Assembly: GCF_011806405.1 (NCBI RefSeq)
Contig: NZ_JAATOW010000007.1
Coordinates: 1 to 64,000 of the forward strand
Reading direction: 5' to 3'
DNA length: 64,000 nt
DNA from: Pseudooceanicola sp. HF7
GTDB taxonomy: Bacteria > Pseudomonadota > Alphaproteobacteria > Rhodobacterales > Rhodobacteraceae
This document shows positions 1-64,000 of the stretch, in pieces. Below the pieces are notes generated by a model. It was not told the origin of the DNA, ran no database searches, and saw only the letters and a program-made list of their open reading frames with translations. The stretch's first letter is position 1. Each line of letters starts with the position of its first letter. Both the position numbers and the translations under genes were made by a program.

Positions 1-40
1 GACCTAGAAAAAATCCAAAACGATACAAACAAACAAAAAA

Positions 41-70
41 GCCCCGGTCAGTAATGACCGGGGCTTTCTT
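41..70. terminator. Bidirectional intrinsic terminator
   Basis: A perfect 10-bp stem (41-50 with 55-64) closes a GTAA loop. On the plus strand it runs into TTTCTT. On the minus strand it runs into a T-rich tract (positions 40 to 32), so it can end the minus-strand GH18-like gene that stops at 183 and any plus-strand gene to the left of the window. Confidence 0.85.
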
Positions 71-182
71 GCGTTCGAACACTGACAAAAGCAGGCCCGA
101 AGGCACGCAGAGAGCGCAACAGGATGCGCCGCGGTTGAAACCCTGCTGAGCGTAGACGGGTCTCACGCTCCAGAGTTCAGCC

Positions 183-1343
183 CTAGTGACTTCCCAGGAT
201 CGCGGTGCCGTGCGCCATGTCGCTGTTCCAGTAGCGGTGGTCCTCCGTGTCATCAGCAAACTGCCAGCCCATCAGACCGCCGAAGCCCGCCCCATAGGCC
301 TGGGCCAGCGGCTGCAGGATCTGGCTACGCACATCCTTCGGCGTCATATGCCCGCTGGAGGCATCTGCATGGTAGATCGGCTTGCCCACCACCAGTTTCT
401 TCACCGGAATGGCATAGCCCCCCAGGCCCTGCACCAGCCCGGCGACGGAGCTGTCGCTAACCGTATCGCCCGTGCCCAGGATATGGCTGGCCACGGGCGC
501 ATCGAAGGCGGGGTTGTTGTAATACTGGATCGCCACCCAGTCGATCTCATCGCCCACCGCGCGCAGCACATCCAGGTAGGGCGCGCCGTGCCAGTTCCGG
601 CTCAGGTAGGCGGATTCCGGGGCATGGCTGATCAGCGCGCCCTCGGGCAGGGCCTTGCGCAGGGCGCGGGTCAGGTCGATCAGCATCTTGCGCCCGTCAA
701 AGGGCGGGCTCTTGCCGTGGAAGCTCTCCGAGATCTCGAAATCCAGCCCGACGCCCTGCAGGCCGTTTGTCTTGACGAAATCGGCGATCAGCCTGGCGGC
801 TTCATCCTCGCGTCCTGCGACGCGGGCCCAGGCCTTTGCCGTCATGTCGCCGCCGCCGAAGGAGACCAGCACCAGCTTGCCGGCTTGTTTCAGCACCTCG
901 ACCGATGGCCACTGACCCTCCATGACATCAGGCGCCACCAGTGTCAGCGGGCCCGCGCCCCCCGTCTCCGGCACGGTGAGGAAGGACAGGTGGACATGGG
1001 TGAAGTCGGTCTGGGCGACATCGGCGAGCGGGCTGACCTTGGCGCCGTAATAGACGATGTAGCGCGGGGTGCGGTCGCGCAGCGGCGCGCTGTCCATGCC
1101 ATGGGCCGCGTCGCCTGACGGCCCGTTTACGCCGCCGGTATCATCCTGGGAGGCCACCGTGCCCTTGGGGGCTGCTGCGCTGTCGCTATTCGACCCGGCC
1201 GGAGGGGCCGGCGCGACCGAGGCAGTAGCCTCTTGCGCGGCGGACAGACCCGGCAACAGCAGCAGCGCCGTGGCAAGGGCCGCACCGATCCCGCGGTAAC
1301 GGGTCCGGCACATGAGCGGGGCAGGGCGCAGGCAATCGGTCAT
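183..1343 (-). CDS. Secreted glycoside hydrolase family 18-like protein
   Basis: The protein has 386 aa. An N-terminal signal peptide (hydrophobic run about 20-35, cleavage near AAQ) is followed by a low-complexity Ala/Ser/Gly/Asp linker (about 38-90) and a TIM-barrel-like domain. GH18 landmarks are visible: a strand-3 SFGGG (161-165), a strand-4 motif QGVGLDFE (196-203) and QYYN (273-276). In the usual DxxDxDxE motif the terminal D201 and the catalytic acid E203 are kept, but the two earlier Asp positions are Gln and Gly. A role in the periplasm or outside the cell on chitin- or peptidoglycan-type glycans is inferred; the substrate is unknown. Neither start has a clear ribosome site; Met11 (1313) is an alternative that gives a more standard signal peptide. 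Confidence 0.75.
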   Translation of the reverse strand: MTDCLRPAPLMCRTRYRGIGAALATALLLLPGLSAAQEATASVAPAPPAGSNSDSAAAPKGTVASQDDTGGVNGPSGDAAHGMDSAPLRDRTPRYIVYYGAKVSPLADVAQTDFTHVHLSFLTVPETGGAGPLTLVAPDVMEGQWPSVEVLKQAGKLVLVSFGGGDMTAKAWARVAGREDEAARLIADFVKTNGLQGVGLDFEISESFHGKSPPFDGRKMLIDLTRALRKALPEGALISHAPESAYLSRNWHGAPYLDVLRAVGDEIDWVAIQYYNNPAFDAPVASHILGTGDTVSDSSVAGLVQGLGGYAIPVKKLVVGKPIYHADASSGHMTPKDVRSQILQPLAQAYGAGFGGLMGWQFADDTEDHRYWNSDMAHGTAILGSH

Positions 1344-1546
1344 GGCACCAAGTAGACCCGAGAACCCTGAACAAAATCAAACGGCATTCGGCTTTCGCAC
1401 CAAGGCAGAAGGGGAGTGGCCCTGCGCAAAGAGTCCAAGCGCCCGGCCCAGCCTTGCAACCTTGCGGCGCGGATGCCACCAGAAAGGCAGCAATGAAGCC
1501 AGCCTTTTGCCCCCGCGCGGGCAGGGGGCAAAGGGGGGAAGACAGG

Positions 1547-2146
1547 ATGGCACGCTTGGGACGGCCCTTGGCCATGGACCTTGAGGAGCGGCGGGAAAAG
1601 ATCTTTGCCGTGGCAGAGCGGCTTTTCTGTGCGGAAGGGTCCCGCGGCGTTTCCATGGCGCAGATCGCCGCCGGGGCGGGCATGTCTAAGCGCACGATCT
1701 ATGACATGTTCGACTCCAAGGAAGCCTTGCTGGGAGAGCTCATCGTCGCCTCCTATGACTGGAGCGCGATCGAGGGTCCGCAGATCGCTGACCCGGTTGC
1801 CCGGCTTAGGCGCGACGTGCGGCGGGTGACGGAGCACGCGCTCTCACAGCGCCACATCAACCTGTGCCGGTTGGCGATCGCGGAATCCATCGATCAGCAG
1901 ACCATGGCGCGCGGCTTCCTGGAAAACGGCATCGCGAAAAGCCGCGCGGCGATGATCGACACGCTCTCTGCAATCCCGTCAGCGCGTCGGCGGGTCGACC
2001 TGCCGGAACCTGTGCTGGCCTCCATGCTGTTCGGCGCCTCAAGCGCGGTCTGCCTGATGACGGCGATGATGGGGGGCGCCATGCCGGACCTAGAAGCCCA
2101 GTCGCGCATCGCGGAAAGCGCGGTAGATGCGCTGTTCGTGTCGTGA
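1547..2146 (+). CDS. TetR/AcrR family transcriptional regulator
   Basis: The protein has about 199 aa. The N-terminal helix-turn-helix is clear (about residues 27-57: SMAQIAAGAGMSKRTIYDMF), followed by a helical ligand/dimer domain with no recognisable specificity. The start at 1547 is chosen because a purine-rich AAGGGGGGAAG lies just upstream; the in-frame ATG at 1454 would add a Cys/Pro-rich stretch unlike the family. It diverges from the GH18-like gene, with about 200 bp between them, so that gene or itself is a plausible target. I cannot name its effector. Confidence 0.85.
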   Translation: MARLGRPLAMDLEERREKIFAVAERLFCAEGSRGVSMAQIAAGAGMSKRTIYDMFDSKEALLGELIVASYDWSAIEGPQIADPVARLRRDVRRVTEHALSQRHINLCRLAIAESIDQQTMARGFLENGIAKSRAAMIDTLSAIPSARRRVDLPEPVLASMLFGASSAVCLMTAMMGGAMPDLEAQSRIAESAVDALFVS

Positions 2147-2453
2147 GTGGGGGAGGGGTTTGCAAAGCCACTTGCCCGGATTTTCAAAGCTTTACGGGAT
2201 CTTAAGCCTTTCGGCTCGAAATCCCCGCGCGCTGCGTTAACCGGGGCAGATACCGACGCGGGCACCGACGTAATACCGACGTGATACCGACGCAAAACAG
2301 ACGCGGCCAAAGCCGCCCAAAGGCCTGTTAACCCGCTTAAATCCCGCGATTCGCGTATATGTGGGTCGTTGGGCAGCGCGCGCAGCGGCAAGCTTCGCTT
2401 TACCTCTGCCGCGCTGCCCGGGGGATCAATTGTCCCGGATCAGTCTTTACGGA
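2147..2453. other. Non-coding gap with short degenerate repeats
   Basis: About 300 bp between the TetR gene and the hemerythrin-like gene, which converge. No gene is supported. From about 2249 to 2304 the heptamer ACCGACG or near copies recurs at roughly 10-14 bp intervals (starting near 2252, 2263, 2274 and 2286, then a diverged CAGACGC). The function is unknown. Confidence 0.5.
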
Positions 2454-2930
2454 TCAGTCTTCCAGGGCGTCGGCGCGCTTCTCTTCGATCAGCGTGCCTT
2501 CCTTGGCCTTACGCTCAAGGAACTTCTCTCCGAAGGCCTCGTTCTGCTCGGCACCGATCACCTCCTGGGCGCGGGTGAAGACCTCGTCTTCTTCCTCTTC
2601 CATGTGGTGTTCGTAATCATGCTTGAGCACACGGAAGCGCTGGATCCAGCCGGGAGAGCTCATGTCCGTCTCGCGCAATTCTTCCATGATTTCATCCATT
2701 TGCTCGTGCTCATGCACGGAATGGCGGGCGGCGTCCTGCCCCCAGGTCTTGCTCATCAGCTTGGAATAGAAGGTCTCTTCCTCGGCTGCGGAATGGCTTT
2801 TGACATCGGCATAGAAGGCCTCCCAGGCCTCCTTGCGCTCGGGGCTGTCGCCCTCTGTCCCGTCGATCTTCTCAAGCAGGGCGCGGTGGCGGGCGTGGTC
2901 TTCTTTGATGGCTTCATAGATGGAAGGCAT
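2454..2930 (-). CDS. Hemerythrin HHE-domain protein
   Basis: The protein has 158 aa and is entirely helical in character. The His/Glu pattern of a hemerythrin-like four-helix bundle is visible: KEDHARH near the N-terminus, HSAAEEE in the second helix, HEHEQMDE in the third and KHDYEHHMEEEED in the fourth. These residues would hold a non-haem di-iron centre that can bind O2 or NO. The start at 2930 is supported by GAGGA about 8 nt upstream; an in-frame start at 3017 would add a non-homologous Arg-rich extension. A role in oxygen or nitrosative stress is a family-level inference. It stands alone. Confidence 0.88.
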   Translation of the reverse strand: MPSIYEAIKEDHARHRALLEKIDGTEGDSPERKEAWEAFYADVKSHSAAEEETFYSKLMSKTWGQDAARHSVHEHEQMDEIMEELRETDMSSPGWIQRFRVLKHDYEHHMEEEEDEVFTRAQEVIGAEQNEAFGEKFLERKAKEGTLIEEKRADALED

Positions 2931-3426
2931 GGTCCGTCCTCTCTGGAAAAATAGCTGTCCCTGACCAACCCGCGAGCGGGCCCGCGGTTCCATGCCTCGC
3001 GGGGCCTCTGGACCCATCCCGCCCCGCGATCTGGGCTTTGCGTGCCCGGGGGGCGGGGGCTGTCTTGACCGGGCTCACCTTGCATGAAGTGCAGTATTTT
3101 CAGGGGGGTATCCCATGTCCTCCCCGCGTCCCATCGGCCCTGTCGTACCGGGCTGGCGTGCCGCCTAAGCCCCTGAAAAGACGCTTGTACTGTCCGCCCC
3201 GGTTCTTGCCGCCCGTGACCCGGCCCTGTGACAGCGCGCGGCGCATATAAAAGGGAATACCCCCGGCTGTAAGGCCGGGGGAAAGGGTGCTGAAAAGGGC
3301 TTGGGGGGATTAATGTCCTGCCACGTCCCAAGGGGGAAGGTCGGGGCGTGGCCCTGTCTTCCCAATCAGGCTAGCCCCGGTTTGAATCCGGCCCGTGAAA
3401 GCCGGGACACGGTTTCATGACATCGC
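2931..3426. other. Unassigned intergenic region with a GC-rich hairpin
   Basis: About 500 bp without a supportable gene. It holds an 8-bp hairpin (3260-3267 with 3274-3281, loop TGTAAG) without a convincing T tract on either side. A second small hairpin (3388-3392 with 3401-3405) lies near a T-loop-like TTTGAAT (3381-3387). Short ORFs here show no homology that I recognise. Confidence 0.4.
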
Positions 3427-3930
3427 TCAGGGGGCGTGCGCATCCGCCAGCAGGGCCTCAAGATCCAGCGGGGCGTTGTACATCGCCAGCCGTCCGTCGG
3501 GCAGGCGCGGCCAGTCCTGCTTTGGGCGGTCACGGTAAAGCTCGATCCCGTTGTCGTCCGGGTCCCGCAGGTAGATCGCCTCGCTCACGCCGTGATCGGC
3601 TGCGCCGTCCAGCGGGATCCCGGCCGTTTGCACGCGGCGCAGGGCATCGCCCAGGGCCGCGCGATCGGGGTAAAGGAAGGCCACGTGATACAGTCCCGTG
3701 TGACCCGGCGGCGGCGGTGTAGCGCCCAGACTTTCCCATGTATTCAAACCGATATGGTGGTGATAGCCCCCGGCGGACAGGAAGGCCGCCTGGCGCCCGA
3801 AGCGCGCCTGAAGCTCGAACCCCAGCACGCCGATGTAGAAATCGAGAGCGCGGTCCAGGTCCGCCACCCGCAGGTGGATGTGACCGACGCGGGTCTCTGG
3901 ATGGATGGGGGACTTGGGAAGCGGTGGCAT
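3427..3930 (-). CDS. VOC-family (glyoxalase/extradiol dioxygenase-like) protein
   Basis: The protein has 167 aa. Vicinal-oxygen-chelate beta-alpha-beta-beta-beta signatures are visible: VGHIHLRVADLDRALDFYI at the start, a central HHHIGLNTW and a late GIELYRDRP, which together would supply the His/His/Glu metal site. It most resembles the CatE-like catechol-2,3-dioxygenase branch, but the substrate cannot be read from sequence. The start at 3930 has GGAGGAGAG about 6 nt upstream; an upstream in-frame Met (3987) gives an unlikely basic extension. It is monocistronic, downstream of an uncharacterised gap. Confidence 0.85.
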   Translation of the reverse strand: MPPLPKSPIHPETRVGHIHLRVADLDRALDFYIGVLGFELQARFGRQAAFLSAGGYHHHIGLNTWESLGATPPPPGHTGLYHVAFLYPDRAALGDALRRVQTAGIPLDGAADHGVSEAIYLRDPDDNGIELYRDRPKQDWPRLPDGRLAMYNAPLDLEALLADAHAP

Positions 3931-4025
3931 GGGCTCTCTCCTCCGGCTGTGTCCCTTCAGAGATAGGGGCCGGCGGCCCTTCTGCATAGGCAGGGTGGTG
4001 CAGAGCCATTGTGCGGGAATGCATT

Positions 4026-4045
4026 GCGGCTCCCGAAGGGGCCGC
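4026..4045 (-). terminator. Hairpin with TTCG tetraloop downstream of trpS
   Basis: Read on the minus strand this is an 8-bp stem with one mismatch closed by TTCG, about 27 nt after the trpS stop. No strong T tract follows, so it may act as a 3'-end stabiliser rather than a textbook intrinsic terminator. Confidence 0.4.
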
Positions 4046-4071
4046 GCATGTCCTGGTCCTGGTGGGGTGGA

Positions 4072-5121
4072 TCAGCTTCTGATCATGCCCACGATGTCAT
4101 AGGTTTTCGCCAGCACGGGGGCTGCGATTTCCCGCGCCTGGGCGGCACCCTTGCCGATGATCGCATCGATCTCTTCCGGGGCCTGCATGAGGCGCGCCAT
4201 CTCTGTCGAGATCGGTGCAAGCTTGGCAACGGCCAGTTCGGCGAGCATCGGCTTGAACTCGGAAAACTGTTTGCCGCCAACGTCCTGCAGCACCTGCTCC
4301 ATGGTCTGGTCGGACAGCGCGGCGTAGATGTTCACCAGGTTGCGCGCCTCTGCACGCTCCTTCAGGCCCTCGACTTCAGAGGGAAGGGCATCCGGGTCCG
4401 TGCGCGCCTTGCGGATCTTGCTGGCGATGGCATCGGCGTCATCGGTCATGTTGATCCGGGCCATGTCGGAGGGATCGGACTTCGACATCTTCTTGGAGCC
4501 GTCGCGCAGGGACATCACCCGCGTTGCCGCACCTTCGATCACCGGCTCGGTCATCGGGAAGAACTCCTGACCGTAGTCATGGTTGAACTTGGCGGCGATG
4601 TCGCGCGTGAGCTCGACGTGCTGTTTCTGGTCCTCGCCCACGGGCACATGGGTGGCGTGGTAGACCAGGATATCGGCGGCCATCAGGGCAGGGTAGGCGA
4701 AGAGGCCAAGAGAGGCGTTCTGCGTGTTCTTGCCCGCCTTGTCCTTCCACTGGGTCATCCGCTGCATCCAGCCCATGCGGGCGACGCAGTTGAAGATCCA
4801 GCCCAGCTGCGCATGTTCGGGCACCTGGCTCTGGTTGAAAAGAATGGACTTTTCCGGGTCGAGGCCAGAGGCGATGTAGCCTGCGGCCAGCTCACGCGTC
4901 TGACGGCGCAGCGCATCAGGGTCCTGCCAGACGGTCATGGCGTGCATGTCGACCATGCAGAAGATCGTCTCGAAGCCTTCCTTCAGCCCGCGATCTTGCC
5001 AGTCCACGAAACGACGCATGGCCCCCAGGTAGTTGCCCAGGGTCAATCCGCCCGAAGGCTGGATCCCCGAGAAGACACGGGGTTTGAACGCGGTTTGCTT
5101 GGCTTGGGAAGTGTCGGACAT
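4072..5121 (-). CDS. trpS: Tryptophanyl-tRNA synthetase
   Basis: The enzyme has 349 aa and charges tRNA-Trp with tryptophan in the cytoplasm. Class I signatures are visible: the HIGH-equivalent [12 protein letters not shown] (about 22-33) and KMSKS (211-215), with the usual TrpRS length and order. The start is the ATG at 5121, placed 6 nt after a perfect AGGAGG; a GTG two codons earlier would sit inside that ribosome site. It diverges from the rhomboid-fold gene and lies near murJ and glnD, a neighbourhood often seen in this group. Confidence 0.97.
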
Positions 5122-5234
5122 CTTCACCCTCCTAGGGTCGGGTCTCTGGCAATTCGGTCTGAGCTGGATTACCCATGGGCCGTGAGGGCGTCAACCGCTC
5201 CCGAAGGCGATCAGAGCAGAGGAAAGGCCTGAAA

Positions 5235-5930
5235 ATGCAGGATCCCAACATGTCGCGGCCAGAGGGCCCGGTGAATGCCGTGCCGCCTGCCGTGGTGGTT
5301 CTGTTCATTGCCATCGTCGCGGTCGAGGGTCTGTTCTCTCTTGGCAAGGCCGGGTTCATCGGCGGGCCGGCATCCATCGGCTGGCGGCTGGGGGCCTTGC
5401 AGGACTACGGTTTCTTCCCGGCCTACCTTGATTTCATGCTGCAGTCCGGATCCTTCCCGCTGGACGGGGTGATGCGCTTTGTCACCTATCCCTTTGTCCA
5501 CGGGGCCTTCACCCAGGCGGTGATTGCCGGGATCATGCTGCTGGCGCTTGGCAAGTTCGTCGGCGAGGCGATGAAGCCCGTCGCCATCCTGGTGCTGTTC
5601 TTCGGCACCTCCATCCTCGCCGCGCTGGTCTTTGGCCTGATCGCCCCCCCGCAAGAGGCGCTTTTCGGCGCCTTCCCGGCGGTTTACGGCTTTATCGGGG
5701 CCTATAGCTACATGCTGTGGATCTTCTACCGGGTGGCCGGAGAGCGCCAAATCATGGCCTTCCGGCTGATCGGCCTCTTGATGGGGATCCAGCTTCTGTT
5801 CGCGGTCTTCTTCGATGTCGGCCTGACCTGGGTGGCAGAGCTTGCAGGCTTCGTCACCGGATTCGCCCTGGCGCCGCTACTGCTGCCCGGCGGGCTGGCA
5901 CGGCTGCGGGCCAAGGTTCAGCGGCGCTAG
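5235..5930 (+). CDS. Rhomboid-fold membrane protein lacking catalytic residues
   Basis: The protein has 231 aa with about six membrane segments (about 17-35, 85-107, 113-137, 143-166, 175-194 and 199-217). The topology and the late glycine-rich helix resemble bacterial rhomboids. The active-site GxSG is replaced by GAFP (145-148), so the nucleophile Ser is Phe147, and the His of the final HxxGxxxG helix is Glu202. It is therefore predicted to be a pseudoprotease that binds or chaperones membrane proteins rather than cutting them. The start at 5235 follows AGAGGAAAGG. Its stop overlaps the stop of the converging PLD gene by 4 bp. Confidence 0.75.
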   Translation: MQDPNMSRPEGPVNAVPPAVVVLFIAIVAVEGLFSLGKAGFIGGPASIGWRLGALQDYGFFPAYLDFMLQSGSFPLDGVMRFVTYPFVHGAFTQAVIAGIMLLALGKFVGEAMKPVAILVLFFGTSILAALVFGLIAPPQEALFGAFPAVYGFIGAYSYMLWIFYRVAGERQIMAFRLIGLLMGIQLLFAVFFDVGLTWVAELAGFVTGFALAPLLLPGGLARLRAKVQRR

Positions 5931-7450
5931 AACATTTCCGGCGGCAGGATGGGCAGGGGACGGGCGAAGCGGCGGTTGCGCTCTTCCGGCCAGGGCAGGA
6001 TATAGGCCTTCCGGTCCTCCGGCTTCTTCTCGGACTCTACCTTTGCCAGCTTCATCCATTCCACCGCGCGGGTCGGATCCATCCGCTTTTCCGCGCCGCG
6101 CAGCCAGGTGGCCATGAGCCGGTCGCGCAATCCGCGTACGTGCTTTTCGCCGTAGAACTGCAGCGAGGCCTCGGTATCCCACCGCATCGACCGGCCATTC
6201 AGGTTGGCAGAGCCCACTATGCCGATCTGGTCGTCGACCAGTGTCACCTTGGAGTGCAGGTAGACGATGCCGGCCCCGTGAAGGGGCATGGGCGTGCCGT
6301 CCGGCGCCGGGCGCGGCTGGGCGGGTGACACGACAGCCAGCCGGTCCCCGAAGGCCTTGCGCAGGATCGTCAGGCACCGCAGCTGCAGGGCCTGGGCGTG
6401 GCGCGCATCCACCCCGTCATCGCCGCCGAAGATGATGCGCTCCGGTTCGGTCGGTATGACGAGGATAAGCTCAAGTCGGGGAGAGGATTCCGCCGCCCGT
6501 GCCAGCGACTTGGCCAGCGGGATGTGACGGAAGAACTGGGTCTCGATGTAGACCAGCCGCCCGGCGCTCTCAAAGGCCGCCTCATGGGCCTGTTCGTGCT
6601 CCATGATCAGGGGCGTGGGGCCGATCCGCCAGCGCCCGGTGCCCGCGTTGGACTGCGTGCGCAGAAGGCGGGGGCCGCTGTCGAGCCGGCGGCGGGTTTC
6701 GGTGGGTTCGTTCTCGGTCAGGGCGGTGGCCTCTTCGCCGAAGCTGGCGGCCCCGGCGCGAATGGCCCGCTCCCAGCAATCAGAGAAGTGCTGACGCAGG
6801 TCCTGCACCGCCAGGCCGCGGACCTTGAGGCTGACGTCATGCCAGGTCTCTTCGGGCTTGCCCTCGTGGTCTTCGTCGTCATAGCGGCGTTCGTTGACGT
6901 CGATCCCGCCGATCACCGCATCGGTGCCGTCCGAGATGGCGAACTTCTGGTGAATGGAGGCCGGGCGCATGGTCACGTCGCCCTGCAGCGCGCGGTATTG
7001 CAGCGGGGTCAGCTGTTCGGCGGTGTACCGCTTCAGCTCTTCGACCTTCTCGTGCAGCTTGGAGGCGAAGATGCGTTTCCATAGCGGCGCGGACTTGCCC
7101 TCATGCGGGGCACAAAGCACCTCTGTCCCCGGGGCCTGGCGCTGACCGAACTGGCGCGCACAGCGCCAAGCGTCCTGGTGCAGGTCGGCGGTGAAGATCG
7201 GATCGAAATCGGCGATCAGCAGGCGGATCTTCACGCCCTGGTCGGCCATGTGGGCGATCAGATCGGCCCAGGTGTTCAGCCCCAGCTCCGCGGCTTCCTC
7301 GCTGCGCAGGCGGGTCATCGGGTCCAGCACGCGGAAGGACATCAGCAATTCGTCGCGGGTCTTCAGACATAGACGTTCCAGGGCGGGAAACATCTCTGCC
7401 GCCGTGATCAGCGGTTCGAGTTGCGACTGGTAGTCCCGGCCCATAGCCAT
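5927..7450 (-). CDS. Phospholipase D-like (two-HKD) protein
   Basis: The protein has 507 aa. Two HxK(x)4D motifs are intact, HQKFAISD (167-174) and HSKVTLVD (399-406), each followed by the usual GxxN segment (GGIDVN and GSANLNGRS). This supports an active phosphodiesterase or transphosphatidylase on phospholipids or a nucleic acid. It lacks the paired N-terminal membrane helices of cardiolipin synthase, so it is probably a soluble or peripheral PLD. It lies about 100 bp downstream of murJ on the same strand. The start is uncertain: Met1 and Met3 lie close together without a clear ribosome site. Confidence 0.88.
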   Translation of the reverse strand: MAMGRDYQSQLEPLITAAEMFPALERLCLKTRDELLMSFRVLDPMTRLRSEEAAELGLNTWADLIAHMADQGVKIRLLIADFDPIFTADLHQDAWRCARQFGQRQAPGTEVLCAPHEGKSAPLWKRIFASKLHEKVEELKRYTAEQLTPLQYRALQGDVTMRPASIHQKFAISDGTDAVIGGIDVNERRYDDEDHEGKPEETWHDVSLKVRGLAVQDLRQHFSDCWERAIRAGAASFGEEATALTENEPTETRRRLDSGPRLLRTQSNAGTGRWRIGPTPLIMEHEQAHEAAFESAGRLVYIETQFFRHIPLAKSLARAAESSPRLELILVIPTEPERIIFGGDDGVDARHAQALQLRCLTILRKAFGDRLAVVSPAQPRPAPDGTPMPLHGAGIVYLHSKVTLVDDQIGIVGSANLNGRSMRWDTEASLQFYGEKHVRGLRDRLMATWLRGAEKRMDPTRAVEWMKLAKVESEKKPEDRKAYILPWPEERNRRFARPLPILPPEMF

Positions 7451-7550
7451 GATTATTGTTTACCCCGTGTTGAGTTTCAGTGCGGGGCAATCGTCTGACC
7501 CTGTACATCAAACGCCCCCCGATGCGGATGGGTTTCACCGGGATCCTGAT

Positions 7551-9092
7551 TCATCTGCGTTTCACGGCCTGCCGGAAGTCCGATAGCGAGAAGGCGCCGA
7601 GCAATGAGCCGGAAGCGAAATAGACCAGCCCCCCCCAGGAAATCAGCAGCGCCAGGGTGGGATAGCGGATGTAATCCGCGCTGAGCCAGGGCCACAGGAA
7701 GGTCCAGGCGGGCCAGAGCGCCGCGCCCATGATCAGCGCCGCCAGGGTGATGCGCCAGGCGCGCCTGCGGAAGCGGTCATCGAAGCGCGCGACCTCTCCC
7801 ATTTGGCGGGTGCCGCGCAGCAGCAGCACGACCATGGCCCAGCCCGCGCCTGTTGTGGCCAGGGCACAGGCGATCCAGCCGATGACAGGCGACAGGCCGA
7901 TGGCAAGCAGGGCATTGGCGATCATGGCGACGACGGCGTAGTAGAACGGCCGCCGGGTGTCTTCGCGCGCAAAGTAGAGCGGTTGCAGCACCTTCTGAAG
8001 CACGAAGGCGGGCAGGCCCAGCCCGTAGACGGCCACGGCCATGGCGATGGCGCGGCTGTCCTCTGGCCGGGCAGCTCCGCGTTCGAACAGGACGGAAACC
8101 AGGGGCAGGGGGATGACCATCAGCGCCACCGCGCAGGGGACCGTCAGCGCCAGCGCCAGCTCCCCGGCGCGGGACAGCGCATTGCGCGACCCGTCGGTAT
8201 CCCCGGCCTTCAGGCGGCGGGAGAGGTCAGGCAGCAGCACGATGCCGATGGCAATGCCCACCACGCCCAGGGGCAGCTGGTAAAGGCGGTCTGCGGTGAA
8301 CAGCCAGCCCACGGCGCGGTCGAAGTAACTGGCAACCTGCTGGCCGACCAGCAGGTTGATCTGCACCACGCCGCCCGCCATGGCAGCGGGAATGGCGATG
8401 CGCACCAGCCGGCGCATGTCCGGGCTCCAGCGGGGCATGACGAAGCGGGCGGTGAAGCCCGCGCGCTTTGCGGCCACGTAAAGCAGCGCGAATTGCGCCA
8501 GGCCCGCGATCGGGATGGCCCAGATCAGCGTCTTGCCCACGTCCAGCCCCAGGGGCCCGGCCAGCGCCATCGCAGAGACCAACAGCACGTTCAGCAGCAC
8601 CGGAGCGGCGGCGGCGGCTGCAAAGCGCCCGGCCGCGTTCAGCACGCCCGAAAGCAGCGCCGCGAGAGAGATGAACAGGATATAGGGAAAGGCGATCCGG
8701 CCGAATTCGACCGTCAGGGGGAATTGCTCCTGCCCCTTGAAGCCGGAGGCGATGCCCAGGATCAGCCACGGCATCGCCACCTGGGCCAGCACCGTCAGCG
8801 CGATCAGGATGGAGGCCAGCCCGGAGAAGGCCTCGTTCATGAAGTGGCCCGGGTCGTCCTTGGCTTCCAGCTTCTTGGAGAAGAGCGGCACGAAGGCCAT
8901 GTTGAAGGCCCCTTCCGCGAAGAAGCGGCGGAACATGTTGGGCAGACGGAAGGCGACCACGAAGGCTTCGTAGACCGGGCCGGTGCCCAGGGTAGCAAGG
9001 ATCATGATATCCCGTGCCAACCCCAGCACCCGGCTCAGCAGGGTCCAGAAACCAACGGTGAAGACGCCCGAGACGAGTCGGATTGGCGTCAA
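7551..9092 (-). CDS. murJ: Lipid II flippase MurJ
   Basis: The protein has 513 aa with about 14 membrane segments; it moves lipid II across the inner membrane for peptidoglycan synthesis. The MurJ/MviN N-terminal signature is clear (VSGVFTVGFWTLLSRVLGLARD, then FRLPNMFRRFFAEGAFNMAFVP). The start is read as TTG at 9092, overlapping the glnD TGA in a TTGA arrangement, with AGGAAAGGG about 8 nt upstream. This start restores the expected family N-terminus; the next Met would cut off the first helix. Translation is probably coupled to glnD. Confidence 0.95.
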   Translation of the reverse strand: MTPIRLVSGVFTVGFWTLLSRVLGLARDIMILATLGTGPVYEAFVVAFRLPNMFRRFFAEGAFNMAFVPLFSKKLEAKDDPGHFMNEAFSGLASILIALTVLAQVAMPWLILGIASGFKGQEQFPLTVEFGRIAFPYILFISLAALLSGVLNAAGRFAAAAAAPVLLNVLLVSAMALAGPLGLDVGKTLIWAIPIAGLAQFALLYVAAKRAGFTARFVMPRWSPDMRRLVRIAIPAAMAGGVVQINLLVGQQVASYFDRAVGWLFTADRLYQLPLGVVGIAIGIVLLPDLSRRLKAGDTDGSRNALSRAGELALALTVPCAVALMVIPLPLVSVLFERGAARPEDSRAIAMAVAVYGLGLPAFVLQKVLQPLYFAREDTRRPFYYAVVAMIANALLAIGLSPVIGWIACALATTGAGWAMVVLLLRGTRQMGEVARFDDRFRRRAWRITLAALIMGAALWPAWTFLWPWLSADYIRYPTLALLISWGGLVYFASGSLLGAFSLSDFRQAVKRR

Positions 9093-11848
9093 GATCTGGC
9101 CCTTTCCTGGCCTGCTTCGATGGCATCGCGCAGCCGGGCTTCCAGCGCCCTCTGCTTGCCCTCGGAGTATAGTTTCAGCCCGAACATGTCCTTCACGTAG
9201 AAGGTATCCACGACCTGTTCGCCGTAGGTGGCGATCACCGCGCTGGACAGCTGCACATGGGCGGCCGCCAGGGTGCGGGTCAGGTCATGCAGAAGGCCGG
9301 GCCGGTCGCGGGTGTCGACCTCGATGATGGTGAAGATCTCTGAGCCCTCGTTGTCGAAGGCGACAGAGGTGTTGACCTTGAAGGCGCGCTCGCGCTTCTT
9401 CATCTTGTCGCGGTCCTGCATGGCTTCGCGCGCGATCAGCTCGCCCTTCAGGGTCTTGTGGATCATCTGCGTCAGGCGCGGCAGGCGGGAGGGCTCATAG
9501 GGGTGGCCATCCGCATCCTGGATCCAGAAGGCCGCCGTGGCATAGCCGTCCTTGGTGGTATAGGTGCGCGCATCCACCACGTTGGCCCCCACCAGCGCCA
9601 GCGCGCCGGAGAGCCGGGCGAAGATGCCGGGGTGATCGGACATGGCAAAGAGCGCGCGGGTGGCATCGCGGTCCTCGTCCTCGTGCAGGTCGATGCGGAT
9701 CTCGTCCACGGGCAGGTCGCGCAGCATCTCCGCAAAGACCACATGGGTGGTGACATGCAGCCCCTGCCAGTAGGTCGGATAGTGGCGGCGCATCTCGCGG
9801 TCGATCTCTGCCCGGGGCCAGCCTTCCAGTTCCTTGCGCAGGTTGGAGCGCGCCTCGCGGCCGCGGTGGGTCCGGTTGAGGTCTTCCAGCCCGTTTTCCA
9901 TCGCGCGCCGGGTCTGGCGGTACAGCGCGCGCAGCAGCGCGGCCTTCCAGTTGTTCCAGGTGCCCGGGCCGACGCCGCGGATATCGCAGACCGTCAGCAC
10001 CGTGAGCAGGTCCAGCCGTTCGCGCGTGCGCACCGCCTTGGCAAAGTCGCGCACGGTGCGGGGATCGGCGATATCGCGTTTCTGCGCCATGTCCGACATC
10101 AGCAGGTGATAGCGCACCAGCCATTCAACGGTATCACATTCCTCGGGCGTGAGCCCCAGGCGCGGGGCCACCTTGCGGGCGATCTTGGCGCCCAGGACCG
10201 AGTGGTCCTCTTCCCGGCCCTTGCCAATGTCGTGCAGCAGAAGTGCGACGTAAAGCACCCGGCGGTTCACCCCCTCCTTGAGGATAGTGGAGGCGACGGG
10301 CAGCTCTTCCTCAAGGTCGCCATGTTCGATCATGGCCAGGTTGCGCAGGCATTGGATGGTGTGCTCGTCCACCGTGTAGGCGTGATACATGTTGAATTGC
10401 ATCATCGCCACGATGGGCTCGAACTCGGGGATGAAGGCCGCCAGCACGCCCAGCTCGTTCATCCGCCGCAGGGAGCGTTCCGGGTTGCCGTGCTTGAGCA
10501 GCGTGCCAAGGAAGATCTTGGCGGCCTGCGGGTTCTCGCGTGTCTTGTCGTTGATCAGCTTCAGGTTGGCGTGGATCTCCCGCATGGCGTCGGGGTGGAT
10601 CAACATGCCGGTCCGCAGCGCCTCGTCGAAGATGCGCAGGATGTTGACCGGATCCGCGAAAAAGGCCCGCGCATCGGAGATATCCAGCCGGTTGTTGGCA
10701 ATGCGGTAGAGGTTGCCGGCTTTCGGACGCCGCCGGATGCCGTTCACGATCTCAGGGGCGTTCTTGATATGGGCGGTTTCCATCTCCGTCAGGAAGATGC
10801 GGGTCAGGTCGCCCACCGCCGTGGCATGGCGGAAGTAGGTCTGCATGAAGACCTCTACCGCGCGCATGCCGCCGCGATCCTTGTAGCCCATGCGTTCGGC
10901 CACCTGGACCTGCATGTCGAAGGTCAACTGGTCCATCGGCCGCCCGGCCAGCAGGTGCAGGTGGCAGCGCACGGCCCAGAGGAATTCCTCGGCCTTTTCG
11001 AACAGCGCGTACTCCTCGGGGCGGAAGACCCCCAAGCGCACCAGTTCAGAGACCGATTGCACGCCGTGGACATACTTGCCGATCCAGTAAAGCGATTGCA
11101 GATCGCGCAGCCCGCCCTTGCCCTCTTTCACGTTGGGTTCCACCACGTAGCGCTGGCCGCCCTGCTTGCGGTGGCGTTCAAAGCGCTCCTCGAGCTTGGC
11201 TTCGATAAAGTCGTTCTCCGTCCCCTTGAAGAGGTCGGACCAGAGGCGGGAGTTCAGCTCTTTCGCAAGGGTCTCGTTCCCGGCAAGGAAGCGGTTTTCC
11301 ATCAAGGCGGTGCGGATGGTGTAATCCTCTGCACCCAGCTTGAGGCATTCCTTGATCGTGCGGCTGGCATGGCCGACCTTCAGGTGCAGGTCCCAGAGCA
11401 GGTAGAGCATCGTCTCGATCAGCGCTTCCAGAGAGGCGGTGATCTTGCCCTTGCTCAGGAACAGCAGGTCGACATCGGAGTGGGGGGCCATCTCTCCGCG
11501 CCCGTAACCGCCCACGGCACAGACGGCGAAGTCGCCAAGCGACTTGCGCTTGTCCTCGGGAAGCTGCGCAAGCGCGATGTCCAGCACGGCGCGCAGCAGT
11601 TCATCTGTCAGGTAGGTATAGGCGCGGGTGGTGCGCCTGGCGTCGAAGGGGCTGTCCAGGAAGGCCTGGCCGATCCGCGCCGCCCCGGCTTCACGGGCCT
11701 CGCCCAGTCTTGAGACGATGGCGGCGCGCACCTCTGTCTCTGTTCCGGCCTTGCGGGCCTCTGCGATGTCCCGTTCCAGCTGGATCGGGTCGAGAATGTC
11801 TGCTGCCGGGCAGATAAGTGCACCCGGCAGCGTGAAGTTCTGGGTCAT
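9089..11848 (-). CDS. glnD: Bifunctional uridylyltransferase/uridylyl-removing enzyme GlnD
   Basis: The enzyme has 919 aa and senses glutamine, adding or removing UMP on PII proteins. Domains in order: a nucleotidyltransferase core with GGYGRGEMAPHSDVD (113-127) giving the GG/DxD motif; an HD domain with LLLHDIGKG (about 536-544); and two C-terminal ACT domains (about 725-800 and 840-905, the second with DRPGLLHDL). The start at 11848 is preferred over a TTG at 11899 that would overlap the upstream lipoprotein gene. It follows that gene by 31 nt and overlaps murJ, so all three are probably co-transcribed. Confidence 0.96.
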   Translation of the reverse strand: MTQNFTLPGALICPAADILDPIQLERDIAEARKAGTETEVRAAIVSRLGEAREAGAARIGQAFLDSPFDARRTTRAYTYLTDELLRAVLDIALAQLPEDKRKSLGDFAVCAVGGYGRGEMAPHSDVDLLFLSKGKITASLEALIETMLYLLWDLHLKVGHASRTIKECLKLGAEDYTIRTALMENRFLAGNETLAKELNSRLWSDLFKGTENDFIEAKLEERFERHRKQGGQRYVVEPNVKEGKGGLRDLQSLYWIGKYVHGVQSVSELVRLGVFRPEEYALFEKAEEFLWAVRCHLHLLAGRPMDQLTFDMQVQVAERMGYKDRGGMRAVEVFMQTYFRHATAVGDLTRIFLTEMETAHIKNAPEIVNGIRRRPKAGNLYRIANNRLDISDARAFFADPVNILRIFDEALRTGMLIHPDAMREIHANLKLINDKTRENPQAAKIFLGTLLKHGNPERSLRRMNELGVLAAFIPEFEPIVAMMQFNMYHAYTVDEHTIQCLRNLAMIEHGDLEEELPVASTILKEGVNRRVLYVALLLHDIGKGREEDHSVLGAKIARKVAPRLGLTPEECDTVEWLVRYHLLMSDMAQKRDIADPRTVRDFAKAVRTRERLDLLTVLTVCDIRGVGPGTWNNWKAALLRALYRQTRRAMENGLEDLNRTHRGREARSNLRKELEGWPRAEIDREMRRHYPTYWQGLHVTTHVVFAEMLRDLPVDEIRIDLHEDEDRDATRALFAMSDHPGIFARLSGALALVGANVVDARTYTTKDGYATAAFWIQDADGHPYEPSRLPRLTQMIHKTLKGELIAREAMQDRDKMKKRERAFKVNTSVAFDNEGSEIFTIIEVDTRDRPGLLHDLTRTLAAAHVQLSSAVIATYGEQVVDTFYVKDMFGLKLYSEGKQRALEARLRDAIEAGQERARS

Positions 11849-11879
11849 GTCATGCCCCGTGGGTCTTTGCGGGTCTCGG

Positions 11880-13094
11880 TCAGAATCCGAAGCCACCAAA
11901 GCTGGCCGGCGCCGGGTCGATCATCTGAACCTGATGGTTCTGGATCGTGGCAATGGCAAGGCCTCTCTCGTTGGAACCGTCCGGGAGCAGGCGGAAGACG
12001 CCGGTTGCGCCCTGGAACCCGGCGCCCTGGGTCAGCGAGCTGGCGCTCAGCGCATTGCTGCGCCCGGAAGAGACCAGCGCGCCGATGGCCGCGATCCCGT
12101 CAAAGCCAAGGCCGCCGATCGGATGCGGATCCTGGCCGTAGGCGGCGCTGTAGCGCGCCTTGAACTGGGACGAGGCATTGGGATCGGGCAGCGCGAACCA
12201 GCCGCCCTGGACACCCGGAAGATCAAGGGTCTGGGGCGGGATGTCCCAGCGGGTCAGGCCGATGTACTGGGTGACAGAGGGGTCAAGCCCGTTTTCCGGC
12301 AGCAGTTGCGCCAGCAGGGGCAGGGCGCCCGCCGCGTTGGCCGTCAGGAAGATCGCGTCGGCCTGGCCGCCGCTCGCCGCCGCGGTGACGGAGGGCATGG
12401 CATCCAGCACGCCCTGCTGGGAGAACTCATAAGGCACGCTGGCAGAGACCGTGGCGCCGGCCTGCGATGCCGCCGTGGCGATGGCCGCCGCGCCGGCCTG
12501 GCCTTCGGGCGTGTTGCCGTAGACCGTGACGATGCGCTGCTTGCCCTGGCGGGTGGCATAGGCGGTCAGCCGCTTGGCGGTGTTCAGGAACGTCGGGCCG
12601 AGGATGAAAACGTTGCCCCCCGCAATGTCGGCATTGTTGGAGAAGGCCAGGACGTTGACGCCATGGCGCTTGGCCACGTTGCCCGCCGCATTGGCGTTGC
12701 CCGCGTAGACCGGGCCCAGGATGATCTTGGCCCCTTCGCTGATCGCCTGTTCGGTCACCGCCGCGGTGGTGGCGGCATTGCCCGCCGTGTCATAGACACG
12801 CAGGTCGATCTTTGCGCCGTTGAGCTGGGTCATGGCCAGGCGGGCGGAGTTCTCAAGGCTGGCGGCAAGGATCGCATCCCCCGAGTTGCCCGTGCCCTTG
12901 GGCACCAGCAGCGCCACGGGCACGGCTTCGCCACGGCTGACGGAGGGGCCGGTGCCTAAGCCACCCATGCCCGGTTCACAGGCTGCCAGCAGGGTCAGTG
13001 CGGGCAGGGCAAGGACCAGCCGGCGGCGCGGCTGGCTGACCCGGCTTCCGGCGCCTGCCAGAGCCTTGCGGGCGGCCGTCAAAAGAGCGAACAT
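11880..13094 (-). CDS. LpoA/LppC-like penicillin-binding protein activator lipoprotein
   Basis: The protein has 404 aa. A basic N-terminus and hydrophobic stretch end in a lipobox LAAC (36-39), so Cys39 would be lipidated. The rest has the periplasmic type-I binding fold (VALLVPKGTGNSGDAIL, then ILGPVYAGNANAAG) typical of the LppC/LpoA and Leu/Ile/Val-binding families. The gene diverges from rsmI and yraN, as lpoA homologues do in many proteobacteria, which supports a role in activating peptidoglycan synthases. It heads the glnD-murJ transcription unit, a second cell-wall link. The exact PBP partner is unknown. Confidence 0.85.
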   Translation of the reverse strand: MFALLTAARKALAGAGSRVSQPRRRLVLALPALTLLAACEPGMGGLGTGPSVSRGEAVPVALLVPKGTGNSGDAILAASLENSARLAMTQLNGAKIDLRVYDTAGNAATTAAVTEQAISEGAKIILGPVYAGNANAAGNVAKRHGVNVLAFSNNADIAGGNVFILGPTFLNTAKRLTAYATRQGKQRIVTVYGNTPEGQAGAAAIATAASQAGATVSASVPYEFSQQGVLDAMPSVTAAASGGQADAIFLTANAAGALPLLAQLLPENGLDPSVTQYIGLTRWDIPPQTLDLPGVQGGWFALPDPNASSQFKARYSAAYGQDPHPIGGLGFDGIAAIGALVSSGRSNALSASSLTQGAGFQGATGVFRLLPDGSNERGLAIATIQNHQVQMIDPAPASFGGFGF

Positions 13095-13197
13095 GGGGAT
13101 CTCCTCGTCACGATCTGCCGGACGTGTCCCTTCGGGTGCGCCTGCGACAGGTTGTTGTTAGGCGGGATAATAAACCGATCATTCAAAGGGTCCAGCG

Positions 13198-14061
13198 ATG
13201 AATGCCGAAAGCGTCAAACTGGCGGCGGGTCTCTACCTCGTCGCCGTTCCCATCGGAACGGCCCGTGACATCACGTTGCGCGCGCTCGACGTGCTGGCCA
13301 GCGCCGATGTACTGGCGGCAGAGGACACGCGGTCCCTGCGCCGGCTGATGGATATCCATGCCATTCCCCTGGGAGACCGGCCGCTGCTGGCCTACCACGA
13401 TCACAACGGCGACCGGATGCGCCCGCGCCTGCTGCAGGAGCTGGAGGCAGGCAAGACCGTCGCCTATGCTTCTGAGGCGGGGACGCCGCTGATCGCCGAT
13501 CCCGGCTATGACCTGGCCCGCCACGCGCGGGACGCGGGCTACGCTGTGACCTCTGCCCCCGGTGCCTCTGCGGTGATTACCGCGCTGACCCTGGGTGGCC
13601 TGCCGACGGACAAGTTCCTGTTTGCCGGGTTCCTGCCCAATGCCGCCGGGGCCCGCCGCTCTGCCCTGCTTGAGGTGAAGGAGATCCCGGCAACCCTGGT
13701 CTTTTACGAATCCCCCAAGCGGATCGCGGCCACGCTGGAAGCCGCCGCCGATATCCTGGGCAGCGATCGCCCGGCCGCCCTGTGCCGCGAACTGACCAAG
13801 AAATTCGAGGAAGTGCGCCGCGGAACCCTTACAGAGCTTGCCGCCAGCTGCCGCGACACCCCCCCGAAAGGAGAGATCGTGCTGCTGATCGGGCGGGGCA
13901 GTTCAGAAAATGTAAACGATAATGATCTAGAAACCCGCCTCAGGGCCGCGCTTGCGGAACAGACCGTTCGGGATGCGGCGGACCAGCTGGCGGCGGAATT
14001 CGGACTGCCCCGGCGCAAGGTCTACCAGATGGCCCTGAAACTGGAGAAGGAGGGGGGATGA
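13198..14061 (+). CDS. rsmI: 16S rRNA (cytidine1402-2'-O)-methyltransferase
   Basis: The enzyme has 287 aa and methylates the ribose of C1402 in the 16S rRNA decoding centre using SAM. The tetrapyrrole-methylase fold signatures are present: LYLVAVPIGTARDITLRAL, AAEDTRSLRRLM and SEAGTPLIADPG. It stops inside the ATGA that starts yraN. It is transcribed away from the LpoA-like gene, the standard arrangement of this cluster. Confidence 0.96.
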   Translation: MNAESVKLAAGLYLVAVPIGTARDITLRALDVLASADVLAAEDTRSLRRLMDIHAIPLGDRPLLAYHDHNGDRMRPRLLQELEAGKTVAYASEAGTPLIADPGYDLARHARDAGYAVTSAPGASAVITALTLGGLPTDKFLFAGFLPNAAGARRSALLEVKEIPATLVFYESPKRIAATLEAAADILGSDRPAALCRELTKKFEEVRRGTLTELAASCRDTPPKGEIVLLIGRGSSENVNDNDLETRLRAALAEQTVRDAADQLAAEFGLPRRKVYQMALKLEKEGG

Positions 14062-14465
14062 CCGCTGCGCCGACCGATGCGGATCTTTTGGCCCGGGCCA
14101 ACCGCCAGCGCGGCGGGGCGCGTGCCTATCGCAACGGCGTTCAGGCAGAGGCCAACGTGGAAACCCATTACCACCTTCAGGGCTGCCTGACGCTGGCCAA
14201 ACGCTGGCGCGGGCCGGGCGCAGAGATCGACCTGATCTTCCGCGACGGGGATCGCCTGATCTTTGTCGAGGTGAAGGCAGGGCGGGATCACGACGCGGCG
14301 GTTCAGCGGGTGCGCTGGGATCAACTCCATCGGATCTTCCGCGCGGCAGAGGCCTATGCCGGCCAGCTGCGGCCCGGCAAGCTGACGGAGTTGCGCATCG
14401 ACGTGGCCCTTGTCGACCGCATTGGCGCGGTCCAGGTGCTTGAGAACGTGAGCATGGCGGCCTGA
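14058..14465 (+). CDS. YraN/UPF0102 family nuclease-like protein
   Basis: The protein has 135 aa. It has the restriction-endonuclease-like core of UPF0102: an early E near QAEANVE, GAEIDLIF, then IFVEVKAG, giving the acidic-ExK pattern of PD-(D/E)XK nucleases. The cellular role is not established. It overlaps rsmI by 4 bp (ATGA), so it is translationally coupled, and it is followed by gshB about 85 bp later. Confidence 0.92.
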   Translation: MTAAPTDADLLARANRQRGGARAYRNGVQAEANVETHYHLQGCLTLAKRWRGPGAEIDLIFRDGDRLIFVEVKAGRDHDAAVQRVRWDQLHRIFRAAEAYAGQLRPGKLTELRIDVALVDRIGAVQVLENVSMAA

Positions 14466-14549
14466 GCCGCTAAAGTCCCACGCGATATTGCACCTTGCGC
14501 CCGGATGGGCCATCACCTGTGGGTGACGCCTATCCAGGAGCTTCCGGCC

Positions 14550-15485
14550 ATGAAAATCGCCTTCCAGATGGACCCGATCGGTCCTGTCGACATCAATGCA
14601 GACAGCACCTTCCGCCTGGCTGAAGAGGCCCAGGCGCGGGGCCATGAGCTTTTCTACTACACGCCGGACAAGCTGAGCTTCCAGGAAGGGCGGGTCACCG
14701 CGCTGGGGCAAAGCCTGCGCGTGCAGCGCGTCGCTGGCGATCACGCGATTCTGGGCGAGATGGAAGAGGTCGACCTGGCCGATTTCGACGTCGTCTGGCT
14801 GCGCCAGGACCCGCCTTTCGACATGTTCTACATCACCACGACCCATCTGCTGGACCGCATCCATCCCAAGACGCTGGTGGTCAACGATCCCTTCTGGGTC
14901 CGCAACTTCCCCGAAAAGCTGCTGGTCCTGAACTTCCCCGAGCTGACGCCGCCCACGACCATCGCCCGTGACCTCGGCACGATCCGGGCCTTCAAGGAAA
15001 AGCATGGCGATGTGATCCTGAAGCCGCTCTACGGCAATGGCGGCGCGGGCGTGTTCCGACTGGATGCCAACGATCGCAACCTGTCCTCTCTTTACGAGCT
15101 CTTCTCCGGCTTCTCGCGCGAGCCGCTGATCGTGCAGAAGTTCCTGCCGGCCGTGTCCAAGGGCGACAAGCGGGTGATCCTGGTCGATGGTGAGCCGGTC
15201 GGCGCGATCAACCGCGTGCCCGCCGCCGGTGAGACGCGCTCCAACATGCACGTGGGGGGACGGCCCGAAAAGGTCGCCCTGACCGACCGCGACCTTGAGA
15301 TCTGCGCGGCCATCGGCCCGGTCCTGAAGGAAAAGGGCCAGGTCTTCGTCGGGATCGACGTGATCGGGGACTGGCTGACAGAGATCAACGTGACCTCGCC
15401 CACCGGGATCCAGGAACTGGAGCGTTTCGACGGTGTGAACATCGCCGAGAAGATCTGGCAGGCGATCGAAGCCCGGCGCGCCTAA
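14550..15485 (+). CDS. gshB: Glutathione synthetase
   Basis: The enzyme has 311 aa and ligates glycine to gamma-glutamylcysteine using ATP. The typical N-terminus [20 protein letters not shown] and the ATP-grasp segments ([17 protein letters not shown], late [14 protein letters not shown]) are clear. The start at 14550 fits the family and has AGGAGC upstream; an in-frame ATG at 14505 adds an unsupported 15 aa. Its stop overlaps the comM stop by 4 bp, tail to tail. A GST lies just beyond comM, although on the other strand. Confidence 0.96.
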
Positions 15486-16990
15486 CCTTTCAGGGTGGTG
15501 ATGCGGTAGCTAAGTGCCTCTGCCACATGGGGTTTCTTGAGCTCGGCAGAGCCTTCCAGATCCGCGATGGTGCGCGCCACCCGCAGGATCCGGTGGTAGC
15601 CGCGGGCAGATAGCCCGAAACGCTCCGCCGCTCTCAGCAGCATCTCGCGGCCTTCCTTGTCGGGGGCCGCGACCTCGTCCAGGAGCTGCCCCTGGATATC
15701 CGCGTTGGTGTGCACCCCTTCCATGCCTTCGTAGCGTTTTGCCTGCAGATCCCGTGCCGCGATGACCCGCTCGCGGACCTGGGCGGAACTGTCGCCGGAG
15801 GGCGGCATGTCCAGATCCTTGTAGGCGACCGAGGGGATTTCGATCCGCAAATCGAAACGATCCATCATCGGGCCCGAGATCTTGCCCAGGTATTTCTCAC
15901 TGCAGGCAGGGGCCTGGGCGCAGCCCCGGCTGGCATCGGACAGGTAGCCGCAGCGGCAGGGGTTGGCGGCGGCCACCATCAGGAAGCGGCAGGGATAGCG
16001 CAGATGGGCATTGGCCCGGCTGACCATGACCTCTCCGGTCTCCATTGGCTGGCGCAGCGTATCCAGGACCGAGGGCGGGAATTCCGGCAATTCATCCATG
16101 AAGAGCACCCCGTTGTGGGCCATGCTGATCTCACCGGGTTGCGCGGCACGTCCGCCACCGACGATGGCCGCCGGGGAAGAGGTGTGATGGGGTTCGCGAA
16201 AGGGGCGATCCCGGCTGATCCCGCGCCCGTCCAGCAGGCCGGCGACGGAATGGACCATGGCCGTTTCCAGCGCTTCGCGTGGTGACAGATCCGGCAGAAG
16301 GTCCGGCATCCGCTTGGCCAGCATGGATTTTCCGGCACCGGGCGCGCCGGTCATCAGCAGGTGGTGCCGCCCGGCCGCCGCGATCTCAAGCACACGCTTG
16401 GCGCGTTCCTGGCCCCGTACGTCGCGCAGGTCCGGGCCCGCGCGGCGGGGCGGCAGATGCCCGGCCTCGGCCGCCGCCAGCAGGCTGCCGCCCTTCAGGT
16501 GCCGGATGAGCTGGGTCAGGTTGCCCGCCCCATAGACCTGCGTGCTGCCGATCCAGGCGGCTTCCTTCGCTGAGGCCTCAGGGCAGAGCAGCCCGCGCTC
16601 CGCCCCGGCTGCGCAAAGGGCAGCCGGAAGGGCCCCGGCGACCGGCACCAGCGTCCCGTCCAGGGAAAGTTCCCCCATGGAGAAATAGTCTTCGACAGCT
16701 TCTGCCGGCACCGCCTTCATCGCGGCCAGCACGGCCAGGGCGATCGGCAGGTCATAATGGCTGCCGGCCTTGGGCATGTCGGCGGGCGAGAGGTTGATGG
16801 TGATGCGTTGAGAAGGCAGGGCGATCCGCAAGGAGGTGATCGCGGCGCGGACCCTTTCGCGTGCCTCTGACACGGCCTTGTCCGGCAGACCGACGATGGA
16901 GAATCCCGGCACACCCGGTGACATGGCGCATTGCACTTCCACCTGGGCGGCTTCTGCCCCCTGAAAGGCAATCGTGTAGGTGCGCAACAT
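15482..16990 (-). CDS. comM: ComM/YifB family AAA+ ATPase
   Basis: The protein has 502 aa. An N-terminal Lon-like domain (about 1-165) is followed by a Mg-chelatase-type AAA+ module with Walker A GAPGAGKS (215-222) and Walker B FMDELPEF, a Cys-containing insert (RCGY..C..C) and the C-terminal Mg-chelatase helical domain. In other bacteria ComM is a helicase that extends branch migration during natural transformation; the family is also annotated YifB. It is transcribed towards gshB with overlapping stop codons. Confidence 0.93.
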
Positions 16991-17128
16991 GGCTCGGCCT
17001 TCCCCCGCTCTTGCAAACAGGGTTAACGGCAGGAGGGTTACGGCATGGTTAATGCAACTGGCAGCAGGGCTGTTCTGCGCCCCGGAACCGCAGCGGGGCC
17101 GTCGAATGCGCCCTGGATCGGTCCCCGT

Positions 17129-17815
17129 TCACACGGGATCAGGCCAGGGCACGGTGGGCAGATCCAGGGCATAGGGCACCGGATCATAGCTGACCGTCAG
17201 CCCAAGGTCCCGCCAGCGGCGGAAGGCCGGATCGGCCAGGGTCTGGGCCACGTAGTCCGACAAGCCGGCAGAAACGGGCAACCCGTAGCCTGCGATCCTT
17301 GCGGCCAGCGGGGCATAAAAGGCATCGGCAATGGAATAGCGACCACAGAGCCAGGGGCCTGATCCGCCGTATAAATCCCGCGCACTGGCAAAGATCTCTT
17401 CCAGCCGGGCAAGATCGGCCAGCACCGCATCAGAGGGTGTGAAGCCTACGTATTGGTGAAGCAGCTGCATCGGGCAGGCCGCCCGCAAGGCCTGGAACCC
17501 GGCATGCATTTCGGCGCTCAGCCAGCGGGCCCGGGCGCGCGCTGCGGGATCCTCGGGCCAGAGTCCCGCGTCGGGATGCCGCTCTGCCAGGGTTTCCGCA
17601 ATGGCCAGGCTTTCGCCGATCACCTCTCCTTCCGGCGTCACGAGCGTGGGTACCTGCCGGGCCGGGGCCAGCGCGGCCAGATCCTGCGCCATGGTCCCGG
17701 AATACAGCCCGACCATCCGCACCGTGACCGGCAGGTCGAAGACCTCGAACAGAAGCCAGCCGCGCAGGGACCAGCTGGAGAAACTGCGATCCCCAAGGTA
17801 AAGTTCGTAAGTCAT
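17129..17815 (-). CDS. Glutathione S-transferase family protein
   Basis: The protein has 228 aa. An N-terminal thioredoxin-like domain (YELYLGDRSFSSWSLRGWLL, then the cis-Pro segment RQVPTLVTPEG and GESLAIAETLAE) is followed by an all-helical C-terminal domain. A Ser-rich region at about 11-16 probably supplies the glutathione-activating residue. The class and substrate are not assignable. It is monocistronic, near gshB and comM. Confidence 0.9.
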   Translation of the reverse strand: MTYELYLGDRSFSSWSLRGWLLFEVFDLPVTVRMVGLYSGTMAQDLAALAPARQVPTLVTPEGEVIGESLAIAETLAERHPDAGLWPEDPAARARARWLSAEMHAGFQALRAACPMQLLHQYVGFTPSDAVLADLARLEEIFASARDLYGGSGPWLCGRYSIADAFYAPLAARIAGYGLPVSAGLSDYVAQTLADPAFRRWRDLGLTVSYDPVPYALDLPTVPWPDPV

Positions 17816-17895
17816 TGCGGTGCTCCCGTGATCCGTTTCGGGTAGCCTAGGCCGGTTTTCTGCGCCGCGGAAATGCCGATTTCAGAGCCGCCTCA

Positions 17896-18471
17896 TCACG
17901 GTTGGTGATTGATGTGCCGGATCGTGGCGCCGTCGCCGCCTAGGTCGATGCGGGTGACGGACAGCGGCTCGATCGGGTGGGCTAACACCTCTGTCGGGCT
18001 CATCCTGCCGAAACGCGCGACCTGGCCAAGGATAACGGCGAAATGCACCACCAGGATCAGGTCCTCTGTGCCCTCCGCCAGCCGGTCCAGCGCCGGAGAG
18101 ACGCGGGCGGTCATCTGGTTCCAGCTCTCGCCGCCCGGCGCGCTGGTCTCTCCCGGCTCCGTCCAGAAGCGGCGCGACAGCTCTGGGTGGCTGGCCTCAA
18201 TCTCGGGAAAGCGCTTCAGCTCCCAGTCGCCGAAATGGATCTCCCTCAGCGCGGTCTCATGGGGCAGGCGGGTCCTGCCGGGGCCGGCCAGCGCATCCGC
18301 GGTGGCCCGGCAGCGCAACAGGTCCGAGGACACGAGATGCGCCTTTTCTGGCAGATAGTCAGACAGGGCCGCCAGCCGCGCCGCATCCGATAGGTCGGCG
18401 GGTAGATCGGACCAGCCGACCATGGATTTGGCATGGGTCGGCCCGTGGCGGACAAGGAAGAGGCGCGTCAT
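17896..18471 (-). CDS. cobC: Histidine phosphatase, probable alpha-ribazole phosphatase
   Basis: The protein has 191 aa. It carries the phosphoglycerate-mutase-like motif FLVRHGPT (catalytic His9), and a second His in VVHFAVI. It starts 10 nt after the stop of cobU in the same direction. That supports removal of phosphate from alpha-ribazole-5'-phosphate in the lower-ligand branch of cobalamin synthesis. The cobC name rests on context; the fold itself is shared by many phosphatases. Confidence 0.75.
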   Translation of the reverse strand: MTRLFLVRHGPTHAKSMVGWSDLPADLSDAARLAALSDYLPEKAHLVSSDLLRCRATADALAGPGRTRLPHETALREIHFGDWELKRFPEIEASHPELSRRFWTEPGETSAPGGESWNQMTARVSPALDRLAEGTEDLILVVHFAVILGQVARFGRMSPTEVLAHPIEPLSVTRIDLGGDGATIRHINHQP

Positions 18472-18481
18472 GGGCGGGCTT

Positions 18482-18994
18482 TCATGGCAGGGTGCCTTTC
18501 AGGATATTGGGCAGACCCGCGACCACCTGCACCACGCAATCGCACTGCCGGGCAAGCCTGATGTTGAGCCGCCCCTGCGCCTCTCTGAAGGCGCGCGCCA
18601 GGGCATTTTCGGGAACCACGCCCTGGCCGGTTTCATTGGTCACGATGACAACCGGAGCAGGGCAGGCGGCCAGCGCGGCAAGCAGGTTTTCCTGAGCCAT
18701 TTCAAGGTCTGAGCCCGCCATCATGTGGTTGCTCAGCCACATGGTCGCGCAGTCGAAAAGCACGGGTTTGCGCCCCTTCAGGGCAGGGGCCGGATCCAGC
18801 GGCGCCTCTGCCAAATCCCATCCCGCGCCACGCCGCGCGACGTGGATCTCGATCTTCCTGCGCATCTCTTCGTCATGGTCCTCGCTCGTCGCCAGGTAGA
18901 GCCTTTCCGGCCCCAGTCCACAGGTCAGTTCTTCGGCAAATTCGGATTTGCCCGAGGCGGCACCGCCAAGCACGAGGATCTTGGGTGAGGACAT
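18482..18994 (-). CDS. cobU: Adenosylcobinamide kinase / adenosylcobinamide-phosphate guanylyltransferase
   Basis: The enzyme has 170 aa. It has the P-loop GGAASGKS (10-17), HVARRG with His51 in the position that carries the GMP intermediate, FDCATMWLSN and VTNETGQGVVP, all standard for CobU/CobP. It phosphorylates adenosylcobinamide and then attaches GMP. The start at 18994 has GGAG upstream; the longer frame to 19204 runs into the rpoH region and is not supported. It is followed directly by the cobC-like gene. The promoter region is shared, head to head, with rpoHII. Confidence 0.93.
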   Translation of the reverse strand: MSSPKILVLGGAASGKSEFAEELTCGLGPERLYLATSEDHDEEMRRKIEIHVARRGAGWDLAEAPLDPAPALKGRKPVLFDCATMWLSNHMMAGSDLEMAQENLLAALAACPAPVVIVTNETGQGVVPENALARAFREAQGRLNIRLARQCDCVVQVVAGLPNILKGTLP

Positions 18995-19121
18995 TTTTTC
19001 GCTCCAAAATGGAACCCATGGGGGGTCTGGCGCGTATAGCTCACGGAGACCCGAAATCAAATGGCCGGGCAGCCGGCTCGCCTTGGGGAACTTCGAGAAG
19101 CCATTTTTCAGGGGGATAGCC

Positions 19122-20000
19122 GTGGCATTTGCGGAACCGTCAAAAAGCCATCTGACCCGCACCGCCATGAAGGCGGAGCTGCTGGATGCAGATACCGAAC
19201 TCAAGCTTGCCTACGCCTGGCGCGATGACCGGGACACCGCCGCGTTGCATCGCCTGGTGACGGCCTACATGCGGCTGGCGATTTCCATGGCCGGCAAATA
19301 TCGGCGCTACGGTGCGCCGATGAACGACCTTGTACAGGAAGCCGGGCTGGGCCTGATGAAGGCGGCCGACAAGTTCGATCCGGACCGGGGCGTGCGGTTT
19401 TCTACCTACGCCGTGTGGTGGATCAAGGCCTCCATCCAGGATTACGTGATGCGCAACTGGTCCATGGTGCGCACCGGCTCCACCTCTTCGCAGAAGTCGT
19501 TGTTCTTCAACATGCGCCGGGTCCAGGCGCGGCTGGAACGCGAGGCGATGGGCCGTGGCGAAACGCTTGATGGTGACCAGGTCCGCCAGCTGATCGCGAC
19601 CGAAGTCGGCGTGCCCCTGCGCGACGTGGAGATGATGGAAGGCCGGCTTTCGGGCACGGATTTCTCTCTCAACGCGACGCAGTCGAGCGAAGACGAGGGC
19701 CGTGAGTGGATCGAGACGCTGGAAGATGACAGCGACGGCGCGGAAGAGATCGTGACGCGCGATCATGACCGGGTCGCCCTGCGCGGCTGGCTTGTAGGCG
19801 CCATGGCGGAGCTGAACGATCGTGAACGGATGATCGTGCGCGAGCGCAAGCTGCGCGATGCCCCCCGCACGCTGGAAAGCCTGGGCTCTGAACTTGGCCT
19901 GTCCAAGGAACGGGTGCGCCAGCTGGAAAGCGCGGCCTTTACCAAGATGCGCAAATCCCTGCAGTCCCAAGGGCTGGAGCCGGAAGCCCTGCTGCACTGA
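19122..20000 (+). CDS. rpoH2: RpoHII-type RNA polymerase sigma factor
   Basis: The protein has 292 aa and belongs to the sigma-32 family. Region 2 (about 45-115, VQEAGLGLMKAADKFDPDRG, FSTYAVWWIKASIQDYVMR), the RpoH box QKSLFFNMR (124-132) and region 4.2 (LSKERVRQLESAAFTKM) are clear. The short N-terminus and the box sequence are of the RpoHII type, which in Rhodobacter handles oxidative and singlet-oxygen stress alongside RpoHI. The start is GTG at 19122 with GGGGGA 7 nt upstream; an ATG at 19167 has no ribosome site and would trim conserved residues. Confidence 0.9.
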   Translation: MAFAEPSKSHLTRTAMKAELLDADTELKLAYAWRDDRDTAALHRLVTAYMRLAISMAGKYRRYGAPMNDLVQEAGLGLMKAADKFDPDRGVRFSTYAVWWIKASIQDYVMRNWSMVRTGSTSSQKSLFFNMRRVQARLEREAMGRGETLDGDQVRQLIATEVGVPLRDVEMMEGRLSGTDFSLNATQSSEDEGREWIETLEDDSDGAEEIVTRDHDRVALRGWLVGAMAELNDRERMIVRERKLRDAPRTLESLGSELGLSKERVRQLESAAFTKMRKSLQSQGLEPEALLH

Positions 20001-20067
20001 GCTTGCTTGTGCCCGCCTGCCGGGCGCTCTAGTCTCGCCCGGAAACGGGTTGCGAAAGAGGGCGACG

Positions 20068-21264
20068 ATGCTGGCGGGCAAGCGAATTTTGCTGATCATC
20101 GGCGGCGGAATCGCCGCCTTCAAGGTCCCTCAGCTGATCCGGCTGTTGCGGGCAGAGGGCGCCGCGGTCACCCCGGTGATGACAGCCGGGGCAGGTGAGT
20201 TCGTCACCCCCCTGACCATTTCCGCCCTGGCAGGGGAAAAGGTCTACACCGATCTCTTCGACCTGACCAACGAAGCCGAGATGGGGCATATCCAGTTGTC
20301 CCGCGTCGCCGACTTGGTGGTCGTGGCCCCCGCAACCGCGGACCTGATGGCTAAGATGGCCGGCGGGCTGGCCGGTGACTTGGCGTCGACCCTGCTGCTG
20401 GCGACAGACACCCCCGTCCTTCTGGCCCCCGCGATGAACGTGCGGATGTGGCTGAACCCTGCGACCCAGCGGAACCTGGCGGCGCTCAAGGGAGATGGCG
20501 TGCTGTTCACGGGCCCGGATGACGGGGACATGGCCTGCGGCGAACACGGGCCGGGGCGGATGTCTGAACCCGAAGTGATCATGCAGGCGATCCGTGACCA
20601 CCTCGGGCAGGGGCCGCTGACGGGCAAGAAGGTGCTCGTCACCTCCGGTCCCACCCATGAGCCGATTGATCCCGTGCGCTACATTGCCAACCGCTCCTCC
20701 GGGGCGCAGGGCACGGAAGTGGCCCGCGCGCTCGTGCGGCTAGGCGCAGAGGTCACCTTTGTTACGGGGCCGGCCGATGTGCCGCCCCCCGATGGCGTGA
20801 TCCTGCGCCGGGTCGAGACCGCGCAGCAGATGCTAGACGCGGTGGAGGCCGCCCTTCCCGTCGATGCGGCGGTCTTTGCCGCGGCGGTGGCGGATTGGCG
20901 CGTCGCCAGCGCCTCCGGCTCGAAGATCAAAAAGCAGAATGGGGCCCTTCCGGTGCTCGAGTTCGCGGAAAACCCCGATATCCTTGCCAGTATCTCTCAG
21001 CTCTCTGACGGGCGCCCGCCGCTGGTCGTCGGCTTCGCGGCAGAGACGGATGAGGTGATTGCCCATGCCACGGCCAAGCGGCAGCGCAAGGGCTGTGACT
21101 GGATACTGGCCAATGACGTAAGCCCGGAGACGGGGATCATGGGCGGGACGGAGAACGCCGTCACGCTGATCTCTGACGAGGGGGCTGAAAGCTGGCCGCG
21201 CATGGGCAAACGCGATGTTGCCCGCAGGCTGGCCGCAAAAATCGCGGAGACCCTGACCAAATGA
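20068..21264 (+). CDS. coaBC: Bifunctional phosphopantothenoylcysteine decarboxylase/synthetase
   Basis: The enzyme has 398 aa and performs two coenzyme A steps: joining phosphopantothenate to cysteine, then decarboxylation. The N-terminal flavoprotein CoaC half shows IGGGIAAFK, His74 in [16 protein letters not shown] (121-128) and [11 protein letters not shown]. The C-terminal CoaB half begins near 190 with [18 protein letters not shown]. The start at 20068 is preceded by GAGGG. It overlaps dut by 4 bp, opening a four-gene coupled run. Confidence 0.96.
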
Positions 21265-21722
21265 AACACGTTGATATCCGGATCCTTTGGGAGGACGGCG
21301 CGGACCGCTCCCTTGGGCTGCCCAGCTATGAAAGCACCGGCGCCGCAGGCGCGGACCTGCGGGCCAACCTGCCCGACAAGGCCGAGGTGACCCTGGCACC
21401 GGGGATGCGCAAGCTGATCCCGACGGGCCTGCGCCTGGCCATTCCAGAAGGCTATGAGGTGCAGATCCGCCCGCGCTCCGGCCTGGCGCTGAAACACGGG
21501 ATAACCCTGCCCAATACGCCGGGCACCATCGATAGCGATTACCGCGGACCTCTGGGCATCATCCTGATGAACCTGGGCGATCAGCCCTTCATCGTCTCCC
21601 ACGGGGACCGCGTTGCGCAGATGCTGGTGGCGCCGGTGTGGCAGGCCCGGTGGGAGCTGGTCGAGACGCTGGATGAAACGGCGCGCGGCGAAGGCGGGTT
21701 CGGCTCCACCGGGAAGGGCTGA
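21261..21722 (+). CDS. dut: dUTP diphosphatase
   Basis: The protein has 153 aa and hydrolyses dUTP to dUMP, keeping uracil out of DNA and supplying dUMP to thymidylate synthase (ThyX in this genome, at 43.4 kb). All trimeric dUTPase motifs are visible: [36 protein letters not shown] and the C-terminal GFGSTG. It overlaps coaBC (ATGA), and its stop is followed immediately by the moeB start. Confidence 0.97.
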
Positions 21723-22787
21723 ATGGGCTGGGTCCTGCTCTTTGCCCTCGGGCTTTGGCTGGCAGGCGGGCGCTTCGGGGTCTCGCGGCAGGCACGCACG
21801 CTTGTCGTGGCTGGGATCTACCTTGCTGCCCTCGTCGCAACTTTGGCGCTGCCCCAGGGCGATGCCATGCGCGCCTTCCTTGGCGGCGGGCCGGCACCCT
21901 GGCTGCTGCTGGGCGGAGCGCTGCTGATCGTGCTGGGTTACCGCGCGCTGCTCTCCCGCCTGAAACGGCGGGCCGAGGGGCAAGGGAGCGCCGAAACGAC
22001 ACCCGAAAACGCCCCGCTTTTCGCGGATGGTGAGCGCGAACGCTACATGCGCCACATCGTCCTGCGAGAGCTTGGCGGCCCCGGCCAGCAGAAGCTGAAG
22101 CGCGCGCGGGTGCTGGTGATCGGCGCGGGGGGGCTTGGCTCTTCGGCGCTGCTTTACCTGAACGCGGCGGGCGTGGGGACCATCGGGGTGATCGATGCGG
22201 ATACCGTGGACGCAACCAACCTGCAGCGGCAGGTGATCCACGGCGATGCCGATATCGGCCAGGCCAAGGTGCGCTCTGCCGCAGAGACGCTGAAGGCGCA
22301 GAACCCCTTCACGACGATCCGCCCCTATACTCGCGCCCTCACGCCGGATATCGCCGCTGACCTCTTCGCGGATTATGACCTGATCCTGGATGGCACCGAC
22401 AATTTCGAGACCCGCTACCTGGCCAACCGCGCCGCCGTGGCCACCGGCAAGCCACTGATCTCCGGCGCGTTGTCGCAATGGGAAGGGCAGGTCTCGGTCT
22501 TTCATCCGGCGGCAGGAGCCCCATGTTACCAGTGCATCTTCCCCGAGGCCCCGGCAGAGGGGCTGGCCCCCTCCTGTGCCGAGGCCGGGGTGCTTTCGCC
22601 GCTGCCCGGCGTGGTCGGCTCCATCATGGCGGTCGAGGGCGTCAAGCTGCTGACCGGCGCGGGGGCCGCCCTGAAAGGCGAGATGCTGATCTATGACGCG
22701 CTCTGGGGGGAAACCCGCAAGATCGCACTGAAACCGCGTCCGGACTGCCCGGTTTGTGGCGCACATGAAGAAGAGGTGACCCGATGA
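21723..22787 (+). CDS. moeB: Membrane-anchored MoeB/ThiF-family adenylyltransferase
   Basis: The protein has 354 aa. The C-terminal ~255 residues are a ThiF/MoeB E1-like domain: RYMRHIVLRELGGPGQQKL, nucleotide loop GAGGLGS (134-140), NLQRQVIH, DGTDNFETRYLAN and two zinc CxxC pairs (CYQC and CPVC). This fits activation of the sulfur-carrier MoaD in molybdopterin synthesis, or of a ThiS-like partner. Unusually, three hydrophobic segments precede it (about 1-15, 25-44 and 58-77), so the enzyme would be tethered to the inner membrane. It abuts dut and overlaps the peptidase gene by 4 bp. Confidence 0.9.
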   Translation: MGWVLLFALGLWLAGGRFGVSRQARTLVVAGIYLAALVATLALPQGDAMRAFLGGGPAPWLLLGGALLIVLGYRALLSRLKRRAEGQGSAETTPENAPLFADGERERYMRHIVLRELGGPGQQKLKRARVLVIGAGGLGSSALLYLNAAGVGTIGVIDADTVDATNLQRQVIHGDADIGQAKVRSAAETLKAQNPFTTIRPYTRALTPDIAADLFADYDLILDGTDNFETRYLANRAAVATGKPLISGALSQWEGQVSVFHPAAGAPCYQCIFPEAPAEGLAPSCAEAGVLSPLPGVVGSIMAVEGVKLLTGAGAALKGEMLIYDALWGETRKIALKPRPDCPVCGAHEEEVTR

Positions 22788-24808
22788 CCAACCCGCTGCT
22801 CTCCGATTGGGACACGCCCTTCGGCCTGCCGCCCTTCGACAAGATCACGGATGCGGATTACGCCCCCGCGCTGGACGTGGCCCTGGCCGCCCACGCGGAA
22901 GAGATCGCGGCGATCGCCGACCACCCCGATGCCCCAAGCTTTGACAACACGATCCGCGCCTACGAGGCCTCCGGCGAGCTTCTGGAAAAGGTCCTGGCGC
23001 CGTTCTACGCCCTTGCCGGTGCGGACAGCACCCCGGCACGCGAGGCGCTGCAACGCGAGTTCTCCCCCAAGCTGGCGGCGCATTTCTCTGACATCCATGC
23101 CAACAAGGCGCTCTTTGCACGCATCGCCATGCTTTGGGAAACGCGCGAAACGCTGGACCTGGATGCGGACCAGGCGCGGCTGCTCTACCTGGTGCATCGC
23201 GGCTTCGTGCGGGCCGGCGCGGCGCTTGTGGGCGAGGACGCCAAGCGCATGAAGCAGATCATGGGGCGGCTGGCAGAGCTGGGCACCCGGTTCACCCAGA
23301 ACCTGCTGGCCGATGAACGCGACTGGTTCATGGAGCTGGGGGACGAGGATCTACAGGGGCTTCCGGGCTTCGTGGTGAACTCTGCCCGCGCAGCGGGGGC
23401 AGAGCGTGACACCGGCCCGGTCGTCACCCTGTCCCGCTCGCTCATCACGCCCTTCCTGCAATTCTCCGACCGGCGCGAGCTGCGCGAAAAGGCCTTTGAC
23501 GCTTGGGCGGCCCGTGGCGAAATGGGCGGGGAGACCGACAACCGCGAAATCGTTGCAGAGATCCTGAAGCTGCGCGAGGAACGCGCCAAGCTGCTGGGCT
23601 ACGAGAACTTCGCCGCCTTCAAGCTTGAGACGGAGATGGCCGGTACGCCCGACAAGGTGCGCGAGCTGTTGATGGCCGTCTGGGAACCCGCCCGTGCCGC
23701 CGCGCTGGAAGACCAGGCCGCCATGCAGGAGATGCTGGCAGCCGATGGTCACAACGGGGCCTTCAAACCCTGGGACTGGCGTTACTACGCAGAGAAGCGG
23801 CGCAAGATCCTGCATGATTTCGACGACACCGCGCTGAAGCCCTACCTGCAGCTTGACCGGACGATCGAAGCGGCCTTTGACTGTGCGCACAGGCTTTTCG
23901 GACTTGAGTTCAAACCGGTGGAGGTGCCGGGCTACCATCCCGATTGCCGCCACTGGGAGGTGACGCGCAACGGTGAGCACCTGGCGCTGTTCATCGGGGA
24001 TTACTTTGCCCGTGGCTCCAAGCGGTCCGGGGCCTGGTGTTCCGCCATCCGCAGCCAGGCGCACCAGCCCAAGGAGCAGTCGCCCATCGTGGTCAATGTC
24101 TGCAACTTCTCCAAACCTGCTGTCGGAGAACCCGCGCTGCTGTCCTATGATGACGCGCGCACGCTCTTCCACGAGTTCGGCCATGCGCTGCACCAGATGC
24201 TGTCGGATGTGACTTGGGAGCGTGTCTCCGGCACCTCCGTCAGCCGCGATTTCGTGGAGCTGCCCAGCCAGCTTTACGAACACTGGCTGGAAGTGCCGCA
24301 GGTGCTTGAAAAATACGCCACCCACGTGGAGACCGGCGCGCCGATGCCGAAGGAGATGCTGGACAAGGTGCTGGGTGCGGCGACCTTCGACATGGGCTTC
24401 TCTACGGTCGAATACGTCGCCTCCGCCCTGGTGGATCTTGAATTCCACGATGGCCCGGCCCCAGCCGATCCCATGGCGAAACAGGCAGAGGTGCTGACCG
24501 CACTCGGCATGCCCGAAGCCATCGTCATGCGCCACGCCACGCCGCATTTCGCGCATGTCTTTTCCGGCGACGGCTATTCGTCGGGCTATTACAGCTACAT
24601 GTGGTCCGAGGTCATGGACGCCGATGCATTCGAGGCCTTCAAGGAAGCCGGCAGCGCCTTCGATCCGGAGACCGCGAAATCCCTTGAGGAAAACATCCTG
24701 TCCAAGGGTGGCTCCGTCGAGGCGGAAGAGCTTTACACGCGCTTCCGCGGCCGGATGCCGGGCGTGGATGCGCTGCTGAAGGGCAGAGGGCTGATCGCCG
24801 CCGAGTGA
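22784..24808 (+). CDS. M3-family metallopeptidase (oligopeptidase A / Dcp-like)
   Basis: The protein has 674 aa, the standard length for cytoplasmic M3 oligopeptidases. The zinc motif HEFGH (His463, Glu464, His467) and the downstream helix ending in LPSQLYEHW match thimet/oligopeptidase A/peptidyl-dipeptidase enzymes that degrade short peptides. No signal peptide is seen. It is last in the coaBC-dut-moeB run, joined by an ATGA overlap, and is followed by a strong terminator. Confidence 0.94.
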   Translation: MTNPLLSDWDTPFGLPPFDKITDADYAPALDVALAAHAEEIAAIADHPDAPSFDNTIRAYEASGELLEKVLAPFYALAGADSTPAREALQREFSPKLAAHFSDIHANKALFARIAMLWETRETLDLDADQARLLYLVHRGFVRAGAALVGEDAKRMKQIMGRLAELGTRFTQNLLADERDWFMELGDEDLQGLPGFVVNSARAAGAERDTGPVVTLSRSLITPFLQFSDRRELREKAFDAWAARGEMGGETDNREIVAEILKLREERAKLLGYENFAAFKLETEMAGTPDKVRELLMAVWEPARAAALEDQAAMQEMLAADGHNGAFKPWDWRYYAEKRRKILHDFDDTALKPYLQLDRTIEAAFDCAHRLFGLEFKPVEVPGYHPDCRHWEVTRNGEHLALFIGDYFARGSKRSGAWCSAIRSQAHQPKEQSPIVVNVCNFSKPAVGEPALLSYDDARTLFHEFGHALHQMLSDVTWERVSGTSVSRDFVELPSQLYEHWLEVPQVLEKYATHVETGAPMPKEMLDKVLGAATFDMGFSTVEYVASALVDLEFHDGPAPADPMAKQAEVLTALGMPEAIVMRHATPHFAHVFSGDGYSSGYYSYMWSEVMDADAFEAFKEAGSAFDPETAKSLEENILSKGGSVEAEELYTRFRGRMPGVDALLKGRGLIAAE

Positions 24809-24830
24809 TCCCGGCGGTCAATCGTTTCGG

Positions 24831-24858
24831 AAAGGGCGGGCGCAGAGCCCGCCCTTTT
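24831..24858. terminator. Intrinsic terminator, convergent
   Basis: A perfect 11-bp stem (24831-24841 with 24847-24857, loop GCAGA), GC-rich with AAA/TTT ends and TTTT on the plus side. It closes the coaBC to peptidase run and abuts the stop codon of the converging kpsE-like gene. Confidence 0.85.
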
Positions 24859-26630
24859 CAGTTGGACACCTGCTCTTTCAGGATCGCGCTGGTCAGGGAG
24901 ATCATCAGGTAGACCCCGGACATGATGAAAAGCACCAGGATCGTGTTCTCGAAGGCGCGGGGATAGCTGGGATCTTCCGGCGCGACGGGCCGGACAGAGG
25001 TGGTCAGGTAACGGACCTGCCGGTTCGCTTCCATCTCGGCCTGTTTCTGGTTTTCCAGGGCAGCCTGCAGGAAGAGGTCCGTCGTGGCCAGGTCCGCCTG
25101 GGCCATCCTGACCTCGGCTGTCTTGGCGGCCAGGGAATTGTCGTCTGCCTGCGCCTGGGTCATCCTGGTGGTGAGATCCTCCACCACCTGTTCAAGGCGC
25201 GCGATCTCGCCTTCCACGCCATCCACCCGCGCCTGGTTCGGGCGGGCGTTGGCATTCAGAGAGGACAGCTCAAGCTTCTTGTCCTGCAGCTGCAGCTCGT
25301 AATTGCTGATCTGCGTGCGCAGCGACGCGATGACCGCATCGGGGTCCACGATCGTGCCTTCCTGCAGCTCGACCAGCCTATGCTGGGCCGCGCGGCGATC
25401 TGCCTTGGCCCGCTCAAGGGACACCCGCGCGGCCTGCATCGCATCCTCGCGCTTGCGCCGCGACAGGTCGTCGACCCGCTCTTCCGCGTATTGGATCAGT
25501 TGGGTTGAAAACAGCGCGGCCAGGGCGGGATCCGCGGCCATGGTTTCCATCCGCAACACCCCCTCGCTGGGGTCGTAGCCGATCTTCACGTAGCGCTTGT
25601 AGGTCTTGTAGACCTGTTCGATGGAGGCATCGCCCTGAAGGCGCTGGATCGGGTCGATCCAATCCTGCGTGAAGTGTTCCTCGAACCCGACATCGGCATC
25701 CAGCCGCAGCATCGCGTCCTTGGACTGCAGGTAGGATTGCACGGCGATGGAATCCTGGTTCGTGGCGAACTGCGTGCCAGAGAACAGGCTGCTCACGCTC
25801 GTGCCCGCGCCATCGGCCTGCAGGATCAGGAACTCCGACTTGGTCGAATACATCGGCGTGGCAACGAAGTAATAGTAATAGCCGGCCAGCAGAGTCGGCA
25901 GGAACACGAAGAAGGAAAGCCGGGTCAGAAGTTGCAGCGTCTTGCGCCGCCGCCGCCGCGCGATATCGCGCTGCATCGACATGATCTCTTTCTGGCGGCG
26001 CTCAGAGGAACTGGCAGGCGGCGGGCTGAACTGCGACGGGTTCCTGGTCTTCCCCCGCAAGGCCTCGGGCAGGTGGGGTTCGTCCTCCTCACCCTCTTTG
26101 CCGCTGCGGGCCTTGATGTCGGGCAGGAAGGACCGCTCGAACGGGTCCTTGTCGAAGGGATCGATCCCGCGCGCCAGCAGGATGCGCAGGGATTCCTGGT
26201 CCGTCTCTGCCTCTACCCCGTTTTTCTGCGCGACCCGGCGCAAGACGCGCAACTGGCGAGAGGACAGGTTGTCCGCGCTGTAGCTGTGCGGTGCGGCCTG
26301 GGGGGATGCGCTTGCGGGGGCTTCGGCCTCTTTCGCCGGGTCGGCGGATATAGGGGCAGGGGGCGGCGTGTCCTCCTGCGCGCGCGCATCGCGCTTGGCC
26401 CGGCGGGGCAGGGTCAGCTCATCCGGCTCATAGGCAACCACCGCCGCCTCGGGGGGCGTGCTGGCCGCCTCGGGTGCGGCGGCGGGCGCGGGCTCCGCCG
26501 GGGGCGGCACTGCAACCGTGCTGCGCGTGGCCGGGCCGATCTCCTTCTCCGGATCCCAGCCGTCCGGCATCGCCCCGACCGGTCCCGTCGTCCGGATGCG
26601 GAAACGTTTAGCCTTGGGATTCGTAGTCAT
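24858..26630 (-). CDS. KpsE/CtrB-like capsule polysaccharide export inner-membrane protein
   Basis: The protein has 590 aa. A long cytoplasmic N-terminus rich in Pro, Ala and Glu (1-235) contains a compact charged segment (about 123-170). A first membrane helix (about 238-256) follows, then a large periplasmic region with coiled-coil character (about 390-540), and a closing helix (about 561-585). This two-helix layout is that of polysaccharide co-polymerase/adaptor proteins of ABC-dependent capsule export. It overlaps the kpsT-like gene by 23 bp. The N-terminal extension is much longer than in E. coli KpsE. Confidence 0.85.
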   Translation of the reverse strand: MTTNPKAKRFRIRTTGPVGAMPDGWDPEKEIGPATRSTVAVPPPAEPAPAAAPEAASTPPEAAVVAYEPDELTLPRRAKRDARAQEDTPPPAPISADPAKEAEAPASASPQAAPHSYSADNLSSRQLRVLRRVAQKNGVEAETDQESLRILLARGIDPFDKDPFERSFLPDIKARSGKEGEEDEPHLPEALRGKTRNPSQFSPPPASSSERRQKEIMSMQRDIARRRRRKTLQLLTRLSFFVFLPTLLAGYYYYFVATPMYSTKSEFLILQADGAGTSVSSLFSGTQFATNQDSIAVQSYLQSKDAMLRLDADVGFEEHFTQDWIDPIQRLQGDASIEQVYKTYKRYVKIGYDPSEGVLRMETMAADPALAALFSTQLIQYAEERVDDLSRRKREDAMQAARVSLERAKADRRAAQHRLVELQEGTIVDPDAVIASLRTQISNYELQLQDKKLELSSLNANARPNQARVDGVEGEIARLEQVVEDLTTRMTQAQADDNSLAAKTAEVRMAQADLATTDLFLQAALENQKQAEMEANRQVRYLTTSVRPVAPEDPSYPRAFENTILVLFIMSGVYLMISLTSAILKEQVSN

Positions 26631-27267
26631 ACATCCGCTTCGCTTCTTCCAGGGTGTCGAACATGTAGAGTTGCCCGTCTCTCAGCACCGCGGCTTCCCG
26701 TGCGAAACGGGCCAGCACGGCGGGTTGGTGGGACACGATCACGATGGTCGTTTCCGCCAGCCGTTCGCGCAGGATCTCCCCAGCCTTCCGGTTGAACTCC
26801 ACATCGGTAGAGCTCGGCATCCCTTCGTCGATCAGATAAATGTCAAAGTCCAGCGCCAGCATCAGGGCAAAGCTGAACCGCGCCCGCATGCCTGACGAAT
26901 AGGTGCCGATGGGCTGGTCGAAATATTCCCCCAGCCCGCAGATCCAGCGGCAGTAGGCCTCGATGTAATCGGGGTCCAGCCCGTAGAGCCGCGCGATGTA
27001 GCGCGAGTTCTCCATGGCGGAGTGGCGCTTGATCACGCCGCCCATGTAGCCCAGCGGGAAGGAGATCCGGCATTCCCGGCGGATTTCCCCCTCATCGGGC
27101 TTTTCCAGCCCGGCCATCATGTTGATGAGCGTGGTCTTCCCCGTCCCGTTCGGGGCCAGGATGCCCAGAGAACGGCCCAGTTCAACCCGGAAGGATACCC
27201 GGTCAAGGATCACCTTGCGGTGGCTGCCAGTCCAGAAAGACTTGCTGACATTCTCGAATTCGAGCAT
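26608..27267 (-). CDS. KpsT-like ABC transporter ATPase for capsule export
   Basis: The protein has 219 aa. Its Walker A is atypical, APNGTGKTT (38-46, first Gly replaced by Ala), the signature is YSSGM (123-127) rather than LSGGQ, Walker B is IYLIDEG (143-149) and the switch His is in VSHQ. These are normal deviations of the KpsT/BexA/CtrD polysaccharide exporter group. It would energise export of a capsular or lipid-linked polysaccharide with a KpsM-type permease, which is not in this window. It is co-transcribed with the kpsE-like gene. Confidence 0.88.
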   Translation of the reverse strand: MLEFENVSKSFWTGSHRKVILDRVSFRVELGRSLGILAPNGTGKTTLINMMAGLEKPDEGEIRRECRISFPLGYMGGVIKRHSAMENSRYIARLYGLDPDYIEAYCRWICGLGEYFDQPIGTYSSGMRARFSFALMLALDFDIYLIDEGMPSSTDVEFNRKAGEILRERLAETTIVIVSHQPAVLARFAREAAVLRDGQLYMFDTLEEAKRMYDYESQG

Positions 27268-27463
27268 CCGCGCTCCGAACCTGCTGACCGCTACTTAAAG
27301 GAGCCTGGTTACGGCTTCGTTGAGCCATCCGAGCGAGTATGCCGGATTTTCTATGTTGGGCCAATGGGCTGACGCGAAATTCTTGGTCGCAAGACAACCG
27401 ACGCAGGGGCACCCGGGTGCTCCGCTTATCGGGTCCCTTCATGCACGCTGCGAAAGGGCGCAG

Positions 27464-27489
27464 GGCGGGGCCGGTTTACCCGCCCCGCC
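27464..27489 (-). terminator. GC-rich hairpin downstream of the permease gene
   Basis: An 8-bp stem (27464-27471 with 27482-27489) with a further GG/CC pair inside lies 5 nt after the permease stop. Only a weak CCCTTTCG follows on the minus strand, so termination efficiency is doubtful. Confidence 0.45.
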
Positions 27490-27493
27490 GCCG

Positions 27494-28522
27494 TCAGACC
27501 CAGAGAGCCCAGGCCATGCCGGCCAGCATCGCGCCCAGTATGGCCAGCCCAAGGTAGGCCACGAAGACCCTTGGCTTGACCAGCGCCCAGACCGCCACCG
27601 CCGCCGGGATGCAGCTGACGCCCCCCGCGATGATAAAGGACATGGCTGCACCCGGCGCCATCCCCTGCTGCATCAGCCCGCCCACCAGCGGAATCGCCGC
27701 ATAGCCGTTCAGATAGGCTGGGGCGCCCACGATGGCCCCCAGAAGAATCGGCCCGATCCCTTCGCCCCCCAGGACAGAGGCAATCCATTCCGCCGGCAGG
27801 TATTCCAGCATCACGGCCTCAAGCAGGTAGGCTAGAAGCAGCCATTTGCCCAAAAACAGCAGGTTCTCCAGCGTGGTCTCACGGAAGGTCGCGCGCCGCT
27901 CGGCATCGGACCAGAAGCGCCAATTCGGCGCGCCCTGGAAGGGTTTCTTCACGCCGCAGCAGCCACCCACGCTGGCCCGTTCCCGCAGCGGATCGGCGAA
28001 GACGGGCGAGCGTTTCAGAACCATGACGACAGCCCCGCCGAACAACCCCAGCCCGATGGCCGCGATCGTCTTGGCCACGGCGAACTCAAGCCCCAGCGTT
28101 CCCGCGGTGATGGAGAACATCGCCGGATCCATCAGCGGAGAGCTCAGCCAGAAGGCCATGACCGCGGACAGCGGCGCGCCGACAGCCAGAAGGGCGGCGA
28201 TGAAGGGGATGACCTGGCAGGAACAGAAGGGCGACAGCCCGCCCAGCAGGGCCGCCATCAGGATCATCCGCGCCTCGTTGCCTTCGAAGGCTTTCGCCAG
28301 CAGCGACTCCGCGCCGGTGGCCTTCATGAAACCGATTGCGATCACGGCAAAAAGGATGAAGGGCAGGGTGCCCCAGAAGGCTTCTCCGGCAAAGACGACA
28401 GAGGGGCGCAGCTGCGCCGGATCTGCAAGGGCGATGGCGCAAAGGACCAGGGCGATGGCAACCCAGGCACCGTCCAGATGTGCCCGCAGGCCCCGGTAGC
28501 CTGTCATCAGCATCTGGGTCAT
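27494..28522 (-). CDS. Predicted metal/metalloid efflux permease (DUF318/ArsP-like)
   Basis: The protein has 342 aa with about eight to nine membrane segments. A conserved SPFCSCQVIP (97-106; Cys100 and Cys102) lies in an early helix and a CC pair in the central loop (near 188), the Cys arrangement seen in ArsP-type organoarsenical and related Cu/Zn permeases. The substrate is inferred only as a thiophilic metal or metalloid. Its start overlaps the stop of the arsR-like gene by 4 bp, so it is co-expressed with and probably derepressed through that regulator. Confidence 0.85.
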   Translation of the reverse strand: MTQMLMTGYRGLRAHLDGAWVAIALVLCAIALADPAQLRPSVVFAGEAFWGTLPFILFAVIAIGFMKATGAESLLAKAFEGNEARMILMAALLGGLSPFCSCQVIPFIAALLAVGAPLSAVMAFWLSSPLMDPAMFSITAGTLGLEFAVAKTIAAIGLGLFGGAVVMVLKRSPVFADPLRERASVGGCCGVKKPFQGAPNWRFWSDAERRATFRETTLENLLFLGKWLLLAYLLEAVMLEYLPAEWIASVLGGEGIGPILLGAIVGAPAYLNGYAAIPLVGGLMQQGMAPGAAMSFIIAGGVSCIPAAVAVWALVKPRVFVAYLGLAILGAMLAGMAWALWV

Positions 28523-28866
28523 CGGGTCTCTCCTGGCGGGACATGAGCGCAGCCGGGCGCATCGGCGCAGCAGTTTTCCAGCAGGAAATAGGCCAGGCCC
28601 TTCAGGTCATCATAGGCCACGGCGGCACAGATGATGCTGCGGCCCTGCTTTTCCTGCGCCACCAGCCCGGCCTGCGACAGGATCCTGACGTGGTGAGTCA
28701 GGGTGGAGCCGCCGATCCCGGTCCGCTCCCCCAGCTCTCCGATCCGCAGGCCCTCCGGACCGGCACGCACCAGCGTGCGCAGCACCAGCAGCCGCTGCTC
28801 TGATCCAAGCGCCGCAAAGCGGGATGCAGTGACGGCCAGGGCATCCTCCAGTCTGTGTTCCAGCAT
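28519..28866 (-). CDS. ArsR-family metal/metalloid-responsive repressor
   Basis: The protein has 115 aa. The winged helix is clear (about 36-75: RIGELGERTGIGGSTLTHHVRIL..GLV). Cys residues lie at 80, 99, 100 and 106, with a C-terminal ENCCADAPGC cluster that would form a soft-metal sensor site; this differs from the classic ArsR CVC in the DNA-recognition helix. The start at 28866 is preceded by GAGGG. Dyad sequences just upstream are likely operators. It is translationally coupled to the permease. Confidence 0.88.
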   Translation of the reverse strand: MLEHRLEDALAVTASRFAALGSEQRLLVLRTLVRAGPEGLRIGELGERTGIGGSTLTHHVRILSQAGLVAQEKQGRSIICAAVAYDDLKGLAYFLLENCCADAPGCAHVPPGETR

Positions 28867-28887
28867 CGCGGCACCCTCTGAACGTTT

Positions 28888-28949
28888 CGATGATTCTAGA
28901 AATATCGGATTGCCATATTGACGCAAGGTTTATTTCGATAGATGTCGAA
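28888..28949 (-). promoter_or_regulatory. Candidate ArsR operator/promoter region
   Basis: Upstream of the arsR-like gene lie a 20-bp dyad (28888-28907, arms CGAT and TTCTAGAA core, two mismatched base pairs per arm), an overlapping dyad AATAT-N9-ATATT (28901-28919) and TTCGA-N6-TCGAA (28934-28949). TTGCGT with TATTTC 16 bp downstream (minus strand) could be the -35/-10, which would place the first dyad over the -10. ArsR proteins bind such AT-rich dyads. Confidence 0.5.
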
Positions 28950-29165
28950 GTATCTCGAAGCGACAGGCCGGATGGACGGCCCCGGCGATGCCTTCGCTCA
29001 GACCACGCGCTGTTTCGAGATTATCCAGGCCGCGCCCCGTAAAGACGATCACGGCGATCCCCCGCTTCGTGACCCCCGACAGGCTGGATGAAATCAAAGT
29101 GGAGACCGTCCTCCCCTGACGCTTTCCGATTTGACCCGCGCGGGCGGCGATCCCAGATAAAGGGC

Positions 29166-29759
29166 ATGGACAGCTTGCCCGACCTTCTGCCCCGGCTTCG
29201 CGCCTGCACGCTCTGTGCCGATCGCTTCGCCGCCACCCGCACCCGGCACCGGCCCGCGCCCGTGGTCTGGCTGGACCCGCGCGCCCGCATCCTCATCGCC
29301 GGGCAGGCCCCCGGCTTGCAGGCACATGAAAAGCAGCGCCCCTTCGATGACCGCTCCGGCGACCGGCTGCGCGACTGGATGGGCGTCACCCGGGACGAGT
29401 TCTACGATCTGTCACGCATGGCCTTCCTGCCCTCGGCCTTCTGCTTTCCGGGCTATGATGCGAAAGGCTCTGACCTGCCGCCGCCCCCGATCTGTGCGCG
29501 CACCTGGGCCGCGCCGGTGCTCGACGGACTGCCCAACCTGCGCCTGCGCCTGCTGATCGGCGGCTACGCCCAGAAGATCCACCTTGGCAGCAAGACCACC
29601 CTGACAGAGACGGTTTCCCGCTGGCGCGAGGCCCCGCCGGGGACGATCCCCTTGCCTCATCCCTCCTGGCGCAATACGGCATGGTTGCGCCGCAATCTCT
29701 GGTTCGAGACCGACCTCCTGCCGGTGTTGCGCACCAAGGTACGAAAGGCACTGGAATGA
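29166..29759 (+). CDS. Uracil-DNA glycosylase superfamily protein
   Basis: The protein has 197 aa. Recognisable UDG features are an early CTLC pair, motif GQAPGLQAHEKQRPFDDRSG and the late HPSWRN. These place it with the single-domain family 4/5-like proteins seen in Rhodobacterales; base-excision activity on uracil is likely but not proven. Only two of the four Cys expected for a 4Fe-4S cluster are obvious. The start at 29166 has only a weak AAGG upstream. It overlaps the sseB-like gene by 4 bp. Confidence 0.85.
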   Translation: MDSLPDLLPRLRACTLCADRFAATRTRHRPAPVVWLDPRARILIAGQAPGLQAHEKQRPFDDRSGDRLRDWMGVTRDEFYDLSRMAFLPSAFCFPGYDAKGSDLPPPPICARTWAAPVLDGLPNLRLRLLIGGYAQKIHLGSKTTLTETVSRWREAPPGTIPLPHPSWRNTAWLRRNLWFETDLLPVLRTKVRKALE

Positions 29760-30544
29760 ACGAAGCAACCCCTCTCGACCTGGCCCATGCCGCCATGGAA
29801 GCCGCGCCTGAAGATGATGCCACGCGCCTGCGCTTCTACGAGCGCCTCGCGGATTCGGAGCTTTTCCTGCTGCTGGAGGACGAAGCCGAAGGGGGAAACG
29901 CCACGCCCCGCATCTTCCCGGTGCAAGAGGACAACTTCGTCCTGCTGTTTGACCGTGAAGAACGCCTGGCGGATTTCACCGGTGCGCCGGCGCCCTATGC
30001 CGCCCTCTCTGGCCGTGTCGTGGTCGAACAACTGACGGGGCAGGGCGTGGGCCTTGCGGTCAATCTTGAAACCCCTTCCGCCATTCTGATTCCGCCGGAC
30101 GCCGTGAGCTGGCTGGCCGAAACCATCGCCCATGCCCCTGCGGAGGTGGAAGAGCGGATCGCGGCCTTCCATGCTCCCCGCGGCCTGCCAGAGGCCCTGA
30201 TCGCGGCGCTCGACGCCAAGCTCGCCACGGCCCAGGGCCTGGCCGATTGCGCCTTCCTGGCCGCCACGGAAACCGAAAGCGGCACGCGCGGCCATATCCT
30301 GGCCTTCATGGATGCCCGCCCCGGTGCCGAAACCGCCCTTGCGAAAGCGGCGTCAGAGGCGCTGACATTCTCCGGGATCGAGGCCGGCGCACTCGACGTC
30401 GGCTTTTTCCGCGCCAGTGACGCGGCGGCCGGCGCCCTGGCAAAGGCCGGGCTTCGCTTCGATCTGCCGGAGGCCCCGGAAGCCCGCCCCGTGGACCGTC
30501 CCGCCCCCGGCAGCGATCCGCAGAAGCCTCCGATCCTGCGCTGA
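29756..30544 (+). CDS. SseB-family protein
   Basis: The protein has 262 aa. The N-terminal region (ATRLRFYERLADSELFLLLEDEA, later RIFPVQEDNFVLLFDREERLADF) matches the SseB domain named after E. coli enhanced serine sensitivity; a second related domain forms the C-terminal half. No catalytic residues are evident and the function is unknown. The start is inside the ATGA shared with the UDG-family gene, so the two are coupled. Confidence 0.85.
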   Translation: MNEATPLDLAHAAMEAAPEDDATRLRFYERLADSELFLLLEDEAEGGNATPRIFPVQEDNFVLLFDREERLADFTGAPAPYAALSGRVVVEQLTGQGVGLAVNLETPSAILIPPDAVSWLAETIAHAPAEVEERIAAFHAPRGLPEALIAALDAKLATAQGLADCAFLAATETESGTRGHILAFMDARPGAETALAKAASEALTFSGIEAGALDVGFFRASDAAAGALAKAGLRFDLPEAPEARPVDRPAPGSDPQKPPILR

Positions 30545-30662
30545 TCCTTCTTCTTGCCGATAAACTCCCGCCGGAGGCATGCGCCGGTGCCGCTGACGTG
30601 ACCCCTCCCGGCCTTGACGGACCTCTCCGCCCGCGCCACCTTCGCGACCAACAAGACAGGAC

Positions 30663-31959
30663 ATGACCTTGAGCAGATCCGCGCCCCCCTTCGCGCCCTT
30701 CGAATGGATGATCGCCTGGCGCTACCTGCGCGCACGCCGGGCCGAGGGCGGGGTCTCCACCATGACCTGGATCTCCCTGATCGGCATCGCCCTGGCGGTC
30801 TTCGCCCTGATTGCCACCCTGTCGGTCCGCGCCGGTTTCCGGGCGGAGTTCGTGGATACGATCCTGGGCGCCAATGCCCATGTCACCGTCTATTCCCAGC
30901 CCCACCAGGCAGAGGTCGGGGGCTACGTGCGCACCATCACGGATTACACCGAGATGGCCGAGCGGATCGCGACCGTCCCCGGCGTGACCCATGCCGCACC
31001 CCTGATCAAGGGCCAGGTCATGGCCTCGGGCAATGAACGCAATTCCGGGGTAGAGGTCTTCGGAATCACCGCCGAGGACCTGGCGGACCTGCCCCGTATC
31101 GCCAACCCCGAACAGAGCTTCGGCGATATCTCCCGCTTTGGCGAGGGCGTGGCCATCGGCTCCGGCGTGGCGCGGGAACTGGGTCTCAGCGTGGGCGACC
31201 AGCTGCGCCTGATCTCGCCGGACGGGGTCAAGACGGCCTTCGGCACTTCGCCCCGGGTCAACGCCTATGAGATCACCTATGTCTTCACGGCCGGGCGCTA
31301 TGACATCGACCGCACCCGCGTCTACCTGCCCTTCCAGGAGGCCCAGTCCTACTTCAACCGCGAAGGCACCGCCGATGAGATCGAGGTGATGGTGGAAAGC
31401 CCGGAGGCCGTCGATACCATGGTCCCCGCGATCCTGGCGGCGGCGGATGGCGACGGCCCGCCGCTGGCCCTGGCCTGGACCTGGCGGGATGCCTCCGGCA
31501 GCTTCCTGCGCGCGTTGGACATGGAGGACAACGTGATGTTCGTCATCCTCTCCGTGCTGGTGCTCATCGCCTCCATGAACATCGTCTCCGGGCTGATCAT
31601 GCTGGTGAAGAACAAGGGCCGCGACATCGGCATCCTGCGCACCATGGGCCTGTCGGAGGGCTCGGTGCTGCGCATCTTCTTCCTCTGCGGCGCCTCCACG
31701 GGGATCATCGGCACCATTGCCGGGGTGATCCTGGGCTGCCTCTTCACCATCTACATCGACCCGATCTTCGCCGTGGTGAACTGGGTCTCCGGGGGCGGCG
31801 TCTGGGATCCCTCGATCCGCGGGCTTTACGAGCTGCCGGCGAAACTGCAGGCGGGGGATGTGATCTCTGCCATCTCGCTGTCGCTCTTCCTGTCCTTTGT
31901 CGTCACCATTTTCCCGGCCCGGCGCGCGGCACGGATGAACCCGGTGGAGGCCCTGCGCT

Positions 31960-31967
<8 letters not shown>
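30663..31967 (+). CDS. lolE: Lipoprotein-releasing ABC transporter permease LolC/LolE
   Basis: The protein has 434 aa. It has one N-terminal membrane helix (about 35-58), a large periplasmic domain and three C-terminal helices (about 290-320, 335-365 and 395-420), with the family N-terminus [17 protein letters not shown]. With LolD it extracts outer-membrane lipoproteins from the inner membrane and hands them to LolA. Alphaproteobacteria commonly have one LolC/E-type permease acting as a homodimer, so the C/E name is arbitrary. It overlaps lolD by 8 bp. Confidence 0.93.
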
Positions 31968-32637
<670 letters not shown>

Positions 32638-32662
32638 GTCTTCGCAGGCTTCCGGCAAAGGA

Positions 32663-32688
32663 AAAGGCCCGCCGGGTGGCGGACCTTT
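32663..32688. terminator. Terminator hairpin between lolD and the rcnB-like gene
   Basis: An 11-bp stem with one C/A mismatch (32663-32673 with 32678-32688, loop GGGT) has AAAGG and CCTTT ends. The two genes converge, so it probably serves both. Confidence 0.7.
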
Positions 32689-32720
32689 GCAGCTGGATCA
32701 GGCTGATACCGAGCCGGTGT

Positions 32721-33149
32721 TTAGTTGTTCAGGCTGTCGAAATAGCCAAGGGTTGCCGCAATGGCCGCCGTCGCGATCGCCACCTTGAAGACGTCGCCGT
32801 CAAAGATGCGGTACTCGTAGCCCTTGCCGGGATCGGGCAGGTCATACTTGTCGTAATCGCGCAGCACGCGGTACCCATCCGGCAGCCTGTCGCCCGGGCC
32901 AAACATCTTCTGCTGGTGACCCGGCGGGACCCGGCCCACACCCCAGCCCGTGCCGTTGTTGCCCTTCCGGCCGTTGTCGGCGATGCGCAGCGGGCCGTCG
33001 AAGGCCCTTCGTTCGTGCCGGTCATCGTGACTGCGGTCGATTCTGTGGTCCTGTCCATTTTGCCTGCCATGCCCATGGCCGTTCTTGGCAAGGGCCGCGC
33101 CCGACATCATGGTAGAGGCAGCGAGTGTGGCTAGAATGATGCGCTTCAT
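32721..33149 (-). CDS. RcnB-like periplasmic protein
   Basis: The protein has 142 aa. A signal peptide (cleavage near ALA, about residue 22) is followed by a His/Asn/Asp/Arg-rich segment (about 23-50, HGHGRQ, DHR, HDDRHERR) and a C-terminal RcnB domain (DYDKYDLPDPGKGYEYRIFD) ending in a hydrophobic helix. RcnB is a periplasmic modulator of nickel and cobalt efflux in E. coli; metal involvement here is inferred from family and His content. No efflux pump is adjacent. GGAGAG precedes the start. Confidence 0.8.
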   Translation of the reverse strand: MKRIILATLAASTMMSGAALAKNGHGHGRQNGQDHRIDRSHDDRHERRAFDGPLRIADNGRKGNNGTGWGVGRVPPGHQQKMFGPGDRLPDGYRVLRDYDKYDLPDPGKGYEYRIFDGDVFKVAIATAAIAATLGYFDSLNN

Positions 33150-33288
33150 GGCTCTCTCCTTCAACTTCTTGAAGGTATAACGCATGAGGCGGGCAAAAGG
33201 ATCGCGGGGTTTCACCCACCGGCGGAATGATGCACAGCCCGCGCCGATCCTGCGTCGGAGCGCCGAGCGTCAGGGAAGTCAAGAAAAG

Positions 33289-33306
33289 CCCCGCAGACCC
33301 GCGGGG
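33289..33306 (-). terminator. Intrinsic terminator of the GT25 gene
   Basis: A 6-bp GC-only stem (33289-33294 with 33301-33306) is followed on the minus strand by CTTTTCTTG. It starts 10 nt after the stop of the glycosyltransferase gene. Confidence 0.7.
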
Positions 33307-33315
33307 AGGGCGGGC

Positions 33316-34170
33316 TCAGTCCAGCAGCGGCCCGCTCTCGGACAGCGGGATCCGCATCCGGTCCATGCCCTGACGCTTGAAGCCCTGCCGCCACTTGTAG
33401 CTTTCCCATTCCGCGCGGATCAGATCGCCCAGCCCCTTCTTGGCCTTCTTCGGCGTGGTATCCGGCATCCAGTGCTCGGTATGCTCAATCCCGGTTTCAA
33501 AGACCGGCAGGCCGGCGCGCGCCCAGGGCGAGCCCGGCTTGAGCTTCAGCTCATGCACCTTGTCCGATTGCACCGCCACGGCGGGGTAGAGCACCTGGCA
33601 GGGCGGGCGGGCGCCGTGGTCCATGTCGAACAGCTCAAGGTCCACCGGAACGCTCAGCAGGGTGTCCCGCGCCAGCAGCTCCCGTGCAAGATCGGCCCGC
33701 AACAGGTAGCCTGCGGCCCCGAAAGCGCCATGGTGGTAATCGTAGATCCGGAAGCCGCCGCGCTGGCGCGCCACGGTCCCGCGTCCCACGACCTGCCGCT
33801 TGTCGCGCCAGGCCTCGATCCGCACCATGCCCTTGGTTGCCCGGGCGGCGGCAAAGTCGATCCCCGCCCGCGCATCGCGGGAGAAAAGCACGTCATCCTC
33901 CAGCACCAGGCCCCATTCGTGACCCGATTCCGCGATCCATTTCCAGGCGCTCATCTGGCTCAGGAAGACGGCGATCTCCGTTTCTGACAGCATGCCCTCC
34001 GCGAACCGTGCGCCAATGGCCTGCGTCATGGCTGCGGTGGTCGGCGGGGTCACCGCTTCGATCCGCTGGATCGGCAGGCCAAGCATGTCGAGCTGGCGGG
34101 TCATCAGGGCCATGCGCTCCACCTGGGACGCAAGGTTGATGACCAGCGCGGGAATCTTGGATGGGGTCAT
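33316..34170 (-). CDS. Glycosyltransferase family 25 protein
   Basis: The protein has 284 aa. The GT25 features are an N-terminal PALVINLASQVERM, an early TQAIGARFAEGML..TEIAVFLSQMSAW and a DxD-like LVLEDDVLF. The family includes LPS beta-1,4-galactosyltransferases, so a role in surface glycan assembly is likely; the sugar is unknown. The ATG at 34170 is preferred over a TTG at 34185 that would overlap the parE stop. It follows parE on the same strand by 11 nt, an odd partnership probably due to read-through. Confidence 0.85.
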   Translation of the reverse strand: MTPSKIPALVINLASQVERMALMTRQLDMLGLPIQRIEAVTPPTTAAMTQAIGARFAEGMLSETEIAVFLSQMSAWKWIAESGHEWGLVLEDDVLFSRDARAGIDFAAARATKGMVRIEAWRDKRQVVGRGTVARQRGGFRIYDYHHGAFGAAGYLLRADLARELLARDTLLSVPVDLELFDMDHGARPPCQVLYPAVAVQSDKVHELKLKPGSPWARAGLPVFETGIEHTEHWMPDTTPKKAKKGLGDLIRAEWESYKWRQGFKRQGMDRMRIPLSESGPLLD

Positions 34171-34181
34171 GTCGGCTACGC

Positions 34182-36140
34182 TCAAACGTCCAGTTCTTCG
34201 ACGAACTTGGCGTTCTCCTGGATGAACTGGAACCGCAGCTCGGGTTTCTTGCCCATCAGCCGCTCGACAAGATCACCGGTCTCGCCGGGCTCGTCCTCGT
34301 CGATGGTGACGCGGATCAGCTTGCGGCTCTCGGGATCCATGGTGGTTTCCTTCAGGTCCTTCGCGTCCATCTCGCCCAGGCCCTTGAAGCGGCTGACGTC
34401 AATCTTGCCCTTGCCGCCCAGGCCCTTCTCTAGCCAGATGTCGCGCTCTGCCTCGTCTTCCACGTAAAGCCGCTTCGCCCCCTGCGTCAGACGGAACAGC
34501 GGCGGGCAGGCCAGGTAGAGGTGGCCGTGGTCGATCATCGGCCGCATTTGGGTGAAGAAGAAGGTCATCAGCAGGGAGGCAATATGCGCCCCGTCGACGT
34601 CCGCGTCCGTCATGATGATGATCTTGTCGTAGCGCAGATCATCGACGTTGAACTTGCTGCCCAGTCCGACACCAAGCGCCTGGCAGATATCAGAGATCTC
34701 CTGGTTCGCACCGATCTTGTTGGAGGCGGCCCCCAGCACGTTCAGCACCTTGCCGCGCAGCGGCAGCAACGCCTGGGTCTTGCGGTTCCGCGCCATCTTG
34801 GCAGAGCCCCCGGCCGAGTCGCCCTCCACCAGGAATAGCTCTGTGCCCTGGCGGTTGGAATTGGAGCAATCGGTCAGCTTGCCAGGCAGGCGCAGCCGCT
34901 TGGTCGCGCTCTTTCGGGCGGTTTCCTTTTCCTGGCGGCGGCGCAGGCGTTCCTCTGCCCGCAGCACCAGGAAGTCCAGGATCGCGCCGGCGGATTTCGT
35001 GTCCGCGGCAAGCCAGTTGTCGAAGTGATCGCGCACGGCGCCTTCGACCAGGCGGGCGGCTTCGGTGGTGGCCAGCCGGTCCTTGGTCTGGCCCACGAAT
35101 TCGGGTTCCCGGATGAAGCAGGACACCAGGGCAGAGCCGCCGGTCACAAGGTCGTCCTTGTTGATCTGGGCGGCCTTCTTGTTGTTCACGAGCTCGCCAT
35201 AGGCGCGGATCCCCTTCAGGATCGCCGCCCAGAAGCCGGTCTCATGGGTGCCGCCCTCAGGCGTGGGAACGGTGTTACAGTAGGACTGGATGAAACCGTC
35301 GCGCGAGGGCGTCCAGTTGATCGCCCATTCGACCCGGCCCGGCACGTTGAACCGTTCCTGGAAATCGACCCGGCCCGCGAAGGGCTGATCGGCGTAGGTG
35401 GTGCTGCCGGACAGCGTTTCCTTCAGGTAGTCGCCCAGCCCGCCAGGGAAGTGGAACACGGCTTCGGTCGGGGTCTCGCCATCGTCGATCTCGGATTTCC
35501 AGCGGATCTCCACCCCGGAGAACAGGTAGGCCTTGGAGCGGATGGACTTGAACAGACGCGCCGGCTTGAACTTGTGGCTGCCAAATATCTCTGCATCCGG
35601 ATGGAAGGTCGTGGTGGTGCCGCGCCGGTTGGGGGCCGCGCCGATCTCTTCCACCGGGCCCAGGGGGATGCCGCGTGAAAAGCGCTGTTCGACCAGTCGG
35701 CGATCCCGTGCGACCTGCACGACCATCGAATCCGACAGCGCGTTGACGACCGATGCCCCCACGCCGTGCAGACCGCCGGAGGTCTCATAGGCCTTGCCGG
35801 AGAACTTGCCGCCCGCGTGCAGCGTGCACAGGATCACCTCGAGCGCCGATTTGCCGGGGAACTTGGGGTGCGGATCAAAGGGCATCCCGCGACCGTTGTC
35901 GCGGATGGTCATGGAGTAATCCGAATGCAGCTCCACCTCGATGCGGTTGGCGTGGCCGGCCACGGCCTCGTCCATGGAGTTGTCGAGGATCTCCGCCACC
36001 ATGTGATGCAGGGCGCGCTCGTCGGTGCCCCCGATATACATCCCCGGACGTTTGCGTACCGGCTCCAGACCTTCAAGCACCTCGATCGAGGAGGCGTCAT
36101 AGGTCTCCGGGCCGGTCCCGCTCAAAAGATCGTCTGCCAT
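34182..36140 (-). CDS. parE: DNA topoisomerase IV subunit B
   Basis: The protein has 652 aa, the length of ParE rather than GyrB (about 800). The GHKL ATPase (EILDNSMDEAVAGHA, DNGRGMPFD, GLHGVGASVVNAL), transducer and TOPRIM (EGDSAGGSAK, DADVDGAH) domains appear in order. It decatenates daughter chromosomes with ParC. The start codon sits at 36140 with AGCAAATGGC context and no strong ribosome site. Confidence 0.95.
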   Translation of the reverse strand: MADDLLSGTGPETYDASSIEVLEGLEPVRKRPGMYIGGTDERALHHMVAEILDNSMDEAVAGHANRIEVELHSDYSMTIRDNGRGMPFDPHPKFPGKSALEVILCTLHAGGKFSGKAYETSGGLHGVGASVVNALSDSMVVQVARDRRLVEQRFSRGIPLGPVEEIGAAPNRRGTTTTFHPDAEIFGSHKFKPARLFKSIRSKAYLFSGVEIRWKSEIDDGETPTEAVFHFPGGLGDYLKETLSGSTTYADQPFAGRVDFQERFNVPGRVEWAINWTPSRDGFIQSYCNTVPTPEGGTHETGFWAAILKGIRAYGELVNNKKAAQINKDDLVTGGSALVSCFIREPEFVGQTKDRLATTEAARLVEGAVRDHFDNWLAADTKSAGAILDFLVLRAEERLRRRQEKETARKSATKRLRLPGKLTDCSNSNRQGTELFLVEGDSAGGSAKMARNRKTQALLPLRGKVLNVLGAASNKIGANQEISDICQALGVGLGSKFNVDDLRYDKIIIMTDADVDGAHIASLLMTFFFTQMRPMIDHGHLYLACPPLFRLTQGAKRLYVEDEAERDIWLEKGLGGKGKIDVSRFKGLGEMDAKDLKETTMDPESRKLIRVTIDEDEPGETGDLVERLMGKKPELRFQFIQENAKFVEELDV

Positions 36141-36591
36141 TTGCTGCTCATGTTTGTTGGTTGTTGCCGGACATTATGTCAGTGCGCGGCCTCGGGGGAA
36201 AGCGCTTTGGCGTGCCTGGGCGTCACTGTGAACGGCTGACAGGCTGCAAAGCGCGTGCCGGGGCATAGCACGACAGCGGCCTTGCCGGAAAGGGGGCTCA
36301 AAGCGCCGCGCGACTGCGGGGCCGGGGCACCCGGTAGCAACCCGGCAGGGGCCTTGAGCTGGCTGCCGCCGTGCGCATACGGGACCCGCTGGTTGAAAAA
36401 GCCGCGCGCATGACGCCTCTGCGCCGGTACCCCTGCCAGCCCGGCGGCCAGACCCCAGCAAGAGCGCATAGGCAGGGGCAGGCTCCGCGCCTGTAGAAAA
36501 TACGGGTTTGTCAATCTTCGGTTGACCAGCGGGCCCGCGCCCTCTTGCCAGAGTCGCGTGGGGGGCGTAATGGCCTGCGATGATCCCGGCA
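36141..36591. other. Divergent intergenic region, parE to MATE gene
   Basis: About 450 bp between the divergent parE and MATE genes. I see no credible gene. A small hairpin GTCAA-N7-TTGAC (36510-36526) lies about 65 bp before the MATE start and could be an operator. The rest is GC-rich, without repeats or a motif I recognise. Confidence 0.4.
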
Positions 36592-37986
36592 ATGTCATAT
36601 CGCAAGCACTTCGGTGCCGTCATGGTGCTTGGTCTGCCCCTTGCAGGCAGCCAGATCGCGCAGGTCTCCTTGAGCCTGGTCGATGCCGCCATGCTGGGCT
36701 GGTATGACACCACCGCCCTTGCGGGCGAGATCATCGGCTCCTCGCTTTTCTTCGTGCTCTTCATCGCGGGCACCGGCTTTGCCGCCGGCCTGGCCCCGCT
36801 TGTCGCGGCAGCGGAAGGCCGGGGGGATACCACGGCGGCGCGGCGCGTCACGCGGATGGCCCTCTGGCTGTCGATGCTGGCGGGGCTCATGGCGCTGCCG
36901 TTCCTGTTGCAGGCCGAACGGATCTTCCTGTTCCTGGGGCAGAAGCCGGAAATCGCGGCCGCCGCCGGCGATTACCTGGGCATCCTGGCCTGGGGCATCT
37001 TCCCGGCCCAAGGCGCCGCCGCCCTCAAGAGCTACCTTGCCGCGCTTGAGCGCAGCCGGACGGTGCTTGTCGCCACGCTGGTCTCTGTCGCGGTCAATGC
37101 GCTTGGCAACTACGTGCTGATCTTCGGCAGCTGGGGCGCGCCGGAGCTGGGCATCCAGGGGGCCGCGATCTCCTCCCTCATCATGCATGCGGCCACGCTG
37201 GCCTTCCTTGTCGCCTATATCCAGCGCGTCCTGCCCGGGCAGGAGCTGTTCGTGCGCCTTTGGCGCCCCGATTGGGAGGCCTTCTGGGCCGTCTTCCGCC
37301 TTGGCTGGCCGATCTCCCTGACGCTGATCTGCGAGGTCGGGCTGTTCGCCTTTTCCTCCATCATGATGGGCTGGGTCGGTGAGGTGGCTCTGGTGGCCCA
37401 TGGGATCGCCATGCAGATCACCTCTGTCACCTTCATGATCCACCTCGGACTCAGCCAGGCTGCGACCGTGCGGGCGGGCCGGGCCCATGGCCGCGGCACG
37501 ATGACGGACATCAACCGCGGCGCGGCTGCGGCCCTGGTGCTGTCGGGGGTGGTCAGCGTGCTGACCATCGGGCTGTTCCTCGGCATGCCCAGGACGCTGA
37601 TGGCACTGTTCCTGGATCCCGCCTCTCCGGACCTGCCGGAGATCGTGAGCTTCGGGACGATCCTGCTGGCGGCGGCGGCGGTCTACCAGTTCGCGGACGC
37701 CTACCAGGTGCTGGCGCTTGGCATCCTGCGCGGCCTGCAGGACACCCGCCGGCCCATGCTGGTGGCAGCGGTCAGCTACTGGATCGTGGGTGTGCCCAGT
37801 GCCTACCTGCTGGCCTTCCCGCTGGGGCTGGGTGGCATCGGCATCTGGATCGGCCTGGCGATCGGCCTTGCCATGGCGGCGGTCTGGCTGATGATGCGGC
37901 TCTGGCGTGGGGTGCTGCCCCGCGTCCAGCGCGAGATTTCAGAGCAATACGGTATCAACGCCGGGACCGCCCCAACCGCAGTCTGA
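36592..37986 (+). CDS. MATE family efflux transporter
   Basis: The protein has 464 aa with twelve predicted membrane segments in two related halves; the N-terminus HFGAVMVLGLPLAGSQIAQVSLSLVDAAMLGWY is typical of the NorM/DinF-like MATE group. It would export cationic drugs or toxins using Na+ or H+. I use Met5 of the longest frame (36592), which matches the usual family start; 36580 is the alternative, and neither has a clear ribosome site. The substrate is unknown. Confidence 0.88.
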   Translation: MSYRKHFGAVMVLGLPLAGSQIAQVSLSLVDAAMLGWYDTTALAGEIIGSSLFFVLFIAGTGFAAGLAPLVAAAEGRGDTTAARRVTRMALWLSMLAGLMALPFLLQAERIFLFLGQKPEIAAAAGDYLGILAWGIFPAQGAAALKSYLAALERSRTVLVATLVSVAVNALGNYVLIFGSWGAPELGIQGAAISSLIMHAATLAFLVAYIQRVLPGQELFVRLWRPDWEAFWAVFRLGWPISLTLICEVGLFAFSSIMMGWVGEVALVAHGIAMQITSVTFMIHLGLSQAATVRAGRAHGRGTMTDINRGAAAALVLSGVVSVLTIGLFLGMPRTLMALFLDPASPDLPEIVSFGTILLAAAAVYQFADAYQVLALGILRGLQDTRRPMLVAAVSYWIVGVPSAYLLAFPLGLGGIGIWIGLAIGLAMAAVWLMMRLWRGVLPRVQREISEQYGINAGTAPTAV

Positions 37987-38060
37987 CGGCCCGTTTCCGG
38001 ATCGGCGCTGCCCTGACCCCGGTATGCGGATCCTGCGCAGGATCCCGGGGCCACTGGCCC

Positions 38061-38471
38061 TCAGGACTTTTCCTTGCGCGTCAGGATATCGGCCTGCTTG
38101 CGCACCAGCGCGCTGCGCAGGTCATGCATGGCCATCAGCAGGGGATCGGTCATGGTTGCAAGCTCGTCTTCGCTGGCGCGGGACTGAACCCATTGCGCGG
38201 TCCGGTTCAGCGCCTCGACGGTGCGGTGCACCTCGTCCATCTGGCGGTCCGCGACCACGGCCTTGCGGCTTTCCATCCAGGCGCGGATCTCTGAGATTTC
38301 CTGGTCTGTCAGGGGCTCGTTGCCCTGTGGCTTGATTTCCCCGTTGCGGATATTGGCCACCGCCACCTGGTTCAGCCCCAGGCTTCGCAAGCGTTCGTCC
38401 TTGACCACGCGAAAGACGAAGGCGCCGTTTTCACGGATGCGGAAATAGAGGTTGGGCAGAACGGTGGGCAT
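38061..38471 (-). CDS. Conserved hypothetical protein
   Basis: The protein has 136 aa, soluble and highly charged with no signal or membrane segment. I do not recognise a named domain. It begins with TVLPNLYFRIRENGAFVFRV, has a central acidic/basic helical stretch (EPLTDQEISEIRAWMESR) and ends in a Lys-rich tail, which suggests a small helical regulator or structural protein. The start at 38471 is well supported by GGAGAG 6 nt upstream. It lies 52 bp downstream of aatA's end coordinate on the same strand and may share its transcript. Confidence 0.7.
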   Translation of the reverse strand: MPTVLPNLYFRIRENGAFVFRVVKDERLRSLGLNQVAVANIRNGEIKPQGNEPLTDQEISEIRAWMESRKAVVADRQMDEVHRTVEALNRTAQWVQSRASEDELATMTDPLLMAMHDLRSALVRKQADILTRKEKS

Positions 38472-38523
38472 ATGCGCTCTCCGGTTGGATGCCGCCCGGA
38501 TAGACCGGGCGAGAGGGCTGGAT

Positions 38524-39786
<1,263 letters not shown>

Positions 39787-39846
39787 TCAAGGCAGATCGA
39801 AACGGACATGCATGGGCCGGCAGCACGGTCCCCAGGAAGGATCCCG

Positions 39847-40239
39847 ATGATGGACGATTGGTACAGCGCCGAGAACGCGACTTTCGGAGACAGGATCGAA
39901 GCGGCGCGGCTGGCCGCCCGGATGACCCAGGGCCAGCTGGCCAAGCGCCTTGGCGTCAAGCTGTCGACCCTCAAGCACTGGGAACAGGACCTGTCAGAGC
40001 CGCGCGCCAACAAGCTGCAGATGCTGGCCGGGCTGCTGAACGTGTCGCTGACCTGGCTGCTGAACGGCGAAGGCGAAGGGGTGGCCGGTCCCGATGCGAT
40101 CGACCAGGCCCCCGATGCCGGTGCCATGGCCGCGCTTGGAGAGATCCGCGAGATCCGCACCCAGATGGCTGGCATGGCGGATCGTCTGGCGCTATTGGAG
40201 AAGCGCCTGAGAAACGTATTCAAGGAAGCCGCAGAATGA
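39847..40239 (+). CDS. XRE-family transcriptional regulator
   Basis: The protein has 130 aa. A helix-turn-helix of the Cro/cI type (about 14-66: RLAARMTQGQLAKRLGVKLS, LKHWEQDLSEPRANKLQMLA) is followed by a linker and a C-terminal coiled helix (about 95-128) likely used for oligomerisation. The start is supported by AGGAAGG 8 nt upstream. Its stop overlaps the start of sdhE by 4 bp, so both are made from one message. The target is unknown; control of its own operon is plausible. Confidence 0.88.
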   Translation: MMDDWYSAENATFGDRIEAARLAARMTQGQLAKRLGVKLSTLKHWEQDLSEPRANKLQMLAGLLNVSLTWLLNGEGEGVAGPDAIDQAPDAGAMAALGEIREIRTQMAGMADRLALLEKRLRNVFKEAAE

Positions 40240-40508
40240 CAGAGCCGGTCCCGGTCGGGGAAACCCGCGAAACCCGCGTGAAACGGATGCGGATGCGCTC
40301 CATGCGGCGCGGCATCAAGGAAATGGACATCATCCTTGTGCGCTTCGCCGATGCCTGCCTAGACGATCTGACCGATCAAGAACTGGACGCCTATGACCAG
40401 GTCCTGTCGCAGAACGACCAGGATCTCTACCAATGGGTCTCCGGCCAGAAAGAAGTCCCGGCAGAGCTGGCCCCGATGATCGCCCGGATCGCCGCCATCC
40501 CGGCCTGA
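40236..40508 (+). CDS. sdhE: SdhE/YgfY family FAD assembly factor
   Basis: The protein has 90 aa. It has the conserved SdhE core RMRMRSMRRGIKEMD (about 17-31), whose RGxKE motif contacts the flavoprotein, then a helical tail with DDLTDQELDAYDQVLSQND. It helps attach FAD covalently to succinate dehydrogenase SdhA. The start at 40236 lies in the ATGA overlap with the XRE gene and gives exactly the family length. No sdh genes are nearby. Confidence 0.93.
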   Translation: MTEPVPVGETRETRVKRMRMRSMRRGIKEMDIILVRFADACLDDLTDQELDAYDQVLSQNDQDLYQWVSGQKEVPAELAPMIARIAAIPA

Positions 40509-40654
40509 ACACCCCGGAGCCACGCGGGATCGTTCCACCCCTGGTTGAAATCCATCGGATGTTAACCATGGAACGGTCTATCCATTTGGAATTAACGCAA
40601 TTTTCGGGAATCTGCGTCAAATCTTCGTCCAAGAAATATCGGACGGAGAATTGG

Positions 40655-41155
40655 ATGAGCATTCAGAACGCGATTGGCCCGCGTAGCGCTCCTAAGGAGT
40701 TCATGGGCGGCTATCTCGACATGCTGGCGCTGGTGGAGCGGCTGCATCGTCTGTTGCTGGACGTCATCAAGGACGAATTCGAGCGTGTCGGCGTGCTTGA
40801 GATCAACGCGGTCCAGGCGCTTCTGCTCTACAACATCGGCGATAACGAAGTCACCGCCGGAGAGTTGAAGAGCCGTGGCTACTACCAGGGCAGCAACGTC
40901 AGCTACAACCTCAAGAAGCTCGTGGAAATGGGCTTCATGCACCACGAACGCTGTGAGATCGACCGCCGCTCCGTCCGCGTCCGCCTGACCCAGAAGGGGC
41001 GCGAAATCCGCGATGTGGTCGGCGATCTTTTCGCGCGCCATGCCGAGGGGCTGGAAAGCCGCAACATGCTGGATTTCAATGCCATGGAAGACAACAACGC
41101 CTCCCTGCGCCGCCTGGAACGGTTCTGGAGCGACCAGATCCGCTACATCTACTGA
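40655..41155 (+). CDS. ldtR: LdtR-type MarR-family transcriptional regulator
   Basis: The protein has 166 aa. A winged-helix MarR fold is clear (INAVQALLLYNIGDNEVTAGEL, GYYQGSNVSYNLKKLVEMGF and a wing with DRRSVRVRLT). It resembles LdtR, which in Rhizobiales controls an L,D-transpeptidase and osmotic tolerance; that role here is by homology. The start at 40655 has GGAG 7 nt upstream. It is monocistronic, about 145 bp after sdhE. Confidence 0.85.
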   Translation: MSIQNAIGPRSAPKEFMGGYLDMLALVERLHRLLLDVIKDEFERVGVLEINAVQALLLYNIGDNEVTAGELKSRGYYQGSNVSYNLKKLVEMGFMHHERCEIDRRSVRVRLTQKGREIRDVVGDLFARHAEGLESRNMLDFNAMEDNNASLRRLERFWSDQIRYIY

Positions 41156-41277
41156 TCCGCCGCCTGAAACACCCCAAGCTGACAGCCCGTGCGGCGTCAC
41201 GCTGCCGGGCCAACTAAGCCGCACGCAGGACCGAAGGGCTGGCCCCTCCGGTCCTTCCCCGTAATCAGGGCAAGTGT

Positions 41278-42018
41278 TCAGGGCTGGCCGTCTTCGGGGA
41301 AGGGCAGGGGGGTGTCCGGCACGAGGGTCGACACGGCGATCACCTGCAATTCCCGCAGCAGCTTGCGCACCATGGCGGCGTGGTAATCCCGGAAGCCAAG
41401 CGCGGTTTCCAGGAAAGCATCCGGCCCGCGCAGCACATAGGCCCTGTAATAGGCAGAGAGCGGCGCGATCCCCATGGCCTCGCCCCCGCGCGCGCCGCCG
41501 TCGGCCGCGCCGATCGCCAGGCCGTTGACGGTGATATCACCCATCTCGACGCTTTGCGGGTGGGGGCGGGCGTTGTGGATCCCATCGCCTGAGATATCCA
41601 GCACATGCCGCCAGCACTCCGGCTGATCCGCCAACGCCGCACGTCCATAGCGCAGCGCCGCCCCGATGGAGGTGGAGGGCTCCATCGCCCCGCGCCGGGA
41701 GGCGCGCAATTCCTGCTGAAGCGCCGTGATATCCGTGTCGCTGCGGATGCTGCGCCAGGGGGCCAGCAGCCGCTGGTCCGCCGTGCCGCTCCACTCAAAG
41801 ACCATCAGCCGCACCGGGGCCTGCGGGATATCCAGAAGCGCGTTGCGCACATCAGCCTCTCCCAGGGCCGCGGCCAGCCCGTCGATCTGCAGCCGGTATT
41901 CATCGCCATCGACAGAGCCAGAGACATCCAGCCCCAGGGCCAGCGCCTGGCGGCAGGTTTCGGCCTGAAGCGGCCCTGCCAGGACCAGGGCAAGAAGGGG
42001 CGCGGCTAGCCGCAGCAT
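41278..42018 (-). CDS. DUF1194 (VWA-like) secreted protein, copy 2
   Basis: The protein has 246 aa. A short signal peptide ends near QAE (about residue 19). A von Willebrand A-like domain follows, with a MIDAS-type DxSxS at DVSGSVD (31-37) and a later DISGDGIHN. The family is annotated DUF1194; the function is unknown, but such domains usually mediate metal-dependent protein contacts in the periplasm or outside. Its start overlaps the upstream paralogue by 13 bp, marking a tandem duplication. Confidence 0.85.
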   Translation of the reverse strand: MLRLAAPLLALVLAGPLQAETCRQALALGLDVSGSVDGDEYRLQIDGLAAALGEADVRNALLDIPQAPVRLMVFEWSGTADQRLLAPWRSIRSDTDITALQQELRASRRGAMEPSTSIGAALRYGRAALADQPECWRHVLDISGDGIHNARPHPQSVEMGDITVNGLAIGAADGGARGGEAMGIAPLSAYYRAYVLRGPDAFLETALGFRDYHAAMVRKLLRELQVIAVSTLVPDTPLPFPEDGQP

Positions 42019-42776
42019 TCGGGGGGTGTCTCTGCCTGGCCCATCTGCAGGTCGTTGATTTCACGGAACAGCTTCAGGCCCATGGCATGGGCGAAATCCT
42101 CAAAACCGTTCGCCACCTCAAGAAAGGCGCCGGGACCCCGGATCACGTGCTGCTGGTAGAAGTCGTAAACGCCCTCGTCCGGGCCAAGGATCGCCAGCCC
42201 GTTCACCACCACCCCGGCGAATGGGAAATTGCGATAGGCCAGCTCCGGGCCGAAGCCCTCGTTGTTGATCCCGTCGCCAGACAGGTCCAGCACCTGCCGG
42301 TCACAGGCGGGCGCGTCCCGCAACAACCCCGCCCCAAAGCCAAGCGCATAGCCGGTCGCGGTGGGAAACCCGCTGTGGGACCGCCGGGCCTCTGACAGGC
42401 GCGAAGAGGCGCGCAGGATGTCTTCCGGGGTGCGGATCATCAGCCAGGGCAGGATCACCTTCTGCTGGTAGCGCCCGCTCCATTCATAGGCCGAAAGGGC
42501 GACGGCGCCATTGCCGTTTAGCAGCGCCTGCCGGATCTGCGGCAGCAGCAGCGCCCGGGCCAGCCCGTCGCGCTGCAGCTGATATTCCCGGCTGTCGACA
42601 GAGGCAGAGACATCCAGCGCCAGGACCAGGGCCAGCCGACAATGGCTGCCCCCCTGCGCCTGCGCGGCCAGGGGTGTCAGCGCCAGAAGAAGCCACAGGC
42701 CGACGCCCCGCAGCAGTTGCCACGGCGCCCGGCGTGCGTGACTTACCAGTGGCCGGTGTTTTCCATGCTTGCCCAA
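42006..42776 (-). CDS. DUF1194 (VWA-like) secreted protein, copy 1
   Basis: The protein has about 256 aa. It has the same layout as the downstream paralogue: DVSASVD (55-61) and DLSGDGINN. No ATG or GTG exists in frame before the signal peptide inside the free region; a TTG at 42776 gives a basic n-region and a proper hydrophobic core ending in AQA (about 40), with GGAG 11 nt upstream. That start overlaps the end of the glyoxalase-like gene by 34 bp. The start is tentative; the domain is not. Confidence 0.75.
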   Translation of the reverse strand: MGKHGKHRPLVSHARRAPWQLLRGVGLWLLLALTPLAAQAQGGSHCRLALVLALDVSASVDSREYQLQRDGLARALLLPQIRQALLNGNGAVALSAYEWSGRYQQKVILPWLMIRTPEDILRASSRLSEARRSHSGFPTATGYALGFGAGLLRDAPACDRQVLDLSGDGINNEGFGPELAYRNFPFAGVVVNGLAILGPDEGVYDFYQQHVIRGPGAFLEVANGFEDFAHAMGLKLFREINDLQMGQAETPPECCG

Positions 42777-43162
42777 GGTTCCGCCGGCTCCAGATTTCCA
42801 TCCTGCAGCAACTCGATGGAGACATTGTCCGGCGACCGGACAAAGGCCATGTGGCCATCGCGCGGCGGACGGTTGATCGTCACGCCGGCGTCCATCAGTT
42901 TCTGGCAGGTCTCGTAGATGTTCTCGACCTGGTAGGCGAGGTGACCGAAATGACGGCTGTCGCTTGGCAGCCCGTCGTCGCCATCCCAGTTCCAGGTCAG
43001 TTCGACCGGGCATTCCTCGTGGCCTTCGGGGGCCATGAATACCAGCGTGAAGCGGCCGCCCTCGTTCTCGATCCGCCGGGTCTCTTTCAGGCCCAGCAGC
43101 TCGTAGAACGCCATGCTTTTCTCAAGGTCCTTCACGCGGACCATCGTATGCAGGTAACGCAT
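42743..43162 (-). CDS. gloA: Glyoxalase I-like VOC protein
   Basis: The protein has 139 aa. The sequence MRYLHTMVRVKDLEKSMAFY, GHLAYQVENIYETC and SPDNVSIELLQ follows lactoylglutathione lyase, which isomerises the methylglyoxal-glutathione adduct. The metal ligands His5, a central Glu, His94 and a late Glu are in the expected places. The start at 43162 fits the family. It is upstream of the DUF1194 pair on the same strand and divergent from thyX. Confidence 0.88.
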   Translation of the reverse strand: MRYLHTMVRVKDLEKSMAFYELLGLKETRRIENEGGRFTLVFMAPEGHEECPVELTWNWDGDDGLPSDSRHFGHLAYQVENIYETCQKLMDAGVTINRPPRDGHMAFVRSPDNVSIELLQDGNLEPAEPWASMENTGHW

Positions 43163-43354
43163 CCGTCTTGCTCTTTCTGTTGCGGTATTTAGCCGGGACG
43201 CGCCTGGCGTCCCTTCATGCTTGCAGCGTAGCAGCCCCGCGCCACTTGTCGATGTGAAAAGCCGCGCAGAGGAGTTATCCACAGCATGTAGAGGTTTTTT
43301 CCGCCCCTCTTACCAGATAAGGTGGGCGAAAATCTCTCCAGAAAGGATTCGTCC

Positions 43355-44263
43355 ATGCCGCTTTCCGCTGACCAGCAGGCCGAGATCGAAGAACTGCGGG
43401 CCGCGCCCGCCTCGACCCTGCGGGCCACCGTACCGGGGATCGAGGCGCATCTCTACAAGGCCGTTCCGGTTCTGGATCATGGCTTTGTCCGCGTCGTCGA
43501 CTACATGGGCGACGATTCCGCGATCTGCCAGGCGGCGCGCGTCTCCTACGGGCGCGGCACGAAATCGGTGCAGAACGACGAAGGCCTGATCCGCTACCTG
43601 ATGCGTCACTGGCACTCGACCCCCTTCGAGATGTGCGAGCTGAAGCTGCATGTGAAACTGCCGGTCTTCGTGGCCCGTCAGTGGATCCGCCACCGCACCG
43701 CCAACGTGAACGAATACTCCGCCCGCTATTCGATCCTGGACCGGGAATTCTACATCCCCGCGCCGGAACACCTAGCGGCGCAATCGGTGATCAACAACCA
43801 GGGCCGGGGCGAAGCCCTGACCGGCGAGGAAGCCGCCCGCGTGCTGGAATACCTCAAGACCGACAGCGCCCGCGCCTATGATCACTACGCAGAGATGATC
43901 AACCAGGAGGACGGACAGCAGGGCCTGGCGCGTGAACTGGCGCGGATGAACCTGCCCGCCAATATCTACACCCAGTGGTACTGGAAGGTGGATCTGCACA
44001 ACCTCTTCCACTTCCTGCGCCTGCGCGCCGATGCCCATGCCCAGTATGAAATCCGCGTCTACGCGGACGAGATCTGCAAGCTTGTCGCCGATTGGGTCCC
44101 CCTGGCCTACAAGGCCTTCGAGGATTACCGCCTGGGCGCGGTTTCCATGTCCGCCCAGATGGTCGACTGCCTGCGCCGCATGCTGGCCGGCGAAGAGGTG
44201 ACGGAAGAGAACTGCGGCATGTCCAAGCGCGAGTGGCGCGAATTCCGCGGCATGCTCGACTGA
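43355..44263 (+). CDS. thyX: FAD-dependent thymidylate synthase
   Basis: The enzyme has 302 aa and makes dTMP from dUMP with NADPH, FAD and methylene-tetrahydrofolate. The ThyX motif [15 protein letters not shown] (RHRx7S) is intact. The start at 43355 follows AGAAAGGA; a longer frame from 43322 lacks a site. It depends on the dUMP produced by the dut gene at 21.3 kb. No thyA is visible in this window. Confidence 0.96.
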
Positions 44264-44339
44264 CGGAAACTCATCCGAAAACAGACTGATCCAGCGTGGC
44301 GGTCTGCACGTATTCCCCCCAGATATTCCCGGAGGAAAC

Positions 44340-44741
44340 ATGCAGATCGTCACGCTTTATCTCACCACCGCCCTGGTTTTCCTGGGGCTCGACGCGGTGA
44401 TGCTGAAACACGTCATGCGGCCGCTCTTTGAAACGCGGCTTGGCGATCAGCTTCTGGCCGATCCGCGTTTCGGACCGGCCGGGGTGTTTTACCTGTTCTA
44501 CGTCGCCGGCGTGGTCTGGTTCGTCTCGCTTCCCGCGCTCTGGGACGGCAAGGCATTTCATGCGCTGGCCAGCGGGGCGCTTCTGGGGGCCATGGCCTAT
44601 GGCACCTATGAATTCACCAATTACGCCACGCTGCGGGCCTGGGATCTGCGCATGGTGGCCACGGACCTGATCTGGGGCACCGTTCTGACGGGCACCTCTG
44701 CCTTCATCGGCGTGATCGTGACCCAGAAGATCTTCAACTAG
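44340..44741 (+). CDS. DUF2177 family membrane protein
   Basis: The protein has 133 aa with four predicted membrane helices (about 3-20, 48-66, 72-90 and 104-127). It matches the DUF2177 pattern of small integral membrane proteins with FLGLDAVMLKHVMRPLF at the start and FTNYATL before the last helices. The function is unknown. GGAGGA lies just before the ATG. It follows thyX by about 75 bp on the same strand. Confidence 0.82.
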   Translation: MQIVTLYLTTALVFLGLDAVMLKHVMRPLFETRLGDQLLADPRFGPAGVFYLFYVAGVVWFVSLPALWDGKAFHALASGALLGAMAYGTYEFTNYATLRAWDLRMVATDLIWGTVLTGTSAFIGVIVTQKIFN

Positions 44742-44829
44742 GGCAGGATATCTTCAAGAAATCGCATTTGGTCTGCGAAAACCGTCATGAATCTGTTACA
44801 GTGGGGCAAACGCCACACGGAGCTGCTTC

Positions 44830-45126
44830 ATGATCCGTTTCGCCTGCCTTTGCGCGCTTGCTCTTTCCGCGGGTCCCACCGCAGCCAGTTCGCCCATTGC
44901 CGAGGTCATCTGCGATGGGCGCGCCGCCATGGAACAGCGGCTGAGCACGCGGATGCGCAGCACGCGACAGGCCACCGGCTTGCGCGGACCGGAGCAGGTG
45001 ATGGAGGTCTGGACAGATCCCACCGGCGACTGGACGCTCGTGGTCACCTATGCGACCGGGACGTCCTGCATTGTTTCAATGGGCGAAGCCTGGCAGGACA
45101 TGCGCCCGCCACGGGATCCTGCCTGA
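44830..45126 (+). CDS. Small secreted hypothetical protein
   Basis: The protein has 98 aa. A signal peptide (cleavage near AAS, about residue 19) is followed by a small soluble domain with two Cys (CDGRAAMEQ and TSCIVSMG) that could form a disulfide in the periplasm. I recognise no named family beyond similar small proteins of this group. GGAG precedes the ATG at about 8 nt, and codon usage matches its neighbours. Confidence 0.65.
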   Translation: MIRFACLCALALSAGPTAASSPIAEVICDGRAAMEQRLSTRMRSTRQATGLRGPEQVMEVWTDPTGDWTLVVTYATGTSCIVSMGEAWQDMRPPRDPA

Positions 45127-45162
45127 CCCGGTCATCATGGCCGCAGGGCGGGGACGTGTCAG

Positions 45163-45190
45163 AAAAAACCCGGAAACTGGCGTTTCCGGG
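45163..45190 (-). terminator. Intrinsic terminator of the cold-shock gene
   Basis: A perfect 9-bp stem (45169-45177 with 45182-45190) closes a 4-nt loop (TGGC on the plus strand). Read on the minus strand it is followed by GGG-free TTTTTTCTG, a textbook T tract. It lies about 100 bp after the csp stop. Confidence 0.88.
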
Positions 45191-45293
45191 GCATGGAATT
45201 GCCGACTTGCGAACTCTTGACTGCACTCTGTGAGGGTGGCGCCGGGCCTTGGCGGATCATGGCGATGGCTTGATCCTGTCGGTGGGGCGTCTG

Positions 45294-45500
45294 TCAGAGC
45301 AGCTTCAGATCTCCGGCCATCTGCCGGCCGTCGCGCCCCTCGGTCAGTTCGTAGCCAACCTTCTGGTTGTCCGCGAGCCCGGTCAGCCCCGAGCGCTCCA
45401 CGGCGGAGATATGCACAAAGACATCCTTGCCGCCTTCTTCGGGTTCGATGAAACCGTACCCTTTCGTCGTATTGAACCATTTTACGGTGCCTACAGGCAT
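45294..45500 (-). CDS. Cold-shock domain protein (CspA family)
   Basis: The protein has 68 aa, a single OB-fold with the RNA-binding motifs KGYGFI (RNP1-like) and DVFVHISAVE (RNP2). It acts as an RNA chaperone. AGGAGAG lies 5 nt before the ATG. A roughly 190-bp upstream region, shared with the ArsC/Spx-like gene, could hold a long 5' leader as in other csp genes. Whether it is cold-inducible cannot be read. Confidence 0.93.
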   Translation of the reverse strand: MPVGTVKWFNTTKGYGFIEPEEGGKDVFVHISAVERSGLTGLADNQKVGYELTEGRDGRQMAGDLKLL

Positions 45501-45693
45501 TCCGTCTCTCCTCTTGCCGTTTTGCCCTGCAATTCAGGGGACTTGCTGCAAGACGGACAAGGTCATAAAAGTCGGTGACTTGCCGATCCTGCACGGTTCA
45601 AGGATTGCATTGGTTTTGTAAAAAGCAAGCAAAACAAAGGTATTGCCGCCGCATAGCACAGGATTTGGGCGAAGTGCGGCAAAGGGGGCGTTT

Positions 45694-46008
45694 ATGAATG
45701 TATACGGTATCAAGAATTGCGACACCTGTCGCAAGGCCTTGAAAGAGCTGGAAAATCCAGAGCTTGTTGATATCCGGCACGACGGGCTGCCCGAAGCACT
45801 GCTGCAGCGGGCTGCCGAAACATTCGGCAACGATCTGCTCAACCGCAGGTCGACGACCTGGCGCGGCCTGGACGAGGCAGAGCGCGAGAAGGGCATCCAA
45901 GAGCTGCTGCGCGCCCATCCGCTGCTGATGAAACGCCCGCTCATCGAAGCGGGCGATCAGCTTTATCTTGGCTGGGGGCCAGAGGTGCGCGCGGCCCTGG
46001 TTGGCTAG
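45694..46008 (+). CDS. ArsC/Spx-family thioredoxin-fold protein
   Basis: The protein has 104 aa. It begins with MNVYGIKNCDTCRKALKEL: a CxxC (Cys9 and Cys12) at the start of a thioredoxin-like fold, as in the YffB/Spx branch of the ArsC family. Arsenate reductase activity is not implied, since classic ArsC has a different Cys setting. The start at 45694 follows AAGGGGG. It converges on the bufferin operon with only 12 bp between stops. Confidence 0.82.
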   Translation: MNVYGIKNCDTCRKALKELENPELVDIRHDGLPEALLQRAAETFGNDLLNRRSTTWRGLDEAEREKGIQELLRAHPLLMKRPLIEAGDQLYLGWGPEVRAALVG

Positions 46009-46020
46009 GGCGCGACGGGG

Positions 46021-46569
46021 CTAGGGCGTGACGGGCGCAGGCGATGTCGCGCGAAAGACCAGCCGGTCCAGCGCCAGTGCCCCGCCCCCCATCAGCCCCG
46101 GCACCAGCAACAGGAACACCCAGAGCGCCCGCTGATCCAGCACCACGCCGGCGGGCATCCTGTCGAACCAGGCGCCCAGCGTCGCGGCATGGGCGATGCC
46201 GCCATGTCCGTATAGATCGGTCAGGCTCTGCACCGCGATGAAGCCGATCATCCCGAAGCTTGCCAACCGCGTCAGCAGGCCCAGCACCACCATCAGCGGC
46301 AGCAGGAACTCTGCCCAGGTGCCGGCCACCACGATCAGCCATTGCAGCCAGCTCATCTGCGCGGCGTCATAGCCCGCCGCCTCGAAGGCGCGCGGAAAGA
46401 TCTGCCCGTAGGCCCCGGCAGAGGGGTGCAGAAAGCCGAAGATCCCATCGCCCAGCTTTGTCAGGGCCGAGCTCCAGAAATAGGTCAGCAGCACGGCGGC
46501 AAAAAGGAACCGCGCCAGGACCGGCAGGGCAGGGCTGAGCCGGGACAGCGGCTGGGTCGGATCTGTCAT
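46021..46569 (-). CDS. DoxX-family membrane protein of the bufferin operon
   Basis: The protein has 182 aa with four predicted membrane helices; the DoxX pattern includes ARFLFAAVLLTYFWSSALTKL and AEFLLPLMVVLGLLTR. It is the last gene of the operon, its start overlapping the bufC stop by 4 bp. DoxX proteins recur in bufferin loci and are thought to act as a quinone-linked redox partner in the membrane. A link to the oxidative maturation step is inference. Confidence 0.88.
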   Translation of the reverse strand: MTDPTQPLSRLSPALPVLARFLFAAVLLTYFWSSALTKLGDGIFGFLHPSAGAYGQIFPRAFEAAGYDAAQMSWLQWLIVVAGTWAEFLLPLMVVLGLLTRLASFGMIGFIAVQSLTDLYGHGGIAHAATLGAWFDRMPAGVVLDQRALWVFLLLVPGLMGGGALALDRLVFRATSPAPVTP

Positions 46570-47318
46570 CTGGGAACCTCCAGGTCGGTGATAGCCCCCC
46601 GGGCCAGCAAAAGGCCCAGCAGGTCGGTCAGTGGCGCCTCATCGCCATCGCTGGCCGCATGGGCTTCGGAGACATTGGCGCCGTCCAGCAGGGCGCGCAT
46701 CATCAGGCCCTGGGGTTTGCTCAGCGGATCGGGGCGTGGGTCGTAGCCCGGGCGGCTGATCAGCACGTCCTGGGCCTGCGGGCGCGGCGCGGGGGCCTCT
46801 GCCTCATGGGCCTTGCGCCAGATGTCATGCAGGGGCCAGGCCGAGGGCAGCAGGCGCAGGGCGGGCGCAAAGCGCAGCCGGGCAAGAGGCAGGGCCTCTT
46901 GCGGCAGGGCGGCCAGTCGGTCGGGCGCGACCGGCGTGGCGTCGGCGGCGTGGTAGGAACTGCGCAGCGCCAGGTCCAGCCGGGCGGCATCGGGCAGGTA
47001 GCCCATCTGGGCCACCGGCGCGAAACCGGCAAGGAAGTCGGGAAAGGCATCGCCATAGCGAAACATGCGCGGATCCCGCGGCGGATGGGCCCGCACGAAG
47101 GGCAGGGCGATGCGGCGCAGGTTGGTCTCTCCGATCAGCCGGGCCACGGTGGGGAACCCCTCCAGCACGGCCTCTGTCAGGCTGGCGGCCACGTTGTTGC
47201 GATAGACATCGAACCGCCGCCCCACAGGCCCGCCCCGCCCGTCGCCAAGCGCCTCCGGCGGTGGCAGGGCAGGATCCAGAAGGGCGGCGCGGAAACCGGC
47301 TTGCAGGACGCGGGTCAT
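46566..47318 (-). CDS. bufC: BufC: DUF2063 partner of the DUF692 enzyme
   Basis: The protein has 250 aa. The DUF2063 N-terminal domain is clear (FRAALLD.., [25 protein letters not shown], later [20 protein letters not shown] and [21 protein letters not shown]). Such proteins bind the precursor peptide and its DUF692 enzyme and are needed for modification in related RiPP systems. It starts in the ATGA shared with bufB and ends in the ATGA shared with doxX, so the three products are made together. Confidence 0.9.
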
Positions 47319-48169
47319 GACGGTTGCACCGGCGCCAGCGCCGCCTCTGCCCGGCGCGCCTGCGTGGCCAGCACGGGCCAGTCGGGCACGTCGTTGTCCC
47401 ATTCGATCAAGAGCGGCCTGGGCCCCGACAGCGCCAGCACCGCCTCCAGCAGCGCCCAGACCGGATCGGCCACCTCGCGCCCGTGGCTGTCGATCAGCAG
47501 GGGCCGGCCGGCCTCGTCTTCTTCCTCGTCATGGCCGCCCAGGTGGATTTCGCCGACGGCGGCCATGGGGAAATCGCCGACATAGGCCAGAGGATCCAGG
47601 CCAAGGTTCACGGCAGAGACGAAGACATTGTTCACGTCCAGCAGCAGCCCGCAGCCAGTGCGCCGGGCGACCTCGCGCAGGAACTCGGTCTCGGGCATCT
47701 CGCTTTCCTCGAAGGCCAGGTAGCTCGAGGGGTTCTCAAGCAGCATCGGCCGTCCGACCGCCTCTTGCAGCTGGTCGATATGGCGGCAGACCCGCGCCAG
47801 CGTCTCGCCCGTGTAGGGCAGGGGCAGCAGGTCGTTCAGAAAGGCGCTGTCATGTGTGGACCAGGCAAGGTGCTCTGAAAAGCTGGCCGGTTGCAGCCAG
47901 TCGCAGAGCTGGCGCAGGCGGTCCAGGTGGGCCGGGTCCAGCGGCCCTTCGCCGCCGATCGACAGGCCCACGCCATGGACCGAGACGGGGAAGCGCTCCG
48001 CCAGGTGGCGCAGCTGGGCCAGGGGCCGTCCGCCCGCGCCCATGTAATTCTCTGCATGGATCTCCAGCCAGCGGACGGGGGCGGGATCTGCCATGATCTG
48101 CGCGTAATGCCGGGCCTTGTAGCCCACGCCGGGGGCGGCGGGCAGGCGGGGGTGGCTGTGATCGAACAT
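47315..48169 (-). CDS. bufB: BufB: DUF692 multinuclear non-haem iron oxidase
   Basis: The protein has 284 aa. It is a TIM-barrel DUF692/MNIO enzyme of the MbnB/TglH type, with the expected His/Glu/Asp/Asn ligand segments: [52 protein letters not shown] and LIEWDND. In bufferin systems this enzyme oxidises Cys residues of the precursor to thiooxazole rings that bind copper. The start at 48169 has GGAG 7 nt upstream. It overlaps bufC (ATGA) and is separated from bufA by a strong stem-loop. Confidence 0.92.
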
Positions 48170-48202
48170 GCGGGGCTCCATCGGATCAGGTGCTGAAGAA
48201 CG

Positions 48203-48239
48203 GGTCCGGCGCAGGCAGGTGCGGTGCCTGCGCCGGACC
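48203..48239 (-). promoter_or_regulatory. Strong stem-loop between bufA and bufB
   Basis: A perfect 15-bp stem (48203-48217 with 48225-48239) closes a 7-nt loop. It begins 8 nt after the bufA stop and ends about 33 nt before the bufB start. No T tract follows on the minus strand, so it is more likely a 3'-end stabiliser or partial attenuator that keeps bufA mRNA in excess than a full terminator. Confidence 0.75.
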
Positions 48240-48247
48240 ATTCGCAA

Positions 48248-48553
48248 TCAGCCGTCCATCGGCAGGTCGCGATCCAGCGGCTCAAGCGAGCCCATGCGCG
48301 CGTGGTCATCCATCTTCGGCAGCTCGATCTCCATGCAGGTGCCGGCGTCCACGAAGGTCCAGGCATTGCCCTGGTAATCCACGGTCGACGTGCCGGCGCA
48401 GGTGGTGCCGGGGCCGGCGGCGCAATCGTTCTCTCCGGCCATGGAAACGCCGTAGCATTTCTCCTGCGCGGCCTGCGCATGGGCGACGGAGCTGGCGGCA
48501 AGAGCGGCTGCGAAGGCCCCGGCGACGGCGACGATGTTCCTGGTGTTGGACAT
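48248..48553 (-). CDS. bufA: BufA: bufferin precursor (DUF2282), secreted metallophore
   Basis: The protein has 101 aa. A Sec signal peptide (about 1-26, AHA cleavage) is followed by the bufferin core: [27 protein letters not shown] and GTCMEIE. Four Cys at 33, 44, 52 and 73 match the family. In Caulobacter such precursors are cytoplasmically modified by BufB/BufC, exported and used to buffer copper in the periplasm. After the family-typical GSLEPL (88-93) comes a short acidic tail ending PMDG. It is first in the operon, with a candidate sigma-F promoter about 65 bp upstream. Confidence 0.92.
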
Positions 48554-48617
48554 TTGGATCTCTCCCTTGGGGTATCTCTGGATCTGGCGGCGCCCTCATG
48601 GCGTCCGTGTCTCTCCA

Positions 48618-48643
48618 TTCGCGGCGGGAGCCTGGGATGTTAC
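48618..48643 (-). promoter_or_regulatory. Candidate SigF-type ECF promoter of bufA-bufB-bufC-doxX
   Basis: On the minus strand GTAACA (48643-48638) is separated by exactly 16 nt from CGAA (48621-48618). This matches the GTAACC-N16-CGAA motif reported for Caulobacter sigma-F in all but one -35 base. Transcription would start near 48611, giving a leader of about 58 nt before bufA. Confidence 0.75.
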
Positions 48644-48690
48644 ACCGCTCACGAACAGGTGAACCCGTTGCAGAAAATCCGTGAGGGGCT

Positions 48691-48716
48691 GTAACGTTTC
48701 CCCTGCCTCCTGCGAA
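48691..48716 (+). promoter_or_regulatory. Candidate SigF-type ECF promoter of sigF-nrsF
   Basis: GTAACG (48691-48696), exactly 16 nt, then CGAA (48713-48716). It has the same architecture as the opposing bufA promoter and implies autoregulation. Transcription would start near 48722-48724, only a few bases before the sigF ATG at 48728, so the message would be nearly leaderless. Confidence 0.7.
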
Positions 48717-48727
48717 AGGAGAGGGGA

Positions 48728-49324
48728 ATGACCGAGAGAAACGCGCAATGGGGCGACCTGCTCAGACGTGCCAACCGGGGCGAAGCCGCGGCCTATGCGC
48801 GATTCCTGACAGAGGTGGTGCCGGTGATCCGCAACATCGCCCGGGCCCGCAGCCCGCATGGCGCGGATGAGGTAGAGGATATCGTGCAAGAGGTCCTCTT
48901 GGCGCTGCACGCCAAGCGTCATACATGGCGCGAAAGCGATCCCGTGACCCCGTGGCTTTACGCCATCGTGCGCTACAAGACCGCCGATGCGGCCCGCAAG
49001 CGGCGCGCCGGCGGGGGCCGCCAGGTCCCGATCGACGATCTGGCCGATGTCCTGCCCGACGACACGGCAGGAGAGGTCACGGCCGCAGGCGATCTCACCC
49101 GCCTTCTGGGAGAGATCGATGACCGCTCCGCCGGGATCGTCCGCGCGGTCGGGGTCGAAGGGCAAAGCGCCGGGGAAGTCGGCGCAAGGCTCGGCATGAG
49201 CGAAGGCGCGGTGCGCGTGGCCTACCACAGGGCCCTGCAACGCCTGCGCGACAAGGCCGGCGCAGTCGGCACCGGGCAGGCGAAGCAGCCGCGCCCGGCC
49301 AAAGTAGACGAGAGACTGGAATGA
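48728..49324 (+). CDS. sigF: ECF sigma factor, SigF-like
   Basis: The protein has 198 aa. Region 2 (about 20-90: EVVPVIRNIARARSPHGADE, VEDIVQEVLLALHAKRHTW, VTPWLYAIVRYKTADAARKR) and region 4 (about 125-180: EGQSAGEVGARLGMSEGAVR, VAYHRALQRLR) are intact. Its overlapping partner is an NrsF-type anti-sigma, the pairing known from Caulobacter SigF, which responds to dichromate, cadmium and other thiol-reactive stress. AGGAGAGGGG precedes the ATG. It diverges from bufA with paired candidate promoters between them. Confidence 0.9.
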   Translation: MTERNAQWGDLLRRANRGEAAAYARFLTEVVPVIRNIARARSPHGADEVEDIVQEVLLALHAKRHTWRESDPVTPWLYAIVRYKTADAARKRRAGGGRQVPIDDLADVLPDDTAGEVTAAGDLTRLLGEIDDRSAGIVRAVGVEGQSAGEVGARLGMSEGAVRVAYHRALQRLRDKAGAVGTGQAKQPRPAKVDERLE

Positions 49325-49962
49325 ACACCGATGATCTCATAGCCGGCCTGGCCCGCGACCCCGCGCCAGCCACGGGTACCGGCCCTGAAAAGCGCCTCTT
49401 GCCGGTCCTGCTGGCGGGGCTGGCGGTGACGCTGGCGCTTTTCTTCCTGGTGCTGGGGCCGCGCCCGGACCTGATGGCGGCGCTGTCCGATCCGCTGATC
49501 GCGGCCAAGACACTGATGCCCCTGCTGCTGGGGGTGCTGGCGCTGATCCTGTCGCTGCGCGCCGCACGTCCGGCCGCGCCCTTCGGCCTGCCGGGCACGC
49601 TGATCTGGGCGGTGCCGGCGGCGGCGGCGGCGCTTTTCGTGCTGGCCTTCATGACCACGGTGCCGCCCGCACGGCTGCCGGCCTTCATCGGCCATTCCAT
49701 CCCGATTTGCCTGCCCGCCATCCCGCTCTTGTCGCTGCCCATGCTGGCCGGTCTGATCACGGCCCTGCGGCGGGGGGCGCCCGTGCACCCGGCGCGCTGC
49801 GGCGCCCTTGCGGGGCTGGCGGCGGCGGGCCTGGCCACGGCGATCTATTCCACCTTCTGCATCGAGGATTCGCCGCTCTTCTATGCGGTCTGGTACACGG
49901 CCGGGATCGGCATCGCCTCTGCCCTGGGCGCAATTCTGGGGGCCCGCTGGCTGAACTGGTAG
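49321..49962 (+). CDS. nrsF: NrsF-type membrane anti-sigma factor (DUF1109)
   Basis: The protein has 213 aa with six predicted membrane helices (about 26-46, 62-80, 94-112, 122-143, 160-177 and 190-208) and a short cytoplasmic N-terminus. Cys130 (SIPIC) and Cys180 (YSTFC) fall where the two conserved redox or metal-sensing Cys of Caulobacter NrsF lie; Cys160 is extra. It should hold SigF at the membrane until metal or oxidative insult. Its start overlaps the sigF stop by 4 bp. Confidence 0.9.
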   Translation: MNTDDLIAGLARDPAPATGTGPEKRLLPVLLAGLAVTLALFFLVLGPRPDLMAALSDPLIAAKTLMPLLLGVLALILSLRAARPAAPFGLPGTLIWAVPAAAAALFVLAFMTTVPPARLPAFIGHSIPICLPAIPLLSLPMLAGLITALRRGAPVHPARCGALAGLAAAGLATAIYSTFCIEDSPLFYAVWYTAGIGIASALGAILGARWLNW

Positions 49963-50002
49963 GGGCGCAGGCACCCCCGCCGAAGCGGACCACCTGAGAT
50001 GA

Positions 50003-50035
50003 AAAAGGGCGCCCAGAAGACGCCCTTTTCGTTTT
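50003..50035. terminator. Bidirectional terminator between nrsF and thrS
   Basis: A perfect 9-bp stem (50003-50011 with 50021-50029, loop of 9) has AAAA and TTTT ends and is followed by CGTTTTT on the plus strand. It ends the sigF-nrsF unit; the converging thrS gene stops 38 bp beyond it. Confidence 0.85.
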
Positions 50036-50066
50036 TGGAAACCGGTTCCCCGGCTTATTCTGTGGC

Positions 50067-52049
50067 TTATTCCGCGGCCAGTTTTGCCGCCTTGGCCTTG
50101 GCCTTGGCCAGGTCCGGCGGCGTGGCCTCTGCCGCGATCTGGGCGACGATCTCGTCCAGGGTCTGCGTCTTCGTCTGCTTCTCGCCAAGGCGGCGGGTAG
50201 AGACGGTGCGCTCTTCGACCTCGCGGTTCCCGCAGGCCAGGATATAGGGCACCTTGCCGACCGAGTGTTCGCGGACCTTGTAGTTGATCTTCTCGTTGCG
50301 CAGGTCGGCCTCGGCGCGCACGCCGGCGGCTTTCAGCGCCTCGACCACCTCAAGGCAATAGTCATCCGCATCAGAGACGATGGCCGCCACGACCACCTGG
50401 CGCGGAGCCAGCCAGATCGGCAGCTTGCCGGCGTGTTCCTCGATCAGGATGCCGATGAAGCGCTCGAAAGAGCCCACCACGGCGCGGTGCAACATGATCG
50501 GGTGATGCTTCTCGCCGTCCTGGCCGATGTAATGCGCCTCAAGCCGCTCGGGCAGGTTCGGGTCCACCTGCAGCGTGCCGCACTGCCAGTCGCGCCCGAT
50601 GGCATCGGTCAGCACGAATTCCAGCTTCGGCCCGTAAAACGCCCCTTCGCCGGGGTTGAGGGTGTAGTCGTACCCGGCCGCCTTGCAGGCATTGCCAAGC
50701 GCGGCTTCCACCTGGTCCCAGCTTTCCTCTGTCCCCACGCGCTTTTCAGGGCGGGTGGACAGCTTCACGCTCCAGCTGTCAAAGCCGAGGTCGGCATAGA
50801 CCTTGGCAAGGAACTCGATGAACTTCTTCGATTCCGCCTCGATCTGGTCGACGGTGCAGAAGATATGCGCATCGTCCTGCGTGAAGCCGCGCACCCGCAT
50901 GATGCCATGCAGCGCGCCCGAGGGCTCATAGCGCGCGCAGGAACCGAACTCGGCCATGCGCAGCGGCAGGTCGCGGTAGGATTTCAGGCCGTGGTTGAAG
51001 ATCTGCACGTGGCAGGGGCAGTTCATCGGCTTCAGCGCGTTGATGGTCTTTTCGCGCGCGTGATCCTCGTCCACTTCGACGATGAACATGTTTTCCTGGT
51101 AGTTACCCCAGTGGCCGGAGGCCTCCCAGAGCTTGCGGTTCACGACCTGGGGGGTGTTGACCTCCACATAGCCGTCAGCGCGCTGCTGGCGGCGCATGTA
51201 ATCCTGAAGCTCGGTGTATACCGTCCAGCCGTTGGGGTGCCAGAAGACCTGGCCCGGGGCCTCTTCCTGCATATGGAACAGGTCCATCTCGCGGCCCAGC
51301 TTGCGGTGGTCGCGCTTGGCGGCCTCTTCCAGCATCAGCAGGTGGGCTTTCAGCTTTTCCTTGCCGGTGAAGGCCACGCCGTAGATCCGTTGCAGCATCG
51401 GGCGGTCGCTGTCGCCGCGCCAGTAGGCGCCGGCCACCGACATCAGCTTGAAGGCATCGCCGGGCACCTGGCCGGTGTGCTGCAGGTGCGGGCCACGGCA
51501 CAGGTCCTGCCAGTCGCCGTGCCAGTACATGCGCAGCGGCTCATCGCCGGGAATGCTCTCGATCAGCTCGACCTTGTAGGGCTCGCCCCGGTCCTCGTAG
51601 TACTTGATCGCCACGTCGCGGTCCCAGACCTCCGTGCGGACGGGATCGCGAAGATTGATGATTTCCTTCATCTTCTTCTCGATCTCGCCCAGGTCCTCGG
51701 GGGTAAAGGGCTCTTCGCGGTCGAAATCGTAATACCAGCCGTCCTTGATGACGGGGCCGATGGTGACCTTCACGTCCGGCCACAGCTCCTGCACGGCGCG
51801 GGCCATGATATGGGCCAGGTCGTGGCGCACCAGCTCATTGGCCTGCGCTTCGTCCTTCATCGTGTGGATGGCGATGCTGGCGTCGCCCTCGATCGGCCAC
51901 TGAAGATCCCAGTGCTGGCCGTTGACGGTGGCGGAAATGGCTTTCTTCGCAAGGGAGTTGGAGATCCCGGCAGCCACGTCGGCAGGCGTGATGCCCGCGT
52001 CGTAGTCGCGCGAATTGCCATCGGGGAAAGTGAGAGAGATCTGGGACAT
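50067..52049 (-). CDS. thrS: Threonyl-tRNA synthetase
   Basis: The protein has 660 aa. An N-terminal TGS domain (about 1-62) is followed by the editing domain ([12 protein letters not shown] motif with HxxxH, then the Cys/His site around [10 protein letters not shown]), the class II catalytic core with zinc ligands in [13 protein letters not shown] and [11 protein letters not shown], and an anticodon-binding tail. It charges tRNA-Thr. The start at 52049 is preceded by AGGAGGACAGG. It is monocistronic. Confidence 0.97.
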
Positions 52050-52210
52050 ATCCTGTCCTCCTCGTCAGTTTGGCGCCCACGGAACGCCCGGTTGCGGGTT
52101 ATGTGTGACCGCGACATCGCAAAGCCATGGACCCAAGTCAAGGTCCCGCGCGTTACCCCCCTGCCGGGGCAACCCGGGCAGACCTCGGACAGGGGGCAGG
52201 GCGCCCCCGC

Positions 52211-53554
52211 ATGTCACGACCCCTCAGCCACCGACCAGCTACAAGCCCTAGCCAGACCGGAGCCAGCAGCCTGACCGATTCCCACATACCCCCCGCCCGC
52301 CCCGCGACCTCTCGTCCGCTCTTCGAGCGCCTGACCGGAGAGGACAGCCTGGACCCGAAGGAAAGCCGCAACGGCCTGCGCATCGCCGCGTCCCTGTCGA
52401 TGACGAAGATCAGTGATGGGCTGATCGATCCCAAGCTGGTGCTGGGCTGGCTGCTGACGGCTCTCGGGGCGCCGGCGGCCTTCACCGGGGCGCTCGTGCC
52501 GATCCGCGAGGCCGGGGCGCTCCTGCCACAGCTGTTGCTGGCAGGGGGGCTGCGCCGCCTGACGCGGAAGAAATGGATGTGGGTGGCCGGCGCGGCCCTG
52601 CAGGGGGTGGCGGCACTGCTGATCGCGCTTTGCGCGCTGTTCCTGCAGGGGGCGGCGGCGGGGCTTGCGATCTGCGCGGCCCTTGCGCTGCTGGCACTGG
52701 CGCGGGCGGCCTGCTCTGTCTCCTTCAAGACGGTGCTGGGCAAGATGGTGGGCAAGACCCGGCGCGGCGCCGTCACCGGCATCGCCGGCTCGCTCGCCTC
52801 TGGCGCGGTGGTGGTCTTTGCGCTTCTGCTGATCTCCGGCCTGTTCGAAAGCCGCGGTCCGGTGCTGATCGCCATCACCCTGGCGGGTGCGCTCTGGTTG
52901 GCGGCGGCCATGCTGTTCTCCACCCTCTCCGAAGACCCGGCAGAGGCTCAGGAGCAGGCCACGCCCCCGGCGTTCCTGAAGATCCTGAAGGGCGACGCCA
53001 TGCTGCGCCGCTTCATCCTCGCGCGCGGGCTGCTGGTCGCCACCGCGCTGGCCCCGCCATATATCGTTATGATCGCGGGGGCAGAGGGCGGCGCCGTGCT
53101 GGGCAAGCTGGGCGCGCTCATGCTGGCCTCTGCCGCGGCAAGCTTCGCCTCTTCCTACGTCTGGGGGCGGTTCTCTGACCGGTCCTCGCGGCGGGTGCTG
53201 GTGGCGGCAGGCCTGATCGGCGCGCTGGCCATGGCCTCCATGGTGGCGCTGGGCCTTGTCGGACTGGCCGCCAGCGCCTGGGCCGGGCCGGCGGTGCTTT
53301 TCGTGCTGATGGTGGCCTATCACGGCGTCCGCCAGGGGCGCTCGACATACCTAGTCGACCTGGCCCCCGAAGACCTGCGCGCCGATTACGCGGCGGTGGC
53401 CAACACGCTGATCGGGGGGATCCTGCTGCTGGCGGGGGCACTGGGCTCTGGCCTGGCAATGATCGGGCCCCAGGCGGCCCTGGCCGGTTTCGCCGCGCTC
53501 TCCGCCCTTGGCGGGCTTCTCTGCCTGACCCTGCGAGAGGTCGAGTCCGCCTGA
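52211..53554 (+). CDS. Major facilitator superfamily transporter
   Basis: The protein has about 447 aa. After a hydrophilic N-terminus of about 60 residues there are about eleven to twelve hydrophobic segments in an MFS pattern, with basic loops such as RRLTRKKWMW and FSDRSSRRVL after helices 2 and 8. The cargo is unknown. The start is uncertain: no ribosome site is seen at 52211 or at the longer 52127, and the conserved part begins near LDPKESRNGLRIAASLS. It faces away from thrS. Confidence 0.8.
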   Translation: MSRPLSHRPATSPSQTGASSLTDSHIPPARPATSRPLFERLTGEDSLDPKESRNGLRIAASLSMTKISDGLIDPKLVLGWLLTALGAPAAFTGALVPIREAGALLPQLLLAGGLRRLTRKKWMWVAGAALQGVAALLIALCALFLQGAAAGLAICAALALLALARAACSVSFKTVLGKMVGKTRRGAVTGIAGSLASGAVVVFALLLISGLFESRGPVLIAITLAGALWLAAAMLFSTLSEDPAEAQEQATPPAFLKILKGDAMLRRFILARGLLVATALAPPYIVMIAGAEGGAVLGKLGALMLASAAASFASSYVWGRFSDRSSRRVLVAAGLIGALAMASMVALGLVGLAASAWAGPAVLFVLMVAYHGVRQGRSTYLVDLAPEDLRADYAAVANTLIGGILLLAGALGSGLAMIGPQAALAGFAALSALGGLLCLTLREVESA

Positions 53555-53629
53555 TATTGCACCCCTTGGCGGCGCATGCCAATCATCGTGCAACGCATGA
53601 TTGGGACCAGACGCCGGGGGACGCCGCAG

Positions 53630-54388
53630 ATGACAGGACCACAGACGATCACCACGCCGCAGGGCCGCACACTTGCCTACCACCGGACCGAAGGGACAGG
53701 GGACGGCCGCCCCGGCGTGGTCTTCCTTGGCGGGTTCAAATCGGACATGGGCGGCACGAAGGCGGTCTTCCTGGAAGACTGGTGCAAGGCCCAGGGCCTG
53801 TCCTTCCTGCGCTTTGACTACTCCGGGCACGGCGAAAGCTCCGGCGCCTTCGTGGACGGCTGCATCGGCGACTGGGCAGAGGACGCAGAGGCCGCGATCA
53901 CCGAGCTGACAGAGGGGCCGCAGATCCTGGTGGGCTCTTCCATGGGCGGCTGGATTTCCCTGCTGATGACCCGGCACCTGCCGGAAAAGGTCGCCGGCCT
54001 GGTGACCATCGCCGCCGCGCCCGATTTCACCGAAGACAGCATGTGGGCGGGTTTCGACAAGGCCCAGCGTCTGGCGCTGGAAATGGTGGACCAGGTCTCT
54101 CTGCCGTCAGACTACGGAGAGCCCTACATCATCACCAAGCGCCTGATCGAGGATGGCCGCGATCACCTGGTCCTGCGCGACCCTGTGTTGCTGCCCTTCC
54201 CGGTGCGGATGCTGCATGGCACGGCCGATGCGGATGTGGAGATGTCCGTCGCCCTGCGCCTGCTGGATAAATCCCGGGGCGAGGATATCCGCCTGACCTT
54301 CGTCAAGGACGCCGATCACCGGTTCTCCACCCCAGACTGCCTGGACATGGTGGGCGCGGCCATCACCGAGGTGCTCTCCCGGCTCTAG
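53630..54388 (+). CDS. Alpha/beta hydrolase
   Basis: The protein has 252 aa. Its catalytic machinery is complete: an oxyanion-region FLGGFKSDMGG, nucleophile Ser in GSSMGGW, Asp in HGTADADVE and His in DADHRFS. It belongs to the carboxylesterase/acyl-hydrolase branch (palmitoyl-thioesterase ABHD10-like). The substrate is unknown. The start at 53630 follows a purine-containing stretch; a start at 53576 is also possible. It comes 75 bp after the MFS gene on the same strand. Confidence 0.88.
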   Translation: MTGPQTITTPQGRTLAYHRTEGTGDGRPGVVFLGGFKSDMGGTKAVFLEDWCKAQGLSFLRFDYSGHGESSGAFVDGCIGDWAEDAEAAITELTEGPQILVGSSMGGWISLLMTRHLPEKVAGLVTIAAAPDFTEDSMWAGFDKAQRLALEMVDQVSLPSDYGEPYIITKRLIEDGRDHLVLRDPVLLPFPVRMLHGTADADVEMSVALRLLDKSRGEDIRLTFVKDADHRFSTPDCLDMVGAAITEVLSRL

Positions 54389-54396
54389 GGCCGGGC

Positions 54397-54418
54397 AGGG
54401 CCCCCGCGAAGGGGCCCT
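54397..54418. terminator. Hairpin between the hydrolase and pcs genes
   Basis: A perfect 8-bp stem (54397-54404 with 54411-54418, loop CGCGAA) lies 9 nt after the hydrolase stop and 17 nt from the converging pcs stop. There is no T tract on either strand, so termination here may be weak or factor-assisted. Confidence 0.45.
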
Positions 54419-54434
54419 CGCGCTACGGCTCCCG

Positions 54435-55145
54435 TCAGGCCGTGCGCGCTTCGGCGCGTTGGGGGATGACCTGCTGGGCGATGCCCACGAAGAGCAGGTA
54501 GAAGCTGACCACGATCAGCAGGCTTTCAACCCAGTCGGCCATGGAGAAATTCGTCAGCGTCGCGTAAAGCGCCAGTGCCACCCAGAGCATCGCCAGCGGC
54601 AGCGACAGCTTGCGCCAGCGCCGCGTGCGCACCGGGTGGATGAACTTCAGCGGCAGGAACATGGCGACGGTCAGCAGGATGATGACACCCACCATGATCG
54701 GCCAGGGCGGCTCCACCGCGAAGAAGACCAGCACCACCATGTTCCAGCACCCCGGAAAGCCAGAGAAGCTGTTGTCCGAGGTCTTCATGCGCGTATCGGC
54801 GAAATAGACCGAAGAGGCGAAGGCGATCAGCAGCACGCCGAACCACCCCGTCCATCCCGGCAGCAACCCGGATTGGTAGAGCGCGAACGCGGGGATGAAG
54901 ACATAGGTCAGGTAATCGATGATCAGGTCCAGCAGCACGCCGTCGATCTGGTTGGCGTATTTCTTGACCTCGAAGCGCCGGGCCAGCGGCCCATCCACCC
55001 CGTCGACGGCAAAGGCCACCACCAGCCAGAGGTACATGACCTCCCAGGATTCATTCGCGGCGGCAATGATCGCCAGCATGGAAAAGATGGCGCCGGTGGC
55101 CGTCAGGAGGTGGACCGAGAAGGCCTGGATTTGTTGTCTGATCAT
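54435..55145 (-). CDS. pcs: Phosphatidylcholine synthase
   Basis: The protein has 236 aa with about seven to eight membrane segments. The CDP-alcohol phosphotransferase motif is clear: DGVDGPLARRF followed eight residues later by IDGVLLD. Pcs joins choline to CDP-diacylglycerol to make phosphatidylcholine in the inner membrane, a route typical of alphaproteobacteria. It lies 100 bp downstream of xerC on the same strand. Confidence 0.93.
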   Translation of the reverse strand: MIRQQIQAFSVHLLTATGAIFSMLAIIAAANESWEVMYLWLVVAFAVDGVDGPLARRFEVKKYANQIDGVLLDLIIDYLTYVFIPAFALYQSGLLPGWTGWFGVLLIAFASSVYFADTRMKTSDNSFSGFPGCWNMVVLVFFAVEPPWPIMVGVIILLTVAMFLPLKFIHPVRTRRWRKLSLPLAMLWVALALYATLTNFSMADWVESLLIVVSFYLLFVGIAQQVIPQRAEARTA

Positions 55146-55244
55146 CCGCCGGATTTACGCACAGCGCCGGGGGGCGCGCAAGGGCTCCGACCGCGGCGTT
55201 GCAAACCGGCCACCGGGTTTGGCCCCGCGGGCCAGCCCCTCGGG

Positions 55245-56177
55245 TCAGCCCCTCGGGTGGGCCTTGCGGTAAACCTCCATCAGCCGGGTGGAATCCACGG
55301 CGGTGTAGGTCTGGGTCGTGGACAGGCTGGCATGGCCCAGCAACTCCTGGATGGCGCGCAGGTCTCCGCCGGCGTTCAGCAGGTGGGTGGCAAAGGAATG
55401 GCGCAGCGCATGGGGCGTGGCCGAAGAGGGCAGGCCCATCTGCGCGCGCGCCGTCGCCATGGCTTGCTGGATCACGCGCGGGGAGAGCGCGCCGCCCCGG
55501 ATGCCGCGAAAGATCGGTACACCCCTTTCCATCGGGTAGGGGCAAAGCGCCAGGTATTGCTCCACCGCGACCCGGGCCGGGGCGATCACCGGCACCAGGC
55601 GTTCCTTGTTGCCCTTGCCGGTGATGCGGATCATCTCCGCCAGGGGAAGGTCCTCTCCCTTGAGCGACAGCGCCTCCGAGATCCGCAGCCCGCAACCGTA
55701 AAGCAGGGTCACCACCGCCACGTCGCGGGCAGAGACCCATTGCCGGCCGTCCTGCTCGCCCACCTGCTTCAGGATCTGGGCGGCATCGGCCTCGGCCAGG
55801 GGGCGGGGCAGCTTGCGCTGGTACTTGGGCGTGCGCGCCAGCAGGACGGCGGTGGGATCGAACCCCTCGCGGTCTGCCAGCCAGCGGTAGAAGCTTTTCA
55901 CCGCCGAAAGCTTGCGCGCCAGGGACCGGGCCGCCACGCCGCTGGCCCGCATATGGGCCATCCAGCTGCGCATGTCGGTGGTATTGACCCGCGCCAGCCG
56001 GGCGATGCCCTGGGTCTCGCCCTCGTGCAGGGCCATGAAGGCCAGGAAATCCACGAGGTCGCCGCGATAGGCATCGACCGTCTTGTCGGACCAGTCGTTC
56101 AGCGCGCTCTGCCCGCTCAGCCAGCTTTGCAGCGCATCCCGCGCGGCGGGGGAAATCGCCAGCTCCGCGGCGCTCAT
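55245..56177 (-). CDS. xerC: Tyrosine recombinase XerC
   Basis: The protein has 310 aa. An N-terminal SAM-like domain precedes the catalytic domain with all active-site residues: Arg in CGLRISEAL, Lys in GKGNKER, HALRHSFATHLL, His in LLGHASLS and Tyr in TTQTYTAVD. With XerD it resolves chromosome dimers at dif. It starts in the ATGA shared with the DUF484 gene, a pairing conserved across proteobacteria. There is no sign of phage or integron context. Confidence 0.94.
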   Translation of the reverse strand: MSAAELAISPAARDALQSWLSGQSALNDWSDKTVDAYRGDLVDFLAFMALHEGETQGIARLARVNTTDMRSWMAHMRASGVAARSLARKLSAVKSFYRWLADREGFDPTAVLLARTPKYQRKLPRPLAEADAAQILKQVGEQDGRQWVSARDVAVVTLLYGCGLRISEALSLKGEDLPLAEMIRITGKGNKERLVPVIAPARVAVEQYLALCPYPMERGVPIFRGIRGGALSPRVIQQAMATARAQMGLPSSATPHALRHSFATHLLNAGGDLRAIQELLGHASLSTTQTYTAVDSTRLMEVYRKAHPRG

Positions 56178-56884
56178 GTCAGGAAACGGCGCATGCTCCG
56201 TTCGACCACGCCGCCGAAGAAGCCCAGCAGCTCCGTGCCCTGGGACGGAGAGAATTGTTCCGGATCGACAGAGCCCAGCACCAGCAGGCCGGGCAGGCGC
56301 CCGGTGCCGAAGTCCAGCCGCAAGCAGGCTTCCGAGCGCATCTCATGGGCGCGGAACCCGTAGATCCGGTCCGGGGAGTCGTTGAGGTGGCGCAGCACCA
56401 CAGAGCGTTCGGCGGAACTGCGCGGGCCTTCCACGTAATCGGCCACGAAGCCGGGCTTCACGATCTTCAGCGCAGAGCCGAGGCGGCGGATGTTGGGATC
56501 TTCCTCCTCGTGGCGCACGGTTTCCAGCACCAGCTTGATGAAATCGATGTCCAGGATCTCCAGCACGTCCTTTTCCAGCACGCCCAGGAATTCCGCGAAG
56601 CTTTCGGTTTCCAGCAGGCGCAGGATGGCGCGGTGGATCAGGTTGGTGCCCGCGACGTTTTCATAGGCGGCGGCGATGACGGTGCGATGGGCGTCTTCCA
56701 GCCGGTCCAGCCGGGCCTCCAGGCGCTCCATGGCGATCCCGCGCAGATCGACGACGTTATTGCCCACCGCGCGGTCATTGGCGGCCATCAGGGCGCCCAT
56801 CAGGTCCCGGTCATCCAGGATGGTTTCGGGACGGCTCAGGATTTGGCTCCGCAGGCGCGGGTCCAGGTCTGGATTGCTGCTCAT
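56174..56884 (-). CDS. DUF484 family protein
   Basis: The protein has 236 aa, soluble and GAF-like, with the family start LRSQILSRPETILDDRDLMGALM, a central coiled segment (RLEARLDRLEDAHR) and a GAF-type C-terminal half. The molecular function is not known. It sits directly upstream of xerC with a 4-bp overlap, the usual DUF484-xerC order, hinting at a role near recombination or division. Confidence 0.9.
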   Translation of the reverse strand: MSSNPDLDPRLRSQILSRPETILDDRDLMGALMAANDRAVGNNVVDLRGIAMERLEARLDRLEDAHRTVIAAAYENVAGTNLIHRAILRLLETESFAEFLGVLEKDVLEILDIDFIKLVLETVRHEEEDPNIRRLGSALKIVKPGFVADYVEGPRSSAERSVVLRHLNDSPDRIYGFRAHEMRSEACLRLDFGTGRLPGLLVLGSVDPEQFSPSQGTELLGFFGGVVERSMRRFLT

Positions 56885-57066
56885 GTCTGCCTCTTCGTGC
56901 TTTTCCCGCAGTTTAGCAGAGTTTGTTCATGTGCGGCGGGAAAATTTCGGATGGCCGCGCTGGGGGTGTCACTTTTCCGCCACCCGAAGGCAGCGCACCG
57001 GCCAGCGGGCGCCGATGCGCGCGCCGTCCGGGCGGCCCTATCAAAAGACCAGCCAGCGCGAACGCA

Positions 57067-57092
57067 AAAGGCCGGGGTCTCCCCCGGCCTTT
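57067..57092 (-). terminator. Intrinsic terminator of the transaldolase-like gene
   Basis: A perfect 11-bp stem (57067-57077 with 57082-57092) with a 4-nt loop; on the minus strand it ends in CCTTTTGCG. It lies about 22 nt after the stop of the minus-strand gene. Confidence 0.8.
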
Positions 57093-57114
57093 CCAGATGT
57101 CTTTCTGCGATCGC

Positions 57115-57768
57115 TTACAGGATCTTGATGCCCGCGCTCTCGATATCGGCCAGGAAGGTGGCCAGGCCCTTGTCGGTCAGCGGGTGGTTGGCCAGCGCCT
57201 TGATCACCGCCGGCGGGGCGGTCATCACGTCCGCGCCGATGCGCGCGCAGTCCAGCACGTGGTTGGGCGTGCGGATGGAGGCGGCCAGGATCTCGGTGTC
57301 ATAGCCGTAGTTGTCGTAGATCGTGCGGATGTCCTCGATCAGCTCCAGCCCGTCCAGGTGGATATCGTCCAGCCGGCCGATGAAGGGGCTGATGAAGGTC
57401 GCGCCCGCCTTGGCTGCCAGCAGCGCCTGGTTGCCAGAGAAGCAGAGCGTCACGTTGACCATCGCGCCGCCGTCGGACAGCTCCTTGCAGGCCTTCAGAC
57501 CGTCGAAGGTCAGCGGCACCTTGACGGCGATGTTGTCCGCGATCTCCAGCAGCTTCTTGCCTTCCTTGACCATCGTCTCCGCATCGGTCGCGGTCACTTC
57601 GGCAGAGACCGGGCCGTCGACCAGGTCGCAGATCTCCTTGGTGACTTCCAGGATGTCACGGCCGGATTTCTTGATCAGGGAGGGGTTGGTGGTCACGCCG
57701 TCGACCATGCCAAGCGCGTTCAGCTCGGAAATGGCCTCGATATCGGCGGTATCAACGAAGAATTTCAT
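57115..57768 (-). CDS. Fructose-6-phosphate aldolase / class 3B transaldolase
   Basis: The protein has 217 aa. A short TalB-like barrel ([20 protein letters not shown], Schiff-base Lys in [19 protein letters not shown]) has the length of the FSA/TalC group. Members act either as transaldolase in the pentose phosphate pathway or as fructose-6-phosphate aldolase; sequence alone does not decide, though chromosomal roseobacter copies are usually treated as transaldolase. It diverges from priA. Confidence 0.92.
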
Positions 57769-57897
57769 GGGCAGCCTCGCTTGCGCTGGATTTCAGGGTT
57801 GGAAGTTCCTTGCCCGGGATTTACCTCATAGTCCGTGGTTCCGAAACCCCATTCCGTTAACGCAATCAGACCGGATCCTTCCCCATTGTCCCCAGCC

Positions 57898-60096
57898 ATG
57901 GCCGATATTCCCCCCTGGTTCGCAGAAGGCGAACTGGTCGCGGTGCTGACAACGCAGCCGCTTGACCGCACGCTGGATTACCGCGCGCCCGAAGGCGGCG
58001 TGGCGCTGGGGGCCTTCGTGCAGGTGCCGCTGGGCCCGCGCCAGGTGATCGGCGTGGTCTGGGGCACCGGGCAGGGCGGCTTCGACCTGAAGAAGGCCCG
58101 CGCCATCACCCGCGTGCTCGACGTGGCCCCGATGCAGGAAGAGATGCAGGACTTCATCGTCCGGGCCGCCGATTACACGCTGACGCCGCTGCCCGCGATG
58201 CTGCGGCTGGCCACCCGCGCGCCGGGGCTGTCGGATCCGCCTTCCATGCGCAAAGTCTATCGCCTGGGCGATGCCACGCCGGACCGGCTGACCGATGCCC
58301 GCACCCGCGTCCTTGCCGTGCTTGAGGATTTCGGCGGCGCGGCCTTCACGCTCAAGGAACTGGCCGATGCGGCCGGGGTCTCTTCCTCCGTGGTCAAGGG
58401 GCTGGCGGCGCAGGATGCCGTGCGCGAAGAGGAAGCGCCCCGCGACACGCCCTATCCGCGCCTTGATCCGGGGCTGCCCGGCAAGCCGCTGACCGAAAGC
58501 CAGGCCAGCGCGGCCGAAAGCCTGCGCGCTGGCATCGCCTCTGGCCGCTACGGCACCACGCTGCTGCGGGGCGTCACCGGGTCCGGCAAGACCGAAGTCT
58601 ACCTTGAGGCCGTCGCGGCCTGCCTGGCGCAGGGCCGCCAGGCGCTGGTCCTTCTGCCTGAGATCGCGCTCTCCGCCGAATTCCTCTCCCGGGTGGAGCG
58701 CCGCTTTGGCGCGCGCCCCGCGGAATGGCACTCCGGCGTGACCATGACCGAACGCCGCCGCGCCTGGAAGATGGTCGGGCAGGGCGGCGCGCAGCTGGTG
58801 GTGGGCGCGCGCTCTGCGCTGTTCCTGCCGTTTCAGGACCTCGGCCTGATCGTCGTGGATGAAGAACACGACAGCTCCTACAAGCAGGAAGACGGCGTGC
58901 TCTACAACGCGCGTGACATGGCGGTGCTGCGCGCCTCTCTGGCGCAGGCGCAGGTGGTGCTGGCCTCTGCCACGCCCAGCCTGGAAACCTGGGTGAACGC
59001 CAAGGCCGGCAAATACGCCCGCATCGACATGACCGACCGCTTCGGCGATGCCATCCTGCCCGACATGCGCGCCATCGACATGCGGGACGAGGATCTGCCC
59101 CACGGGCGCTGGATCTCTCCCACGCTGAAGCAGGCGGTCCATGCGCGGATGGAGGCCGGCGAACAGGCGCTTCTGTTCCTCAACCGGCGCGGCTTTGCCC
59201 CGCTGACGCTCTGCCGGGCCTGCGGGCACCAGCTGGAATGCACCCATTGCTCGGCCCGGCTGGTCGAACATCGCTTCCTCAAGCGCCTGATGTGCCACCA
59301 GTGCGGAGAGGAATACCCAATCCCGGATACCTGCCCCTCCTGCGAGGTAGAGGGCAAGCTGGCCGCCATCGGCCCCGGTGTCGAACGGCTGACGGAAGAG
59401 GCGATGGAGGTCTTTCCAGAGGCCCGCATCGCCACGCTGTCCTCGGACCTCTTCAGCTCTGCCCGGGCGCTGAAACAGGCGGTGGAAACCATCGCTACCG
59501 GCGGCGCCGATATCATCGTGGGCACGCAGCTGGTGGCCAAGGGGCACAATTTCCCGCTGTTGACGCTGGTGGGGGTGATCGATGCGGACCTCGGCCTGCA
59601 TGGCTCTGACATGCGGGCGGCCGAACGCACCTTCCAGCTGATGCGGCAGGTCTCCGGGCGGGCCGGGCGGGCCGACCGCCCCGGGCAGGCGCTGTTGCAG
59701 ACCTTCCAGCCCGATCACCCGGTGATCCGCGCGATCCTGTCCGGGGAGGAAGAATCCTTCTGGAACGCCGAAGCCCAGGCCAGGGAAGCCGCCGGGATGC
59801 CCCCCTTCGGGCGCATGGCCGGGATCGTGCTGTCCTCGGAGAAAGAGGCAGATGCCTTTGCCGTCGGTGCGGCGCTGGCGCGCAACAACGCGCCGCTCTT
59901 GCGGGCGGGGGCGATGGTCTATGGCCCCGCCGCCGCGCCGATTGCCCGGGTGCGCGGCTGGCACCGGGTCCGAATGCTGGTCAAGGCGCCCAAGGGCGTG
60001 GCCCTGCAACGGGCGCTGAGCGAATGGATCGACGGGGTGCGCCTGCCGCGCAACTTCCGCCTTTCCGTCGATATCGACCCGCAAAGCTTCTACTAG
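57898..60096 (+). CDS. priA: Primosomal protein N' (replication restart helicase)
   Basis: The protein has 732 aa. An N-terminal 3'-DNA-binding domain is followed by a winged helix, helicase lobes with Walker A GVTGSGKTEV and DEEH in VVDEEHDSS, and the zinc-binding block CRACGHQLECTHC / CHQCGEEYPIPDTCPSC. It reloads the replisome at stalled forks. The start at 57898 gives the family N-terminus; a frame from 57835 adds 21 unsupported residues. It is monocistronic. Confidence 0.95.
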   Translation: MADIPPWFAEGELVAVLTTQPLDRTLDYRAPEGGVALGAFVQVPLGPRQVIGVVWGTGQGGFDLKKARAITRVLDVAPMQEEMQDFIVRAADYTLTPLPAMLRLATRAPGLSDPPSMRKVYRLGDATPDRLTDARTRVLAVLEDFGGAAFTLKELADAAGVSSSVVKGLAAQDAVREEEAPRDTPYPRLDPGLPGKPLTESQASAAESLRAGIASGRYGTTLLRGVTGSGKTEVYLEAVAACLAQGRQALVLLPEIALSAEFLSRVERRFGARPAEWHSGVTMTERRRAWKMVGQGGAQLVVGARSALFLPFQDLGLIVVDEEHDSSYKQEDGVLYNARDMAVLRASLAQAQVVLASATPSLETWVNAKAGKYARIDMTDRFGDAILPDMRAIDMRDEDLPHGRWISPTLKQAVHARMEAGEQALLFLNRRGFAPLTLCRACGHQLECTHCSARLVEHRFLKRLMCHQCGEEYPIPDTCPSCEVEGKLAAIGPGVERLTEEAMEVFPEARIATLSSDLFSSARALKQAVETIATGGADIIVGTQLVAKGHNFPLLTLVGVIDADLGLHGSDMRAAERTFQLMRQVSGRAGRADRPGQALLQTFQPDHPVIRAILSGEEESFWNAEAQAREAAGMPPFGRMAGIVLSSEKEADAFAVGAALARNNAPLLRAGAMVYGPAAAPIARVRGWHRVRMLVKAPKGVALQRALSEWIDGVRLPRNFRLSVDIDPQSFY

Positions 60097-60153
60097 CGCA
60101 GGTGTCTGCCAGGGCAGGCCGTCCGGGCCAGGGTGGGGACGGCCCGCACCGGT

Positions 60154-60450
60154 TCAGATATAGGCGTCGTCGGTCACCGGCGTGATCTGCCCCACCGTGC
60201 CATTGTCATAGGCGATGCAGCGCCAGGGCGTGGCCTGGTTGCCGACCGACAGCAGGACCGCCGAGCCGTTCAGGATCAGGTCCGATCCGGTCACCTCGAC
60301 CTCTGACGTGCCGGTTCGCGCCTTGACGGCGTTCAGGCAGATCTGCTCCGGCGGCATGGTGGGCGATAGGCTCACCACGGTCGGTTCCTCGCATCCGCTC
60401 AGCAAGAAGGCCGCGGCGATGCCGCCCGCCAAGGTAAGTGTCACACGCAT
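60154..60450 (-). CDS. Small hypothetical lipoprotein
   Basis: The protein has 98 aa. A signal sequence ends in a lipobox LSGC (about 17-20), so it is probably anchored to a membrane. The short mature part has two Cys (QICLNAV and WRCIAYDNG) and an all-beta look around VEVTGSDLILNGSAVLLS. It matches no family I can name. GGAAGGGA precedes the ATG. It converges on priA. Confidence 0.75.
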   Translation of the reverse strand: MRVTLTLAGGIAAAFLLSGCEEPTVVSLSPTMPPEQICLNAVKARTGTSEVEVTGSDLILNGSAVLLSVGNQATPWRCIAYDNGTVGQITPVTDDAYI

Positions 60451-60750
60451 GATAATCCCTTCCGGTTTCTGGATCCGGCCCGGGTCCCGGCCCTTGCGGG
60501 CGCGTCCTTTCGGTGCCGGATTGGCGCTAAGGCCGGCCACGTTAAGGGGGCCGCTCACCCGATCTTAGCAAGAATTCCCAGCGATGGCAGCGTTTTGGCA
60601 GACCCCGGCCAGGATCCCCGCGCCCCTGCCGCCTGCGCAGGCAAACCGGCGCCCGGGCTATCCACGCAATCTGGACGCTGGCGGCCCGCGCCCTATGGTT
60701 GCCTTCGCCGCATCCCGCGCGCCTGATGACCCGAAGCAAAGGTTCCCCGC

Positions 60751-61746
60751 ATGACAGCCCGCTCCCGCCCGGGATCCCTTCTTCTGCTCTGCCTGCTCAT
60801 GGCCCTGCCCAGGGCCGCCACCGCCGGAGAGTGGCGCGTGCTCTCGGTCAATGGCGTCGCGCTTGAAAACGGCCCCGTGCTGAAGATCGCCGCCGATGGC
60901 ACCACCCAGGGCACCCTTGACTGCAACACCTTCAGCGGCCGCCTTTTCGGCGATTCAGAGGCGCTGAGCATCCCGGTCCCGATGATCCGCGCGCTGAAAC
61001 GCTGCTCTGGCACCCCGGAGGCTTTGGACCCCGCCGCCGGCCTCGCGGATGTGCTGCAAGGCAGCCTCGACTTCACCCATGATCCGCTTGCCGGGGTGCT
61101 GACACTCACCGGGCCTGCGCAGGCGTCGGGGGACAGGGCCGAGGCCACCCTGACCCTGCTCAGCGCAGGAGAGGCCCCCGATCCCCTGCAACGCGCCATC
61201 CGCAGCCGGGCGCTGAAATCGGCGCCCCATGTGCAGGTCCGGGACAGCGCCGGCGCGCTCAACATCCGCGATGCGCCCTCGGCGCGCGATTCCGCGGTCG
61301 TCGCGCGCGCCTCCAGCGGCCAGATCCTCACCAGCCGGGGCTGCATCGCCGGAGAACGCCGCGACTGGTGCCTTGTCCGCTTTGCGCAGGACCCCGCGCT
61401 GGGCGGCTTCGCGGCTGCCGACTTCCTGGAGCCGGCCCCGGCCCGCGCGCGCGCCCTTGCCGAGCTCTTCGATGAGACGGGCCAGATTGCCTGCACCCCC
61501 GAAGGCGACCAGCCAGCCGGCCAGACCTGCGATATCGGCATCGCGCGGGACCCGGACGGGACCGGCGCGGTCACGCTCTTCACCCCCGATGGGGAGCCGC
61601 TGCACCTTGATCTCTTTGCCGGGGCGCTCAGCCCGGCGGAACCCGACAGCGGGATCCAGATCGATCCCGGCCCCGAGTCCTTGAACATCAGCGCAGGCGG
61701 CATGGGCTATACCCTGCCGTTGCAAAGCCTCACGCCCGCCGACTGA
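60751..61746 (+). CDS. Secreted META/HslJ-like plus SH3 domain protein
   Basis: The protein has 331 aa. A signal peptide (about 1-25) is followed by a META/HslJ-like domain (about 27-135: EWRVLSVNGVALENGP, LDCNTFSGRL) and a bacterial SH3-like repeat (about 165-225: LNIRDAPSARDS, GCIAGERRDWCLVRF). The last ~100 residues are acidic and unassigned. SH3-type domains often bind cell-wall peptides, so a periplasmic envelope role is likely. It is monocistronic. Confidence 0.78.
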   Translation: MTARSRPGSLLLLCLLMALPRAATAGEWRVLSVNGVALENGPVLKIAADGTTQGTLDCNTFSGRLFGDSEALSIPVPMIRALKRCSGTPEALDPAAGLADVLQGSLDFTHDPLAGVLTLTGPAQASGDRAEATLTLLSAGEAPDPLQRAIRSRALKSAPHVQVRDSAGALNIRDAPSARDSAVVARASSGQILTSRGCIAGERRDWCLVRFAQDPALGGFAAADFLEPAPARARALAELFDETGQIACTPEGDQPAGQTCDIGIARDPDGTGAVTLFTPDGEPLHLDLFAGALSPAEPDSGIQIDPGPESLNISAGGMGYTLPLQSLTPAD

Positions 61747-61775
61747 CGCGGCGCGCCCCCTCCGGGGGACGGCCC

Positions 61776-62990
61776 CTATCCATCCTGTGCCACGGCCCGC
61801 CGCGCGCCCATGTCGCGCGCCAGCACCGGGGACAGGAGCGCCACCAGCACGGCAAAGCCGCCCAGCAGCGCAAAGGCCAGCCGAAGCGAGCCCAGCTCAG
61901 AGATCTGTCCGATCACCGGCGGGCCCAGCAGCATCGCGCCATAGCCCAGGGTCGACACGGCCGCGATCGCCTGCCCGGGCGGCACATGCGGATCAGAGGC
62001 CGCCCGGCTGAAGGCCAGCGGGATCAGCGCCGCATAGCCCGCGCCCATCAGCACGAAGCCGATGAAGCTGCTCGTGGCCGTGGCCGGGCCGGTCACCAGC
62101 AGGATGCCAAGCGCGGCCGTCAGCGCGCTGACCCGCGCCACGGCGACAGGGCCGGCGCGCGTGATGGCCCCGTCGACCACCAGCCGGACAGACACCATGG
62201 AGATCGAGAACAGCGCGTAGCCAAGCGCTGCGCGGGCCTCCTCCAGCCCGACGACATCGCGCAGGTAGACCGCGCTCCAATCGGCCATGGCGCCTTCGCC
62301 CAGGCCCGATGACAGGGCGATCAGCCCCACCAGGATCAGCGCCCCGCGCGGCAGGGCCAGCACCGGCTGGCGCCTGCGCCGGGCACTCTGCGGCTTGGCG
62401 GTCTCTGCACCGGGTTTGACCTCGGGCGCGGTCACGGCGCTGGCAGAGGGGCCGATGAAGGGCCAGGCCAGCCCCAGCCAGACCACCGCGATCACCGCGA
62501 AATGCACAGCCACGGACAGGCCCAGGGCGCTGGCCACATAGCCGCCCGCCGCCCCGGCCCCCGCGCCAAAGCTCCACATCGCGTGGATGGAGGACATGGC
62601 AGACCGCCCCAGGCGTTTCTCCACGTCAGAGGCCCAGGCGTTCATGGTCACATCCATCGCCCCGTGGCTGGCCCCGAAAAGCATCAGCACAAGGCCCAGC
62701 ATCCAGACCGAAGGCGCCAGCCCGATGGCCACCAGCGTCACCGCATAGGCCAGCGCACACCAGCGCGTCACCCGCGCCGCGCCCAGCCGGTCGGCCAGAC
62801 CCCCGGCCTGCGTGAAAGAGGCCAGAGCGCCCAGCCCTATCAGAAGGAACAGCAGGCCCAGCTGGCCATTGTCCAGCCCGTGGCGGGCCATGACCGCCGG
62901 AATGCGGGCCGCCCAGGAGCCGATGAAAACCCCGTTCAGGGCAAAGGCGGCCGCAACGCAGCGCCAGGGCGTCAGGAAGGATGCCGTCAT
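61776..62990 (-). CDS. MFS transporter (FucP/YbjJ-like)
   Basis: The protein has 404 aa with twelve predicted helices. It has the N-terminal FALNGVFIGSWAARIPAV and DRLGAARVTRW loop, then a conserved FGASHGAMDVTMNAWA in helix 4, as in the YbjJ/fucose-permease-like MFS group. The cargo is unknown. It diverges from the next MFS gene across about 260 bp. Confidence 0.88.
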   Translation of the reverse strand: MTASFLTPWRCVAAAFALNGVFIGSWAARIPAVMARHGLDNGQLGLLFLLIGLGALASFTQAGGLADRLGAARVTRWCALAYAVTLVAIGLAPSVWMLGLVLMLFGASHGAMDVTMNAWASDVEKRLGRSAMSSIHAMWSFGAGAGAAGGYVASALGLSVAVHFAVIAVVWLGLAWPFIGPSASAVTAPEVKPGAETAKPQSARRRRQPVLALPRGALILVGLIALSSGLGEGAMADWSAVYLRDVVGLEEARAALGYALFSISMVSVRLVVDGAITRAGPVAVARVSALTAALGILLVTGPATATSSFIGFVLMGAGYAALIPLAFSRAASDPHVPPGQAIAAVSTLGYGAMLLGPPVIGQISELGSLRLAFALLGGFAVLVALLSPVLARDMGARRAVAQDG

Positions 62991-63191
62991 GTCTGGCTCC
63001 GCTTTGGTGTTTCGGTCCTGGGGTGCAGGTCAGCCCCGCGGTCGTGTCCGGAGGTCCGGCGCAGGGGGCGGCCCCGGGCGCTGCGCTTCCTGCGTGACAG
63101 GTCCGGCAGGCCGGGGGCGTCCCACTTGCGCGCTTTAGCGTCTTGGGACATTGCTAGGCCAGACGGCGAACGATCAAAACATGCGACCCGG

Positions 63192-63210
63192 TTGTTCATT
63201 TTTGCAACAA
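63192..63210. promoter_or_regulatory. Inverted repeat upstream of the MFS gene
   Basis: TTGTT-N9-AACAA lies about 45 bp before the partial MFS gene and within the divergent MFS promoter region, in an AT-rich stretch unlike its surroundings. It is a possible operator; no regulator gene is adjacent. Confidence 0.35.
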
Positions 63211-63253
63211 TAAAGGCCTGTGCGGATTTTCGACCGCCCGGTACTGACAGATC

Positions 63254-64000
63254 ATGACCAAGTCCACACCCCTGGCCGCGGCGGCCTCCCAGCCGATCTG
63301 GCGCCGTCCCGTGGCGCTGCTGGTGCTGATGGCGGCGGCCATGCCGATCTCCTTTGCGACCTGGTCGGCCCTGCTGAACAACTTCGTCATCGAGGCCGCG
63401 CAATTCGACGGCCATGACATCGGCTGGCTGCACACGGTGCGCGAGATCCCCGGCTTCCTGTCCTTCGGCGTGGTCTTCGTGCTGATCTTCGTGCGCGAAC
63501 AGGCGCTTGCGGTGATCTCTCTCTGCCTGCTGGGGATCGCCACGGCGATGACGGCCTATTTCCCCTCGCTCGGCGGGATCCTGACGATCACCTTCCTGTC
63601 TTCCGTGGGGTTTCACTACTACGAGACGGTGAACCAGTCGCTCCAGCTGCAATGGCTGAAAAAGGAAGAGGCCCCCCGCATCCTGGGCAAGCTGCTGGCC
63701 GTGGGCTCCTTCGCGACGCTGATCAGCTACGGGCTGATCGTGCTGCTCTGGGATTCCCTCGGGCTGACCTACAACACGGTCTTCATGATCGCCGGTGCGG
63801 TGACCACCAGCCTGGCGCTGGCCGCCTGGTTCCTCTTCCCGCATTACGAGGCGCCAAATCCGCAGCGCAAGCACCTGGTGCTGCGCAAGCGCTACTGGCT
63901 CTATTACCTGCTGCAATTCATGGCCGGGGCGCGGCGGCAGATCTTCGTGGTCTTCGCCGGTTTCATGATGGTCGAACGCTTCGGCTTCGACGTGCACGAG
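63254..64000 (+). CDS. MFS transporter, partial at window edge
   Basis: An open frame of 249 codons runs off the window end without a stop. About six to seven membrane helices are visible, beginning with PVALLVLMAAAMPISFATWSA and including FLSSVGFHYYETVNQSLQLQWL and FMAGARRQIFVVFAGFMMVE. It resembles an uncharacterised MFS group found in marine alphaproteobacteria. Codon usage is as in its neighbours. The C-terminal half and the cargo are unknown. Confidence 0.85.
   Translation, partial: MTKSTPLAAAASQPIWRRPVALLVLMAAAMPISFATWSALLNNFVIEAAQFDGHDIGWLHTVREIPGFLSFGVVFVLIFVREQALAVISLCLLGIATAMTAYFPSLGGILTITFLSSVGFHYYETVNQSLQLQWLKKEEAPRILGKLLAVGSFATLISYGLIVLLWDSLGLTYNTVFMIAGAVTTSLALAAWFLFPHYEAPNPQRKHLVLRKRYWLYYLLQFMAGARRQIFVVFAGFMMVERFGFDVHE

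Follow-up and report, generated by a model that had tools for sequence, protein, structure and literature searches.

A bufferin-1 locus with its own SigF/NrsF pair and a predicted CenR box at the bufA promoter in Pseudooceanicola sp. HF7

Bufferins, metal-binding peptides that were recognised as a class only recently, are very common, and those of the Buf1 type have been reported to chelate Cu(I)/Cu(II) and to aid growth in copper (PMC12452194). In Caulobacter, the locus CC3252-CC3257 comprises a DUF2282-DUF692-DUF2063-DoxX operon beside sigF-nrsF (PMC3511200, PMC12452194), and two DUF2282 genes are under sigma-F there (PMC3511200). The sigma-F promoters of Caulobacter read GTAAC(C)-N16/17-CGAA (PMC3511200), while the ECF16 consensus is (T/C)GTAAC-N17-CGAA (PMC8315932). 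A heading of the Caulobacter paper states that sigma-F and two DUF692 genes are non-essential for metal resistance, and the second regulator acting on the Caulobacter sigF promoter was left open by Kohler et al. (PMC3511200). An MNIO and a partner acting on peptide cysteines are also the shared plan of the oxazolin/fontiphorin ('captophorin') clusters, methanobactin MbnABC and TglHI, all of which differ from the present locus in that its precursor is of the DUF2282 family.

CenKR is an essential envelope two-component system (PMC9275681). The CenR site of R. sphaeroides is TCACCTCCTCGTGAG, with 28/31 sites directly before the -35 (PMC9275681), and in S. meliloti a CenR-linked repeat, AGTCAC-N6-GTGACT, adjoins the srlA -35 (PMC9561847). 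The text of the R. sphaeroides paper makes no mention of DUF692, DUF2282, DoxX or copper (PMC9275681), and bufferin genes are unnamed in the searched passages of PMC9275681 and PMC9561847.

Gene set and sigma-F promoters of the locus

The window, i.e., the whole 64,000-nucleotide stretch analysed, very probably carries a bufferin-1 cluster under SigF/NrsF control, in which gene families, key residues and promoters were observed and the function is assigned by analogy. A sequence-only reading had placed six genes at 46021-49962, and all were found as placed, with a minus-strand operon divergent from sigF-nrsF (Table 1). Overlaps of 4 bases join bufB/bufC, bufC/doxX and sigF/nrsF, and the starts of bufC and bufB were revised from the sequence, most likely to 47318 and 48181. 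The likeness to Caulobacter proposed in that reading is borne out by gene order and by the sigF/nrsF pair (PMC3511200), both of which also recur in the Buf1 clusters of PMC12452194; the gene set with its sigF pair is therefore the already published bufferin-1/sigF architecture, to which observations on its regulation are added here. Moreover, HMM searches matched all four families that had been named, i.e., DUF2282 (PF10048), DUF692 (PF05114), DUF2063 (PF09836) and DUF1109 (now PF06532, the NrsF domain); since a failure of these searches was to count against the reading, its sequence part survived.

Table 1. Features of the bufferin locus, in window coordinates
Feature	Position	Strand	Evidence
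doxX-like membrane protein, 182 aa, final gene of the operon	46021..46569	-	PF07681, 22.0 bits, under cut-off 23.6
bufC, DUF2063 partner protein, 250 aa	46566..47318	-	PF09836, 1.4e-21; ATG 47318 overlaps bufB stop
bufB, MNIO iron enzyme, 288 aa from likely ATG	47315..48181	-	PF05114, 3e-103; open frame extends to 48247
bufA, bufferin-1 precursor, 101 aa	48248..48553	-	PF10048, 4.2e-24; C33-X10-C44-X7-C52-X20-C73
Sigma-F (ECF16) promoter of bufABC-doxX	48618..48643	-	GTAAC-N17-CGAA, exact
Predicted CenR box TCACCTGTTCGTGA, 5 bases upstream of bufA -35	48649..48662	-	TCAC-N6-GTGA
Sigma-F (ECF16) promoter of sigF-nrsF	48691..48716	+	GTAAC-N17-CGAA, exact
sigF, ECF sigma factor of ECF16 type, 198 aa	48728..49324	+	Sigma70_r2, 2.2e-10; Sigma70_r4, 9.7e-09
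nrsF, membrane anti-sigma factor, 213 aa	49321..49962	+	PF06532, 8.1e-52; Cys130, Cys180

BufA scored 84.7 bits against PF10048 (cut-off 22.4), its signal peptide was recognised by eye, and its four cysteines lie where the reading had put them; their spacing and the RDLP-type C-terminal ending recur in 81/81 loci, a set biased towards the type of the window. The claim of a single precursor holds for DUF2282, with one match in the 97%-complete genome and with Buf2 and EGKCG types outside the count, and differs from the two genes of Caulobacter; one MNIO and one NrsF match were likewise found. Across the family, a DUF2282 gene is present in 211/295 genomes.

BufB passes the bufferin-maturase model NF050167 MNIO_BufB (372.9 bits, cut-off 310) and stays below the cut-offs of the HvfB, ApyH, MbnB and ChrH models. 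Its residues H104, E149, D182, N185, H213, D231, H233 and E260 align with 8 iron ligands of VcMbnB, and H69 aligns with a His of 3bww that we take to be the first iron ligand; judged by alignment, the iron site is intact. In addition, D262 aligns with VcMbnB D240, a residue with a catalytic role.

BufC scored 27.9 bits against the NCBIfam HvfC model (cut-off 142), which was made for the oxazolin partner. Its AlphaFold2 model (mean pLDDT 91.8) matches the TglHI holoenzyme 8hci chain A, taken by us as TglI (E 5.5e-06, TM 0.62/0.59), and also 3dee (E 0.011). With PF09836 and this modelled fold, BufC is a predicted DUF2063 and RRE-like partner (PME type 1) of the kind by which Buf1 clusters are recognised. 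The last gene of the operon falls short of the Pfam cut-off for PF07681 and is hence called DoxX-like only; a homologue follows bufC in 76/81 loci, window counted.

Both divergent promoters are exact ECF16 sites, each with a preceding T, and GTAAC-type sigma-F promoters likewise stand on both sides in Caulobacter (PMC3511200). Such sites number 2 in the 174-bp gap and 10 across all 4.27 Mb of the genome (Poisson 8e-8). The sigF product groups with other NrsF-linked sigma factors, and its ECF16 assignment comes from partner and promoter rather than from a class model. NrsF scored 102 against the NCBIfam equivalog model (cut-off 300); C130 is present in 66/66 and C180 in 56/66 aligned NrsF rows, and Caulobacter C131/C181 have the same spacing of 50 residues (PMC3511200).

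A predicted box of the CenR type before bufA

Upstream of the bufA -35, a predicted site of the CenR type is present, which resembles the CenKR regulon of R. sphaeroides and the S. meliloti srlA repeat in sequence and in its position before the -35 (PMC9275681, PMC9561847). With a matrix built from the 31 published CenR sites, the box ranks 7th of the 127,972 15-mers of the window in the bufA direction and 1st in the other orientation; among bufA promoters, 58/80 exceed the 95% shuffle score and only 15/80 the 99% score. A longer box pattern has its only exact match in the genome at bufA, and 13/30 of the double-box matches that were read lack a recognisable target.

The box is shared by related loci. 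Defined in relaxed form as YAC-N6-GYGW, 4-7 bases before the -35, it precedes bufA in 22/24 SigF-bearing family loci tested (shuffles: mean 0.08, maximum 2). Either CAC-N6-GTGA or TCAC-N6-GTG precedes bufA in 56/71 SigF-less named loci (shuffle mean 1.9) and in 6/9 SigF-bearing ones (shuffle mean 0.3), with the next best spacer after N6 reaching 12/71 SigF-less loci. Roseobacter bufferin operons that lack a sigF nearby (e.g., those of Ruegeria, Sulfitobacter and Roseovarius among L071-L150) have the same genes, RDLP-type BufA tail and box as the window; unlike the window, however, 72/81 loci have no sigF/nrsF in the locus (L122 offers no upstream sequence to judge). In operons without sigF, the box is often doubled, and a second, loose tandem box lies 15 bp upstream in 42/53 loci. 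Beyond the family, the box is missing at this place in 9/13 loci from other alphaproteobacterial families and, in contrast to the window, was not found there in L165 and L166, the two top-scoring loci with the NrsF model, which we take to be Caulobacteraceae. A relaxed box also occurs at 12/22 MsrB promoters of relatives (shuffles: mean 0.9, maximum 3), and a similar one upstream of one MsrA; MsrB of the searched type was not found in the HF7 genome.

If CenR binds the predicted site, bufA would be co-activated by CenKR, and relatives lacking SigF/NrsF would rely on CenR. We consider this probable, with slightly less assurance than at first because the CenR candidate of this genome lacks Asp51, which is named in the CenR paper. 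This candidate (L258, G000:C16), which was picked by its box and Asp positions, carries a box of its own as well as D11-D13 and D56, while another regulator, L257, has D51 and D56 and no box. An OmpR-type regulator of the genome is preceded by ACACGAGAGCGTGAG, and cenR of R. sphaeroides by ACACGAGCGCGTGAG (PMC9275681). That a different regulator with a similar palindrome, either another OmpR-family protein or some further factor, binds TCAC-N6-GTGA seems rather unlikely: the way the candidate was chosen, its missing D51, the 11 Trans_reg_C matches in the genome and a related repeat at S. meliloti chvI (PMC9561847) leave room for it, but the sequence of the box, its place next to the -35 and the box at the candidate's own gene all resemble published CenR data, and the published CenR targets include (cytoplasmic) msrA and an SCP/PR1-type protein (PMC9275681).

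Taking CenR as the binding protein, bufA in the window may be under joint sigma-F and CenR control. The description of the system as self-contained may be too strong because the gene for CenR, whose predicted box lies at bufA, would be located outside this locus. More broadly, we lean slightly towards placing the Rhodobacterales bufferin operon in the CenKR regulon, with CenR boxes driving most operons in the absence of a dedicated sigma factor and a minority, the window among them, adding an ECF16 SigF/NrsF pair. If so, copper buffering and periplasmic methionine repair would belong to core envelope maintenance and not only to a metal-specific response. The box makes a link between copper buffering and the essential alphaproteobacterial envelope-stress system open to a concrete and inexpensive test, and bears on how most relatives manage without SigF/NrsF. 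It does not directly answer the question of the second regulator raised by Kohler et al., because theirs concerns the sigF side.

Proposed mechanism and competing explanations

Chemistry, copper role and NrsF switch are proposed here by analogy with Caulobacter and other relatives. BufA would be synthesised as a precursor bearing a signal peptide; its central Cys44 and Cys52 would be oxidised to thiooxazoles by the multinuclear iron enzyme BufB together with its partner BufC, Cys33 and Cys73 would form a disulfide, and the exported peptide would buffer periplasmic copper. NrsF would retain SigF via Cys130/Cys180 and let it go when perturbed by a metal or an oxidant, and the freed SigF would fire both divergent promoters. 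Induction by metals, as supposed in the sequence-only reading, may likewise apply by analogy with Caulobacter.

Alternatively, the locus might mainly serve oxidant (hypochlorite/ROS) defence, with SigF/NrsF sensing oxidised thiols, the thiol-rich peptide scavenging oxidant or shielding envelope proteins, and copper being secondary. The Brucella ECF16 system responds to HOCl and others to ROS/reactive chlorine, Msr genes are common to several ECF16 regulons (PMC8315932), and the finding of a similar box in relatives, before MsrB genes as well as before one MsrA, points the same way. However, the Caulobacter abstract reports that sigma-F genes are uninduced by ROS-generating agents (PMC3511200), and the copper chelation and growth benefit of Buf1 bufferins also speak for metal buffering, so that a chiefly oxidant-directed role is unlikely.

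As regards the modification, the BufB product could be an oxazolone-thioamide, as first reported for oxazolin, which differs from a thiooxazole just by an O/S exchange and is hard to distinguish from it; yet bufferin 1 and EGKCG peptides have been assigned 5-thiooxazoles (PMC13097082) and BufB passes the bufferin maturase model, which makes this quite improbable. That the box is an extended sigma-F element read by SigF is scarcely credible despite its distance of 4-7 bases from the -35 in SigF-bearing loci, since the sigF-side -35 of the same family loci has the relaxed box in 0/24 and the box precedes bufA in genomes without an NrsF match, e.g., G280, G111, G110, G024 and G022.

Among the neighbours of the 81 loci, thrS is present in 71 and an Spx/ArsC-like gene in 65.

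Gene content and BufABC

Six genes, namely bufA, bufB, bufC and a doxX-like gene divergent from a sigF-nrsF pair, were found where the sequence-only reading had placed them, and an HMM scan confirmed its assignment of BufA, BufB, BufC and NrsF to four families. BufA matches PF10048/DUF2282 (4.2e-24), BufB PF05114 (3e-103) and BufC PF09836/DUF2063 (1.4e-21), and the plus-strand pair carries Sigma70_r2/r4 (sigF) and PF06532/NrsF (8.1e-52). BufB also lies above the curated cut-off of NF050167, "MNIO family bufferin maturase" (372.9 vs 310), and the DoxX gene slightly below its Pfam cut-off (22.0 vs 23.6). Four-base overlaps occur at the bufC start, at bufC/doxX and at sigF/nrsF. Searches of the genome, which is 97% complete, gave a single hit each for DUF2282, MNIO and NrsF, so the claim that the bacterium has one precursor and its own sigma/anti-sigma pair holds at that completeness.

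BufB D262 aligns with VcMbnB D240, a residue with a catalytic role, and H69 was matched via an alignment with 3bww. Compared with VcMbnB, the ligands of which were taken from PMC8888699, BufB retains H104, E149, D182, N185, H213, D231, H233 and E260. A predicted BufC model (mean pLDDT 91.8, with 20 members of the family as input) matches chain A of the TglHI structures 8hci and 8hi7, as well as the DUF2063 protein 3dee; neither BufC nor BufA had a match when its sequence was compared with those of solved structures.

The BufA cysteine pattern, C-X10-C-X7-C-X20-C, is identical in 81/81 loci, comprising the best 80 of at least 579 confirmed places (nearly all roseobacter-type) and the window. 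Modification in Buf1 is reported for the central Cys, with a disulfide linking the outer pair, and bufferins have been reported to sequester copper in the periplasm by means of thiooxazoles (PMC12452194); 5-thiooxazoles were assigned to the characterised cases (PMC13097082). By analogy with these relatives, the window locus would share their chemistry and metal. Outside the Pfam domain, BufA ends in a tail, GSLExLxRDLP, conserved in roseobacter-type loci, which might be a docking signal for BufBC. An RDLP-type tail is present in all 81 of the best 80 plus the window, a biased set; among 30 family (Rhodobacteraceae) loci, 10 have a short GMGSLEP-type ending instead, and two further ones (L024, L036) carry RDLP inside a longer tail. 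Taken together, the locus is a sound and ordinary member of the bufferin-1/SigF kind.

Features in and around the bufferin locus (window coordinates)
Feature	Position	Strand	Remark
TCAC-N6-GTGA palindrome, TCACCTGTGGGTGA	14513-14526		ends 23 bp before likely ATG (14550)
Spx/ArsC-like gene (named by eye)	45643-46008		flanks operon
bufC start	47318	minus	most likely start
bufB start	48181	minus	most likely start
bufA	48248-48553	minus
GTAAC-N17-CGAA ECF16 site	48618-48643	minus	bufA side of 174-bp gap
Box, TCACCTGTTCGTGA	48649-48662		five bases from GTAAC
GTAAC-N17-CGAA ECF16 site	48691-48716	plus	sigF side of 174-bp gap
thrS (named by eye)	50067-52049		flanks operon

The sigF-nrsF pair and the place of the operon

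The two promoter sites follow the ECF16 consensus quoted in PMC8315932 and agree with the Caulobacter consensus GTAACC-N16-CGAA (PMC3511200) except at the sixth base. Genome-wide, the pattern has 10 sites vs 16 for a reversed control; chance as the origin of this pair was dropped, as two sites fall in one 174-bp gap (Poisson 8e-8). NrsF has Cys130 and Cys180, spaced as C131/C181 of Caulobacter NrsF (PMC3511200), and these are kept in 66/66 and 56/66 NrsF rows, respectively. A wide sigma-F regulon was also dropped: of the eight other sites in the genome, seven were read (the eighth, on contig C72, gave no locus), and all except L008 were unconvincing. At L008 (G000:C37:198652-198677), an Lrp-type regulator gene follows an exact ECF16-type site at a distance of ~60 bp and is possibly a further sigma-F target.

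DUF2282 is present in 211/295 family genomes and NrsF is above cut-off in 41 of the 295 (46 at E 0.001), while 34 of the 211 have both by comparison of the lists by eye. Among the best 80 loci plus the window, sigF lies in the locus in 9/81. Here and below, a locus is called SigF-less when the fetched stretch lacks sigF; by this measure the family loci L021, L023 and L032 are SigF-less, although NrsF occurs elsewhere in their genomes (G274, G275 and G135). One relative's contig (G007:C18) bears two DUF2282 domains ~340 bp apart.

In the BufB tree, the window groups with the Pseudooceanicola loci L108 (81% identity) and L077, in a branch where 6 of the 89 rows come from loci with SigF. SigF labels on the 110-row tree need 8 changes, with L122 (without upstream sequence) and L150 left out of the count, and one clade of 8 SigF/NrsF rows with the window has 98 SH-aLRT. 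On both grounds, the idea that the window acquired sigF/nrsF recently was dropped; an ancient pair that was lost repeatedly fits the same two results. The pair could also have spread by transfer: the SigF-bearing locus L079 lies in the window's BufB branch but outside the 8-row SigF clade, and L046 lies inside that clade while the BufB of its genome (L031) is a long, broken row in the other branch. The bufB of L031 matches in two overlapping frames on a long branch, possibly owing to a frameshift.

As for the surroundings, thrS lies near the operon in 71/81 and the Spx/ArsC-like gene in 65/81 loci (best 80 plus the window), so the operon appears to sit at an old, stable place. The commonest neighbours among the 25 gene clusters listed, named by eye, are thrS, MFS-type, Spx/ArsC-like and cold-shock genes. 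A dedicated regulator beside the operons was dropped, since one ArsR-type regulator occurs in 13 loci, at several kb from the operon; therefore, it does not explain the box at the bufA promoter.

The bufA box as a predicted CenR site

Next to the bufA -35 lies a TCAC-N6-GTGA box. CAC-N6-GTGA is present in 56/71 SigF-less bufA promoters (shuffle mean 1.9; L122 left out) and in 6/9 SigF-bearing ones (shuffle mean 0.3) of the best 80 loci plus the window, while other spacers, from 2 to 13, reach at most 12/71 SigF-less promoters. Here and below, shuffles come from a first-order Markov model and the loci share ancestry, so that the comparisons overstate independence. Alignment of 53 SigF-less promoters gives the consensus TgACgN5GTGAnaCACggncncGTGAnTgg, and 42 of them have a second, loose copy of the box 15 bp upstream. 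From 67 sigF-bearing loci (9 + 58), 37 distinct ones whose ECF16 sites form a divergent pair were chosen. In 22/24 family loci a relaxed box (YAC-N6-GYGW) precedes the bufA -35 by 4-7 bases, against 0/24 at the sigF-side -35, which led us to drop the box as a SigF element; in other alphaproteobacterial families the counts are 4/13 and 0/13. The bufA promoter shows a conserved, predicted second input, which distinguishes the Rhodobacterales form as a variant.

The box is probably a site for CenR, the regulator of the CenKR envelope-stress system, since its sequence and position, its matrix score and a regulator of the same genome resemble published CenR data. R. sphaeroides CenR sites include TCACCTCCTCGTGAG and, at cenR itself, ACACGAGCGCGTGAG, and 28/31 lie directly upstream of the -35 (PMC9275681); in S. 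meliloti, AGTCAC-N6-GTGACT adjoins the srlA -35, where point mutations lower activity (PMC9561847). With a matrix made from the 31 published sites (PMC9275681), the bufA box comes seventh of the window's 127,972 15-mers when read in the bufA direction and first when read the other way; of 80 bufA promoters, 58 exceed the 95% shuffle score and 15 the 99% score. An OmpR-type regulator in the same genome (L258) has the D11-D13 and D56 residues reported in CenR (PMC9275681) and is preceded by ACACGAGAGCGTGAG, 88 bp upstream; it lacks the D51 described there, which lowered our confidence slightly. The bufferin cluster itself was expected; the link to CenR is directly testable and was not found in print: among the papers listed by a search of the main text of open-access articles and a minority of preprints, none had both a Cen and a bufferin term, and a word search for DUF692, DUF2282, DoxX and copper in the text of PMC9275681 gave no hits.

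Similar boxes at other genes

A double box pattern has 51 matches in 149 family genomes vs 14 in a reversed control. Of these, 30 were read in context: 13 precede a DUF2282 gene, a single match each precedes a DUF692 gene, an MsrA, a CAP-domain protein and a fasciclin-like protein, and 13 have no recognisable target. The fasciclin-like protein (L207) is secreted and named by eye; its first 60 residues have no Pfam match. Published CenR targets include a cytoplasmic msrA and an SCP/PR1 protein (PMC9275681). A further match lies before a Tat-type MsrB in a relative, and relaxed spacer-6 boxes, a looser pattern than in the 71-promoter count, occur in 12/22 family MsrB promoters (shuffle mean 0.9, maximum 3), taken from 61 genomes searched, 23 matched and 22 usable. 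Relatives' loci with a similar box at MsrB promoters, plus one MsrA, are L156, L197 and L222-L244; a Tat-type MsrB was looked for in the window's own genome and not found. In that genome, the exact bufA-type box has 9 matches at up to two mismatches vs 1 in the control, and a wide regulon of it was dropped because it is exact at bufA only; the one-mismatch match is apparently in a coding frame. A second TCAC-N6-GTGA palindrome, of which ~0.4 are expected per window, lies upstream of a gene resembling glutathione synthetase.
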